From Pseudomonadota bacterium (GTDB lineage Bacteria; Pseudomonadota; Alphaproteobacteria; SHVP01), in the NCBI GenBank assembly GCA_027622715.1, contig JAQBYN010000021.1:1-51287 (forward strand): DNA of 51,287 nucleotides, read 5' to 3'. The notes below the pieces were generated by a model. That model was not told the DNA's origin. It saw only the letters and a program-made list of their open reading frames with translations, and did not search any database. Within the stretch, counting starts at the first letter, position 1. The number at the start of each line of letters is the position of its first letter. This document shows, in pieces, positions 1 through 51,287 of the stretch. A program made the position numbers and the translations under genes.

Positions 1-966
1 GTACCACTCGTTAATGCGCTCGGCTGCGTCACGGTCAGTTGCAGCGAACCCGCGCGGCTTGTTGGCTTGCTGCATACGGTTCTCGGCTGGGAGATCGCGG
101 CGGAGGGCGTTCTCGGTGCCGAACTTGAAGGGCTATGGGGGATCGCGCCGGGGAGCGCGGGGGCCAGTTTCACCGTGCTGCGGGCGCCGGGCACAACGTT
201 TGGGATGATCCGCGTGGTCTACGGCGCCGAGCGCCGCCCGACCCGCCAGATTGGCGCCCGCTGGAGCGGCATGGAAATCGTCGTCATGTCGGATGTCGAT
301 GGGCTGCACGCAGCCCTCGATGCCCATCCCGACTTCGATGTTATCGCGCCGCCGCACAGCTTCGACTTCACGCAAGCCGGTTCAAACATTCACCGGTCTT
401 TTCTGGGGCGCATTCCGGGCGGCACGCATATCGTTTTCACCATGGCGGTCACGGCGCCTAAGCTGAAGGGCCGCATATTTCCGTCGGCCGACGTTCGGGT
501 CGGCCAAGTCTTCGCCGCCCATCTGGTGGCGACGGACTATCCTCGCAGCTTCGCGTTCTACCGTAACACCCTTGGGATGGTGCCGTTTCTCGATGTCCAT
601 CTTGAGCAGGGCGATTGGCACAAGACCTGGTCGCTGCCCGAGGGCGCGGCGGTGGACCTCAGTATTTTGCGCGGCGGCGACCCAACCAGCCGCCAGGGCA
701 GCGTCGAGATGCAGGGCTACGACGACCGCTACATCGACCCGGCCGTCCTGGTGCCGGACCGCTTCGACGGCGGCACGTGCCTGACGACGTACACCGCCGC
801 GGTCGATCTCGACGTGGCTTTTGCGGCGGTGGCGGCGCACGACGATGCGACAATCCTGTCGCGGCCGCAGGCCATGCCCGGTGCGCCCTATGACGATGCC
901 CGCAGTTTCGCCTTTCTTGGGCCCAGCGGTGAGCGGTTCGAAATCTGCGAACGATTCGCGCTCTGA
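1..966 (+). CDS. Two-domain VOC (glyoxalase-fold) protein, 5' partial
   Basis: The reading frame is open from base 1, so the true start lies left of the window. About 321 residues are visible. The protein appears to be two VOC modules: one early (GCVTVSCSEPARL, then VLGWEI), and a second opening with FAAHLVATDYPRSFAFY, then NTLGMVPF. VOC proteins include glyoxalases, extradiol dioxygenases and epimerases that use a metal held by His and Glu. The second module keeps a His in its first strand and a Glu near the end (GERFEICERF), so metal binding there is possible. Substrate is unknown. A second two-VOC gene lies at 5231-6193, with two tandem-hydrolase genes between, which suggests one catabolic or modification pathway (inference). 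Confidence 0.72.
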   Translation, partial: VPLVNALGCVTVSCSEPARLVGLLHTVLGWEIAAEGVLGAELEGLWGIAPGSAGASFTVLRAPGTTFGMIRVVYGAERRPTRQIGARWSGMEIVVMSDVDGLHAALDAHPDFDVIAPPHSFDFTQAGSNIHRSFLGRIPGGTHIVFTMAVTAPKLKGRIFPSADVRVGQVFAAHLVATDYPRSFAFYRNTLGMVPFLDVHLEQGDWHKTWSLPEGAAVDLSILRGGDPTSRQGSVEMQGYDDRYIDPAVLVPDRFDGGTCLTTYTAAVDLDVAFAAVAAHDDATILSRPQAMPGAPYDDARSFAFLGPSGERFEICERFAL

Positions 967-1164
967 GGGCGCCGGCGAGCGACCCGGGGCTCAATCACGG
1001 AACCGGCAAAGTTGCCGCGGTTGAGTGTCCTCTCTGGGCGCTGAGGGGCTGGCGCGGGTGGCGTGTCTGCGCGCGGTCGTTTAAGTTTCAGCAGACGGAT
1101 TTTGGCACCGCCGCAATCCCGTCGTTTTCACCGCTTTCAATGAGAGGAGTTTTCGATAGCTAGA

Positions 1165-1593
1165 ATGACCCGCGACCGCACCAAGGGTTCCTTCAAAGGG
1201 GCTGATTGGAATGATCGGTTGAGCACCGCAACGAATGCAAAGCGCGCGGTGTTAGAAAAATTCAAGGCCGGCAATGCACCGGATGATCCCGCTGTAGTGG
1301 AGCGTCGCGCGGCCCGGATGGCTGCCAGCATCGCGCGCGAGGCCCGCATCGCAGAACGCAACGCCGCCCGGGCGGCCCGCGCCGCTGAGGTCGAGGCTGC
1401 CCGCGTCATTGAGGAAGCCAAGCTCGAAGTAGAGAAACGCGCGCAAGAAGCCGAAAACGCGCGCCTTGCTGAGGAAGAGCGCCTTGCCGCCGCCGCGCGC
1501 GAGGTCGAAGAGGCGGTCAAGGCCGAAGAATTGAAGGCAAAACAAAAAGCCGCGCGCGATCTCCGCTACGCCAAACGCAAAGGTCGGAGCTAG
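1165..1593 (+). CDS. DUF6481-like charged coiled-coil protein
   Basis: A 142-residue protein rich in Ala, Arg, Glu and Lys. Residues 1-45 hold the conserved-looking start (SFKGADWNDRLSTATNAKRA, then a DDPA segment). Residues 50-135 are one long predicted helix or coiled coil, and the end is basic. This pattern fits the DUF6481 family of small alphaproteobacterial proteins with no known function. The only purine-rich site, AGGAG at 1145-1149, sits 15 nt from the ATG, which is long; no closer start codon exists in frame. The gene stands alone, with about 200 bp before it and 116 bp after it. There is no sign of a link to the flanking VOC and hydrolase genes. Confidence 0.7.
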   Translation: MTRDRTKGSFKGADWNDRLSTATNAKRAVLEKFKAGNAPDDPAVVERRAARMAASIAREARIAERNAARAARAAEVEAARVIEEAKLEVEKRAQEAENARLAEEERLAAAAREVEEAVKAEELKAKQKAARDLRYAKRKGRS

Positions 1594-1709
1594 CGCCTCA
1601 TCCTGCCAAGGTGACGAGATCGCCATCGCGCGACGTCGCGTCGGCGCGGTATTTGCTGGGTTTGATGGACCTGTTAGCCTGATCCGCAAAACAAGCTTGG
1701 GAGGCTGGC

Positions 1710-3407
1710 ATGGGCATCGAGCCTGCACATCCGACGATTCGCCGTCACTTCGTCACTGTCGGCGGTGAGCGCCAGGTTCATTACCGGCGCGCCGGTAAGG
1801 GACCCGCCGTGGTGCTGCTGCACCAATCGCCGACATCGTCGCGCGAGCATGTGCCGCTGATCGAGCGGCTGACGGGCGACTTCACCGTGATTGCGCCCGA
1901 CACGCCGGGCAACGGGCTGTCCGATCCGCTGCCGGGCGAACAGCCATTGGCCGAGGATTACGCGCATGCCTTAGCTCAGACTTTGGATGCGCTAGGGATC
2001 AAACGATGCGGCCTGTTCGGCACGCACACGGGTGGCGTAACCGCGACGGAGTTCGCGCGGCTTTATCCAGACCGTGTCAGCGTGTTGATCGTTGACGGCA
2101 TTACATGTTGGACGGAAGAAGAACGCGCCGACGCGGTGGCAAACTACTTCACGCCGTTCGCCCCGAGTTGGGACGGCAGCCATTTGACGTGGCTGTGGTC
2201 GCGCATGCGCGAGCAAACGATCTTCTTTCCGTGGTACGAAAAATCGCTGGCGGCGCGTTTGGATTACGACCTGCCGTCGCCCGATCGTTTGCACAACGGC
2301 CTGTTGGAGTTTCTCCGCTCGGGCGATGAATACCGCAAACCATACAAGGCCGCCTTTCTTTTTAAGGGCGAGGAATCCATTCCCGCCTTGACCTGCTCCG
2401 CGCATCTGATGGCGCTCTCGTCGGACGTGCTGTTCGGCCATTTTGACCGTTTGCCGCCGCTAGCCGACAACATCAAGATCGAACGGTTCGGCACCAGTCG
2501 GTCCGAACTCCTCGACCGCACCGTCGCGGTACTGGGCCAATATCCAGGACAAGACGGCGTGCCGGGCCCGGATGCGCCAGGACCGATCGTCGGGCGCACC
2601 TGGCAGGACTACGCCGATGTCGACGGCGGGCAGCTGCATATGCGGCGCGGCGCAGGGAGCGGCCGCCCGGTGCTGGTGCAGCACGATGCCGCCAGCGACA
2701 ACAACGTGGTGCGCATGGCGGCCGAGGGATTCGTCGGCAAACGACCGGTCATCGCGTTTGATCTGCCGGGCAACGGCGAATCCGATAACACCATTGGCAC
2801 CGACAAGAACGCCATCACCTGCACGACCTACGCCGAGGTGACGCGCCAGGCGTTGGCGTCGATGGGGTTGGACGACGTCGACTACCTTGGCACCTGGGGG
2901 TCGGGCTTTACCGGGTTGGAGCTGGCCAAAATGCAACCCGGTTTGGTCAAACATTTGGTGATCGCCCACGTCATCTATCACCCCGATGCGTTGCGCCGCG
3001 AGTTGCTCGACAACTACACACCCGAACTCAAGACCGACTGGTGGGGCGGTTATCTGTTGATGTGCTGGCACGCGATGCGCGATCAGGGTTTGTACTGGCC
3101 CTGGTACAACCGCACCCGTGACGGCATCCTCCAGCGCGAGCCGTATGTCGATCCGGCCATGGTGCACCGCCGTGTTGTCTCGCTGCTGAAGTGCTGGAAC
3201 ATGTGGCAGGCCCATTACGGGGCGCACTGGAAATACGACGCGCAGGGTGAATTGGGCCGCGCGCCGATTCCCGTGGCCTTAACCGGTCCCGACAACCATC
3301 CCGGTACCGGCGATGCGCTCAAGGATCACGGCGCACTGCAGCGTGTCACCACCGGCAATGACATGACGGCCTGGGCTGGCGCGCTGCTGCCGTTCTTGGA
3401 CAGTTAG
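1710..3407 (+). CDS. Tandem alpha/beta-hydrolase-fold protein lacking the nucleophile serine (copy 1)
   Basis: 565 residues made of two alpha/beta-hydrolase domains (about 10-280 and 300-565). Each domain has the early Gly-Asn-Gly turn (DTPGNGLSD; DLPGNGESD). The N-domain has an HQSP oxyanion-type loop and the C-domain has QHDAASD. The nucleophile elbow, normally G-x-S-x-G, reads GTHTG at residues 104-108 and GTWGSG at 395-400, so His106 and Trp396 replace Ser. I also see no His at the usual C-terminal catalytic position of either domain. Both domains share a cap-region motif (W-G-x-x-L...R-x-Q-x-x-x-P-W-Y), so they arose by internal duplication. The next gene is a close paralogue starting 2 nt later. 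Function is unknown: a pseudo-hydrolase, lyase, cofactor-free oxygenase or binding protein are all possible. Confidence 0.85.
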   Translation: MGIEPAHPTIRRHFVTVGGERQVHYRRAGKGPAVVLLHQSPTSSREHVPLIERLTGDFTVIAPDTPGNGLSDPLPGEQPLAEDYAHALAQTLDALGIKRCGLFGTHTGGVTATEFARLYPDRVSVLIVDGITCWTEEERADAVANYFTPFAPSWDGSHLTWLWSRMREQTIFFPWYEKSLAARLDYDLPSPDRLHNGLLEFLRSGDEYRKPYKAAFLFKGEESIPALTCSAHLMALSSDVLFGHFDRLPPLADNIKIERFGTSRSELLDRTVAVLGQYPGQDGVPGPDAPGPIVGRTWQDYADVDGGQLHMRRGAGSGRPVLVQHDAASDNNVVRMAAEGFVGKRPVIAFDLPGNGESDNTIGTDKNAITCTTYAEVTRQALASMGLDDVDYLGTWGSGFTGLELAKMQPGLVKHLVIAHVIYHPDALRRELLDNYTPELKTDWWGGYLLMCWHAMRDQGLYWPWYNRTRDGILQREPYVDPAMVHRRVVSLLKCWNMWQAHYGAHWKYDAQGELGRAPIPVALTGPDNHPGTGDALKDHGALQRVTTGNDMTAWAGALLPFLDS

Positions 3408-3409
3408 CC

Positions 3410-5113
3410 GTGGGCACCGACGCGCCGATCCCTGGCATCCGCCGCCATTTCGTAACCATCGGCGGGACACGGCAGATTCATTACCGCCGCGCCGGGACTG
3501 GTCCCGCCGTGCTGCTGCTCCATCAATCGCCCAAGTCGTCGCGCGAGCATATTGCGTTGATGCAGCGCTTGATGGATCGCTTCACCTGTATCGCGCCCGA
3601 CACACCGGGCAATGGTAATTCCGATCCGCTGCCGCTGGCCGATCCCGACATGGCCGATTTCGGCGACAACATCGCGGCGTTTCTTGATGCGCTCGGGATC
3701 GACAAGATCGCGGTATACGGGTTTCACACTGGCGCATCGGTCGGCGCGGCGTTTGCGGCGCGCCATCCGGACCGGGTGCATATCGCGATCCTCAACGGTC
3801 TTGTCACGCTCAACGCTGAGGAGCGCGCGGACATTCTGGCCAACTACCTGACGCCGTTCGAACCGCGCTGGGACGGCGGGCATCTGGCGTGGCTGTGGGC
3901 GCGGCTGCGCGAGCAGACTGTGTTTTTCCCGTGGTATCGCCCCTCGCTTGCCGGCCGCATGGGCGGGCCGATGCCCGCGCCGGAAATTTTACACGACGGG
4001 GTGATTGAGTTTCTGCGGTCGGGTGATGCATACCGTGGACCTTACGGCGCGGCCTTCAAGCTCGATGGCGCTGCGATGGCCGCCGCGATGCGCTGCCGGG
4101 CAATTATCTGTGCGTCGGACTGGGATCCGACCGTCAACTATCTGGGCCGGCTGCCGGCGAAGTTGCCCGACGGCGTCAGCGTGGAACGGTTGGGCGACCG
4201 CCGCGGCGACGCCGTCTACGCGTGGGTTGCTGACCTGTTGGCCCGTCACGCCAAAGGAACGCCGACACAACCACCCGCACCGACCGCAATCGCCGACGGC
4301 ACGTGGCAGGATTTTGCCGATGTCGACGGTGGCCAGCTTCACATGCGCCGCACCGAAGGCAAGGGTCGGCCGTTGCTGGTTCAGCACGATGCCGCCAGCG
4401 ATAACCGCATTGTCCACCGCGTGACGCAGTCGCTTGCCGGAGAAAGGCCGGCCATCGCGTTCGATATGCCGGGCAATGGCGAGTCCGACAACACCATCGG
4501 TACCGAGAATGTCACGGTGGCGCGCTACGCCGACGTCGTTGTGCAAGCGCTCGATTCTCTGGGGCATGAGTCCGTGGACTTCTACGGCATGTGGGGCGGT
4601 GGCCTCGTTGGTCTCGATCTCGCGGTGCGGCGTCCGGATCGCATCAACAAACTCGTTATGTCGAATGTGCTGTATTTCACGCCGGCGGACGCGAAGGCCT
4701 ACCACGACAATTATACGTTCCCGATCGAGATCGACTGGTTTGGCGGCCACTTGATCAAGTGCTGGATCGCGATGCGCGATCAGGGCCTATTCTGGCCGTG
4801 GTACGAGCGGACGCGACAGGGCGCCATTCGGCAAGAGCCCTACATCGACACGGCGATGGTGCATAGCCGCGTGGTATCGATGCTGAAGGCTGGTGACATG
4901 TGGCGACATGCCTACCGCGCGCACTTTGCCTACGAAACGGGCGACGCGCTGGCGCAGGTCAAGCGGCCGACGTTGCTCGGCTCGCCGCTTTGGGATCCGA
5001 ACTATCCGCACGGCCAAGCGGCGCACAGCGCATACGCGCATACCGCTTGGCTCGATCTCCCGCCCGACATGGCGGATTGGGCCCCGGCGTTCCTGCCTTT
5101 CCTCGACACCTAA
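3410..5113 (+). CDS. Tandem alpha/beta-hydrolase-fold protein lacking the nucleophile serine (copy 2)
   Basis: 567 residues, a paralogue of the gene upstream along its whole length and in the same two-domain layout. It starts at GTG 2 nt after the previous stop, so the two are almost certainly cotranslated. The elbows read GFHTG (His106) and GMWGGG (Trp395), the same Ser-to-His and Ser-to-Trp changes as copy 1. The loops HQSPKSSREH and QHDAASDN are kept almost unchanged between copies. The preserved substitutions at matching positions argue that these proteins are under selection and not decaying. They may form a heterodimer (inference). A 20-bp perfect inverted repeat follows at 5125-5144. 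Confidence 0.85.
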   Translation: MGTDAPIPGIRRHFVTIGGTRQIHYRRAGTGPAVLLLHQSPKSSREHIALMQRLMDRFTCIAPDTPGNGNSDPLPLADPDMADFGDNIAAFLDALGIDKIAVYGFHTGASVGAAFAARHPDRVHIAILNGLVTLNAEERADILANYLTPFEPRWDGGHLAWLWARLREQTVFFPWYRPSLAGRMGGPMPAPEILHDGVIEFLRSGDAYRGPYGAAFKLDGAAMAAAMRCRAIICASDWDPTVNYLGRLPAKLPDGVSVERLGDRRGDAVYAWVADLLARHAKGTPTQPPAPTAIADGTWQDFADVDGGQLHMRRTEGKGRPLLVQHDAASDNRIVHRVTQSLAGERPAIAFDMPGNGESDNTIGTENVTVARYADVVVQALDSLGHESVDFYGMWGGGLVGLDLAVRRPDRINKLVMSNVLYFTPADAKAYHDNYTFPIEIDWFGGHLIKCWIAMRDQGLFWPWYERTRQGAIRQEPYIDTAMVHSRVVSMLKAGDMWRHAYRAHFAYETGDALAQVKRPTLLGSPLWDPNYPHGQAAHSAYAHTAWLDLPPDMADWAPAFLPFLDT

Positions 5114-5124
5114 GGGGCTCCAGT

Positions 5125-5144
5125 TGGCGTGAGTCCTCACGCCA
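5125..5144 (+). terminator. Perfect 9-bp-stem hairpin after the hydrolase pair
   Basis: tggcgtgagtcctcacgcca is a perfect inverted repeat with a 2-nt centre (7 bp stem if the loop is 4 nt). It starts 11 nt after the stop of the second hydrolase gene. No T-run follows, so it is not a classic intrinsic terminator. It could stabilise the mRNA end, help Rho-dependent termination, or be an operator for the VOC gene at 5231. Confidence 0.45.
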
Positions 5145-5230
5145 TGGTTGCACCGCGCGCCGAATCCGATCCACAGTAGACCGGCGATTGGGGAACCGCC
5201 CGCGTTAGCGGCAGGTATGAGGGTCGGACG

Positions 5231-6193
5231 ATGGCGACACCCTTGGCGGGTGGCGGGCCACTGAGCTTTGCGGTTCTCGGGGTCGAGAACATGGCCGAGT
5301 CCCTGGGTTTCTATCAGGGGATCGTGGGCATGGAGGTGATCGGCGAGGATATGTTGCGCGGTCCGCGGTTCGCCGGCCACTGGCGCGTGCCGCCGGAAAC
5401 ACGTGCGCACGCCGTCCTGCTTGAGGCGCGCGGCTTTCCGGTCGGGCGAATCATGTTGTTGAGCTTTATTGTGCCGCGCCGTGAACGGGTCCGTGCGCGG
5501 CGCGAGCGCCGCATGATCGGCTTGATGAACCTCAACTTCTACGTAGCCGACATCCACTCGGCGCATCGCGATCTTTCTGCCAAGGGCTATGAATTTTGGT
5601 GGCCGCCCCGGCAGCATCAACTTAGCGCCGGGGTTGGACAGGAAACCGGCGCACTTCTGGAGGGGCCGGATGGCGTTATCCTCAACCTCATTCAGCTCGA
5701 CAGCACTGATGAGACCACGCGGATCGGCCGTATGCGAAAATACTTCCGCGAAGAGGGTGCGACCCGGACCGGTTTCTCGCCGGTGGTTACTTCGGCGCAT
5801 GGCGTTCGCGCGCGCGATAAGGCGCTGCCGATCTACCGAGATCTGTTGGGACTTGAGGTGGTCATCGACGAACCGCTAGGGCCGGCAGACGAACGCACCC
5901 ACTGGAGATTTCTACAAGGCGATCATCCCTACGGTAAAATCGCGTTGGGCCAAGCGTTGAACTATGAGGTCGAAGACCTCACCCCGTTCGCCGTGGCCCC
6001 CAATATCGGGTACCTCGCGCAAGGCTTTGAGGTGGCGAATATGGACGCGGCGCTCGCGTTCTGTCGCGATATCGCCGCCGAGATTTATTCGCCGCCCGAC
6101 GAAATCGATTTGCCCGGCCTGGGGCGAACCGTCTCGATGTTGGTGCGCAACCCGGGGTCGGGCGCGCTGATGCAACTTATGCAGAAGTCTTAG
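5231..6193 (+). CDS. Two-domain VOC (glyoxalase-fold) protein
   Basis: 320 residues with two VOC repeats. Domain 1 covers about 10-155 (FAVLGVENMAESLGFYQGIV, then GLMNLNFYVADIHSAHRDL) and domain 2 about 175-318 (KALPIYRDLLGLEVV, then VANMDAALAFC). The usual metal ligands look weak: the first strands of domain 1 lack His, and the terminal Glu position reads ILNLIQL and ALMQLMQ. It may be a divergent enzyme or a binding protein. It lies 117 bp after the tandem-hydrolase pair on the same strand and is preceded by a hairpin, so it may be a separate unit. Its pairing with the other two-domain VOC gene at 1-966 suggests a shared pathway, but this is inference. Confidence 0.78.
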   Translation: MATPLAGGGPLSFAVLGVENMAESLGFYQGIVGMEVIGEDMLRGPRFAGHWRVPPETRAHAVLLEARGFPVGRIMLLSFIVPRRERVRARRERRMIGLMNLNFYVADIHSAHRDLSAKGYEFWWPPRQHQLSAGVGQETGALLEGPDGVILNLIQLDSTDETTRIGRMRKYFREEGATRTGFSPVVTSAHGVRARDKALPIYRDLLGLEVVIDEPLGPADERTHWRFLQGDHPYGKIALGQALNYEVEDLTPFAVAPNIGYLAQGFEVANMDAALAFCRDIAAEIYSPPDEIDLPGLGRTVSMLVRNPGSGALMQLMQKS

Positions 6194-6207
6194 CGCCAGA
6201 CCGTGCG

Positions 6208-6975
6208 TTACAGCGCGGGGCGGTGGACGCCGTGTCCCGGGACGGGTACCGGCCCAAGCGCTTCGCAACCGGCGACCCACCGCGAGGCAACCTCCCCGAG
6301 ATAATGTCCAAACAGACGCGCGGTTTCGCGGTCTGCCTCGGGCGGCGTGCGGTTCGGCGGTTCGTCGATATTGGCCTGGGTCATTAGACCGAGATACCCG
6401 GCCAAACGGTTGAGGTCGTTTTCGCTGCCACCGGATGAATAGTGGCCGCCGAGCAGGTGGACGGGAACCCAGGTCATCCCCATCTGGGCCGCGAAAATAG
6501 AGAGGCGCTGCAAGGTGTGGAGTTTGTCTCCGCTGCGACCGGCGGATGACGTGAATCCCGCCGCGAGCTTGCCGGTCCACATGCGGTCGAGCCACACCGG
6601 GCCCGACGTCAATTCAATGAAGGCCTGCATCTCGGTGGAAACCCCGCCGCATCCCTTGACGCCGCGCCGCAGATTGAAAGTCCACGTTAGCGTCGCCGAA
6701 TCATAGGTCCATGATTCGGCAAGACGTCCCTCGAAGTTCTGAAAATCAAGTATCCGAACGCCCTCTTCGTTGACGTGGCTAAGCGGATAGTAGACCAGCG
6801 GTTCGAGCAGGTTAGCCAGGCCCGTCTGGGTCGCCGGCGATGCCGCGGTCGGCCCGTCGTAATCCAGCCCTGGCGGGACATCGGCCGTCAAAATGAGTGC
6901 CTCTTTCGCCGTGGCGGACAGGCCAACGGATAAAGACAAAACGAGCCCTAAAGCGAACGTCCTCGAGATATTCAT
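6208..6975 (-). pseudogene. Chimeric remnant: ABC solute-binding protein N-terminus fused to flavodoxin-like reductase C-terminus
   Basis: A 255-residue open frame with two unrelated halves. Residues 1-23 are a signal peptide (FALGLVLSLSVGLSATAKEA). Residues 24-110 match the start of peptide/nickel-type (SBP_bac_5) binding proteins: LANLLEPLVYYPL, GRLAESWTYDSATLTWTFNL, RRGVKGCGG. After Gly-Gly at about residue 112 (near base 6641) the text switches to a WrbA/NADPH-dependent FMN reductase C-terminus: EMQAFIELTSGPVW, GKLAAGFTSSAGRSGDK, then FAAQMGMTWVPV. The SBP is missing about 400 residues and the reductase its FMN-binding N-terminal part. The simplest reading is an in-frame deletion that fused two genes on the same strand. 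It is probably non-functional, though still open. Confidence 0.82.
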
Positions 6976-7052
6976 GACTTCCTCCCCAAGAAGCTAGTAG
7001 CGGGGCAACTCTGAAGTTCCGTTCGCGCGGGGTCAAGAAAAGTCCGGACAAT

Positions 7053-7082
7053 AAAAAAGGACGCCCGCAGGCGCCCTTTTTT
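7053..7082 (-). terminator. Intrinsic terminator of gdhA
   Basis: Read on the minus strand, GGGCGCC-TGCG-GGCGTCC forms a 7-bp stem with one G-U pair and a 4-nt loop, followed by T6 and preceded by A6. It starts 18 nt after the gdhA stop. The flanking A and T runs could allow some function on the other strand, but the G-U pair becomes an A-C mismatch there. Confidence 0.85.
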
Positions 7083-7099
7083 GGAAAGCGGAACGGTAC

Positions 7100-8458
7100 T
7101 CAGACGACGCCGTAGGCCAGCATCGCGTCGGCGACCTTGGTGAAGCCTGCGATATTGGCGCCCTTCACATAGTCGATATATTTGGGGTCCTTGGTGTCGC
7201 CGTACTGAACGCACTTTTCGTGGATACTCTGCATGATGTTGCGCAGCTGTTTTTGCAAATCGTCCGCGCCCCAAGACATGCGTTGCTGGTTCTGACTGAT
7301 TTCCAAACCCGACACCGCGACACCGCCGGCATTGGCCGCCTTTGACGGGCCGAATAGAACTTTGGCGTCGAGGAACGCATGGATGCCGTCCTGCTCGGTC
7401 GGCATGTTGGCGCCTTCCGAAACAGCAATGACGCCGTTCTTGATCATCGTCTTGGCCTCGGCGGTCGTGATTTCGTTCTGCGTGGCACACGGCAACGCGA
7501 GATCGGCTTTCACGTCCCACGGCCGTTTTCCGGCGTGGAAGGTCGCGCCTTTGAACTCCTTGGCATAATCCTCAATGCGGCCGCGACGATGAGTCTTGTG
7601 AACCTTGACCCAGTCGATCTTCTCCTGGGTCAGGCCGTCCGGGTCGAGAATGAACCCGCCGGAATCGGATAGCGTGAGCGGCTTGCCGCCACGATGCAGG
7701 ATCTTTTCCGCGGCGTGGGTCGCGACGTTGCCCGACCCCGAGATGATGGCCGTCTTGCCTTCAATTGCGTTGCCGGCTTTGTTGAGCATGTCTTCGAGGA
7801 AGTAAACCGCGCCGTAGCCAGTCGCCTCGGTCCGTACCAAGCTGCCGCCGTACTCCAAGCCCTTGCCGGTCAGAACGCCGGTGTACTGATTGGTGATGCG
7901 CTTGTATTGGCCGAACATAAAGCCGATCTCGCGGCCGCCGACGCCGATATCGCCGGCAGGAATGTCCACGTCGGCCCCGACGTGGCGGTACAGCTCGGTC
8001 ATGAACGATTGGCAAAACCGCATGATCTCATGCGTCGACTTGCCCTTCGGGTTGAAGTCTGAACCGCCTTTGCCGCCGCCCATTGGTAGGCCGGTAAGGC
8101 TGTTCTTAAATGTTTGCTCGAACGCCAGGAACTTTAGAATGCTTTGATTGACGCTCGGGTGGAAGCGGATGCCGCCTTTGTAGGGGCCGATCGCGTTGTT
8201 GTTCTGAACGCGATACCCGCGCTGGACGCGGATATTGCCTTTGTCGTCTTCCCAACATACGCGAAAGCTGATGACCCGATCGGGTTCGGCAATGCGCCGC
8301 AGTATTTGGTACTCGTGATAAATTTCCTTGTCTTTGATGTAATCAAAGACGTACTGCGCGACCTCGTAGACCGCCTGGTGGAACTCGGTTTCGCCGGGGT
8401 TGCGCTTTTTCACCCCGGTCATGAATTGTTCGATGCCTACGTGGTCTGATGCCGCCAT
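7100..8458 (-). CDS. gdhA: NADP-specific glutamate dehydrogenase
   Basis: 452 residues, the usual length for hexameric GdhA. It makes glutamate from 2-oxoglutarate and ammonia with NADPH and so links nitrogen uptake with the TCA cycle. Visible hallmarks: the substrate region YKGGIRFHPSVN, the catalytic Lys in GLPMGGGKGGSDF (residues about 120-130), PAGDIGVGGREIG, and the Rossmann turn SGSGNVATHAAEK (about 233-245). The C-terminal NMPTEQDG and GGVAVSGLEISQN segments are intact. It is a single gene with its own terminator and a 101-bp upstream gap. That gap holds a possible -10 (TATCAT) without a convincing -35. Confidence 0.97.
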   Translation of the reverse strand: MAASDHVGIEQFMTGVKKRNPGETEFHQAVYEVAQYVFDYIKDKEIYHEYQILRRIAEPDRVISFRVCWEDDKGNIRVQRGYRVQNNNAIGPYKGGIRFHPSVNQSILKFLAFEQTFKNSLTGLPMGGGKGGSDFNPKGKSTHEIMRFCQSFMTELYRHVGADVDIPAGDIGVGGREIGFMFGQYKRITNQYTGVLTGKGLEYGGSLVRTEATGYGAVYFLEDMLNKAGNAIEGKTAIISGSGNVATHAAEKILHRGGKPLTLSDSGGFILDPDGLTQEKIDWVKVHKTHRRGRIEDYAKEFKGATFHAGKRPWDVKADLALPCATQNEITTAEAKTMIKNGVIAVSEGANMPTEQDGIHAFLDAKVLFGPSKAANAGGVAVSGLEISQNQQRMSWGADDLQKQLRNIMQSIHEKCVQYGDTKDPKYIDYVKGANIAGFTKVADAMLAYGVV

Positions 8459-8559
8459 CTGAGGTGCTCCCCGCCCTTGTTTTTTGATTTACAGCCTGCG
8501 CTGCCGTCCGGGCGCCATGATACAGAAGCTCATCGCGCGGCGCTCAGGAATTCTTGGCG

Positions 8560-10152
8560 TTAGTGGCGAAAGTGGCGCCTGCCGGTCATGACCATTGCAA
8601 GTCCAGCATCGTCGGCGGCGGCAATGACTTCGTCGTCACGCATCGACCCGCCGGGCTGGATCACGGCTGTCGCCCCCGCTTCGGCCGCCGCAAGCAATCC
8701 ATCGGCAAAGGGGAAAAAGGCATCAGAGGCAACCACCGATCCCTTTACCAGAGGTTCGGTGAGGCCAGCCGCGACGGCGGCATCCTCGGATTTGCGCGCC
8801 GCGATGCGGGCGGAATCGATGCGGCTCATTTGGCCAGCGCCAATCCCAACCGTCGCCAAGTCTCGGACATAGACAATGGCATTGGATTTGACGTGCTTGG
8901 CGACCGAGAACGCAAACAGCAGGTCGGCAAGCTCCCGCTCGCTCGGCTGCCGTTTGGTGACGACCTTCATGTCAGCCGTCGCGACCACGCCGGTATCGCG
9001 GCCCTGCACAAGATAGCCGCCGGCGACGCTGCGAATCGTCATACCCGGTGCACGCGGATCAGGTAGACCGTTGGTCAACAAAAGCCGCAGGTTTTTCTTC
9101 TTAGCAAAAACCGCTTTTGCGTCTTCATCGGCACCCGGTGCAATGACAACTTCGGTAAATATCTCAGTAATGCGTCTTGCCGTTGCGTCGTCGATCGGGC
9201 CGCCTAGGGCGACGATCCCACCGAACGCGCTAACCGGGTCGCATCGCAAGGCGCGCTCGTAGGCGTCGATCAGATTTTCGCCGATCGCCGCGCCGCAGGG
9301 ATTGGCGTGTTTGATGATCGCGACCGCGGGGCGCCGCCCGCCCTCGCTTAACTCGGCGACCAACTCGACTGCCGCGTCGGTGTCGTTGATGTTGTTATAG
9401 CTGAGCTCTTTGCCTTGGACCTGGGTCGCGGTCGCGACCCCAGCGCGGTCCGTCCCGTCGCGGTATAACGCGGCGCTCTGATGCGGGTTCTCGCCGTATC
9501 GCAGCGTCTGTGCCAATCGAGCGCTGAGTGTCAGGCGGTCAGGGAATGGTTCGCTGCGCTGCGCCGCAAACCACGCCGCAATCGCAGCGTCGTAGGACGC
9601 TGTCCGGGCGAAGGCCTTGGCCGCAAGCCGGGTGCGGGTTTCCTGACTGACCGTGTTGGCGTTCTCGCGCATTTCATCGGTGATGGCGAGATAGTCCGAG
9701 GGCTCGGTGATCACAGCGACGTAAGCGTGGTTCTTGGCCGCCGACCGAATCATGGCCGGGCCGCCGATGTCGATATTCTCGATTGTCGTGTCGAAGTCGG
9801 CCTGTGCGGCCACCGTTTCTTCGAACGGATAAAGGTCAATGGCCACGAGATCGATCGGGGCAATGCTGTGATCGCGCATCGCCTGGCGGTGCGCCGGGTC
9901 GTCGCGGACGCCGAGCAGGCCGCCGTGAATCTTGGGGTGTAGCGTTTTGACCCGCCCGTCCATGATCTCGGGAAAGCCGGTGTGGTTGGAGACTTCGGTG
10001 ACGGCGATACCGGCGTCGGCGATGGCTTTGGCCGAACCACCGGTGGAGAGAATCTCGACTCCTTGGTCGGCAAGGAACTTAGCGAATTCGACCAAACCGG
10101 TCTTGTCCGATACCGACAGCAAGGCGCGTTTCACGGGCTGGGAACTACTCAT
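8560..10152 (-). CDS. purH: Bifunctional AICAR formyltransferase / IMP cyclohydrolase
   Basis: 530 residues from ATG at 10152 ([19 protein letters not shown]). This start has GGAGGAG about 12 nt upstream; a longer open frame reaching 10212 would overlap the gene before it. PurH carries out the last two steps of IMP synthesis. The N-terminal methylglyoxal-synthase-like domain (IMP cyclohydrolase) shows [22 protein letters not shown] and [13 protein letters not shown]. The C-terminal AICAR transformylase domain shows [23 protein letters not shown] and [10 protein letters not shown]. It lies only 28 nt after the stop of the polysaccharide dehydratase gene, so it is likely read from that operon or from a promoter inside it. 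In many alphaproteobacteria purH directly follows a heparinase II/III gene, which here is 21 kb away. Confidence 0.97.
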
Positions 10153-10180
10153 ACGGGCCGAATCTCCTCCAAGGCGTTTC

Positions 10181-12112
10181 TTATTGCGCGGCGCTCGGCT
10201 GGTCAAAGTCACGGGGGGTGAACTCGGGGACCGCTTCGCGGATCAGTTCCAGGACGCTACCGAGGTCCTCGCGTCGCGCCGCGTCGCGCAGCATATCGAA
10301 TGTGTGGTCGATGTCGCTTAGGGACATCGTTCTAGGCGCGGCGCGCAAAATACCGTCCTGCGCGGTCGGTGTTAGGTCCTCGGCCTCGTGCGACAGTTCC
10401 TCGTGCAGCTTTTCGCCCGGACGCATCCCGGTAAAACGGATCGCGATATCCTTGTCCGGCTGGAGGCCAACAAGACGAATCATTTGCCGGGCGAGGTCCA
10501 CGATCTTCACTGGCTCGCCCATGTCGAGTACGAACACGGTGCCCGGTACGTGCTGTGATGCGTCCATCGCGGAGGCTTGCAACACCAGCTCGACGGCTTC
10601 GCGCGTCGTCATGAAAAATCGTGTTGTCGCGGGGTCAGTGACCGTCACCGGCCCCCCGGCGGCGATTTGCTTTTGAAAGAGCGGCACCACCGATCCGGTC
10701 GATCCGAGCACGTTGCCGAAACGCACGGCGACGAACCGGGTCTGGGCGGCCTCGCCTTCCCGCCCCAGAGCCTGGCAATACATTTCCGCCAGGCGTTTGC
10801 TGACGCCCATCACGCTTGTCGGGTTCACCGCCTTATCGGTGGAAATCAACACCATGGTGTCGACATCGTGGCGCAAACAGGCACGCGCAATATTGCGCGA
10901 TCCAATGACATTGGTGAGAACGGCCTCGTGCGGATTCTGTTCGGACAGCGGCACATGTTTAAATGCGGCCGCATGGAAAACCAGTTCTGGCCTTTCGCCC
11001 GCGAAGACATGGGCAACGCGCGCGTCGTCGCGTACATCGGCCAGCACAGCGCTACGGCTGAGGCCAGAATGCGCGGTCGCCAGCTCCATGTCGATTTGGT
11101 AGAGCGCATGTTCGCCGTTATCCAACAACGTGATGTGCGTCGGTGCGAGCAAGGCGATCTGCCGCACGAGCTCGCTACCGATCGTGCCGCCGGCGCCAGT
11201 CACCATGACACGCCGGCCGGCGATCAGACGCCGCATCGAGTCGCGGTCCAGCACTTTTTGCGGGCGCCCGAGCAAATCCTCCATGGCGAGGGGACGGATC
11301 GCCGGGCCGGCAGGTCCGCCTTGACCGCCATGAAAGTCTGTCAGCCGGGGTAGTCGCGCCAAGGTCATCCCGAGCCCGTCGGCGCGCGTCAGCAAGGCCC
11401 GCAAGCCGTCTGCGGTGATTTTCTCGGTGGCCAGCAACAGGCGCTGGGGCCGCAAACCTTTGGCGTCCAGCCGTGCCACTGCCTCGGGGATCCGATCGAC
11501 AATATCCATCACCCGGACGCCGCGAATGTCGCGCCCGATGCGCCCCGGCTTGTCGTCGATAATACCGACAACGTTGTAGGGCGCCCCGGGCCGGCTCATT
11601 TCGCGGATGAATACTTCGGCGGTGCTGCCCGCGCCAACAAGCAAAACCGGCACCCGGTCATCGTGGGCGCGTTCGAACACGGCGCTGAGGTTGCCGTCTT
11701 TCAGTAGTCGGTAGGCCAAACGCGGTAAACTCAATTGAATTACCAGCAGCGGCCAAACTAGCAGCAGCGATGTCCGCGGGAAGTCCTGTAGCCGTGTGAT
11801 CAAGAAGAGCGCCGGCAGAAAAATTAATGCGCCAAGCGTCACCCCCTTCACGATGGTGACAAGATCGGTGACCGACGCGTAGTGCCAAATGCCCCGATAC
11901 AAGCCAACGCGCCAGAAGACGACGGCGCAAATTGCGACAAAGATCAGCGTATTGGGCCAGGCAAAAAAGAACGGTTGATCATTGCCCAGGGTCTGATGCC
12001 GCACCCAGACAGCTAACTCGAAGGCGATCGTCGCCTGAATCAGATCATGCAGCGCGACGAGGCTGACGCGCGACAGGCTGATAAACGGACGGGGCGTGGT
12101 GCTAGCGGTCAT
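10181..12112 (-). CDS. Membrane-bound NDP-sugar 4,6-dehydratase/epimerase (CapD/WbpM/PglF/FlaA1-like)
   Basis: 643 residues from ATG 12112 ([10 protein letters not shown]), chosen because it clears the upstream gene and has AAAGAG 3 nt before it. Four membrane helices fill residues 15-125. A first nucleotide-binding region follows ([13 protein letters not shown]), then a second Rossmann domain with [16 protein letters not shown]. The motif [18 protein letters not shown] shows Ser, then Met where classical SDRs have Tyr, then Lys; this S-M-K set is typical of the WbpM/FlaA1/PglF group. These enzymes convert UDP-GlcNAc to a 4-keto-6-deoxy sugar, feeding aminotransferases such as the one at 21504. 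It is the last polysaccharide gene on the minus arm, followed closely by purH. Confidence 0.93.
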
Positions 12113-12131
12113 TCGCTCTTTGGGCGGGCGT

Positions 12132-13199
12132 TCAGGGCGTTGGCGGGCGGTCAGGTATTGGCGCCGCGTCGCGCGCAAAGTACCACAGCACCGCCGCCGT
12201 CAGTACCACGCCGAGGGCGAGCAACGCGCCTTGAATTTCGGGTTGCCGCGCGCTCGCATAGGCCAGCGCGATGAGGACGACGTTGAGTACCAGTATCAAG
12301 GTAGAGACATGGGCGTGCGAGCCCAACTGGCGCGCGGCACGCTGATAGAAGTGACTGCGATGGGCCTCCATAAGTCGCTCGCGGCGCGCGATCCGGCGCA
12401 ACAATGTCAGTGTCGCGTCCATCAGATAGTAAAGGGGAAGCAATAGGGCCGCGGCCCACAACCCCGAGCCGGCCAGCTCCAGCAACATCCAGCCCAACAG
12501 AAATCCGAGCGGGACGGATCCGACATCGCCCAAGAAAATCCGTGCCGGCTGCCAGTTCCACCACGTGAAACCGGCGAGCGCCGCGGCGAGGACGAGGCCA
12601 TAGAGCCCAAGATTGTCTTGCGGGACGAGGTCCAGTGTGAGCCCTGCGGCAGCCGCAAGAGGCGCCAGCAACGCCACGCCAACGCCCACGCTGCCGCTCT
12701 CAACACCTGTGATTCCATCGATCCCATCCATGAAGTTGGTCAAGTTGATCACCCACAGCCAAACCCACGCGGTGATTACGACATCGAGACCGTAGGGCAG
12801 GACGGTTTGGAAAACCCGGCCATGGGCGGAAAGCGCGGCGATGCCGATCAGCACAGCGACGGCTTGCACAATGAGACGCAACACCGGCGACAGTGGCCGG
12901 CGGTCGTCCCGCCATGAGACGGCGGCCAGGACGATCGCCAAGCTAATCAACAGGGGGACCGGATAGGTGAACTGCGCGTCGTTTTCTACGGCGGACAGCG
13001 CCCACACGATCAACCACTCGACGGCAATAACGCCGATGATGACCAAGCCACCGCCGACGGGCGTCGGTACGGCGTGGCTCGAGCGATCGTTGGGGTGATC
13101 CAATATGGCCCGTGCGCGCAGCGTTCGGACCAGCAGTCGCGTGCCGAGAAATGACGTAACGAATGCGGTTGCCACGATCACGATCTTGGTCAAAACCAT
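12132..13199 (-). CDS. Polyprenyl-phosphate sugar-1-phosphate transferase (MraY/WecA/WbpL family)
   Basis: 355 residues with about ten membrane helices. Family motifs visible: DHPNDRSSHAVPTPVGGG near residue 40, DDRRPLSP near 100, NFMDGIDGITG near 160, FLGDVGSVPLGF near 223, and HRSHFYQRA near 283. The Asp residues bind Mg and the His-rich loop helps substrate choice. Such enzymes move a HexNAc-phosphate from a UDP-sugar onto undecaprenyl phosphate at the inner membrane, the first step of lipid-linked glycan assembly. The stop is 19 nt before the dehydratase start, fitting one transcript. This is probably the initiating transferase of the locus; no PglC/WbaP-type initiator is seen. Confidence 0.93.
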   Translation of the reverse strand: MVLTKIVIVATAFVTSFLGTRLLVRTLRARAILDHPNDRSSHAVPTPVGGGLVIIGVIAVEWLIVWALSAVENDAQFTYPVPLLISLAIVLAAVSWRDDRRPLSPVLRLIVQAVAVLIGIAALSAHGRVFQTVLPYGLDVVITAWVWLWVINLTNFMDGIDGITGVESGSVGVGVALLAPLAAAAGLTLDLVPQDNLGLYGLVLAAALAGFTWWNWQPARIFLGDVGSVPLGFLLGWMLLELAGSGLWAAALLLPLYYLMDATLTLLRRIARRERLMEAHRSHFYQRAARQLGSHAHVSTLILVLNVVLIALAYASARQPEIQGALLALGVVLTAAVLWYFARDAAPIPDRPPTP

Positions 13200-13211
13200 G
13201 GACCGCTTATA

Positions 13212-14390
13212 TCAGATCGCGGGCGGCGGTCCCGAGCCTGTGTTCTCGGCCGCTGCCGCGCGGAACGTGGTTGGCGAGACCTGCCGGTAGGCGTCGAGCG
13301 ATTGACGGATAAACAGGTCGACCGAGAATTCCGTCTCGGCGATGACGCGGCTCCGTGCCGCCATCCGCGCCCGCAGGTCCGGATCGTCCAACAGGCGTTG
13401 CACGGCGGCGGCGGTGGCGGCACCGTCGCGGGCCGGTACCAGCAAGCCGTTGTCGCCGTCGCGGACAATTTCGCGGCAGCCCGGGACATCGGTGGTGACG
13501 ATCGCCCGCCCGATCGCGGCGGCCTCGATGAGGACGCGCGGCAATCCTTCGCGGTAGGACGGCATGCACACCACACTGGCCTGGGCCAATGCGCTCGGCA
13601 TGTCGTCGGAAAAGCCCTGCCAGGTGACGATGCCTTCTTGCGCCCAGGCGCGGATTCCCGCTTCGCCCACGTCTGTCGGGTTGTCTGGATCGGTGCGGCC
13701 TACCAGCACGAAGCGCGCCCGGTCCGTCAGATCACGCGCCGCGGCAATGAATTCGTGAACCCCCTTGTCGCCGAGAATGCGGGCCGGAAATACCACGACG
13801 GGCTCGCCCGCCGGTTCGGGCTGCTGCGCAAACCCGTGCATGTCGACGCCGCAGCCGCGGATCATCACGGTGATGGCCGGATCGACGAGGCCGTTGTCGA
13901 CAAACAATTGCAAGTCGTCAGGGTTCTGGAAAATCGCGACAGCATTGCGATGACCCAGCGCGTAACGGTAGAGGCGTTTAACCAAGGCACGCTGCAGTCG
14001 CGCTGCCAGACCGTCGATAAGAAATAAGTAACCCAGTCCGGTGATCGCGTGCACCACCGCCGGGACCCGGCGTAGCCGCGCCACGAGGCCCGCATAGAGC
14101 ACCGGCTTCATTGTGACGGCGTGTAGTATGTCGGGGCGCACCGTGCCGACGATTCGCCACAGCGCCGCAATCAGCACGATTTCTCCACCGATCCGGCGGG
14201 CGCCACGCTTCAACGGAATGTCGTGGAGCTGAAACCCTTCGCGCCGCATGATCGCGACCGGCGCATCGTCGTGCGGCACGGCGATATGGACCTCAAAACC
14301 AGCGTCGCGCGCCGCGATCGCAATCGGCAAGCGATGGGTAATAAAGAACGGCGCGTCGTTGAGCACCATCAGGAGCCGTGGTTGGGTCAC
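13212..14390 (-). CDS. GT4 glycosyltransferase (PglA-like)
   Basis: 392 residues from GTG 14390 (VTQPRLLMVLNDAPFFITHR), which overlaps the asnB stop in a GTGA; ATG at 14417 is an alternative. The N-terminal Rossmann half (FEVHIAVPHDD, HAVTMKPVLYAGLVARL, HAITGLGYLFL) and the C-terminal half (VVFPARILGDKGVHEFI, FVLVGRTDPDN, VVCMPSYREGLPRVLIEAAA) are those of GT-B family 4 enzymes. The E-x7-E retaining-transferase motif is visible as EGLPRVLIE. It likely adds the second sugar to the polyprenyl-linked primer on the cytoplasmic face. It is coupled to asnB upstream and 12 nt from the next gene. Confidence 0.9.
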   Translation of the reverse strand: MTQPRLLMVLNDAPFFITHRLPIAIAARDAGFEVHIAVPHDDAPVAIMRREGFQLHDIPLKRGARRIGGEIVLIAALWRIVGTVRPDILHAVTMKPVLYAGLVARLRRVPAVVHAITGLGYLFLIDGLAARLQRALVKRLYRYALGHRNAVAIFQNPDDLQLFVDNGLVDPAITVMIRGCGVDMHGFAQQPEPAGEPVVVFPARILGDKGVHEFIAAARDLTDRARFVLVGRTDPDNPTDVGEAGIRAWAQEGIVTWQGFSDDMPSALAQASVVCMPSYREGLPRVLIEAAAIGRAIVTTDVPGCREIVRDGDNGLLVPARDGAATAAAVQRLLDDPDLRARMAARSRVIAETEFSVDLFIRQSLDAYRQVSPTTFRAAAAENTGSGPPPAI

Positions 14391-16288
14391 CGCCCGGCGC
14401 CGGTGTGTTCGTACCATGCTTGGAACATTAGAACGCCCCACAGCGGACCAGAGCGATCGAACCGGCCGGAGAGATGCTCTTGCCACAGGCGGCGCACGGT
14501 CGGCGCGTGAAAGAAGCCCTCTTGGGCAAGACGGCGTTCCGCTAACAGCGAATCGGCCCACTCGCGCAACGGCCCGCGCAGCCACCGGGTCACCGGGACC
14601 GCGAAGCCTTGTTTGGGCCGGTCGAACAACGCGCGGGGCACATGTCGGTAAAGGATTTCGCGCAGCAACCATTTCGAGGTGCCGCCGCGGATTTTCATGT
14701 CGGTCGGTAAGGCCCACATCGCCTCGACCACCCGGTGATCAAGAATCGGCACCCGCACTTCGAGGCCTACGGCCATGCTGGCCCGGTCGACTTTGGTTAG
14801 CACGTCGTCGGGCAAATAGCCGCCGAGGTCGCGGGTCTGCATCCACAGGACGGGATCGTCCGGATCGGGCCCACGGGCCGGGCCTGCCGTCGCGTCAGCG
14901 CCGAGAACAAAGTGATCGCCGTAACCGACCAGCGCGTCATAAACCGATTCGAGCGAGGAAGCGCCTAGGACGGCGCCGAGCTTGTGCAGCCGCATGCCGG
15001 CTTGCGGCGGGCGGCGGTTACGCGGCAACAAGGCAACCAGACGATCCAGCGTTGCCGGCGGCGCCGCGCGCAGCGTTGCGCCCAGCGCGCGACGCAGTGG
15101 CCTGGGGATGCCACCCAGACGTGACCAGCGCGCCGCCAGTTGGTGGCGGGTATAGCCAGCAAAGACCTCATCCCCGCCATCGCCGGACAACGTCACGGTA
15201 ACGTCGCGCCGCGCCACCTGCGACACCAAGAACGTCGGAATCTGCGAGGAGTCGGCGAAGGGTTCGTCATAAATCTCCGGCAATCGCGGAATCAACGCGG
15301 CGCCTTCGTCGGCATCAAAACGGATCTCGGTGTGATCGGTACCCAAATGGGTACTGACCATGCGCGCATGATCTGCCTCGTCGTAGTCCTGCTGCCCGAA
15401 ACCCACGGTAAAAGTCTTGATGGGCCGGCTGCTTTGCGTTTGCATGAGTGCCGTGACCGCCGATGAGTCGATGCCGCCGGATAAGAAGGCACCCAGCGGC
15501 ACGTCGGCCACCATCCGTCGCTTCACCGCATCGCTCAACAGGGCTTCGATGCGCGCGCGCGCGTCCTCATCTATCTCAGGTGAATCGGATGCGGGCGCGC
15601 CGATCTCCCAGAATCTCTCTTGGCTAACGGTTCCGTCGCCGGCAATCGTGACGATTTCGGCCGGCGACACTTTACCAACTTCGTTGTAGATCGATTTGTC
15701 GCCGGTCACGTAGCCGAAGCGGACGAGGTCGGCCACCGCGTTCCGGTTGATCGTCGTCGTCGCGCGCGGGTGGGCGCGAATGGCCCGCAGCTCCGAGCCA
15801 AAAGCAAATGTGTTGCCAAAGCGGCCCCAATACATTGGCTTGATGCCAAGCCGGTCGCGAATCAGCGAGAGCGTCCGCGTTTCACGATCCCACACGGCAA
15901 ATGCGAACATGCCGATCAGCCGGCGCAGCGTTGGCGCGATGCCCCAGCGCGCGAAGCCCTCGACCACGACCTCGGTATCGGAGTGGCCGCGAAAAACGAC
16001 ACCCGCCGATTCAAGCTCTGCGCGCAGGTCGTTGTGGTTGTAGATCTCGCCGTTGTAGCTGACGACATAACGGCCGTTATCCGACGTCATCGGCTGATGG
16101 CCGGCCGCTGACAGATCGATGATCGATAATCGGCGATGCCCCAGGGCGATCCCGGCATCGTCGTCCGCCCATGCGCCCGAATCATCCGGACCGCGGTGGC
16201 TCAACGTGTCGGCCATGGTCCGGGCGACGACGTCGAGCGGGCCACCGGCTTCGCCGGCAAGTTGGAGAAAACCGGCTACGCCGCACAT
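14387..16288 (-). CDS. AsnB-type glutamine-dependent amidotransferase (asparagine synthase family), minus arm
   Basis: 633 residues. Cys2 after the initiator Met (MCGVAGFLQL) is the class II glutaminase nucleophile. The N-terminal glutaminase domain shows HRGPDDSG, GHRRLSIIDLS and VVSYNGEIYNH. The C-terminal synthase domain has the PP-loop LSGGIDSSAV near residue 265 and LSGDGGDEVFAGY near 370. Family members make asparagine or, in glycan loci, amidate uronic acids. Given the uronic-acid genes on the other arm, glycan amidation is more likely than amino acid synthesis (inference). A good promoter, TTGTCT-N17-CATAAA, precedes it. A second AsnB lies at 22662. Confidence 0.92.
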   Translation of the reverse strand: MCGVAGFLQLAGEAGGPLDVVARTMADTLSHRGPDDSGAWADDDAGIALGHRRLSIIDLSAAGHQPMTSDNGRYVVSYNGEIYNHNDLRAELESAGVVFRGHSDTEVVVEGFARWGIAPTLRRLIGMFAFAVWDRETRTLSLIRDRLGIKPMYWGRFGNTFAFGSELRAIRAHPRATTTINRNAVADLVRFGYVTGDKSIYNEVGKVSPAEIVTIAGDGTVSQERFWEIGAPASDSPEIDEDARARIEALLSDAVKRRMVADVPLGAFLSGGIDSSAVTALMQTQSSRPIKTFTVGFGQQDYDEADHARMVSTHLGTDHTEIRFDADEGAALIPRLPEIYDEPFADSSQIPTFLVSQVARRDVTVTLSGDGGDEVFAGYTRHQLAARWSRLGGIPRPLRRALGATLRAAPPATLDRLVALLPRNRRPPQAGMRLHKLGAVLGASSLESVYDALVGYGDHFVLGADATAGPARGPDPDDPVLWMQTRDLGGYLPDDVLTKVDRASMAVGLEVRVPILDHRVVEAMWALPTDMKIRGGTSKWLLREILYRHVPRALFDRPKQGFAVPVTRWLRGPLREWADSLLAERRLAQEGFFHAPTVRRLWQEHLSGRFDRSGPLWGVLMFQAWYEHTGAGR

Positions 16289-16323
16289 TGGGAAACTACC
16301 GTGACAGCTAAGATCATCGCAGA

Positions 16324-16352
16324 TTTATGGCCGTCTCCTTGATGCAAGACAA
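16324..16352 (-). promoter_or_regulatory. Probable sigma-70 promoter of the asnB-to-purH transcript
   Basis: On the minus strand TTGTCT (16352-16347), a 17-nt spacer and CATAAA (16329-16324) match 4/6 and 4/6 of the consensus. Predicted start is near 16317, giving a 5' leader of about 30 nt before the asnB ATG at 16288. It would drive asnB, the GT4, the MraY-type transferase, the dehydratase and possibly purH. Confidence 0.55.
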
Positions 16353-16359
16353 GCGACAC

Positions 16360-17583
16360 TCAAGCGTCGTTGTCGTCGTCGGCCCGCAGCAGCCCGGCGG
16401 TTAGCGCTACTCCGATCCAAAGCGACGCGATCCACCAGGCCTGCCACACGCCGAAGTTCAGAACGAACGGTGGCAATGCGGCGACCACGGCCGCAGCGGC
16501 AGCAGCGCGGTGCCACGGCGGCAGCCGCCAGCGCCACAACGCCCGCACCAGCCCGGCAAAAATCAGAATGATGGCAATAACGCCGACCACGCCAAGTTCG
16601 AGCCAGATTTGCAGCAAAGCGTTGTGCGGGTGGAGCGGTAGAGCCGCGGGCGCGTAACCGAACTGAGGCCGCAGCGCCTCGATCACGTCCTCGCGCGCGC
16701 CGATTGCGCGGGCGGCATCGAACCCGGCCCCGAGCGGCGCAACGTTGGTCGCTTGTTCGGCGGCAAATGTCCAAATGCCGATCCGGTGCGCCCAGGGCGT
16801 TGGCAGCACGACCTGACGGCTCTGGAACATTTGCAAATTGACAACGTCGCGCGATAGCCAAGGTGCAAAAGCCGCATAAAGAGCGAACGCGATGACGAGT
16901 GCGCTCAGCGCGGTTCGCGGTGCGACGCGTACTGCGAGAAAGGTGATCGCACCCAACAGCAAACCGACGAGCGCGGCGTTCATCGGCAAAAGGGCGACTG
17001 CGGCGGCGGCGGCGACAAAGAACGCAACGCCGATGAGACGATGACGCCCGGCGAGCGCAACGCTGGCGGGCCACAACAACACTGCGAACAGCACGACCCC
17101 ACGGCCGACACGTTCGAGGTTCGTTGCGGCGCTCGCAGGATCGTCGCCGCGCACCAGGCGTGTCAGGCCGGCGCCGCTGACACCCTCAAAAAGAAACACG
17201 AACAATGCGAGGGCCATCGCCAATAAAACGGCGCGACGAAATCGTTCGGAAATGTTCTGGGCAAAGAGGATCCAACCGACCAAGGCTAGTCCCGGTACGA
17301 AAAGACCGACCGTGCGCAGCGCCTTGCCGGGGTCGCCGAGCGGCGACCAAAATGCCGAGAGGACAGTCCAGGCGGACAAAACCGCGATCCCCAAAACAAG
17401 CTCGAGCGGCGCGGCAGCGATCGCCTTGCGGGTACAGTGTATCGTCAACGTGATCAGGCCGAGCACCAGCAGCAGTGCCACGGTGCCGTTTGCTGCCAGC
17501 GGCAACACCAGACCCATGGCGCCCACTATCATGACGGCACCCCAAAAACGTAGCCCGGCGATTCGTTCAATAGCTGCGGTCAT
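16360..17583 (-). CDS. O-antigen ligase/polymerase family membrane protein (WaaL/Wzy_C)
   Basis: 407 residues from ATG 17583 (MTAAIERIAGLRFWGAV), chosen because membrane segments begin right after it; ATG 17628 is possible. There are about 11-12 hydrophobic helices. The large periplasmic loop and the motif LHPHNALLQIWLELGVVGVI (near residue 320) are typical of the Wzy_C family, where the His and the following helix are conserved. These proteins either polymerise lipid-linked repeats (Wzy) or move glycan to lipid A core or protein (WaaL, PglL). Sequence alone does not say which. It is the first gene of the minus arm, 71 bp before asnB, with the divergent regulatory region behind it. Confidence 0.85.
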   Translation of the reverse strand: MTAAIERIAGLRFWGAVMIVGAMGLVLPLAANGTVALLLVLGLITLTIHCTRKAIAAAPLELVLGIAVLSAWTVLSAFWSPLGDPGKALRTVGLFVPGLALVGWILFAQNISERFRRAVLLAMALALFVFLFEGVSGAGLTRLVRGDDPASAATNLERVGRGVVLFAVLLWPASVALAGRHRLIGVAFFVAAAAAVALLPMNAALVGLLLGAITFLAVRVAPRTALSALVIAFALYAAFAPWLSRDVVNLQMFQSRQVVLPTPWAHRIGIWTFAAEQATNVAPLGAGFDAARAIGAREDVIEALRPQFGYAPAALPLHPHNALLQIWLELGVVGVIAIILIFAGLVRALWRWRLPPWHRAAAAAAVVAALPPFVLNFGVWQAWWIASLWIGVALTAGLLRADDDNDA

Positions 17584-17695
17584 CGGCGGGCTCGGCAAGG
17601 GGCGCGGTGCGGCATGGGGCGCCAACATATAGGCGCGGCCTCGGTTTGGGGGAGGATTTGTCGGCCGTGATGCGCTCGGGCCAACGAAAACCTCC

Positions 17696-17737
17696 TTGCT
17701 GCGGCACGGCGACGGGGGCATAAATGGGCCGTCGCCG
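17696..17737 (+). promoter_or_regulatory. Probable promoter with overlapping inverted-repeat operator between the polysaccharide arms
   Basis: TTGCTG (17696-17701), a 17-nt spacer and CATAAA (17719-17724) form a plausible sigma-70 promoter reading right, with transcription starting near 17731. A perfect 9-bp inverted repeat, CGGCGACGG (17707-17715) and CCGTCGCCG (17729-17737) with 13 bp between, straddles the -10 box. This layout fits repressor binding over the promoter, or a hairpin if it is transcribed from the other side. It lies in the 210-bp gap between the two divergent arms. Confidence 0.5.
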
Positions 17738-17793
17738 AATCATCGGCGGAAATCAGTTACTTGGCCCATGTTTCCAACCTCCCATACCCCCCT

Positions 17794-19374
17794 ATGACCG
17801 CGGACGCCGCAGCTTCCGTCGCAGTGGTTGGCTGCGGCTACTGGGGCAAGAATCTTGTCCGTAATTTCAATGAGTTAGGGGCTCTGGCGGCGGTATATGA
17901 CGCCCATCCCGGGCGCGCCGAGGCGCTCGCCCAGCAATACGGCGTCCCCGCCCGCGGATTTACCGAAGTCCTCGCCGACCCGGCAATCGCCGGCATTGTG
18001 ATCGCGGCGCCGGCCGAACGGCATGCCACGCTTGCCCGCGAAGCGCTGCTTGCCGGCAAAGACGTCTTTGTCGAGAAGCCGTTGGCGCTCGAAGTCGCGG
18101 CCGCCGACTCCCTCGTTGCCCTCGCGCGCGACAAGAGCCGCATTTTGATGGTCGGGCATTTACTGCAATACCATCCCGCGTTTTTGACATTGCGGTCGAT
18201 GGTCCGCGACGGTCGATTGGGCCGACTCCAGTACCTCTATTCGAACCGACTCAATCTCGGGAAGGTGCGCCGCGAAGAGAACATTCTGTGGAGCTTCGCG
18301 CCGCACGACCTGTCAATGATCCTCTCGCTCGTCGGCGCGCTGCCCGAGACGGTGAGCGCGACGGGCAGCTACTACCTGCACCGCACGATTGCCGACGTGA
18401 CAACGACTCAGATGTCATTCCCGGGCGGCCAGAGCGCGCATGTTTTCGTTTCCTGGTTGCATCCCTACAAAGAGCAAAAGTTGGTCGTCGTCGGCGATCA
18501 GGGCATGGCCGTGTTTGACGACGGTGAGCCATGGGACAGCAAGTTGTCGCTCTACCCGCATCGCATCGAATGGCGCGAGGGCATGCCTGTCCCAAATAAA
18601 GCCGATCGTGAACCGGTGCCGATCGATCAGGACGAGCCGTTGAAACTCGAGTGTGCGCATTTCCTGGAATGTATCGTCACGCGGCGCACGCCGCGCACCG
18701 ATGGTGTGGAAGGCGTTGCAGTCCTTCGGGTGCTTGATGCCGCCGAACGATCGATGACATCCGGTCATCCAGTTTCTTTAACCACATCCGCCGACGATAT
18801 ATTCGTCCACGATACGGCGCGCGTGGACCGCCCATCGACCATTGGTGCTGGCACCAAGATTTGGCATTACAGCCATGTTCTTTCGGGGAGCGCACTGGGC
18901 GCCGGGTGCGTGGTTGGGCAAAATGTTTCGATCGGCCCCGACGTCAAGATTGGCAACGACTGCAAGATACAAAACAACGTCAGTGTCTATAAAGGCGTCA
19001 CGTTGGAAGACGGCGTCTTTTGCGGGCCAAGCTGCGTCTTTACCAACGTGCGCAATCCGCGCGCTGAAGTGAATCGGCGCGATGAATTCAGTCCGACCAT
19101 GGTCCGGCGTGGCGCGACGATCGGTGCGAATGCGACGATCGTCTGCGGTACTGAGCTCGGGTCCTATTGCATGATTGGCGCCGGGGCCGTTGTCACCCGT
19201 GACGTGCCCCCGTTTGCCCTCGTGGCCGGTGTGCCGGCGCGGCGGATTGGCTGGGTCAGTCACACCGGAGATCGTCTCGGTGCAGACCTCGTTTGCCCGC
19301 GCTCGGGCCGGCGCTACCGTGAAAGCGGGACAAACAAATTGGAGGAGATCGTGGTGCAGGCGGCGGCAACTTGA
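17794..19374 (+). CDS. Fused Gfo/Idh/MocA dehydrogenase and LbH N-acetyltransferase (WlbA-WlbB / WbpB-WbpD type)
   Basis: 526 residues from ATG 17794; an in-frame TTG at 17761 is less likely. Residues 1-320 are a Gfo/Idh/MocA oxidoreductase: VAVVGCGYWGKNL at the start, VFVEKPLALE near 95, and SFAPHDLSMI near 170. Residues 335-500 are a left-handed beta-helix acyltransferase with hexapeptide turns (IGAGTKIWHYSHV, IGNDCKIQNNVSVY, FTNVRNPRAE) and AGVPARRIGWVS. As separate proteins these oxidise UDP-GlcNAcA at C3 and N-acetylate the 3-amino product. Joined, one protein would hold the step before and the step after the aminotransferase encoded next. Related fusions may exist; I cannot search for them here. 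Confidence 0.9.
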   Translation: MTADAAASVAVVGCGYWGKNLVRNFNELGALAAVYDAHPGRAEALAQQYGVPARGFTEVLADPAIAGIVIAAPAERHATLAREALLAGKDVFVEKPLALEVAAADSLVALARDKSRILMVGHLLQYHPAFLTLRSMVRDGRLGRLQYLYSNRLNLGKVRREENILWSFAPHDLSMILSLVGALPETVSATGSYYLHRTIADVTTTQMSFPGGQSAHVFVSWLHPYKEQKLVVVGDQGMAVFDDGEPWDSKLSLYPHRIEWREGMPVPNKADREPVPIDQDEPLKLECAHFLECIVTRRTPRTDGVEGVAVLRVLDAAERSMTSGHPVSLTTSADDIFVHDTARVDRPSTIGAGTKIWHYSHVLSGSALGAGCVVGQNVSIGPDVKIGNDCKIQNNVSVYKGVTLEDGVFCGPSCVFTNVRNPRAEVNRRDEFSPTMVRRGATIGANATIVCGTELGSYCMIGAGAVVTRDVPPFALVAGVPARRIGWVSHTGDRLGADLVCPRSGRRYRESGTNKLEEIVVQAAAT

Positions 19375-20510
19375 ACGCTCAGCAAGGCGGGGCGCTTCCC
19401 TTTATCGACCTCGCGGCGCAGCGCGAACGTCTTCAGCCCGGTCTCAATGAGGCGATCGCGCGGGTTCTCGCGCATGGCGGGTTTATTAATGGCCCCGAGG
19501 TGAAAACCTTTGAGCGCGAACTCGCCGACTTCGCGGGGGTCGCCCATGCGATCGGGTGCGGCAACGGCACCGACGCGCTGTACCTCCCCTTGCTCGCGCA
19601 CGGTCTTGGCGCAGGCGATGCGGTGCTGGTGCCCTCGTTTACTTTTGTTGCAACCGCCGAGGTCGTTGTCCTGACCGGCGCGACGCCGGTATTCGTCGAT
19701 GTCGATGCCGACACATTCAACGTGACTGCCGACTCCATGAAAGCAGGAATCGCCGAAGCGCGGCGCGCCGGTTTGCGACCCCGCGCGATGATTCCGGTTG
19801 ACCTGTTTGGACTGCCGGCTGACTACGATGCGATCAATGCTCTGGCGAACGCAGAAGGTATGTTTGTCATCGCCGATGCAGCGCAAAGCATTGGTGGCAG
19901 TCGCGCCGGACACCGGGTAGGTGGGTTGGCAACCATCACCAGCACGAGTTTTTTTCCATCCAAGCCGCTCGGCTGTTACGGCGACGGCGGGGCGATCTTG
20001 ACCAACGATGACGATCTCGCCGAGCAGCTTCGGTCGCTCCGCGCCCACGGCGGCGGCAAAGACAAATACGACAACATCCGGGTCGGCGTGAACAGCCGAT
20101 TGGATACGCTGCAAGCAGCGATCTTGTCGTGCAAACTCGCGATCTTTGAGGACGAAATCAGGGTTCGCGGGCGCGTGGCTGCCCGTTACAACGCCTCACT
20201 CCCGAGCGATGTGACGACTCCGCGCATTTTCAACGACGCCGTCTCCGCCTGGGCCCAATATACGGTGCGGGTCAAGAAGCGCGACGCGGTCGCCGCCGAT
20301 CTCAAAGCAAAAGGGATTCCCACCGCAGTGTACTACCCCAAACCCCTTCATTTGCAGCAAGCCTATCGAGGCTTCCCTGTCGCGTCCGGCGGCCTTGCGG
20401 TTTCAGAGCGGCTTGCCGATGAAGTTCTCAGCCTTCCAATGCATCCGTACCTGGACGAAGCGACACAAGACCGTATCGTCGAGGGGATGCGCAGCGCGGT
20501 GAATGCCTAA
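19371..20510 (+). CDS. DegT/DnrJ/EryC1-type PLP aminotransferase (WlbC/WbpE-like)
   Basis: 379 residues starting at TTG 19371, which overlaps the upstream stop (TTGA). The start FIDLAAQRERLQPGLNEAIA and the PINGPEV-like FINGPEVKTFE resemble WlbC/WbpE, which put an amino group on C3 of the 3-keto-UDP-GlcNAcA made by WlbA/WbpB. PLP features: GCGNGTDAL near 63, the Asp in VIADAAQSIGGS near 168, and the Schiff-base Lys in STSFFPSKPLGCYGDGGAI near 190. Direct coupling with the dehydrogenase-acetyltransferase fusion supports the UDP-GlcNAc3NAcA pathway. Confidence 0.93.
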   Translation: MNAQQGGALPFIDLAAQRERLQPGLNEAIARVLAHGGFINGPEVKTFERELADFAGVAHAIGCGNGTDALYLPLLAHGLGAGDAVLVPSFTFVATAEVVVLTGATPVFVDVDADTFNVTADSMKAGIAEARRAGLRPRAMIPVDLFGLPADYDAINALANAEGMFVIADAAQSIGGSRAGHRVGGLATITSTSFFPSKPLGCYGDGGAILTNDDDLAEQLRSLRAHGGGKDKYDNIRVGVNSRLDTLQAAILSCKLAIFEDEIRVRGRVAARYNASLPSDVTTPRIFNDAVSAWAQYTVRVKKRDAVAADLKAKGIPTAVYYPKPLHLQQAYRGFPVASGGLAVSERLADEVLSLPMHPYLDEATQDRIVEGMRSAVNA

Positions 20511-21499
20511 TGGATGTACGCGGAAAAAAATTCGTCGTGATCGGTGGAGCGGGGCTGATTGGTTCGCACGCCGTCGAGTATCTTGCTGGCGAAGATGTTG
20601 GCGAGATCTTGATCTACGACAACTTTGTGCGTGGCACGCATGAGAACTTGGAGAAGGTCCTGGGCGATCCGCGCGTGCGAATTTTCGATGTCGGCGGCGA
20701 TATTTGCCAAACCGATCTGCTGAACGCCGCGCTAAAAGGGGCTGACGGCGTTTTTCATTTTGCCGCCCTATGGTTGTTGCAGTGCTACGAGTATCCGCGC
20801 GCGGCCTTCGAAGTGAATATCGGTGGCACGTTCAATGTGCTGGAAGCCTGCGTCGAACAAGGGGTGAAACGGCTGGTCTATTCCTCTTCGGCGTCGGTCT
20901 ATGGCGACGCGGTCGAAGAGCCGATGACCGAGGATCACCCGTTCAACAACCAAAATTTCTATGGCGCGACGAAAATTGCCGGGGAAGCGATGGCACGGGC
21001 CTTCCACCACCGCTATGGCCTGTCCTACGCCGGCCTGCGCTACATGAATGTTTACGGCCCGCGGCAGGATTACCGCGGCGCCTATATCGCGGTCATCATG
21101 AAGATGCTGGATGCCGTCGATCGGGGTGAGCCGCTCAAAGTCTATGGTGACGGTAGCCAAGCCTATGACTTCGTCTTTGTCGGCGACTGCGGTCGCGCCA
21201 ACTTGTGCGCTATGCAAGCGTCGGTCGACGACCGCTTCTACAATGTCGGCACCGGCAAACGCACCACGATCAAAGAGCTTGCCGAGATGGTCAATCGTTT
21301 AACCAACAATCCGGCCGGCCTTGAATACGTGCCCGAAGGACAGACCTTCGTGCGCAATCGTATTGGCGCGACCGAAAACGCGACCAATGACATTGGCTTT
21401 GCGGCAAGCGTGGAACTTGAAACCGGCCTGCGGGAACTCATCAAGTGGCGCAACGCGCACAAGGAGGCGGTCGACGCGCGACGGGCCGCCGCCGGATAG
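20510..21499 (+). CDS. NAD-dependent epimerase/dehydratase (extended SDR)
   Basis: 329 residues; the ATG overlaps the previous stop by one base (TAATG). The NAD turn reads VIGGAGLIGSHAVEYL, and the catalytic set is Ser in YSSSASVYG and Tyr/Lys in FYGATKIAGE, the normal S-Y-K triad of extended SDRs. LRYMNVYGPRQDYRGAY and the C-terminal YNVGTGKRTTIKEL are typical of NDP-sugar 4-epimerases and dehydratases. A 4-epimerase acting on a HexNAc or its uronate would move the pathway to the galacto series. The unusual segment FAALWLLQCYEYPRAAF occupies the place where family members bind substrate. Confidence 0.88.
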   Translation: MDVRGKKFVVIGGAGLIGSHAVEYLAGEDVGEILIYDNFVRGTHENLEKVLGDPRVRIFDVGGDICQTDLLNAALKGADGVFHFAALWLLQCYEYPRAAFEVNIGGTFNVLEACVEQGVKRLVYSSSASVYGDAVEEPMTEDHPFNNQNFYGATKIAGEAMARAFHHRYGLSYAGLRYMNVYGPRQDYRGAYIAVIMKMLDAVDRGEPLKVYGDGSQAYDFVFVGDCGRANLCAMQASVDDRFYNVGTGKRTTIKELAEMVNRLTNNPAGLEYVPEGQTFVRNRIGATENATNDIGFAASVELETGLRELIKWRNAHKEAVDARRAAAG

Positions 21500-21503
21500 T
21501 ACC

Positions 21504-22655
21504 ATGACCGACTTGGCACGCCGCACCATCGCCATCGCGCTGCCCAGCACCGGCGAAGAAGAATGGCTGGCCCTACGCGAGTCGATCGAGACCGGCTGGC
21601 TCAGCCAGGGGCCGAAGGTGAAAGCGTTCGAGGATGCCTTTGCAACACGCCACCAAGTCGCGCACGCGCTGGCAACAACGAGTTGCACGACGGCACTGCA
21701 TTTGGCGCTCGCCGCCGCCGGCGTAGGACCGGGCGACGAAGTGATTGTGCCGGCGTTCACCTGGGTCGCCACCGCCAACGTCGCTGTCTATTGCGGTGCG
21801 ACGCCGGTATTTGTCGATGTCGATCCTCAGACCTACAACATGGACATGGCGCAGGTCGCGCAGGCCGTGACACCGCGCACCCGGGCCGCGATTCCCGTTC
21901 ATCTATTCGGCCTTTGCGCCGACATGAATGGACTGCGCGCGGCGCTACCTGAGAATGTCGTGGTCATCGAGGATGCGGCGTGCGCGGCTGGGGCAACTTA
22001 CCGCGGCCGGCCGGCGGGCGGGCTTGGCGCGATGGCGTGTTTCAGTTTTCATCCGCGCAAGTCGATCACCACCGGCGAGGGCGGCATGCTGACCACCGAC
22101 GATGCCGATCTCGCCGAACGCGCAAATATGTTGCGCAATCACGGCGCGAGCATTTCGGAAGAGGTGCGGCATCGCGGGCCCAAGCCCTACTTGCTGCCCG
22201 ACTTTGACGTGCTCGGCTTCAACTATCGAATGACGGATTTGCAGGGCGCGCTCGGATCGGTGCAGCTCACCAAGCTTGATCGCTTTATTGCGGAGCGCGA
22301 TATCTGGGCGCGGTGGTACCTCGATGCGCTGGCCGATATTCCGTGGTTGCAAATGCCGACGATCCCTGAGGGCTATGGTCATGCTTGGCAGTCGTTCGTC
22401 ACCGTCGTCGTCGAAAAGACCGCGCCGGCACCGCGCAACGACATCATGGAGCGGCTGCAAGCGTTGGGGATCAGTACGCGCCCCGGGACCCACGCGGTCA
22501 CGGAATTGGGCTACTACAAAGACCTGCTCGGGTTGCAATCGGGTCAGTTTGCGGTGGCGAGCCGGCTTGAACGGCAATCGCTCGCGCTGCCACTGCACAA
22601 CCGGATGAGCGAAGAAGACTACGTCTATATTGCCGACGCCCTGCACGGCATCTAG
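21504..22655 (+). CDS. DegT/DnrJ/EryC1-type PLP aminotransferase, second copy
   Basis: 383 residues from ATG 21504, 4 nt after the epimerase stop. It differs clearly from the first copy: GWLSQGPKVKAFEDAFA, ATTSCTTALHLAL, VIEDAACAAGATYRG and the PLP Lys in FSFHPRKSITTGEGGML. That set resembles perosamine-type and 4-amino-4,6-dideoxy-sugar aminotransferases, which act on 4-keto-6-deoxy sugars. The 4,6-dehydratase at the end of the minus arm could make that substrate (inference). So two amino sugars may be produced: a 3-amino uronic acid and a 4-amino-6-deoxy sugar. Confidence 0.92.
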   Translation: MTDLARRTIAIALPSTGEEEWLALRESIETGWLSQGPKVKAFEDAFATRHQVAHALATTSCTTALHLALAAAGVGPGDEVIVPAFTWVATANVAVYCGATPVFVDVDPQTYNMDMAQVAQAVTPRTRAAIPVHLFGLCADMNGLRAALPENVVVIEDAACAAGATYRGRPAGGLGAMACFSFHPRKSITTGEGGMLTTDDADLAERANMLRNHGASISEEVRHRGPKPYLLPDFDVLGFNYRMTDLQGALGSVQLTKLDRFIAERDIWARWYLDALADIPWLQMPTIPEGYGHAWQSFVTVVVEKTAPAPRNDIMERLQALGISTRPGTHAVTELGYYKDLLGLQSGQFAVASRLERQSLALPLHNRMSEEDYVYIADALHGI

Positions 22656-22661
22656 TTCAGC

Positions 22662-24554
22662 ATGTGTGGCGTCGCAGGCATCTTCAACATCGACGGCGCG
22701 CCGGTCTCGCCGGTCGTACTCGGGCGGATGACCGACATGCTGGCGCACCGGGGTCCGGATGATCGCGGCACCCACGTCGATGGCGCCCTGGGCCTTGGAC
22801 ATCGCCGCTTATCCATCATCGATCTCAGCGCCGCAGGCCATCAGCCGATGGCGACGCCGGATGGACGCTACGTCCTGTCCTACAACGGCGAGGTTTACAA
22901 TTTCGCCGAATTGCGGACCGAACTTGAAAGCGCAGGCTTTCGTTTTCGCTCGCGGACCGACAGTGAGGTCGTGCTTTATGCGTTCGCGCATTGGGGCCTG
23001 GCCGCTGTTGAACGCTTTAACGGCATGTTCGCGCTGGCCCTTTGGGACGCGACGGAACGTCGGCTTCATCTTGTCCGCGACCGCTATGGCGTGAAGCCGC
23101 TCTATTATTGTCGTGCGGGTGGCGCGCTGTTGTTTGCCTCTGAGGCAAAGGCATTTCTGGCCCATCCGGACTTTTCGCCGAATGTCGGGACGGCCGGACT
23201 GGTCGAGTACTTGACGTTCCAGAACTACTTTACCGACCGCACGCTACTCGACGGTGTGCGCGTCGTTGAGCCAGGTACGATCGTAGCGCTGTCCGAGGGC
23301 CGCGAGACTCCCGAAGTGCGGCGCTACTGGGATTATGCCTTCGTCGAGCCCGATCAACACGCCAGCGAGGCCGATCTGGTTGACGAACTCGACCGTCTTT
23401 TTACTCAGGCGGTTGGCCGCCAGCTCGTTAGTGACGTACCGGTCGGCGCCTACCTGAGTGGCGGCATCGATTCGGGCTCGATCACTGCAATCGCAGCCCA
23501 GCAATTGCCGCTGATGAGCACCTTCACGGTGGGCTTCGATTTGAATTCTGCGTCTGGCATCGAACTCGCTTACGACGAGCGCGAAAGCGCGGAGCACATG
23601 TCATACCTGTTTCGCACCCAGCAATATGAGATGGTGCTGAAGGCAGGCGACATGGAGCGTGCCATGCGCCAGTTGGTGTGGCACATCGAGGAGCCCCGTG
23701 TCGGGCAAAGTTACCCGAACTACTATGCCGCGCGATTGGCGAGCCGTTTTGCCAAGGTCGTGCTCGCCGGCACCGGCGGCGACGAATTGTTTGGCGGTTA
23801 TCCGTGGCGTTACTACCGTGGCGCGGTGGCCTCCAGTTTCGACGAATATACCGCGCGCTACTACGAGTTCTGGCAGCGTTTGGTGCCGGGCGAGGACATG
23901 CAAGCGCTTCTCGGGCCGCTGGGATCCGACGCCGCGTCGATCGACACCCGCCAGATATTTCGCGATGTTTTCCAGGAACACGCGCCGTCTCTGACGCGAC
24001 CCGAGGATTACATTAATCACTCGATGTACTTTGAAGCCAAAACCTTCTTGCATGGTTTGCTGGTCGTCGACGACAAATTGTCGATGGCCCACAGCCTCGA
24101 GACGCGGGTGCCGTTCTTGGATAACGATCTCGTCGATTTCGCCATGAACCTGCCGGCCGCGATGAAACTAGACAACCTGCAGAACGTCGTTCAAATGAAC
24201 GAGAACGAGCCCGGCAAAGTGCGGCAGTATTTCGCCCGCACCAAAGACGGCAAGCTGCTGCTGCGCAAGGCGATGGCGCGGCACGTTCCGGCGTCGGTTT
24301 CGGAGCGCGAGAAGCAGGGCTTTTCGGGCCCGGACGCCAGCTGGTTCCGCGGCGAAAGCATTGACTACGTGCGCGACTTGTTGATGTCGCCGCGCGCGCG
24401 CATTTATGACCTGCTGGACCGGCCAACGGTAACGCGGCTGGTGAACGATCATTTGGAGGGACGTCAGAATCGACGGCTATTGATCTGGTCGCTGCTTAGC
24501 TTGGAAAACTGGCTCGAAATCTTTGCGCATGGCCGGTGGGAGGCGATGGCGTGA
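22662..24554 (+). CDS. AsnB-type glutamine-dependent amidotransferase, plus arm
   Basis: 630 residues with the full two-domain layout. The glutaminase domain starts MCGVAGIFNI with Cys2, then HRGPDDRG, GHRRLSIIDLS and LSYNGEVYNF. The synthase PP-loop is LSGGIDSGSI near residue 265; LAGTGGDELFGGYPWRYYRG follows near 370. It ends in a GTGA overlap with an acetyltransferase gene. AsnB homologues in O-antigen loci (for example WbpS in Pseudomonas and WbtH in Francisella) are proposed to convert uronic acids to uronamides. This copy lacks close likeness to the minus-arm copy in its middle part, so the two may act on different sugars. Confidence 0.92.
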   Translation: MCGVAGIFNIDGAPVSPVVLGRMTDMLAHRGPDDRGTHVDGALGLGHRRLSIIDLSAAGHQPMATPDGRYVLSYNGEVYNFAELRTELESAGFRFRSRTDSEVVLYAFAHWGLAAVERFNGMFALALWDATERRLHLVRDRYGVKPLYYCRAGGALLFASEAKAFLAHPDFSPNVGTAGLVEYLTFQNYFTDRTLLDGVRVVEPGTIVALSEGRETPEVRRYWDYAFVEPDQHASEADLVDELDRLFTQAVGRQLVSDVPVGAYLSGGIDSGSITAIAAQQLPLMSTFTVGFDLNSASGIELAYDERESAEHMSYLFRTQQYEMVLKAGDMERAMRQLVWHIEEPRVGQSYPNYYAARLASRFAKVVLAGTGGDELFGGYPWRYYRGAVASSFDEYTARYYEFWQRLVPGEDMQALLGPLGSDAASIDTRQIFRDVFQEHAPSLTRPEDYINHSMYFEAKTFLHGLLVVDDKLSMAHSLETRVPFLDNDLVDFAMNLPAAMKLDNLQNVVQMNENEPGKVRQYFARTKDGKLLLRKAMARHVPASVSEREKQGFSGPDASWFRGESIDYVRDLLMSPRARIYDLLDRPTVTRLVNDHLEGRQNRRLLIWSLLSLENWLEIFAHGRWEAMA

Positions 24555-25108
24555 TCGACGCAGACCTCCAAGCCGCTCTAAAGGCGCTCTACCTCCAGAA
24601 CGACGAGCGTCTGCGCCAAGAGTTTGACCGTAGTCTGTCCTTTCAGGACGGCTTGTTCGACCGCTGGGAGCGGGCCAAGCGGCTCGGCTTCGGCGACAAA
24701 GCCAGCATCTACAATTCGAGCTTGGTCTATGGCGCGGTCACGGTCGGCAACGGCACGTGGATCGGCCCCAACACTTTGCTCGATGGTTCGCGCGGTGGCA
24801 TTGCCATCGGGCACCATTGCTCGGTTTCAGCCGGGGTTCAGATCTATACCCACGACACCGTTATGTGGTCGCTGTCCGGCGGGAAGGCACCGCCGCGAAC
24901 TGGGGCGGTGACCGTCGGCAACTGCACCTATATCGGCAGCCAATCGATTGTCGCACTTGGTGTGACCATCGGGTCGCACTGCGTGGTCGCGGCGAATAGT
25001 TTCGTCAACCATGACGTGCCAGACAACACAATCGTTGCTGGCACGCCTGGCCGGCAGATTGGCACCGTCGAGATTGACGGTGACGAGATCAACCTGCGCT
25101 ATGTCTGA
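24551..25108 (+). CDS. Left-handed beta-helix (hexapeptide) acyltransferase
   Basis: 185 residues from GTG 24551, with GGGAGG 9 nt upstream and a 4-nt GTGA overlap with asnB. A helical N-terminus (LQAALKALYLQNDERLRQEF) is followed by hexapeptide repeats: VYGAVTVGNGTWIGPNTLLD, IAIGHHCSVSAGVQIYTHD, VTVGNCTYIGSQSIVALGVT. His in IYTHDT is the likely catalytic base. The trimeric fold uses acetyl-CoA or a similar donor to acylate a sugar hydroxyl or amine. Its place after an aminotransferase and AsnB suggests it acts on the amino sugar of this arm. Confidence 0.9.
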   Translation: MIDADLQAALKALYLQNDERLRQEFDRSLSFQDGLFDRWERAKRLGFGDKASIYNSSLVYGAVTVGNGTWIGPNTLLDGSRGGIAIGHHCSVSAGVQIYTHDTVMWSLSGGKAPPRTGAVTVGNCTYIGSQSIVALGVTIGSHCVVAANSFVNHDVPDNTIVAGTPGRQIGTVEIDGDEINLRYV

Positions 25109-26441
25109 ACGGTCGGGCGGCGGGATAGGGCGTCTGATCGATATCCTTTTCCTCGCCATGCTCGCAGCCGCCGCCGTCCCCACTCTTGCTCTCGCACGGT
25201 TGTTGGTTCGGCGGTTCGGGCCAGCGACGCGGGACGTGATGGTGTCGATGACGGCGGACTCGATCGCCGAGACCCGGCGTTTGAACTCCCCGTCCTCGGT
25301 TGAACGCTTTTACACGCGCGAACCGTTCGATCTGACCTATGTCGTTCACGTCGGTGTTGGCCCGGCTGGCGCTACTCGCCTAGGCCGAAAAGTGGTCGGC
25401 GTCGAAGCCGCAGTTCCGGTGCCGCGTTGGTGCGTTCGATGGCTCCCCCGCACCGCCCGTGCACTAATTGAGCTCGCCGGCATCGCGGTAGGCATCCGGT
25501 TACTTCGCCGTACCGGTGGCAATGTATGCGAAGTGATGTCACCTAGTGCGTTGGTGCCGCGCGCACTCTTACTCAAAACCCTCTCAGGCTGTCGTCTGAC
25601 CACGCAGGTCCGCGGCAACGTCGACCTGCTGTCGTACTCTCTGGGAACTTATTTCTACTGCCGCATCCGACGCGGCGGGTTGGTCGGGCGGTTACTCGCG
25701 GGCGCCGTGCATCGAATCATTATCGAAGGATTCTTTCGCCGCTGCGATTTGGTTGTTGGTTACAACCTCAACAACCTGCAGAGCGCGATTTCGAATGGGG
25801 CCGATCCGCGTTGCAGCCGACTGTCACGAATCGCCGTTGATCGCACCATCCTGGAAGCGCCACAGGTACCGCGCGGTGACTTGGAAGGGTTTCCCCAAGA
25901 CGGTCGCGTGATCCTCCTATGGTCAAGGCTCGGGGCCGAAAAATACGTGCGCGAGGCGGTTGAGGCTTTCGTCTGCCTCGCACCGCCTCTGCCCGACGTT
26001 CGCCTCGTCATGATTGGCGACGGCCCGCTCCTTCAGGCGCTTATCGCGCGGGCACACGATGCGGGGCTTGCAGAACGTATCTTGTTCTTGGGCTACCGCG
26101 ATCGCAGCTATATCCGATCGGCAGCGCAATTCTCCAATGTTGCGCTCGTGCCCTATGGCGGTAGCTCGCTGGTTGAGGCGGTGCTGCTTGGGTTGCCGGT
26201 TGTTGCGTTCGATATCGAATGGCACGCGGAGTTGGTGCGGCCGGGTGAAACCGGGTACCTCGCGGATTTTGCCGACGCCGCGCACATGGCGGCGCAGCTC
26301 GGCGCCGCGCTCAACGACCCACAAGATTCTGCGCGCATGGCGCTGGCGTGTCGGCAAACAGCGGAGCATATGTTTGATTCCGAACGGGTGCTTCGCGAAG
26401 AACGTCGCTACTACGCCGCGCTAACTCGATCCGCCGCATGA
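25101..26441 (+). CDS. Glycosyltransferase, GT-B fold (GT4-like)
   Basis: 446 residues from ATG 25101, overlapping the acetyltransferase end by 8 nt. Residues 12-35 form a hydrophobic helix (LIDILFLAMLAAAAVPTLAL), so the protein may be membrane-tethered. The C-terminal half is a clear GT1/GT4 donor domain: VILLWSRLGAEKYVREAVEA, RLVMIGDGPLLQAL, ILFLGYRDRSYI and VPYGGSSLVEAVLLGLPVVA. The N-terminal half is less typical (TTQVRGNVDLLSYSLGTYFY). It would extend the lipid-linked glycan in the cytoplasm. The stop overlaps the next start as ATGA. Confidence 0.88.
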   Translation: MSERSGGGIGRLIDILFLAMLAAAAVPTLALARLLVRRFGPATRDVMVSMTADSIAETRRLNSPSSVERFYTREPFDLTYVVHVGVGPAGATRLGRKVVGVEAAVPVPRWCVRWLPRTARALIELAGIAVGIRLLRRTGGNVCEVMSPSALVPRALLLKTLSGCRLTTQVRGNVDLLSYSLGTYFYCRIRRGGLVGRLLAGAVHRIIIEGFFRRCDLVVGYNLNNLQSAISNGADPRCSRLSRIAVDRTILEAPQVPRGDLEGFPQDGRVILLWSRLGAEKYVREAVEAFVCLAPPLPDVRLVMIGDGPLLQALIARAHDAGLAERILFLGYRDRSYIRSAAQFSNVALVPYGGSSLVEAVLLGLPVVAFDIEWHAELVRPGETGYLADFADAAHMAAQLGAALNDPQDSARMALACRQTAEHMFDSERVLREERRYYAALTRSAA

Positions 26442-27964
26442 CGGCGACGGCGTTGCCGCTTTGGATTGGCGGCGTGTCGCTCGTCCTGGCCGTGTTTCTC
26501 CGTGCGCTACCGCGCGTCCTATGGCCGAACTATCAGGGTACCGACGCCTATTACCACCTCGCCTACATCCGTCTAATCCGCGATACCGGCCATCGTCTGC
26601 CGCGGGGAAATCCGCGGATCAGCGGGCCCGGCGAACATGCATATCCCGCGCTTTTTCATTGGCTGCTGTCGTACTTTACGGCGAGGGCCGTCCGGTGGGT
26701 CGATCGTTTTGGTGGCGTCTTTGGGGATCTGTTGGTCGCGGTTGGCGTGTCCGGCGTTCTGTTTTCCTCGGGCACGATTGATCCGGGCGCTGCACTCGTC
26801 GCGGCCGCGCTCTATCTTCTCTTGCCGGGTCTTGTGCTGCCCCATATCGGGCCGCGTGCTTTCACCCTCACCCCGCGGCTTTGGGGGCAGGTCTTCTATG
26901 CGCTGGCCATCTTGTGTTGGTTGGTAGCCGACAGTTATCCGCAGGCATGGCTTCTTTCGGTCGTGCCGCTCGCGCCTATGCTGCTGACGTCCAAGTTCGC
27001 GGTGCAAAACATTATTTTCGTGGCGCCAATCGCAGCCTTGTTAATGGGGCGCCTCGAACCGCTAGCCGTGGCCATCGGGGCTGCGGCCCTGGCGCTAATC
27101 CTATTTCGCGGCATGTTTGTGCGGCAACTGGTTGGTCAAGTTGGCCATCTGCGATGGTACCTGCGCCGCAACTTGGAGATGATCGCGGGGCGCGGCAACT
27201 GGTCCGCGCTGGCGTCAGCGGTGGCTGCCGGCGACATCAGGCAATTGGCCGTCGAAGCCATCTGGCAAAACCCTATTGTCTCAGGTCTGCTGCGCCACTT
27301 TCCCATCGTGGTCGCGTTGCTCTTGGTCCTGCGTAACGGCACCGGCGGCGTTGTCGGCGATATTGCGTTGGCGGTGACACTGGCGGCACTGGTGCCGTGG
27401 ATTCTGACGGCATTCGGGCGAATGCGCGTGCTCGGCGAGAGCGAACGCTATCTCGAATTCGCCGCGCCCGCCGCCTGGGTTCTGCTTTGGACGGCGCAAA
27501 TCGGTGGTCTCCTGTTATTCGCGCTAGTCGCGGCTGCCTTCCTATCTTACGTCGCGACGCTGGTGTTCATGGCGCGCACCGGGACTCTCCTAGGAAACAA
27601 GGATCTCGACGACCTCGTCCCACACCTGACCAACGATGGAACGACGCTACTGTGCCTGCATGATCCTGAAAGCTACTATTTTCTCGCGAACACCGGCGTT
27701 CGCCTCATGAAGTACAATGGCGATCTGACGGCCTTTGGCGATGCGGGTCGTTTCATAGAACGGTTCTTCTGGCGCTACCCGTATGTCGATCCGCGGGCGC
27801 TGAAAGACTTGATTGAAGAGGGCGGTGTGGATTTCATACTTGAGAATCGGCGTGGCCGTGCGCGTCTTGTCGCGTTGTCGGGGCTCGACTACGACCTGGG
27901 CGGTTTGAATGAGGTGGGTCGCAACGACAGCTACGCTCTCTACAGCGTTGGTAGCGCGGGATGA
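26438..27964 (+). CDS. Polytopic membrane protein, possible GT-C-type glycosyltransferase
   Basis: 508 residues with about 10-11 hydrophobic segments up to residue 380, then a soluble C-terminal domain of 125 residues. In the first periplasmic-side loop NYQGTDAYYHLAYIRLIR places Asp36 next to an aromatic-His stretch, in the position of the acidic motif of GT-C enzymes such as STT3 and ArnT. The C-terminal part (TTLLCLHDPESYYFLANTG, IEEGGVDFILENRRGRARLV) resembles the globular tails of such proteins. No STT3 WWDYG motif is present. I cannot name a family. Its 4-nt overlaps with the glycosyltransferase before and the ABC gene after point to a role in moving a sugar or glycan across or at the outer face of the inner membrane. 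Confidence 0.75.
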   Translation: MTATALPLWIGGVSLVLAVFLRALPRVLWPNYQGTDAYYHLAYIRLIRDTGHRLPRGNPRISGPGEHAYPALFHWLLSYFTARAVRWVDRFGGVFGDLLVAVGVSGVLFSSGTIDPGAALVAAALYLLLPGLVLPHIGPRAFTLTPRLWGQVFYALAILCWLVADSYPQAWLLSVVPLAPMLLTSKFAVQNIIFVAPIAALLMGRLEPLAVAIGAAALALILFRGMFVRQLVGQVGHLRWYLRRNLEMIAGRGNWSALASAVAAGDIRQLAVEAIWQNPIVSGLLRHFPIVVALLLVLRNGTGGVVGDIALAVTLAALVPWILTAFGRMRVLGESERYLEFAAPAAWVLLWTAQIGGLLLFALVAAAFLSYVATLVFMARTGTLLGNKDLDDLVPHLTNDGTTLLCLHDPESYYFLANTGVRLMKYNGDLTAFGDAGRFIERFFWRYPYVDPRALKDLIEEGGVDFILENRRGRARLVALSGLDYDLGGLNEVGRNDSYALYSVGSAG

Positions 27965-29715
27965 TCCAACGGCTTGGCGTATACTTGGAAGCGGTCCCGG
28001 GCGGGGCCGGTCGCTTGCTGCCCCTATTGCTGCTGACCGGAATCGCGGCGCTGCTCGAAGGAAGTGCGCTGATCTTGCTCGTCCCGATTATCGAGGGCGG
28101 TGGCGGTCAAGGGAGCGGCGGTCTTGCGGTGACCATCGTCCTCGGCGCGCTGTCCCTAACCGGCGTGCAGCCAAACGTCGTCAATCTGGCCGTCGCCTTT
28201 GGCGGATTGGCGCTGACATCCGCGCTTCTGACATGGCTTTCGACCGTCGCCATCCATCGCTTGGTGACAAGCACCGATGCCCGCATGAGGCGGGTGCTCT
28301 TCGATCAAGTCACGTCGCTCAGTTGGCCAAAACTTGCAGCGGCGCGATCGGGCGACATCATTAAGGCCCTGAACGCAGACCCCATTCAGGCTGGCATCGG
28401 GCTGCAAAACCTCCTCCTTGCCGGCACAAACGCGGTCGCCGGGCTCGCCTATCTCGCGATCGCCGTGATTCTGTCGTGGCGCCTCACTCTGCTCAGTCTT
28501 GGTTTTGCTGTCATCGTGTTGCCGATCTACCTGTTGCTGGTTGGCGCGGGTCGTCGCGCCAGTCAGGAGGCGAGCGGGCTTGAAGCATCGGTGTTGGGGC
28601 ATGCCCACGAGAGCATCGGCAATGCGAAGCTGTTATTTGCGCAAGGGCTGCGCGGGTTCGTCGCGGCGCGTTATGCCTCAGCAGTGGAAGGCTACCGGGG
28701 TGCGCGTCTTCGACAAGATGTTCTGGTGGAAACGTCGCGCCTTTCGTTCGAGATGGTCGCCGTGTTGTTCGTGTTAGGACTTTTGCTGCTCATCGCTACG
28801 GGCACCGACGACCTTCCAATCAGTCTTGGTCTTGTGTTCCTCGCGGTGTTCTACCGCCTGGCGCCGAAGATCGTGACCGTCCAGGCCGGACTATTCAGGG
28901 CCGTGAACCACGCGGCATGGGTCATCGAATGGCGTAACCGGGTGAACGAATACCGCGCCGCGCCGATGGTCGCAGGCGGCCAACGCGCGCCTTCCTATGA
29001 TCGCGGACTGGAAATCGTGCGCGGTGGTTTCAGCTATCACGGCGCGCCAGAAGACTCACCCGACCCGTCGCTCATCGGTCGAATTCACGGGTTGCATGAG
29101 ATTGATCTTGCGATCCCGGCCGGTCGGTCGATTGCAATACGCGGCCCCTCTGGTCACGGCAAGAGTACGCTGGTGGACGTGATTTCCGGTCTTATTGCGC
29201 TCGACTCCGGTCGCGTGCTGCTCGACGGTATCGACTTTGCCGAACTCGATCTTGCAAAATGGCAGCGCATGATCGGTCTGGTACCGCAAGACGCACCGCT
29301 GTTCCACGGAACCATCCGGGAAAATATCGTCCTTGGTGAAGATGTGGGCGTCAGCGAACAGAGTCATTTTAACGAGGCTCTACGCTTGGCGGATGCCGCG
29401 GGCTTCATTGCTGAACTGCCGGGTGGCGCCGAAGCGTTGGTCGGCGAGCGCGGACACATGCTTTCCGGCGGACAACGCCAACGCATTGCGTTGGCGCGCG
29501 CGTTGTATCGCCAGCCGCGCCTGCTCATCCTCGATGAAGCGACGAGCGCGTTGGATGCGGCGACGGCGGAACGCGTGGTTGCCAACTTGGCGACCCTCAA
29601 GGGGCGACTATCGATGATCGTCATCAGTCACGAACCACAACTCCTCGCGCTCGGTGACGATCTGTACGACATGCATGACGGTCGGTTAACCGCTGCAGCC
29701 CCACTGACCGAGTGA
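27961..29715 (+). CDS. ABC transporter, fused permease and ATPase (MsbA/PglK-like)
   Basis: 584 residues: six membrane helices in 1-320 and an ABC domain in 345-584. Walker A is GPSGHGKSTLVD near 394, the signature LSGGQRQRIALARAL is near 500, and Walker B LLILDEATSALDAAT is near 522. Half-transporters of this kind dimerise and flip lipids; PglK in Campylobacter flips lipid-linked oligosaccharide. No Wzx flippase is visible in the locus, so this protein is the best candidate for moving the finished lipid-linked glycan to the periplasm (inference). Start overlaps the previous gene by 4 nt. Confidence 0.92.
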   Translation: MIQRLGVYLEAVPGGAGRLLPLLLLTGIAALLEGSALILLVPIIEGGGGQGSGGLAVTIVLGALSLTGVQPNVVNLAVAFGGLALTSALLTWLSTVAIHRLVTSTDARMRRVLFDQVTSLSWPKLAAARSGDIIKALNADPIQAGIGLQNLLLAGTNAVAGLAYLAIAVILSWRLTLLSLGFAVIVLPIYLLLVGAGRRASQEASGLEASVLGHAHESIGNAKLLFAQGLRGFVAARYASAVEGYRGARLRQDVLVETSRLSFEMVAVLFVLGLLLLIATGTDDLPISLGLVFLAVFYRLAPKIVTVQAGLFRAVNHAAWVIEWRNRVNEYRAAPMVAGGQRAPSYDRGLEIVRGGFSYHGAPEDSPDPSLIGRIHGLHEIDLAIPAGRSIAIRGPSGHGKSTLVDVISGLIALDSGRVLLDGIDFAELDLAKWQRMIGLVPQDAPLFHGTIRENIVLGEDVGVSEQSHFNEALRLADAAGFIAELPGGAEALVGERGHMLSGGQRQRIALARALYRQPRLLILDEATSALDAATAERVVANLATLKGRLSMIVISHEPQLLALGDDLYDMHDGRLTAAAPLTE

Positions 29716-29759
29716 TTGAGTTCGATCGGGGTCGCGCCCGCGCTGACAGAGTGATAAGA

Positions 29760-29783
29760 GCGTCATACTTGAGGACGTTTTTT
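29760..29783 (+). terminator. Weak intrinsic terminator or attenuator
   Basis: GCGTC (29760-29764) can pair with GACGT (29774-29778) over a 9-nt loop, and the second arm runs into T6 (29778-29783). The stem is short with one G-U pair. It lies between the ABC gene and the UDP-sugar dehydrogenase and may reduce read-through into the latter. Confidence 0.35.
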
Positions 29784-29800
29784 GGACGAAAGTGTGCCCT

Positions 29801-31048
29801 ATGAAGATCGCCGTTATTGGTCTTGGCTATGTCGGTCTGCCGCTGGCCATCGCGTTGGCGCGGCACTTCGACGTGACCGGTTTCGATATCAACGCGGCGC
29901 GGATTGGCGAAATTGTCGCTGGCAAAGACCGAACTGGCGAAGTGTCGACCGATGCACTCGGACGAAGTAACGCGTCCTTTTCGGCGGACCCAGCGACACT
30001 CGCCGATGTCGATGTGTTCATCGTCACGGTGCCGACGCCTGTCGACGACGCGAACCAACCCGATCTCGGGCCGGTCGAGGCGGCCTCACGCACTGTGGGT
30101 CGGCATGTCAAACCCGGTGCGATCGTGATCTACGAAAGCACCGTTTATCCTGGGGTCACCGAGGAGATTTGCGGGCCGATCCTCGCGACGGAGTCAGGGC
30201 TTTCCTGTGGCACAGACTTCTTCCTCGGCTACTCGCCAGAACGGATCAATCCCGGCGACCGAGAACACACAGTCGATCGCATCACGAAAGTCATCGCCGG
30301 GCAAACGCCTGCCGTGACGGACACGCTGGCTGAAATCTACGGCGCGATAACCACCGGCGGTGTGTTCCGCGCGCGCGACATTCGCACCGCCGAGGCTGCT
30401 AAGGTTATCGAGAACGCACAGCGCGACATCAACATCGCCTTCGTCAACGAGATCACAGCGATCTTTCACAAAATGGATCTGTCGGTGCATGACGTGCTGG
30501 ATGCGGCGCGGACAAAATGGAATTTCTTGGATTTTCGCCCCGGACTCGTCGGCGGTCATTGTATTGGTGTCGATCCCTATTACCTCGCGGCTAAAGCGGT
30601 TGCCGTCGGCCACGATCCGCGCATTATTCTCGCAGGTCGCAGCACCAACGATGGGATGGGTGCTTTTATTGCCGACTCGGTAGCAGCTGATTTGCACGCG
30701 AACGCCCGAGTGTTGGTGATGGGCCTGACGTTCAAAGAGAACGTGCCGGATCTGCGCAACACGCGTGTCGTCGACATCATCCAGCGGTTACGCGATCTCG
30801 GGCATAACGTCACGGTGCATGATCCGATTGCCGATCCTGCGGAAGCGGCGCAATTCTACGGTATCGACCTTGCCGACGGGTTGCACGGCCGCTTTGACGC
30901 GGTGATCGGTGCGGTCGCGCACGACGCCTATGTCGCATTGAGCGACGAACAGCTTGCCGAATTGTTGAATGCGGATGGCATCCTTGCGGACGTCAAGGGC
31001 ATTTGGCGAAGCCGGCAGATCGTTGGATCGCGCCGCTGGCAACTCTAG
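29801..31048 (+). CDS. UDP-N-acetylhexosamine 6-dehydrogenase (WbpO/TviB-like)
   Basis: 415 residues from ATG 29801; a GTG 9 nt earlier is also in frame. The N-terminal NAD domain shows IAVIGLGYVGLPLAIAL, the linker TVPTPVDDANQPDL, and YESTVYPGVTEEI near 110. The catalytic Cys is in GGHCIGVDPYYLAAKA near 254, and VMGLTFKENVPDLRNT lies near 310. GYSPERINPGDREH and the absence of UDP-Glc-type features place it with UDP-HexNAc dehydrogenases that make UDP-GlcNAcA or UDP-GalNAcA. That product is the substrate of the WlbA-like fusion at 17794. It closes the plus arm, 3 bp from the convergent heparinase gene. Confidence 0.92.
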   Translation: MKIAVIGLGYVGLPLAIALARHFDVTGFDINAARIGEIVAGKDRTGEVSTDALGRSNASFSADPATLADVDVFIVTVPTPVDDANQPDLGPVEAASRTVGRHVKPGAIVIYESTVYPGVTEEICGPILATESGLSCGTDFFLGYSPERINPGDREHTVDRITKVIAGQTPAVTDTLAEIYGAITTGGVFRARDIRTAEAAKVIENAQRDINIAFVNEITAIFHKMDLSVHDVLDAARTKWNFLDFRPGLVGGHCIGVDPYYLAAKAVAVGHDPRIILAGRSTNDGMGAFIADSVAADLHANARVLVMGLTFKENVPDLRNTRVVDIIQRLRDLGHNVTVHDPIADPAEAAQFYGIDLADGLHGRFDAVIGAVAHDAYVALSDEQLAELLNADGILADVKGIWRSRQIVGSRRWQL

Positions 31049-31051
31049 ACG

Positions 31052-32728
31052 CTAGGTCCGCCCGTCCATCCGCATTAGGTGCCACATGAAGCCGGCGGTC
31101 CGGCTGCTGAACGCACGCGTCACGACGATCTGCTTGGTGCGCCTCGGCTTCCCCGCATCGCCGAAATAGACGCTGTCTTCAAGGCGTGCGATGCCGTTGG
31201 CGACTTCGAAGACCCATCCCGTGCCATTGCCAAGGCGCAGCAACACCTGGTGGCCGTCCCCGAGTAGTGACGCGGTTATTTTCGGGTGCAAGTGGTACCG
31301 CGCGCACAATTCTTGCGGGTTGCGCGTCGCAGGTTGCGGCGCGCCGTGAGCGTCGAGGCGTTCCTCACACACCAATTCATGGCCGTCCTTCGCCATGTGG
31401 TAGCGCCGTGTCGCGTGCACACCAAAGGCGCGGGCGTAACCGCTCGAAGTGATTTCCAACCAAACATTGTCGCCTTCTTCGCCGCGCAGAACGTCTGGTT
31501 GCGACGCCGCAACGTCGGTGCAATCCTGGCTGCGGTCGTCAATGATCAGGGCCGTGTGTGCCGCCGTCGCCCGCGCCGCGTTTTGCCATTCGCTGTCGTC
31601 GCCGTTCGGGCTGCCGCAATTGACGAACAGCCGTTCCTTGCCGATCGAGACCTCCATTGCCAACGCAGAGGCGAAGCCGCCGTCGTCATGCGGCGGCGGT
31701 CCGGCGGTTTCGGCAATCACCCGCAGGCGACCTTGTTCCAGCCGCGCGAATCCAAATGTTGCGGACAACGCAATCTGCGCGGTGCGCGCCACCACCGTGG
31801 CGACGGTCTCGGCGTCCTCCTCGACCCCGCCGTGGAAGACAGCCAGCCCTTCGCCGCCATGGGTCAACAGCCGTAGCGCGCTCCCGATACGGTCGATGAT
31901 GCCGTCTAGTTCCGCCGGAGGGGACGTTTCGCCCGCCCGCAATGCGTCGCGCAACGTGAGCAGCGGCGGCAGTGTTCTGAGTAAGTCCGACGGCCTGCGA
32001 GTCGCTGTCCCGTCGGCTACCGGAATCGCGCAAGCGATCAAACGTTGGAGGTGGCGCTCATGCTGTGCGAGCCGCCGACCCAGCGCCAAAGAAGCTGTCA
32101 GATAGCTGGCGCGGGCGATCGTTCTTTGTGCCGCGGTGTCGGCCATTCCTTGCGCATTGTTCAGGTGGCGCACGTGCTCGCCGACCAAACCTAGAAAGGT
32201 CTCGCCAAAGTCGGGTTCGGCATCCACCAATAGAAAATCGGCGTGCGCAAGCCACGAGACCAAGCGCATGCCGAGGATATCCGGCCGCCAGGCCAACGGT
32301 GACCACCGCCCGAAATCGGCAATCCAGCGGCGGATCAACGCGCGCGTGTGGCGCCGTGCCGTCGGCCCGTCGGCAGCCGCGAAATCGGCCAGCCAGCCGA
32401 ATTCATGGCATCGGCTCAGCCACGACGGCGCGATATCGCCAAGCCGCCAGGGTGCCTCCTTGGCGCTTTGAACGGTATGACCGGCAAAGGTGTAGCGCCC
32501 CTGAAACATGGCGTTGGCGTTGGTTGTCGAGCCGGGCACCACCAGCGGCGGCGCCCAAGCGATGGTAAGCCCGCTACCGCGCCGCAGGGCCGCTCGGTAC
32601 AGGTTGGTGCGAAAAACAGTAGTGGCAAGCTGCCGGCGCCAGCGCGGGACGGCTATTTCCGCCGCAACGGGGAAAGTGTCGGGCGCGGCAGGATCGGTCG
32701 GTACTTCTCCGCTCACGCGCCGCTGCAC
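31052..32728 (-). CDS. Heparinase II/III family protein
   Basis: 558 residues. The first half is the all-helical toroid (WRLGDIAPSWLSRCHEFGWL, WRPDILGMRLVSWLAHADFL) and the second half is the beta-sandwich heparinase_II_III domain (FVNCGSPNGDDSEWQNAARA, GYARAFGVHATRRYHM). Members cleave uronic-acid polysaccharides by elimination or act as unknown envelope proteins. Its start overlaps the rpe stop by 16 nt, so they are coexpressed. In many alphaproteobacteria this gene sits between rsmB and purH. It need not serve the adjacent polysaccharide locus, though a glycan turnover role is possible. Confidence 0.9.
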   Translation of the reverse strand: MQRRVSGEVPTDPAAPDTFPVAAEIAVPRWRRQLATTVFRTNLYRAALRRGSGLTIAWAPPLVVPGSTTNANAMFQGRYTFAGHTVQSAKEAPWRLGDIAPSWLSRCHEFGWLADFAAADGPTARRHTRALIRRWIADFGRWSPLAWRPDILGMRLVSWLAHADFLLVDAEPDFGETFLGLVGEHVRHLNNAQGMADTAAQRTIARASYLTASLALGRRLAQHERHLQRLIACAIPVADGTATRRPSDLLRTLPPLLTLRDALRAGETSPPAELDGIIDRIGSALRLLTHGGEGLAVFHGGVEEDAETVATVVARTAQIALSATFGFARLEQGRLRVIAETAGPPPHDDGGFASALAMEVSIGKERLFVNCGSPNGDDSEWQNAARATAAHTALIIDDRSQDCTDVAASQPDVLRGEEGDNVWLEITSSGYARAFGVHATRRYHMAKDGHELVCEERLDAHGAPQPATRNPQELCARYHLHPKITASLLGDGHQVLLRLGNGTGWVFEVANGIARLEDSVYFGDAGKPRRTKQIVVTRAFSSRTAGFMWHLMRMDGRT

Positions 32729-33381
32729 CTCAGCGCCTTGATGTTGCGGGCATAGTGATCGGCGCCACCGGCGAACACTGCGGTGCCGGCGACTAGGATT
32801 GTTGCGCCTGCGCCAATGGCGCCCGCCGCCGTTTCGACAGTGATACCGCCATCGATCTCCAGGTCGATCGTGCGTCCGCTAGCTGCAATCATGTCGCGAA
32901 GCTGCGCGATCTTGGGGAGCTGCGAGGCGATGAATTTCTGACCGCCGAACCCCGGATTGACCGACATCACCAATACCAAATCGATATCGTCGATAACCGG
33001 TGCAATCGCTTCGGCGCTGGTTCCCGGGTTTAGCGCGACGCCGGCCCGCTTACCGAGCGACTTGATGAGTTGGATGGTGCTGTGCAGATGCGGTCCCGCT
33101 TCGGGATGAACCGTAATAATGTCGGCCCCTGCTTCGACGAAGCTTGCGACGTAAGGATCGACGGGCGAGATCATCAGGTGAACGTCAAAAGGCAATGTCG
33201 TGTGAGGCCGCAAGGCGGCGATGACATCGGCGCCAATCGTCAGGTTTGGCACAAAGTGTCCGTCCATCACATCGATGTGGATCAAGTCTGCGCCCGCGGC
33301 TTCCGCTGCGCGGATTTCTTCTCCAAGACGCGAAAAGTCGGCGGCGAGGATCGAGGGCGCGATCCGAACGGGCTGAGACAT
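32713..33381 (-). CDS. rpe: Ribulose-phosphate 3-epimerase
   Basis: 222 residues from ATG 33381 (MSQPVRIAPSILAADF) with AGAGAG 2 nt upstream. TIM-barrel enzyme that interconverts ribulose 5-phosphate and xylulose 5-phosphate in the pentose phosphate and Calvin cycles. Metal and catalytic residues are visible: Ser and Asp in PSILAADFSRLG, His/Asp in LIHIDVMDGHFVPN, His in DVHLMISPVD, Asp in EIDGGIT. The phosphate-binding GAGATILVAGTAVF is intact. Length and motifs are normal. It lies between rsmB and the heparinase gene on one strand. Confidence 0.97.
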   Translation of the reverse strand: MSQPVRIAPSILAADFSRLGEEIRAAEAAGADLIHIDVMDGHFVPNLTIGADVIAALRPHTTLPFDVHLMISPVDPYVASFVEAGADIITVHPEAGPHLHSTIQLIKSLGKRAGVALNPGTSAEAIAPVIDDIDLVLVMSVNPGFGGQKFIASQLPKIAQLRDMIAASGRTIDLEIDGGITVETAAGAIGAGATILVAGTAVFAGGADHYARNIKALRCSGA

Positions 33382-33420
33382 GACTCTCTGTAACAAGTTC
33401 AGGACTCGCCCGCAACGAAG

Positions 33421-34755
33421 CTATGAGTCCTTGCGTAGGTGGGCGACAAAAAAACCGTCCATCCCGCCCTGCTCGCGGTTCAAAAAAGGCAGCGTCTGAA
33501 GATCGCCGTCGGCATCGGGTTGGGCGATTCCGCCGGTCGCGGCGAGCGTGATCGGTGCCCGCTTGCCTTCGCCGTTCAAGAACGTGACGATGCGCCGTTT
33601 GCCCTCTTCGGGCTGGAGCGAACACACGGCGTAGACCAGGTGTCCGCCGGGTCGCACCAGATGCCATGCGGCATGCAAGAGCTGATCTTGCAGATTTGCC
33701 GTTTGTCTAACGTCGGCGGGTCGTTTGAGCCAGGGAATATCTGGATGGCGTCGGATATTACCGGTGGCGGTACACGGTGCGTCCAGTAGAACCGCGTCGA
33801 ACGCGTCACCGGCGGGCGGTGTCCATGTCCGAGCGTCGGCGGCGACCACCGATGCCGTCAAGCCGAGGCGGTCTAGATTCTGGCGCAGCCGGTCGAGTCT
33901 GCCCGGGTCCACGTCAACCGCGGTCACCGCGGCACCAGCGGCGGCCAATTGTGCGGTCTTGCCACCGGGCGCCGCGCAAAGGTCGGCGATGCGCGCCGCT
34001 GATGGGTCGGCGATGGCGGCGAGCAGGACCCGTGCCGGTAGCGACGCCGCGACATCCTGAACCCACCATGCGCCGTCGCCAAAACCGGCGAGCGCCGGTA
34101 CGTCACTTGCCCGGGGCAATCTGACAGTCCCTGGCGCTAGTACCGTGCCGCCCAGTGTCTCGGCCCACCGCGCGGTGTCGTCGTGCACGCCAATGCTGAG
34201 GTCCAAAGGCGGTTCGACGCGGTGAGCCGCCGCAATCTGTGTCGCGACCGCGGCCCCGTAGGTTTGAGTCCACGAGTCCCATAGCCAGCCTGGCACATTG
34301 ATCCTGCCGGTGGGCGGTGGCTGATCGGCCGTCTGCGGCACGAACCGGCGGGCCACCGCGTTGACCAACGGGCCGTAGTTGCCAACGCAAGCCTTGGCCT
34401 GTTCTACGGCGCAATTCACGGCGGCATGGGTGGCGGTCTCCAAAAAGACAATCTGCGCCGCAGCAATGCGCAAAATATGCTGGACGCGTTGGGCATTGTT
34501 GGGCAGCGGACGTTTGACCAAACCATTTATGATCGCATCGATCTCGCCGATGCGGCGCAATACGGTCACCGCGATAAGCCGGCCAAAGGCACGGTCGGGC
34601 GCGCTGGTCTTTTCGTGCCCAGGTACACCACGTTCCAGGGTGTCGGTCAGCGATCGGTGCTCATCAAGCACCGCAGATATCAGATGAAGTGCAAAATCGC
34701 GGGTCGGCATGCCGGCGGCGAGGCGTGGACGCGTGTCGCGTGGGCCGTCCGCCAC
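33421..34755 (-). CDS. rsmB: 16S rRNA (cytosine-967-C5)-methyltransferase
   Basis: 444 residues from GTG 34755, which directly follows the htpX stop; ATG at 34710 (MPTRDFALHL) is an alternative start. The N-terminal NusB-like domain (residues 20-150) has FGRLIAVTVLRRIGEID and AAVNCAVEQAKA. The C-terminal SAM methyltransferase shows DLCAAPGGKTAQL near 268, LLDAPCTATGNIRRHPDIPW near 330 and the catalytic Cys in YAVCSLQPEEG near 380. It modifies C967 of 16S rRNA. Two Cys (in DAPC and VCS) fit the RsmB/NOL1 mechanism. Confidence 0.95.
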   Translation of the reverse strand: MADGPRDTRPRLAAGMPTRDFALHLISAVLDEHRSLTDTLERGVPGHEKTSAPDRAFGRLIAVTVLRRIGEIDAIINGLVKRPLPNNAQRVQHILRIAAAQIVFLETATHAAVNCAVEQAKACVGNYGPLVNAVARRFVPQTADQPPPTGRINVPGWLWDSWTQTYGAAVATQIAAAHRVEPPLDLSIGVHDDTARWAETLGGTVLAPGTVRLPRASDVPALAGFGDGAWWVQDVAASLPARVLLAAIADPSAARIADLCAAPGGKTAQLAAAGAAVTAVDVDPGRLDRLRQNLDRLGLTASVVAADARTWTPPAGDAFDAVLLDAPCTATGNIRRHPDIPWLKRPADVRQTANLQDQLLHAAWHLVRPGGHLVYAVCSLQPEEGKRRIVTFLNGEGKRAPITLAATGGIAQPDADGDLQTLPFLNREQGGMDGFFVAHLRKDS

Positions 34756-35574
34756 TCAGACCCAGGGGTCCGACAGACCAGCCAACCGGCGCAGGCGGAC
34801 GATTCGGTCGCCGATCGAGGGATGGGTCGACAGGACGCTTAGCAGTCGGTCGCGGCGGGACCCGAATTGGAAAGTTTCCAGCGCCCAATCGCCGCGGAGG
34901 CTTGCGGCGGCATTCAAGTTGACCGTTTCGATACGCTCCAGCGCTGCGGCAATCCACAACGGGTTGCCACAAATATCCGCGCCCAGTCGATCGGCGCCAT
35001 GTTCGCGAGTCCGGCTGATCCACATTTGGCATAGGCCTGCCGCGCATGAAGACAGCGCCATGACTAAAAGCCCGTACCCGGTCTCGTGGGCGATCGCCAG
35101 GCCGCCGGCCCCGGCGATCAGGCCGCAGCCGAGAGCCGCTAAGGTTAAGAAACGGGCGTCATCACGGACGATGTGGGCGATTTCATGGGCGACAACGCCG
35201 CGGATTTGGTGCTCGGAAAGAGATGCGAGCAACCCTGTGGTCACGGCGATCGAGGCATTGGGTTGGCCGCGCCCGGACGCGAAGGCATTGGGTGATTGGC
35301 TGTCGACCAGGAACAACCGTGGGACGGCGACTCCGGCCCGGGCCGACAGGTCCTGCGTGATCGTGGTGATGGCCGCGCCAGGCAGGCCGTTGCGACGGAG
35401 GCGGACTATGCGTGACCCGGCCATCCGGGTCCCGAACCAGTACGCCGCGGCGATGACCCCGACCGCGGCGGCTGTGAGCGGCACTGTCCATACAATGTCC
35501 ACACCGACCCCGGTCCACACCAGCGTCATTGCGATGGTGGCTGAAAGGAAGGTTGCGGTCCGCGCGTAGCTCAT
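34756..35574 (-). CDS. htpX: HtpX-type membrane zinc metalloprotease
   Basis: 272 residues. Two N-terminal helices (ATFLSATIAMTLVW; VPLTAAAVGVIAAAYWFG) are followed by the M48 protease domain with HEIAHIVRDD near residue 130. The HExxH residues hold zinc, and a later Glu in TREHGADRLGADI (near 190) is the third ligand. A further helix pair lies near 150-185. HtpX helps degrade misfolded inner-membrane proteins. The copy is slightly shorter than E. coli HtpX (about 293), as usual in alphaproteobacteria. It is divergent from the DUF1674 gene with almost no gap. Confidence 0.93.
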   Translation of the reverse strand: MSYARTATFLSATIAMTLVWTGVGVDIVWTVPLTAAAVGVIAAAYWFGTRMAGSRIVRLRRNGLPGAAITTITQDLSARAGVAVPRLFLVDSQSPNAFASGRGQPNASIAVTTGLLASLSEHQIRGVVAHEIAHIVRDDARFLTLAALGCGLIAGAGGLAIAHETGYGLLVMALSSCAAGLCQMWISRTREHGADRLGADICGNPLWIAAALERIETVNLNAAASLRGDWALETFQFGSRRDRLLSVLSTHPSIGDRIVRLRRLAGLSDPWV

Positions 35575-35659
35575 AATGTTCTGGTCGCACCAATTCGCGG
35601 GTTTCAGTGTCGGGACGAAACGCCGATACTATAGGCCCCTGCGATATGAGGCGACTGCC

Positions 35660-35833
35660 GTGGACAAGGTACGATCAACTCAGAAAAACCAAGCACCGGC
35701 GGTGCAACCTCCCGACGCGGCATCCACGCCCGCCGTGGATACCGCGAAGCCTCGGGAGACCGGCGGTCCGAAAGGGCTGGAGCCGACCCGCTACGGCGAC
35801 TGGGAACGCAAAGGCATCGCCGTCGACTTTTGA
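35660..35833 (+). CDS. DUF1674 / SDHAF4-like protein
   Basis: 57 residues from GTG 35660 (VDKVRSTQKN); a longer frame from 35576 would overlap the htpX promoter side and has a poor N-terminus. The C-terminal end PTRYGDWERKGIAVDF is the conserved mark of DUF1674, related to eukaryotic SDHAF4, an assembly factor that helps put FAD-loaded SdhA into succinate dehydrogenase. The first part is Pro/Ala-rich and probably disordered. In alphaproteobacteria it is often encoded beside htpX and rsmB, as here. Confidence 0.82.
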   Translation: MDKVRSTQKNQAPAVQPPDAASTPAVDTAKPRETGGPKGLEPTRYGDWERKGIAVDF

Positions 35834-35836
35834 CGA

Positions 35837-37774
35837 TTAGCGATTCATCCGGTTTTCGACGAGGTCGTCGACTACTGCCGGTTCGGCCAAGGTCGACGTG
35901 TCGCCGAGCTGATCGTGCTCGTTCGCGGCGATTTTTCGCAGAATGCGGCGCATGATTTTCCCAGACCGCGTCTTGGGCAGGCTGGGCGCCCATTGCAGCA
36001 GGTCCGGTGTTGCGATCGCGCCGATTTCCTTGCGCACCCACTGCATGAGCTCTTTGCGCAGAGCGTCCGTCGGTTCGGTGCCGACGGTAAGGGTGACGTA
36101 GGCGTAAATCCCTTGGCCCTTGATGTCGTGCGGGTAGCCGACGACGGCGGCTTCGGCGACCCCAGGATGGGCGACCAGCGCACTTTCGACCTCGGCGGTG
36201 CCCATGCGATGGCCCGAAACGTTGATCACGTCATCGACCCGTCCGGTGATCCAGTAATAGCCGTCGGCGTCGCGCCGGCAGCCGTCGCCGGAAAAGTACT
36301 TGCCCGGAAACTGCGAGAAATAAGTTTCCTCGAACCGCTTGTGGTCGCCGTAAACGGTGCGCATCTGGCCGGGCCAAGAATCGAGCATGCATAGATTACC
36401 GACAGCCTCACCCTCGAGGACTTTCCCTTCGTGGTTGACCAACGCGGGTTCGACGCCGAAGAACGGTTTGGTCCCCGACCCAGGCTTGAGGTCGGTCGCG
36501 CCCGGCAGCGGCGTGATGAGAATGCCGCCGGTTTCGGTCTGCCACCATGTGTCGACGATCGGGCAGCGGCTGTCACCGACGACGCGGTAATACCACTCCC
36601 ATGCTTCGGGGTTGATTGGTTCGCCGACCGAACCCAGCAAGCGCAGCGACGCGCGGCTGGTTTTCGTCACTGGTGCGTCGCCTTCGCGCATCAACGCGCG
36701 AATCGCCGTTGGTGCCGTGTAGAAAATGTTGACCTTGTGTTTGTCGCAGACCTGCCAGAACCGAGACGAATCGGGATAGTTCGGCACCCCCTCGAACATC
36801 AGGGTGGTCGCGCCGTTGGCCAGCGGGCCGTAGACGATATAGCTGTGGCCGGTGACCCAACCGACGTCGGCGGTGCACCAGTAGATATCACCGTCGTGAT
36901 AGTCGAAGACGTATTGGTGCGTCATGGCGGCGAAGACCAAATACCCGCCGGTGGTATGCAACACGCCCTTGGGTTTTCCGGTCGAGCCCGAGGTATACAA
37001 AATGAATAGCGGGTCCTCAGCGTCCATCACTTCGGGCGCGCAAGTTGGCGCGGCGTCGGCCCGCGCCGCGGTGTAGCGCACATCGCGAACCTCCACATAG
37101 GGCACGTCGGCGCCGGTGCGTTCCACAACAATGACCGTGTCAACGGCGGGGCACTTCTTGAGCGCTTCATCGGTATTGGCCTTGAGCGGGATGGTCCGGC
37201 CGCCGCGCAGACCCTCGTCGGCTGTTATCACGCAAGTCGACTCGCAGTCGTGGATGCGGTTCGCCAACGAATCGGGTGAAAAGCCGCCAAATACGACCGA
37301 ATGGATGGCGCCGATCCGCGTGCAGGCCAACATCGCGTAGGCCGCTTCGGGGATCATCGGCATGTAGATCGTAACGCGGTCGCCTTTCTTGACGCCGCGT
37401 GCCTTCAAGACGTTGGCGAAGCGGCAGACCTCTTCGTGCAGTTCGCGGTAGGTGATCGATTTCGACACCGCGGGATCGTCGCCTTCCCAGATGATCGCGA
37501 CCTGATCGGCCCGGGTCGCCAAATGCCGGTCAATGCAGTTGACCGATACATTCAGCTTGCCCCCTTCGTACCATTTGATCGACACCGGCGGACCGAACGT
37601 TGCGTTCTTGACGCGCGTCCACGGGGCGATCCAATACAGGCGCTTGGCCTCTTCGCCCCAAAAACTCTCAGGATCGTCGATCGAGCGGCGGTACATCTCT
37701 TCGTAGCGCGCCGCGTCGCACCAAGCGCGCGCCTTCCATGCCTCGGGCACGGGGTGGAGGTGAACCTCAGTCAT
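35837..37774 (-). CDS. acs: Acetyl-CoA synthetase (acetate-CoA ligase)
   Basis: 645 residues, the normal length. It activates acetate with ATP and CoA through acetyl-AMP. Visible: the N-terminal acs domain, [20 protein letters not shown] near residue 260 (P-loop-like motif), [19 protein letters not shown] near 410, [17 protein letters not shown] near 510, and the acetylatable lysine in [12 protein letters not shown] near 605. The ATG has GGGAG 7 nt upstream. A promoter with GATAAT precedes it and uses a -35 box located in a 20-bp tandem repeat. It is convergent with the SDHAF4-like gene (3 bp apart). Confidence 0.97.
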
Positions 37775-37818
37775 GCCATTCTCCCAATACGCCGTTTTCC
37801 CGGCGATTCTGTGTCCAG

Positions 37819-37847
37819 ATTATCGGGATGTCATTGCGCTAGCACAA
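37819..37847 (-). promoter_or_regulatory. Probable acs promoter with -35 box inside the minisatellite
   Basis: Minus strand TTGTGC (37847-37842), a 17-nt spacer and GATAAT (37824-37819) match 3/6 and 5/6 of the sigma-70 consensus. Predicted start is near 37812, 38 nt before the acs ATG. The -35 hexamer is the first tandem-repeat unit, and every full unit carries the same TTGTGC. A small hairpin CGCCG-N6-CGGCG sits in the leader at 37790-37805. Confidence 0.55.
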
Positions 37848-37957
37848 GGCGAGGGGCGCTAGCACAAGGCGAGGGGCGCTAGCACAAGGCGAGGGGCGCT
37901 AGCACAAGGCGAGGGGCGCTGGCACAAGGCGACGGGCGCCAGCACAAGGCGAGGGCG
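37841..37957. repeat. 20-bp minisatellite, about 5.8 units
   Basis: Unit agcacaaggcgaggggcgct occurs four times without change (37841-37920), then once with three substitutions (37921-37940), then as a partial unit (37941-37957). Units are joined directly with no spacers, so this is not CRISPR. A GCTAGC palindrome forms at each perfect junction. It lies between acs and the creatininase-family gene and is likely prone to copy number change. Confidence 0.95.
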
Positions 37958-37995
37958 GCGCGCCCCGCGAGTATGCGTGGCCGCCAGGTGCCTGT

Positions 37996-38733
37996 ATGTT
38001 GCGCGCCATGCTTCTTGAACATTGTTCCTGGCCCGACGTCGAACGCTATCTCGAACTGAACAACGGCGTTTTGATTCCCATCGGATCGACTGAACAGCAC
38101 GGGCCAACCGGGTTGATCGGCACCGACGCGATCTGCGCCCAGGCCATTGCCGAAGCGGCGGGCGACGCGCTGGATGTGATGGTCGCGCCGCCGATTCCGG
38201 TCGCGCTGGCCGAACACCACATGGCGTTTACCGGTTCGATGACCCTGCGCAAGGAAACGCTCGTGGCGGTCATCGAGGACTACACCCAGTCACTATTCCG
38301 GCATGGCTTTCGCCGGTTTTATTTCATCAATGGGCACGGCGGGAATATTGCCGTGCTGAACGAGACACTCAAGGGATTCTCGGCCAATAGCACCGGCCCG
38401 GACGCCGCCACCTACACCTTTGTCAACTGGTGGGCCGGGCCCCGAACCAAGAAGCTTAGAGACGAATGGTACGGCGACAGCGAAGGGGGCCACGCAACGC
38501 CCAGCGAGATCGCCGTCACCCAGTTCGTTCGTCCGGCGGCGATGAAGCCGGTGCAACGTCTCGGGCCGGCGCCAAAGTCGCAGGGCTTCTCGTCGGCAGA
38601 GGACTTTCGGTCCAAATATCCGGATGGACGTATCGGTTCCGACCCGTCCTTAGCGACGCCCGAGGCTGGCCGCGCGTTGGTCGCCTCAGCGGTCGCGGAT
38701 ATTACCGAACACTACCGGGATTTCGCGCGCTAA
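37996..38733 (+). CDS. Creatininase-family amidohydrolase
   Basis: 245 residues; ATG at 38008 is a second possible start. The metal site is intact: GVLIPIGSTEQHGPTGLIGTD supplies Glu, His and Asp, YFINGHGGN a further His region, and EGGHATPSEIAVT the last His and Glu. Family members hydrolyse cyclic amides (creatinine, N-acyl or formamide intermediates such as in riboflavin and F420 synthesis and mycofactocin maturation). Context does not identify the substrate. It begins only 39 bp after the minisatellite, so the repeat also forms the upstream region of this gene. Confidence 0.9.
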   Translation: MLRAMLLEHCSWPDVERYLELNNGVLIPIGSTEQHGPTGLIGTDAICAQAIAEAAGDALDVMVAPPIPVALAEHHMAFTGSMTLRKETLVAVIEDYTQSLFRHGFRRFYFINGHGGNIAVLNETLKGFSANSTGPDAATYTFVNWWAGPRTKKLRDEWYGDSEGGHATPSEIAVTQFVRPAAMKPVQRLGPAPKSQGFSSAEDFRSKYPDGRIGSDPSLATPEAGRALVASAVADITEHYRDFAR

Positions 38734-38746
38734 CGGGCGACCCACT

Positions 38747-39187
38747 TTAGTCCAGCGGCGGCGCGACGCGGACGACACCATTCGCCACGACAATCGGGAC
38801 CGGTGTCAGCGGCAACCCGATGCACGGGCCGTGAATGCAAATGCCGTCGTCGATTCTGAATTTGGCGCCGTGCGTGGTGCAGTGGATGTAGCGTCGCTCG
38901 TAGTCGAGAAATTCACCCGGCTTCCAGTCCATCGGCGACCAAGCATGGGGACAGACGTTGACGTAGGCGACCAATCCGTCGGCCGACGCGGGGCCAAGCG
39001 GGGCATTCTCCGGCGGGCGCATAACAAACATCTCGAACAGCGATGCCCCGGACCCAAACGTAAACACGCGCGATGTACCGACGGCAATGTCGGCGGCATC
39101 GCACAGATCAATAATACCTTCAGGCGCGCCCGGAAAGAATCGGTAGTCGTTCGGCTTGCTCAGGGTTTCACGCCGCCCATTTTGCAA
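38747..39187 (-). CDS. Rieske [2Fe-2S] protein
   Basis: 146 residues. The cluster motif is C-P-H...C-T-T-H (C and H of VNVCPHAWSPMDW and IHCTTHGAKF), giving C-x-H-x21-C-x2-H. The Cys-rich GICIHGPCIG after it fits the third loop of the Rieske fold. No signal peptide or membrane helix is seen, so it is a soluble ferredoxin-like Rieske protein, as in dioxygenase electron carriers or NirD-type domains. The start overlaps the EVE gene by 28 nt, so it is the last gene of the tsaD-to-Rieske run. Confidence 0.88.
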   Translation of the reverse strand: MQNGRRETLSKPNDYRFFPGAPEGIIDLCDAADIAVGTSRVFTFGSGASLFEMFVMRPPENAPLGPASADGLVAYVNVCPHAWSPMDWKPGEFLDYERRYIHCTTHGAKFRIDDGICIHGPCIGLPLTPVPIVVANGVVRVAPPLD

Positions 39188-39573
39188 ATCAGTTTCCAGG
39201 CGGCCGGCTCGACCTTTTGCACCGACAGGCGCGACAGCCGCACCAACTCCGTGCCGGCAAGCCGTGGTTCGTCTTTGGTTTGCTTCAGTGTGACCGGCGT
39301 CTTAAGCGGCCGTTCGGTCTTGAAATCGACCATCACAAACCGGCCCGTCTCATCGGTCGGGTCGGGGTAGGATTCTTTGGCGACACTGACGATCCCGACG
39401 ATCTGACGTTCCCCGCCGGAGTGATAGAAAAAACTAAGGTCGCCCTTTTTCATCGCCTGGAGGTTGGCGCGCGCGGTGAAATTCCGCACGCCATCCCAAT
39501 GCTCGACTTTCTTCTTTACTTGATCGTCCCACGACCACGTCTCGGGTTCACTCTTGATCAGCCAGTAGGCCAT
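39160..39573 (-). CDS. EVE domain protein
   Basis: 137 residues covering one EVE (PUA-like) domain: MAYWLIKSEPETWSWDD at the start, WDGVRNFTARANLQAMKKGD near 27-46, and FFYHSGGERQIVGIVSV near 50. The pocket-forming Trp and Ser/Asn residues are kept. EVE domains bind modified bases in DNA or RNA; human THYN1 is a homologue. Alphaproteobacteria often encode this small protein alone, next to YciI and gpsA. The role is unknown but base-modification sensing is plausible. Confidence 0.92.
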   Translation of the reverse strand: MAYWLIKSEPETWSWDDQVKKKVEHWDGVRNFTARANLQAMKKGDLSFFYHSGGERQIVGIVSVAKESYPDPTDETGRFVMVDFKTERPLKTPVTLKQTKDEPRLAGTELVRLSRLSVQKVEPAAWKLICKMGGVKP

Positions 39574-39589
39574 TTAGATCTCCGGAAAT

Positions 39590-39889
39590 TTAGGCTCTTG
39601 GTGCCCAAGCGCCGACTATCGGCTTGTACTCGCGGACCACAATCTGCTCCCACACACCAGCCGCATGGAACGGATCGCCTTCGACCATTGCACGGGCCGC
39701 TGCAGCGTCGGCCGCCTCGACCACCAAGAAGCTTGCTTCGCGGGGACTGCCGTCCATTGGCGGGCAAGGCCCGGCGAGCATCAGTTGGCTCATATGTTGA
39801 CCGATGTGTTTCATGTGAGCCGCGTGGTGTTCTTTGCGTAGCCGGCCACCGTCGGCACTGTCGGCGCAGTAGATTGCGTAATAGGCCAT
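39590..39889 (-). CDS. YciI family protein
   Basis: 99 residues: MAYYAIYCADSADGG, REEHHAAH-like KEHHAAHMKHIGQH near 20-33, and the conserved Asp-Pro in MVEGDPFHAAGVWEQI near 70. YciI proteins adopt a ferredoxin-like fold with a His-Asp pair and are thought to be small enzymes or binding proteins. It lies 16 nt before the EVE gene and 89 nt after gpsA on the same strand. Confidence 0.92.
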   Translation of the reverse strand: MAYYAIYCADSADGGRLRKEHHAAHMKHIGQHMSQLMLAGPCPPMDGSPREASFLVVEAADAAAARAMVEGDPFHAAGVWEQIVVREYKPIVGAWAPRA

Positions 39890-39978
39890 TGTCTTCCTCC
39901 CAAGTTTGATTCAGTCACTGTAGCGGATCGCGGCATGCGGCGGCCAGCGACCGGTCTTCAAGTTCGGTTGTCTCGTGG

Positions 39979-40977
39979 CTAACCGGTTTCTGAACGGAAC
40001 GGACGATTAAGTAACGCCTCGATCGCGCGCTCGATACCGACGCTGTGATTGAGGATGGCGTCGACCGCGCGGCAAATCGGCAACTCGATCTTCTTTTCCT
40101 GAGCGATCGCCACGACGGCGGCGGCGGTATAGGCCCCTTCCGCAACCGATTTGCGTGCCCCGAGAAAATCGCCTGCTGCCTCACCGCGTGCCAACGCCAG
40201 ACCCAACGCGTGATTGCGCGACTTCGCCGAACCGCAGGTGAGGACAAGATCGCCCAGACCGCTCAGGCCCATCAACGTCGCGCCCTTGCCGCCCATGGCC
40301 TCGCCAAAGCGCAACATTTCGGCCAAGCCGCGGGTGATGATCGCGGCTTTAGCGTTTTCGCCCAGGCCGCGCCCCGAGACGATGCCGGCGGCGATCGCCA
40401 ACACGTTCTTGAGCGCCCCGCCGATCTGGGCGCCAACGACATCGGTCGACAGATACGGCCGAAATGTCGCGCTGCCCAGGCTCTTGACGAGGTCTTCGCC
40501 GACCCCACGATCAGCGCACGCCAACGTCACCGCGGTCGGCAGGCCGCGCGCCACTTCGTCCGCGAACGTCGGCCCCGAAAGGACCGCCGGCAATGCCTGC
40601 GGCGCCGCCTCGTGCAGCACTTGGCTCAAAAATGCGTTACTCCCCAGCTCGATACCTTTGGCGCACAGGACCACGGGGAGCCCGTCGCGAATATACGGCG
40701 CCGCCTGCTCGGCGACGGCCCGGACGTGCTGTGCCGGCGCGACGAACAACAGCGCCTCGGCATTGCAGGCGTTGGCAAGGTCGCTGGTCGCGCGAACGTG
40801 CGGGCTGATCTCGATGTTGGGCAGGAACATCGGATTGCGGTGTTGGTGGTTGATCGACGCGACAACCTCGTCCTCGCGCGCCCATATCACGCTCGCTGCA
40901 CCGTTGGCCGCAACGACATTGGCGAGTGCGGTGCCCCACGCGCCGGCCCCGATCACCCCGAATTTACGGATCGCCAT
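39979..40977 (-). CDS. gpsA: Glycerol-3-phosphate dehydrogenase [NAD(P)+]
   Basis: 332 residues from ATG 40977 (MAIRKFGVIGAGAWGTAL). A longer frame runs upstream but the NAD-binding turn begins immediately after this Met. It reduces dihydroxyacetone phosphate to sn-glycerol 3-phosphate for phospholipid synthesis. Motifs: GVIGAGAWGTALANV, VLCAKGIELGS near 108, VLSGPTFADEVARGLPTA near 137, catalytic Lys in QIGGALKNVLAIAAGIV near 190 and GLGDLVLTCGSAKSRN near 245. It starts 2 nt after the oxygenase-like gene, so they are cotranscribed with tsaD. Confidence 0.97.
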   Translation of the reverse strand: MAIRKFGVIGAGAWGTALANVVAANGAASVIWAREDEVVASINHQHRNPMFLPNIEISPHVRATSDLANACNAEALLFVAPAQHVRAVAEQAAPYIRDGLPVVLCAKGIELGSNAFLSQVLHEAAPQALPAVLSGPTFADEVARGLPTAVTLACADRGVGEDLVKSLGSATFRPYLSTDVVGAQIGGALKNVLAIAAGIVSGRGLGENAKAAIITRGLAEMLRFGEAMGGKGATLMGLSGLGDLVLTCGSAKSRNHALGLALARGEAAGDFLGARKSVAEGAYTAAAVVAIAQEKKIELPICRAVDAILNHSVGIERAIEALLNRPFRSETG

Positions 40978-40979
40978 GT

Positions 40980-41639
40980 TTAAGGCGCCACGGCGAAATT
41001 GAAGGCGATAGAAATCCGCTCGCCGCCCCCGTGGTAGGGCCGCACCCCGTGCGACAGCCAAGAGGGGAACATCAGCATGATCCCTGTTCGCGGACTGAGT
41101 AGCTCGGTGGCACCCACGGAATTGCCGCCCGGTCCATGAAAACACAGCGACGGCGCATACATTGAGGGCCCCGGCCCGCGCGGGTCCATGATGACAAATT
41201 CGCCCCCCAGGGACTTGTCGTCGGCGCAACCGCCGTCATCGACATAGTAGACGCCCGACCAGTAGCACCCGGGATGCACATGGAATTCGTTGCTATGTCC
41301 TTGGCGGTTGATGTTGGCCCATGCGTTGGCCTGCCAGGCGACTTCGGCGGGCCGTCCGGTCCGGCTGGCGGTCATGCGGTCGGCCAACAAACGGCCGGTT
41401 TCGATCACTTGATCGCCGGCCGAACCGCCCCATTCGGGAAAATTCCGTTCCGAATGCCAACCGCCAATATTGCTGTCGTAGGTGTCGCGCGGGGTCTCTT
41501 TCTTCTCGCGCGCCAAAATGAGTTTCTTGAGCTGTTTGTTGAGTTTTTCGGCGTCGGGCAGCATCGCCATCGCAATCGGCGTGGGAAACGCGTTACGGAC
41601 CTCGACCCGTTCAGGCATCTGTTCTTCGCTCAACATCAA
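40980..41639 (-). CDS. Putative 2OG-Fe(II) oxygenase (TIGR02466-like)
   Basis: 219 residues. The core holds a likely Fe site: His and Asp region in NEFHVHPGCYWSGVYYVDDG (near residue 118-138), and a second His in LMFPSWLSHGVRPYHGGGERISIAFNF near 195-215, with Arg after it for 2-oxoglutarate. WQANAWANINRQGHSN is typical of this family. Related proteins are annotated as putative oxygenases of unknown substrate. It sits between tsaD and gpsA, 35 nt and 2 nt from them. Start may be either of the two adjacent Met codons. Confidence 0.82.
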   Translation of the reverse strand: MMLSEEQMPERVEVRNAFPTPIAMAMLPDAEKLNKQLKKLILAREKKETPRDTYDSNIGGWHSERNFPEWGGSAGDQVIETGRLLADRMTASRTGRPAEVAWQANAWANINRQGHSNEFHVHPGCYWSGVYYVDDGGCADDKSLGGEFVIMDPRGPGPSMYAPSLCFHGPGGNSVGATELLSPRTGIMLMFPSWLSHGVRPYHGGGERISIAFNFAVAP

Positions 41640-41674
41640 CGGGCTCCCTCTTCAAGAACGCTGTCCACGGTAGC

Positions 41675-42718
41675 CTAAGCCTTGGCGCCCGCCGCCGCAG
41701 CTTCCATGTCGAGTGGCCAACGCGCGCGTGGCGGCGCGGCGAGATTGTCAGTCAATCCAAGCTGTAGGCGCTCAAGCCCGGCCCAAGCAATCATCACCGC
41801 ATTGTCTGTACACAAGCGTGGCGGCGGCACCATCAGCGCGAAATCGTGCGCCGCCGCGACGGTTGCCAGTCGGTCGCCCAACGTCCGGTTCGCGGCGACG
41901 CCGCCGGCGACCACCAGCGTGCGGCCATCGCCGTGACGCGCCGCGTAGCGTTGCATGGCGCGGCCCACCCGGTCGGCCAGGACATCGGCGACGGCGGCCT
42001 GAAACGACGCTGCTACGTCGGCGCGGACGGTGTCGGTCAGCGGCCCGGCGCCGCGCACGGCGTGCAGGACCGCGGTCTTGAGGCCGGAAAATGAGAAATC
42101 GCAGGTCTCAGTGCCGGCGAGCGGACGCGGCAATGCGAACGCTTTCGGGTTGCCGGCTTTTGCCGCCGCCTCCAACGCCGGTCCACCGGGAAAACCCAGC
42201 CCCAAGAGTTTCGCTGTCTTGTCGAAGGCTTCGCCAATCGCGTCATCGATGGTGGTACCGAACCGGTGATAGGCGCCGACGCCGGTCACTTCGAGCAACT
42301 GACAGTGCCCGCCGGAGATCAACAGCAGCAAATAGGGAAAGGCGGCTTGATGGGTCAGGCGAACAGTCAGCGCGTGGCCCTCGAGGTGATTTACCGCGAT
42401 GAAGGGACGATCGCTGGCGGCAGCGATTGCCTTGCCAGTCATCAGTCCGACCATCACGCCGCCGATCAAGCCGGGCCCTGCGGTCGCGGCCACGGCATCG
42501 AGATCGCGGTAACCGACGCCGGCCTCGGTCATCGCTCTGGCGATGATGCTATCCAAGTGGTCGACATGGGCCCGTGCCGCGATTTCAGGGACGACACCGC
42601 CGTACGGGGCGTGGTCTTCAAGCTGGGATAGAACGATGTCCGAGCGGATAGTCCCGTCGTCATCGACGACGGCGGCCGCGGTTTCATCGCAGCTTGTTTC
42701 GATTCCCAGCACTAACAC
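41675..42718 (-). CDS. tsaD: tRNA N6-adenosine threonylcarbamoyltransferase
   Basis: 347 residues from GTG 42718 ([20 protein letters not shown]). The open frame runs further upstream, but that part overlaps hemC and has no family match. TsaD makes the t6A modification at position 37 of ANN-decoding tRNAs, together with TsaB/E. Motifs: ETSCDET at the start, the metal His pair in [13 protein letters not shown] near 110, [11 protein letters not shown] near 135, SFSGLKTAV near 215 and [11 protein letters not shown] near 270. The next gene, hemC, is read the other way. Confidence 0.96.
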
Positions 42719-42772
42719 TTGATTTGTCGATTTCCCTACAAAGTGAGGCTCAAGTGCTCTACACCCGTGTTC

Positions 42773-43711
42773 GTGACGCGGCAAGTTGGTCCACCTTTTC
42801 GCATTGGTACGCGCGGATCGCCGTTGGCCCTGGTCCAGGCGAACGAGGTCCGCGATCGCTTGCTGGCGGCCTTCCCCGTTCTTACCGAACGTGGCATCGC
42901 CATCGATGTCATCAAGACCAGCGGCGACCGAATTCAGGACCGCAATCTTGCCGATATCGGTGGCAAGGGCCTGTTCACCAAGGAGATCGAGGACGCGCTC
43001 CTCGACGACCGTATCGATCTCGCTGTTCATTCGTTGAAAGACATGCCGACCGTTCTGCCGCCGGGTTTGGTGCTGGCTGCGGCGCTACCGCGCGAAGATC
43101 CGCGCGACGTTCTTTTGACCGCGGACGGTCGGGCGTTGGCCGACTTGCCACAAAAAGCCGTGGTCGGGACGTCGTCTTTGCGCCGCCGCGCGCAGTTGCT
43201 CTATCGTCGACCCGATCTGGCGGTGATCGATTTTCGCGGCAACGTCGAGACCCGAATCACCAAATTAGAAAATGGGTTGGCCGATGCCACGGTGCTGGCC
43301 CGCGCCGGTTTGAACCGCCTCGGCCGCACCGACATCGCCTGCGCAACGCTCGAGCCGGACGATTTCCTACCGGCTGTCGGGCAAGGCATTGTCGCGGTCG
43401 AGTGGCGCGACGAGGCCCCTAGCGTTGTTGAGTTCGTCGCGGCATTGGTTGACGCGCCAACCCAATGGTGTGCCGACGCGGAACGAGCGATGCTGTTCGA
43501 ACTCGACGGCTCGTGCCGTACGCCGATCGCCGGCTACGCCATCTGCACGGCGCAAGATATTTGGCTGCGCGGGCTGGTCCTCGACCCCGACGGGTCAGCT
43601 GCGTTTGCGGGGGAGCGCCGCGGGCTTGCGGTTGATGCCCACCGGTTGGGGACTGACCTGGGTCACGAGTTACTTGCGGCTTCTGGTCACATACTTGTGG
43701 AGTTTCGATGA
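42773..43711 (+). CDS. hemC: Hydroxymethylbilane synthase (porphobilinogen deaminase)
   Basis: 312 residues from GTG 42773 ([20 protein letters not shown]), chosen by the family N-terminus; GTG 42767 and TTG 42719 are also in frame. It polymerises four porphobilinogens. Motifs: [37 protein letters not shown], the catalytic Asp in [17 protein letters not shown] near 75-92, and the dipyrromethane-cofactor Cys in [16 protein letters not shown] near 240. The 54-bp gap to tsaD must hold both promoters or they overlap coding sequence. Stop overlaps hemD. Confidence 0.96.
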
Positions 43712-44433
43712 GACTTTTGATTACCCGTCCGCAGCCCGACGCCGACGAAATAGCGGCTGAGCTGACGCAGCGTGGCCATCAATGCCTGGTCACGCCCGTG
43801 TTGGAAATTGTCACCTACCCGACCGATTTGAATTTTGACGGCGTTCACGCGCTGCTGGTGACCAGCCGAAACGGCATTCGCGGCTTGGTAGCGGCGAGCG
43901 AACGCCGCGATATTCCGGTTCTCGCTGTGGGTCCGGGAACGGAGGAAGCGGCCGCTGCCGCCGGGTTCGTGACCCTCGCCGGGTCTGGCAATGTCACGGG
44001 CCTCGATGCGTTGGTCCGCGCCACAGTGAAACCCGATGCCGGCACCCTCCTGTGGATAACTGGCAAACACGTCCGCGGCGACCTTAGGGCGGACTTGCGC
44101 GCGGCCGGCTACGACGTCGTGCGGCACGTGCTTTATGATGCACAAATGGTGTCGGAGATTCCGCCAGCGTGTGCCGCCGCGTTGCGGGCCAATGAAATTG
44201 ACGGCGCCTTGTTTTTCTCTCCCCGCACGGCGCAAACGTTTGTTAGGATTCTGACTATGGCCGGTTTGGAGTCTGCGGCACGGTCGGTAACGGCATTCTG
44301 CCTGAGCCCCGCGATCGCCGCGGCGCTGGGGGGCTTACCGTGGCGCGAGGTTGCGATCGCCGGTCGTACCGACCGCGACGCACTTCTCGATCTCGTTAAT
44401 CAGAACAGCACTATCATGGACCACGCCGGTTGA
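43708..44433 (+). CDS. hemD: Uroporphyrinogen-III synthase
   Basis: 241 residues, ATGA overlap with hemC. It closes the linear tetrapyrrole while inverting ring D. The sequence is divergent, as is normal for HemD, but keeps LLITRPQPDADEIAAEL at the start, LLVTSRNGIRGL near 50, DIPVLAVGPGTEEAAAAAGF near 70, and the Tyr in the LYDAQM segment near 148. GALFFSPRTAQTFVRIL is the second-domain signature. It is followed by the mitofilin gene with a TTGA overlap. Confidence 0.93.
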   Translation: MRLLITRPQPDADEIAAELTQRGHQCLVTPVLEIVTYPTDLNFDGVHALLVTSRNGIRGLVAASERRDIPVLAVGPGTEEAAAAAGFVTLAGSGNVTGLDALVRATVKPDAGTLLWITGKHVRGDLRADLRAAGYDVVRHVLYDAQMVSEIPPACAAALRANEIDGALFFSPRTAQTFVRILTMAGLESAARSVTAFCLSPAIAAALGGLPWREVAIAGRTDRDALLDLVNQNSTIMDHAG

Positions 44434-45749
44434 CTCAGACCCCGCGCCAAATGCGCACCCGTGACGGTGATCCCGATGCCGCGCCGCGCCGACCGGTAGC
44501 GCCGGGGAAAAGAGCGTCGCAGCGGCCGCCACCACGGCGACAACCGAGGCGGGGACTCTCTCGCCCGTCATTCTTCGCCGGGATGATCGTCGTCTTTGTC
44601 GCCGGGCTCTTTGCCGCGCCGTTCGCGCAGTACTACCTCGGTCCGCGCCTCGCCGAACTATCAGGTATCACTGATCTCGCAGCGGGCGGGTCTGATGCGG
44701 CTGACTTCACCCGCCTGCGCAGCGTCGAACAACGCACTGAACAGCTTAGCCGCGACATCGAATCGATCCCGCGTCCTCAGGACGATGGCGCGGCTGCCCG
44801 CGTTGGGGCGCTCGAAGATGAAATTGCGTTGTTGCGGCGAGAGATCGCGGAATTGACCAATCTAACGGAGCGCACGACGGCCCTTGAAAACGGTACCGCG
44901 AGCCTAGCGGCCCTGGAGTCGCGTCTCGCCGAGCTTGAATCACGACCTGCGGCCGGCGACGCCGCGGTGGTCGCGACGGTCAATACGCGGCTCGCAGATG
45001 TCGATGCGACGCTCGCAGCCGTACGCGGTGAAAGCGCGCGCCTCGCGAACACCGTTGACGCCTTGCAGCGCAAACTTGCCGAAGATCTCAAAGACGCCAT
45101 GGCGCTGGTCGAGAGCCGACTTTCGGCACTCGACCAATCTCGCGGCCTCGATCGTTCGGTCGTCGACGCGGTTGAAGACCTACAGTCGCGGACCGGCGCG
45201 TTGGAGGGCACCGTCGAGCGATCCGCGGGTCGCTCGGCATTGGTGGTTGCACTGGGCAGCTTGCGGGCAGCAGCCGAACGCGGGCGGCCCTTTGACGCGG
45301 AACTACGATCGGTGCGTGCGTTGGCCGTGACGCTGCAAGCGCCGCAACTCGATGATCCGCTCAATCGCCTTGTGGAGAGCGCGGGGACCGGTCTGCCTAG
45401 TCTGGTCGGTTTGCAACGCTCGTTCGCGGCGCTGGCGGGCCGTGCCGCGCGGTCATCCCCAACGGGCGATGGCAGCTGGGTCGATCAAACGTTTGAGCGG
45501 ATGACGTCTTTGGTGACGGTACGGCGGACCGGCGATATCTCCGGCGCCTCGCCCGAGGCCGTGGTAGCGCGCGCCGAAATTCTCCTGAATGACGGTGACC
45601 TCCCAGCGGCCGTCGCCGAAGTTGCGGCGTTGGCAGGACGCGGCCCCGAGACCGACACCTGGTTGCGCCGGGCGCGTCTTCGCCTTGCCGCGGAACGCGC
45701 GCTTGACGATCTCGCCGCGCACGTGGTCGCGATAAGCGGCGCGAGATAA
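44430..45749 (+). CDS. Bacterial mitofilin (Mic60-like) membrane protein
   Basis: 439 residues from TTG 44430. A basic, Pro/Arg-rich cytoplasmic stretch (1-48) precedes one membrane helix (FFAGMIVVFVAGLFAAPFAQ, near 50-68). Residues 85-270 are a long coiled coil (TRLRSVEQRTEQLSRDIESI and many E/L heptads), and residues 275-430 form the C-terminal helical domain (LRAAAERGRPFDAELRSVRA). This layout and the place between hemD and hemY are those of alphaproteobacterial Mic60, the relative of mitochondrial MICOS proteins that shape inner membranes. Its role here may be intracytoplasmic or envelope membrane organisation. Sequence identity to eukaryotic Mic60 is expected to be low. Confidence 0.85.
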   Translation: MTQTPRQMRTRDGDPDAAPRRPVAPGKRASQRPPPRRQPRRGLSRPSFFAGMIVVFVAGLFAAPFAQYYLGPRLAELSGITDLAAGGSDAADFTRLRSVEQRTEQLSRDIESIPRPQDDGAAARVGALEDEIALLRREIAELTNLTERTTALENGTASLAALESRLAELESRPAAGDAAVVATVNTRLADVDATLAAVRGESARLANTVDALQRKLAEDLKDAMALVESRLSALDQSRGLDRSVVDAVEDLQSRTGALEGTVERSAGRSALVVALGSLRAAAERGRPFDAELRSVRALAVTLQAPQLDDPLNRLVESAGTGLPSLVGLQRSFAALAGRAARSSPTGDGSWVDQTFERMTSLVTVRRTGDISGASPEAVVARAEILLNDGDLPAAVAEVAALAGRGPETDTWLRRARLRLAAERALDDLAAHVVAISGAR

Positions 45750-45752
45750 CGC

Positions 45753-47189
45753 ATGTCACGCGCCATCACCGCCTTCGTTCTGCTTATCGTTCTTGGGGTT
45801 CTCGCCGCGTGGATCGCCGATCGGCCGGGCCAACTCGGTCTGGATTGGCAGGGGTACCGTGTTGAGATGCCGGTCGGTCTCGGCATCGGCGCCGCGGTCG
45901 TCGCGATGGTGGTGGCGGCAATTCTTTATCAGGTGTGGCGCTGGGTCCGGCGGGGCCCAGCTGACCTCGCGCAGGCGCGCGCGAAACGCCGTCACAATCG
46001 CGGCCAATTGGCGTTGACCCGCGGCATGGTTGCGGTCGCTGCGGGCGATCGCGCCGCGGCGCTACGATTTTCCCGCGAGGCCGAGCGTTATCTGGCCGAA
46101 ACGCCGCTGACCATGCTGCTCGCCGCGCAAGCGGCGCAACTCAGCGGCGACGACAAAGCGGCGCGGCGCTATTTCTCGGCCATGCTGAAACGGCCGGAGC
46201 TTGAGTTCCTCGGTCTTCGCGGTCTTGTCGGCCAGGCAAACCGGAGCGGTGACCGCGCCGGCGCCCTAACGCTGGCGCGCCGGGCCTACGCGCTCAACCC
46301 GCAGGCGCCCTGGGTATTGTCCGCGCTATTCGATCTCGAGGCTCGCGCTGGCAATTGGCGCGAGGCAGAACGCGTGGTGACCCGCGCGGTGACGTCGCGC
46401 GCACTGGGCGAGAGCGAAGGGCGCCGCCGCCAAGCCATCGCCGGGCTCCATATCGCCCGCGATTTGCGCGACAAAGGTGACACCGCTGCCGCGCGCAAAA
46501 CTGCGCTTAAAGCGCACGCGCTTGAGCCCGGTCTGATGCCGGCGACGCTGCTCGCGGTGGATCTGCTCGGCGCCGCCGGCAAGCGCCGGCGCGCACTTCA
46601 TCTCATCGAGCAGGCTTGGCAATTGGCGCCGCATGCCGAACTTGCCGCCGCGCACCGCCACCTGTTCGTGGCCGAGGATGCGAAATCTTATCTTCAGCGC
46701 GTCAATCATTTGGTTGGCCCGGCGCCGGCCCATGATGAAGCGCGGCGCGTGCTCGCCGCCGCCGCACTCGAGGCTGGGCAAACCGAACGCGCGGCAGAGG
46801 TGCTGGGGGCGCTGGCGGATGAACCCAACGCCGAGGCACTGATGGTGCGCCTCAAGGCATCGATCGAAGAGCGCGCGCATGGACCGGCCGCTGCCCGGCC
46901 CTGGCTGGAGCGTGTCGCGACCGCGCCGGAACCCGGTTGGACCTGCAACGTGTGCACCCATCGCCACGATGCCTGGGTGGCACATTGTACGCATTGCGAG
47001 ACGTTTGACTCGCTACGCTGGGGTGTTGTCGACGGAGTCGAATTGGCCAAACCCGAAGGGGCGAGGCACCTGCCACCGGTCGATGCGGATGCGGCGCAGG
47101 CCGAAAGCCCGGGGGTGACGGTGCTGCGGTCGCCACCGCCGCTAGGCAGCGAAGACGACGACGACCCGTTGCTGCGCGCGGCGGGCTGA
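45753..47189 (+). CDS. hemY: HemY-type heme biosynthesis membrane protein with TPR and zinc ribbon
   Basis: 478 residues. Two helices near the N-terminus (AFVLLIVLGVLAAWIADRPG; GIGAAVVAMVVAAILYQVWR) form the HemY_N domain. TPR-like helical repeats fill residues 80-390. The C-terminal part has CNVCTHRHDAWVAHCTHCETFDSLRW, a four-Cys zinc ribbon (two C-x2-C pairs) followed by an acidic tail. HemY of this type (not the Bacillus oxidase) is a membrane scaffold linked to the late heme pathway. The start is 3 nt after the mitofilin stop. E. coli HemY lacks the ribbon. Confidence 0.88.
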   Translation: MSRAITAFVLLIVLGVLAAWIADRPGQLGLDWQGYRVEMPVGLGIGAAVVAMVVAAILYQVWRWVRRGPADLAQARAKRRHNRGQLALTRGMVAVAAGDRAAALRFSREAERYLAETPLTMLLAAQAAQLSGDDKAARRYFSAMLKRPELEFLGLRGLVGQANRSGDRAGALTLARRAYALNPQAPWVLSALFDLEARAGNWREAERVVTRAVTSRALGESEGRRRQAIAGLHIARDLRDKGDTAAARKTALKAHALEPGLMPATLLAVDLLGAAGKRRRALHLIEQAWQLAPHAELAAAHRHLFVAEDAKSYLQRVNHLVGPAPAHDEARRVLAAAALEAGQTERAAEVLGALADEPNAEALMVRLKASIEERAHGPAAARPWLERVATAPEPGWTCNVCTHRHDAWVAHCTHCETFDSLRWGVVDGVELAKPEGARHLPPVDADAAQAESPGVTVLRSPPPLGSEDDDDPLLRAAG

Positions 47190-47191
47190 CG

Positions 47192-47221
47192 TTGACGCCT
47201 CCCGCCGCCGCGGCGTAGTTT
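47192..47221 (+). promoter_or_regulatory. Possible tRNA-Thr promoter
   Basis: TTGACG (47192-47197, 5/6), an 18-nt spacer and TAGTTT (47216-47221, weak) would start a transcript near 47228, about 17 nt before the tRNA. The -10 match is poor, so treat as tentative. It begins 2 nt after the hemY stop. Confidence 0.4.
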
Positions 47222-47244
47222 GCGGGCGGATTGATCGGTCCCGT

Positions 47245-47320
47245 GCCGCTGTAGCTCAGATGGTAGAGCAACGCATTCGTAATGCGTGGGTCAGGTGTTC
47301 GAGTCACCTCAGCGGCACCA
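47245..47320 (+). tRNA. tRNA-Thr (anticodon CGT)
   Basis: A 76-nt cloverleaf with encoded CCA. Acceptor GCCGCTG pairs with CAGCGGC; D-arm GCTC...GAGC; anticodon stem ACGCA/TGCGT around loop TTCGTAA, giving anticodon CGT for codon ACG; T-arm AGGTG-TTCGAGT-CACCT; then A-CCA. All stems are perfect. The integrase gene of an integrated element starts nearby, and tRNA 3' ends are usual attachment sites, so the 3' part probably regenerates after insertion. Confidence 0.97.
47288..47320 (+). other. Probable attachment site (att) in the tRNA-Thr 3' half
   Basis: The T-arm, acceptor and CCA end of the tRNA lie at the junction with the integrase region. The second copy of this sequence, which would mark the far end of the element, is not present in the window. 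The exact core cannot be set from one end. Confidence 0.5.
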
Positions 47321-47407
47321 TTCTTTTCAAGCACTTAGGGCGAATATCAAGGCGGGGAATGGATGCCCGTGTGTAATTCCTGTGAAAACGTTACCGGAAC
47401 TCGTCGA

Positions 47408-48589
47408 TCACTTCTTGACCGAAGTTCTCGGTTCGCTTCCCGATAGAACCTTCGGCGCCGGCCTAGTGTCCACATCGAGTGCCGATAGCGCCTCGTCAAC
47501 GTTGTTTTCCCTCGCGTGGGTGTAACGCCAGACCATCTCGGCGCTCTTGTGACCGGAAAACCGCTGAATCGTGCGCGGGCCTGCGCCGGTGTCGGAAAGG
47601 TCGGTAATCGCTGTGTGCCGGAGAATGTGCGGCGTGACTTTGCGAGCATCGATTCCCGCGCGCAGCGCGCAACGGCGGAAAGATGAAGTCATTCTCTCGG
47701 TATGACCGGACCTGGATTTTGGGTTTGGAAAAACCCATTCCTGATTTTCGTCCACCATATTCCGTTCCGATTCGATTATGTCGGCCAACGAAGGGGTCAG
47801 AGGCTGCTCGCGCCAATCCCCGCCCTTAACTCGGACACCAATCCGGCGACGCGGGTACTCGAAGTCCTCAAAGCGCAATGACAAAATCTCCGCGTGACGG
47901 AGAGAGGTGTGAAGTCCGACTTGAAGGAACAACCAGATATGAGTGTTCGAGTCATTCAGCGCCGCATCGAACAACCTCGATTTTTCGTCCACGGATAGAA
48001 CATAATCACGACGGTTTTCGACCCTCTTCAGCTTGAACATTGGGAGGGGGGCGTCGATTTTTCCCCATTCGTGCAGTTTGTTGCCGAGGTGACGGTAGGT
48101 CGCGAAGACAGAATTGATCGTTCCCTCCGCAAGCTTGGCGTCTCGCATTTTCCGACGAAGGTTCTCAAGCGTGAAAGTTGTGATCTGATTGATCGGTATG
48201 CGACCCAGGTGCGGGCGGAGGTGCAGGCGGAGGTGCTGCTCCTTCTCGGTCATGCGGCGCCCGCCGGATTCTTTGAGCATTTTGATGTAGAGGTCGGCAG
48301 ACTTCGCAAACGTCATGGCGATCTTGCGACCATGCGGTAACGAGAGCCTTTTCATTCGGGCATCGGTGCGCGCCTTGGCGATGAACTCTTCGCATTGCGT
48401 CCGTGTGACGCCGTCGCTTTCCTTGCCTAGAACTCGGTGGATGCGTTGTCCGTCCACCATGATGTTGACTGAGTAATGGATGTCCCCGTTTCTAAGGCGC
48501 CGTATGTTGATGCCGTGTTCGCTTATCCGCTGGCCGGGCGCAAGCTGGCGAACGGCAGATCGCGTGAGGCGAGTAAAACTTCGGCTCAT
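47408..48589 (-). CDS. Tyrosine-type site-specific integrase
   Basis: 393 residues. The N-terminal arm-binding region covers 20-85, the core-binding SAM-like domain 90-180 (FAKSADLYIKMLKESGG) and the catalytic domain 195-375. Catalytic residues are visible: Arg231 in HTSLRHAEILSLRF, His321/Arg324 in HILRHTAITDLSD, His347 in SGHKSAEMV and the nucleophile Tyr356 in WRYTHARENN. It catalyses insertion and excision at the tRNA-Thr 3' end, 88 nt away. It overlaps the upstream gene by 4 nt, so both come from the divergent promoter region at about 49300. Confidence 0.96.
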   Translation of the reverse strand: MSRSFTRLTRSAVRQLAPGQRISEHGINIRRLRNGDIHYSVNIMVDGQRIHRVLGKESDGVTRTQCEEFIAKARTDARMKRLSLPHGRKIAMTFAKSADLYIKMLKESGGRRMTEKEQHLRLHLRPHLGRIPINQITTFTLENLRRKMRDAKLAEGTINSVFATYRHLGNKLHEWGKIDAPLPMFKLKRVENRRDYVLSVDEKSRLFDAALNDSNTHIWLFLQVGLHTSLRHAEILSLRFEDFEYPRRRIGVRVKGGDWREQPLTPSLADIIESERNMVDENQEWVFPNPKSRSGHTERMTSSFRRCALRAGIDARKVTPHILRHTAITDLSDTGAGPRTIQRFSGHKSAEMVWRYTHARENNVDEALSALDVDTRPAPKVLSGSEPRTSVKK

Positions 48590-49293
48590 TCTTCATCGCC
48601 TTCCAAAATGCCGGCGGCAACGCTCTCGCCGAGCCGGATCATCTCGTTCAGTTCGGTTAGTGCCAAATTACTGCGTGAGAATGCCTTCTCACGGAGTTTG
48701 ACTATTCGATCGTATTCACTCATTTCCGCGGAATAGGCGTTCAAAGCGACTTCCATTTCAGCCACCGCTTTCGTCTGGTCCTCATCATCAGCAAGCAGGC
48801 CAAGTACTTTGATGGTCGGTCGGGTGGGTAATTCTGGCGATTCTGGTATGTCGGCGGTGGCCTGCCTGGCGTCCGCGAGTTGCTCTCGAAGTCTAGAGGA
48901 AGGCTCGGGCGGTGCTGTCCTGAGGCCCTCGTCGAGGATTTTCATCCAGGCGGCCCGCAGCGCACTGAAGGTCGTCAAGTCGCGGAAGGGCTCGGCCCCC
49001 GTTTTGCTTCGGATCAACTGTGCCGCGCCCGCCAGCATCCGGAATACAGCTTGTTCCTCCACTCCCCCGAAGAGGCTCGCGACCTCTTTCTTTGTCCTAA
49101 TTAGGTCCTCAACGCACGCTTCGATCTCCTCGCTAAGGGACCGTCCGTTTTGCTCTGCAAATTCTTGAGCCTGTAGCTTGGTTGAGTCCCGAAGTCGGAT
49201 GGTGACGTTGTTTCGCTTCCGCTCGGAATCTGCCTTTCGAGGGCGCCCCCTTGCCCGCTTAGGGCTATTTCGCTTCTCGCCAACCATTGGCAC
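48586..49293 (-). CDS. Hypothetical protein with ribbon-helix-helix-like N-terminus
   Basis: 235 residues; the second Met (49287) is an equally good start. The N-terminus is basic (KRARGRPRKADSERKRNNVT), then VTIRLRDSTKLQAQEFAEQNGRSLSEEIEACVEDL resembles a ribbon-helix-helix DNA-binding unit at residues 29-65. The rest is helical with a Glu-rich end. It is read before the integrase and overlaps it by 4 nt, so it may control integration or the divergent promoter. I do not recognise a named family. Confidence 0.75.
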   Translation of the reverse strand: MPMVGEKRNSPKRARGRPRKADSERKRNNVTIRLRDSTKLQAQEFAEQNGRSLSEEIEACVEDLIRTKKEVASLFGGVEEQAVFRMLAGAAQLIRSKTGAEPFRDLTTFSALRAAWMKILDEGLRTAPPEPSSRLREQLADARQATADIPESPELPTRPTIKVLGLLADDEDQTKAVAEMEVALNAYSAEMSEYDRIVKLREKAFSRSNLALTELNEMIRLGESVAAGILEGDEE

Positions 49294-49315
49294 GGGATAT
49301 CACGTGCTCTTAAGG

Positions 49316-49344
49316 TTGACAAGCATCTCGCGCTGTCTGATAAA
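49316..49344 (+). promoter_or_regulatory. Strong sigma-70 promoter of the element's rightward genes
   Basis: TTGACA (49316-49321, perfect), a 17-nt spacer and GATAAA (49339-49344, 4/6). Predicted start is near 49351, 29 nt before ATG 49380. It faces the integrase operon back to back within an 86-bp gap, a typical lysogeny-type switch position. Confidence 0.75.
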
Positions 49345-49379
49345 GTGACCTCGAAATTTCGTGCAATTACTATTGGGTG

Positions 49380-49598
49380 ATGATCGTGGTCGGAAACGAG
49401 TCTCTTGTGGCGGTCCAAGTTCGAGTGCTGCCGGATGGCAGGCTTACGAGGCGGGATGCCGCCAAGTACCTTGGGTTGCAGGAAAAGACCCTCGCGATGT
49501 GGAAACTGGTCGGGAAGGGCCCTCGGCCCGTTCGGGTCGGCGGCAGGGTCTTCTATTTCAAGGACGACTTGGACGCCTTTGTTGGCGAGGCCCGGTGA
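49380..49598 (+). CDS. Excisionase-like helix-turn-helix protein
   Basis: 72 residues from ATG 49380. MerR/HTH_17-type winged helix: LTRRDAAKYLGLQEKTLAMWKLVGKGP near 24-50, then VRVGGRVFYFKDDLDAFV, the usual wing and recognition pattern of small Xis and DNA-binding proteins in mobile elements. First gene after the strong promoter. It may direct excision or regulate the element. The next gene starts on its stop (TGATG). Confidence 0.88.
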   Translation: MIVVGNESLVAVQVRVLPDGRLTRRDAAKYLGLQEKTLAMWKLVGKGPRPVRVGGRVFYFKDDLDAFVGEAR

Positions 49599-49765
49599 TG
49601 GCCAGCCTCAGGCGCGCCGTAGACGCCAAGTGCAGGGAGTGCCTCTACGACCCCATCGGAGGCGGTGGCAAATGGCGCGAGCAAGTGGCGGCTTGTACAT
49701 CGCCAAACTGTCCGCTTTTTGAACTGCGGCCTGGACCCAGGCCCAGACGCGAGAAACGCGAATAA
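49598..49765 (+). CDS. Small zinc-finger-like phage/element protein
   Basis: 55 residues, starting at the ATG inside TGATG. Four Cys are arranged C-x2-C...C-x4-C (AKCRECLYDPIGGGGKWREQ and AACTSPNCPLFELRPG), followed by a basic tail. This pattern recurs in small proteins of phages and integrated elements of alphaproteobacteria, with unknown role. Cotranslated with the HTH gene. Confidence 0.78.
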   Translation: MASLRRAVDAKCRECLYDPIGGGGKWREQVAACTSPNCPLFELRPGPRPRREKRE

Positions 49766-49905
49766 GGCGGTGAAAACCCGCGTATCGGCGTCCGCAGAGA
49801 CCTCTCAGGGAAGGTCTTCGCTCAAAGAAAAACCTCGGTCAGGAGTTTCCGCTCCCGCCGAGGCTTCAATCACAAATCCCCAGTCAGGTAAGAAAGGAGG
49901 CTTGT

Positions 49906-50082
49906 GTGAAACGCATTCTAGCACAACAGCCATGGAGCAACACGCCACTTGCAACCTCGGCGTTAAAAAACTGGCGCCGTTGTCGCCTTCCATACGGGGC
50001 TAGGAGACTGGTCGCTCGCTACGGGGTGAGCCAAGAAACCGCACTCGTTCTCTGCCAGATGATGTATCGGGACGCAGAATGA
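49906..50082 (+). CDS. Small basic protein of the element (58 residues)
   Basis: Starts at GTG 49906 with a near-perfect Shine-Dalgarno AAAGGAGG (49893-49900) 5 nt before it, and ends in an ATGA overlap with the next gene. Translation begins VKRILAQQPWSNTPLATSAL, is rich in Arg in the middle (WRRCRLPYGARRLVARYGVS) and ends LVLCQMMYRDAE. ARYGVSQETALVL could be a short helix-turn-helix. Codon positions and coupling support a real gene; no family known to me. Confidence 0.72.
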   Translation: MKRILAQQPWSNTPLATSALKNWRRCRLPYGARRLVARYGVSQETALVLCQMMYRDAE

Positions 50083-50579
50083 GCAAACGCCGCAAGAAGG
50101 GGAGTGGGACGCAGTTCGTTGCGATCTTCTATCCCATGGCTAAGAGCGACGCGTGGCGATCTCTCAGTGGTCAGGCGGTCAAGGTCTTCATTGAACTACA
50201 CAGCCGTTACAACGGCGGGAACAACGGGGATCTTTCCTTGAGCCTAGACGAGGCGGCGCGGATGCTTCGTATGGGCAAGAGCACAGCCCAGCGAGCCTTC
50301 AGAGAACTCGAGGAAAAGGGCTTTATCGTGGTGAATAAGCGCGGGACCTGGTACGGGCGACGCGCAACAACCTATCGCGTCACCTGCAAGCCCCATGGCC
50401 CGAGCAATCCCACAAACGAATGGAAATATTGGAGCCGACCGATTAGTGCTGACCGCAGAACGACAGACCAGAAAAACAGATCGTCGGTACTGAAGTGGGT
50501 TGATGACTGTCTCGACGAACCCGCCTTGGTACCGACGAAGAATCCGATGGGACCACCTCAGAACCCGTCAGGCTCCTAA
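50079..50579 (+). CDS. Winged-helix DNA-binding protein (replication/regulatory type)
   Basis: 166 residues. Residues 20-105 form a helix-turn-helix: WRSLSGQAVKVFIELHSRYN, LSLSLDEAARMLRMGKSTAQ, RAFRELEEKGFIVVNKRGTW. This resembles MarR/RepA-like winged-helix proteins found in alphaproteobacterial integrated elements. The C-terminal part is polar with no clear domain. Coupled to the 58-residue gene by 4 nt. Role could be control of replication or of element genes. Confidence 0.8.
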   Translation: MSKRRKKGSGTQFVAIFYPMAKSDAWRSLSGQAVKVFIELHSRYNGGNNGDLSLSLDEAARMLRMGKSTAQRAFRELEEKGFIVVNKRGTWYGRRATTYRVTCKPHGPSNPTNEWKYWSRPISADRRTTDQKNRSSVLKWVDDCLDEPALVPTKNPMGPPQNPSGS

Positions 50580-50779
50580 ACGGCTACTCTCTCGGTCCGT
50601 CTCAGTACCGCCTATACAGCTATACCATGTAAGTAGTGCTCAATCTGACGACACGATAGCGTTGCGTTGATTAACAACAGGTCGGATATCGCCAGCGGAG
50701 GGCGGACGAGTTTTCTCGCTATGGCCGTGTACAGGGACACCAAGAGTGCGCCAAGTCACAAGGAAGGAAGAACTCGAAA

Positions 50780-51287
50780 ATGTTAGGAGCCATAGCGGGC
50801 GACATCATTGGTTCAATCTACGAGCACTCCAACATCAAAACGAAAGACTTCCCTCTCTTCGGTGATGGTTGCCGTTTCACCGACGACACGGTTTGCAGCG
50901 TTGCGGTAGCTGACTGCCTGCTGAACGGTGGGGACTTCGGCGAATACCTAAGTCGGTATGCCCTTCGACATCCTGGCCGGGGATATGGAAGCATGTTTCG
51001 TCATTGGGCTAAGCAATGGGAACCCAAACCCTACGGTAGCTTTGGCAATGGCTCCGCCATGCGGGTCGCCCCTATTGGTTGGTTTTGTTCGGATGAACAA
51101 GAGACCTTGGTGCTTGCGGAACGGTCCGCTTCCGTCACGCACGACCACCCGGCAGGGATCATTGGTGCAAGGGCAGTGGCGTGGGCCGTATGGGCTTCTC
51201 GTCATGGAATGTCAGCCTCTACGATCAGGCGAGAAGTCGCCTCGCGCTTTGGCTATGACATGTCAGAATCTGTCGAACAGATTCGCG
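50780..51287 (+). CDS. ADP-ribosylglycohydrolase family protein, 3' truncated by window edge
   Basis: 169 residues are visible from ATG 50780 (GGAAGG upstream at 50762-50767), and the frame is open to the last base. Motifs: MLGAIAGDIIGSIYE at the start, the Mg-binding Thr-Asp-Asp in FTDDTVCSVAVAD (Thr34-Asp36), YGSFGNGSAMRVAPIGW near 87-103 and SVTHDHPAGIIGARAVAWAV near 118-137. These enzymes remove ADP-ribose from proteins, nucleic acids or small molecules. In a mobile element it may act as an antitoxin or anti-defence factor paired with an ADP-ribosyltransferase, perhaps to the right of the window. The 200-bp gap before it shows no gene and no clear promoter. Confidence 0.9.
   Translation, partial: MLGAIAGDIIGSIYEHSNIKTKDFPLFGDGCRFTDDTVCSVAVADCLLNGGDFGEYLSRYALRHPGRGYGSMFRHWAKQWEPKPYGSFGNGSAMRVAPIGWFCSDEQETLVLAERSASVTHDHPAGIIGARAVAWAVWASRHGMSASTIRREVASRFGYDMSESVEQIR

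Follow-up and report, generated by a model that had tools for sequence, protein, structure and literature searches.

The locus examined here raises the question of what chemistry, if any, is carried out by two adjacent genes that encode alpha/beta-hydrolase domains with neither of the residues on which esterases depend. The alpha/beta-hydrolase fold is among the best studied of enzyme folds, and a 2024 classification describes its elbow as bearing a Ser, Asp or Cys nucleophile or none, with the catalytic His placed after strand beta8 (PMC11878206). The two genes, designated A and B, lie near one end of the window, a 51,287-nucleotide stretch of alphaproteobacterial DNA.

Two adjacent paralogs each encode two alpha/beta-hydrolase-fold domains

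Genes A and B are adjacent paralogs whose products are 51% identical. They and their domains are laid out as follows:

1710..3407, + strand: gene A, a two-domain GxHTG-family protein of 565 aa (open reading frame with an ATG start at 1710; two PF00561 matches; AlphaFold model)
1743..2564, + strand: N-domain of A, residues 12-285 (VIA-align to 2xua)
2607..3404, + strand: C-domain of A, residues 300-565, elbow G-T-W-G-S-G (Pfam, model and alignment)
3410..5113, + strand: gene B, the paralog of A, 567 aa (open reading frame; GTG start 2 nt past the stop of A)
3443..4264, + strand: N-domain of B (alignment and model)
4310..5110, + strand: C-domain of B, residues 301-567, elbow G-M-W-G-G-G (VIA-align to 4dgq)

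The original prediction of two hydrolase domains per gene was borne out by three lines of evidence: Pfam PF00561 matched two stretches in each protein, and both AlphaFold models and VIA-align comparisons agreed. The AlphaFold2 model of A had a mean pLDDT of 95.0 and a pTM of 0.93 (input of 40 sequences), and that of B a mean pLDDT of 94.1 (input of 30 sequences). Residues 12-277 of A aligned with the enol-lactonase 2xua (Z 25.6, 242 residues aligned, rmsd 2.5 Å), and residues 300-567 of B with the haloperoxidase-type structure 4dgq (Z 27.8, 251 residues aligned, rmsd 2.6 Å). Whole-domain matches of the models were to PcaD-like, haloperoxidase and dehalogenase structures, and the eight strands with an elbow after beta5 that define the alpha/beta-hydrolase fold were present.

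Histidine and tryptophan occupy the predicted nucleophile positions

The residues on which the functional question turns are these:

2025..2027, + strand: His106 of A, codon CAC, at the nucleophile position of G-T-H-T-G (in the model it follows strand 100-105 and precedes helix 107-118)
2181..2183, + strand: His158 of A, in the cap motif DGSHLxxxW (conserved in 30/30 of the A/B-type subfamily)
2424..2426, + strand: Asp239 of A, at the canonical acid position after beta7 (28/30 in the subfamily; beta7 is 231-236 in the model)
2895..2897, + strand: Trp396 of A, C-domain elbow (after strand 390-395 in the model)
3725..3727, + strand: His106 of B, codon CAC, of G-F-H-T-G (sequence and model)
4592..4594, + strand: Trp395 of B, C-domain elbow (sequence and model)

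In the models of both N-domains, beta5 spans residues 100-105, residue 106 forms the turn and a helix begins at 107, so His106 is predicted to sit exactly at the nucleophile position. The C-domain beta5 strands (390-395 in A, 389-394 in B) are followed directly by Trp396 and Trp395. The positions first read from the sequence were thus exact, and the models confirmed the location of the elbows. No GxSxG, GxDxG or GxCxG motif was found at an elbow in A or B. In the predicted structures, the nucleophile position, where a Ser, Asp or Cys would have spoken against a serine-free reading, is held by His106 or Trp396/395. As for an alternative Ser, Asp or Cys elbow elsewhere, A offered none, and the GASVG at 108 in B sits inside the helix that follows the elbow.

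The acid position after beta7 is filled by Asp239 in both N-domains. The residues following N-domain beta8 (255-260 in A, 256-260 in B) are GTSR and GDRR, respectively, so the base His is missing, in agreement with the claim that no catalytic His lies near the domain ends. Nor do the N-domains of A and B have the His-Asp/Glu dyad, with its His after beta8, of the cofactor-free dioxygenases and carboxy-lyases of this fold. With both the Ser/Asp/Cys nucleophile and the canonical base missing, canonical esterase chemistry is not expected, as had been proposed. Automatic annotation as "alpha/beta hydrolase" ascribes serine chemistry to proteins incapable of it and calls for caution.

A histidine elbow marks a large family expanded in an uncultured order

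Both N-domains carry the G-x-H-T-G elbow, the HxSPxS loop and the DG[STGA]H cap motif by which we delimited a family, referred to here as GxHTG, and A and B probably belong, as cytosolic proteins, to this large branch of the alpha/beta-hydrolase superfamily. A search with a profile of related domains (A2) detected 44 family domains in ∼29 genes of the 3.15-Mb source genome at E < 1e-28, separated by a clear gap from ordinary hydrolases at 1e-21. Across ten genomes of the source organism's order, 9 to 74 family domains were found per genome (E < 1e-30); this order of uncultured bacteria has multiplied the family, to as many as 74 domains in one genome. Clear members (E < 1e-35) were detected in ∼30 of 385 sampled alphaproteobacterial genomes, sporadically outside the source order, and 7 of 398 genomes sampled across the phylum held a member at E < 1e-30, two of the seven lying outside Alphaproteobacteria. 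In all, the GxHTG motif was present in about 20 or more alphaproteobacterial families. A scan of contigs with gene A as the query returned one congener only.

The 2024 classification contains no family with His at the elbow (PMC11878206). A full-text search of open-license papers did not return a His-elbow family, although an earlier description elsewhere is possible, and none of the PDB alignments listed was to a solved structure with a GxHTG elbow. The family therefore appears to be undescribed, a variant within a known fold superfamily that falls outside any named enzyme family. It offers a way into the metabolism of an uncultured order whose genomes carry it in heavily expanded numbers.

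The elbow histidine is maintained, and the C-domain elbow varies

Of the N-type and single domains in which both scored columns were occupied, 87/96 carried His at the elbow, nearly always followed by Thr, a frequency that is not due to chance. By class, the elbow His was present in 47/50 A/B-type N-domains, in 30/39 single-domain members and in 10/10 of each half of a second double-domain subfamily, in which a His after beta8 was often kept as well. About one in ten N-type or single members had K, R, M, A or E instead; His is thus not strictly required for the function of the family. No ordinary serine triad was found among the N-type or single-domain members, the other observation that would have spoken against the original prediction.

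Asp occupied the acid column in 83 of the same N-type and single domains, and most of the His-bearing exceptions had an Asp one column earlier. Both Lys106 members of the subfamily (n = 2) had Ser239, as did one Ala106 member. For an association between His106 and Asp239 we counted about three independent pairs in favor and none against among N-type and single domains, too few to reach significance when relatedness is taken into account; no such association of positions 106 and 239 was seen in C-domains. The cap His158 was also kept in C-domains lacking the elbow His (as H, rarely Y or F), and its column was Q or Y in many single-domain members.

The C-domain elbow of A/B-type proteins followed no comparable rule (n = 50: G 16, W 10, Q 7, N 5, H 5, E 3, and K, S, Y and A 1 each). 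In a phylogenetic tree, A/B-type N-domains formed one group but for one or two stray rows, and C-domains grouped together next to HTG single-domain proteins; since the two domains form separate lineages, their fusion is old. Elbow Trp was limited to A, B and their orthologs. The tree, which has some long branches, was built by a quick search and is supported by SH-aLRT values only; we do not rely on its deep branching order. Taken with the counts, it suggests most simply that the elbow His is ancestral and has been maintained, and that Trp, which both A and B inherited, is one among numerous substitutions at the C-domain elbow. The original prediction had called a tandem His/Trp pairing in two coupled genes unusual. 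This view did not hold: GxHTG is the family norm, and the variability of the C-domain elbow across the family rules out a coordinated His/Trp pair.

The survey also turned up departures from the common elbow types. The C-domain of L038:131-1831 was the only one surveyed with a serine elbow (GESLG), and it lacks a base His after beta8. Ala or Glu elbows (GEAVG, GTEIG and GVEIG) in L166:6469-8266, L045:5942-6790 and L056:10002-10886 represent further non-serine side branches.

Both domains are under purifying selection

Between the congeners G000, G001 and G002, each domain was 80-92% identical in amino acid sequence, with synonymous sites near saturation. Values of pN/pS, obtained by NG86 counting, were 0.07-0.14 for N-domains and 0.11-0.22 for C-domains: purifying selection acts on both. 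Within the A/B subfamily, N-domain pairs were more alike than the corresponding C-domain pairs in 94% of cases (mean identity, 44% versus 34%). Residues conserved in at least 93% of 30 A/B-type N-domains included, among others, His24, Tyr25, His38, Ser40, Pro41, Asp64, Gly104, His106, Thr107, Gly108, Tyr146, His158, Trp163, Arg167, Pro174, Trp175, Arg183, Tyr208, Tyr212, Phe216 and Asp239. Selection had been proposed from the retention of the loops around the active site and from the occurrence of the same changes in both copies. The first argument is upheld by this strong conservation and by the low pN/pS; the second fails, because Trp is an inheritance common to the A/B lineage and the identical change reflects common descent, not two coordinated changes.

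Neighboring genes suggest a catabolic setting

Two genes flanking the pair encode VOC-fold proteins:

1..966, + strand: two-domain VOC protein upstream of A, its 5' end cut by the contig edge (Pfam)
5231..6193, + strand: two-domain VOC/glyoxalase-fold protein downstream of B (Pfam and neighborhood comparison)

The A-B pair lies side by side in G000, G001, G002 and G006 and a few hundred bases apart in G004. The downstream VOC gene follows the pair in the first four of these genomes, and its homologs adjoin family genes at locus L043 and at L139, the latter in another bacterial family. The upstream VOC protein had no blastp relative in the neighborhood set and resembled the VOC proteins beside other family members in no more than a weak alignment. 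Farther downstream, the minus-strand frame at 6208-6975 joins, in frame, the N-terminal ∼109 aa of a peptide-ABC substrate-binding protein to the C-terminal end of a flavodoxin-like protein. Its counterparts in the congener G001 are two whole adjacent genes on the minus strand (L049, 13188-13886 and 13876-15585), so that ∼1.6 kb is missing at 6208-6975, with a ∼6-nt overlap at the joint; the fusion is either a real deletion or an assembly join.

Over ∼77 family loci, the commonest neighbors were parts of peptide-type ABC transporters, FAD_binding_4 flavoproteins, methyltransferases, TonB receptors, CaiB, AMP ligases, SDR and VOC proteins, hydantoinases and amidohydrolases, some of these names having been read from sequence. 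We read these neighborhoods as those of a catabolic toolkit. A FAD_binding_4 gene stood directly beside a family gene, on the same strand, at 11 of the ∼77 loci (L034, L036, L062, L138, L139, L141, L152, L160, L162, L168 and L169), spanning about nine bacterial families; all 11 of the FAD_binding_4 genes found near family genes were immediately adjacent and codirectional. For one of them, the nearest solved relatives were D-2-hydroxyacid dehydrogenases, followed by the vanillyl-alcohol oxidase group. This arrangement suggests a conserved two-protein operon, and the recurrent pairing with an oxidase gives a concrete two-protein system. Operons with a homologous set of genes, for an amidohydrolase, an AMP ligase, a hydrolase-like protein and a FAD oxidase, differ at the elbow: it is GxHTG in L034:6318-8147, but GxKTG, with Ser in the acid column, in L036:6161-7960 and L062:8942-10711.

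A proposed role for the elbow histidine, and its alternatives

The data show the fold, the positions of the elbows, conservation throughout the family, phylogeny, operon context and purifying selection. From these we infer enzyme status, a His-Asp dyad, a reaction type, a substrate class and a role for the C-domain, and we hold the proposal as a whole at slightly less than even confidence. The N-domain would be the working domain, its predicted pocket lined by the HxSPxS loop after beta3, the G-x-His106-Thr107-G elbow, the cap motif W-D-G-S-His158-L-x-x-x-W and Asp239 after beta7. His106 would stand in for the missing catalytic imidazole, which canonically follows beta8, and would be polarized by Asp239, with the backbone oxyanion site presumably retained. 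It would most likely act as a general base, a role that we prefer to that of covalent nucleophile because a plain His nucleophile leaves designed hydrolases stalled at the stage of a stable acyl-enzyme (PMC9863031). The candidate substrate is a small organic intermediate of catabolism, perhaps an aromatic one. The C-domain is most likely a structural or regulatory pseudo-domain, a copy fused long ago whose elbow residue has been lost, with Trp396/395 in the former nucleophile position. More broadly, the family may represent a natural, serine-free collapse of the triad to elbow His and beta7 Asp, whether of base type or His-covalent, serving an uncultured alphaproteobacterial order as a catabolic toolkit of tens of paralogs per genome; we regard this generalization as possible but doubtful. 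If true, a natural branch of the fold with a conserved elbow His, dozens of copies per genome and strong selection would constitute a new catalytic arrangement.

Four other explanations were weighed. The strongest, though we think it unlikely, is that both domains are those of pseudoenzymes, which would bind ligands or act as scaffolds to carry or sense intermediates of catabolism, His106 being in contact with the ligand. Known non-catalytic alpha/beta-hydrolase families provide precedent (PMC11878206), and such a role would accommodate the loss of both nucleophile and base His from A and B, the substitutions at the elbow in some members and the clear divergence of C-domain elbows. However, tens of paralogs per genome, in many bacterial families, retain His-Thr-Gly and the pocket motifs in varied catabolic operons and with no constant partner, a pattern that would sooner be expected of a conserved chemical step whose substrates change.

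It is improbable, in our estimation, that His106 is itself a covalent nucleophile, forming an acylated or alkylated imidazole whose release is aided by Asp239 or cap residues. The exact nucleophile position and the retained neighbors of the oxyanion site fit this idea, as do some members of the second subfamily in which elbow His and beta7 Asp are accompanied by a post-beta8 His, a triad altered only from Ser to His. Yet this post-beta8 His is lacking in both N-domains of the pair and in many other members, and the stalling of designed plain-His enzymes weighs against it as well (PMC9863031). More improbable still is a pocket metal bound by His106, His158 and Asp239 which would make the protein a lyase, isomerase or hydrolase that depends on metal. 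The strong conservation of three N-domain residues of ligand type, and the lack of Asp239 in Lys106 members, would be expected of such a site, but the persistence of His158 in C-domains without an elbow His points to a structural role in the cap, and many single-domain members have Q or Y in its place. Finally, decay of A and B into pseudogenes, which the missing canonical catalytic residues might suggest, is contradicted by pN/pS values of 0.07-0.22 with synonymous sites near saturation and by the maintenance of orthologous neighboring pairs in five genomes, and we give it almost no weight.

Comparison with known systems

We compared A and B with four groups that share their fold. The 3-oxoadipate enol-lactonase PcaD (TIGR02427, 2xua) is the closest solved fold to the N-domain of A and among the closest to the C-domain of B; TIGR02427 is among the best NCBIfam profiles for both proteins, and the catabolic context is shared. 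However, PcaD is a one-domain Ser-His-Asp enzyme, whereas A and B have two domains, a His or Trp elbow and no base His, and their scores of 62.1 and 96.9 bits, respectively, lie far below the curated TIGR02427 cutoff of 255.85. Haloalkane and fluoroacetate dehalogenases and epoxide hydrolases share with A and B the HxxPxS loop and a D-x-P-G-x-G-x-S-D segment, and their nucleophile stands at the equivalent residue, D106 in DhaA. Theirs is an Asp nucleophile with a base His; both A and B have His106 in its place and no base.

The meta-cleavage-product C-C hydrolases BphD, HsaD and DxnB2 were the top PDB sequence matches of gene A, and VOC-fold neighbors like those of the pair occur in many ring-cleavage gene clusters. 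The Ser nucleophile and base His of these hydrolases are, however, absent from A and B. The fourth group, that of the carboxy-lyases, CGI-58 and the cofactor-free dioxygenases, likewise keeps the fold with the catalytic serine lost or not employed as a nucleophile. Carboxy-lyases use a D/E-H dyad whose His comes from the loop after beta8 (PMC11878206), whereas the GxHTG family presents its His at the elbow.
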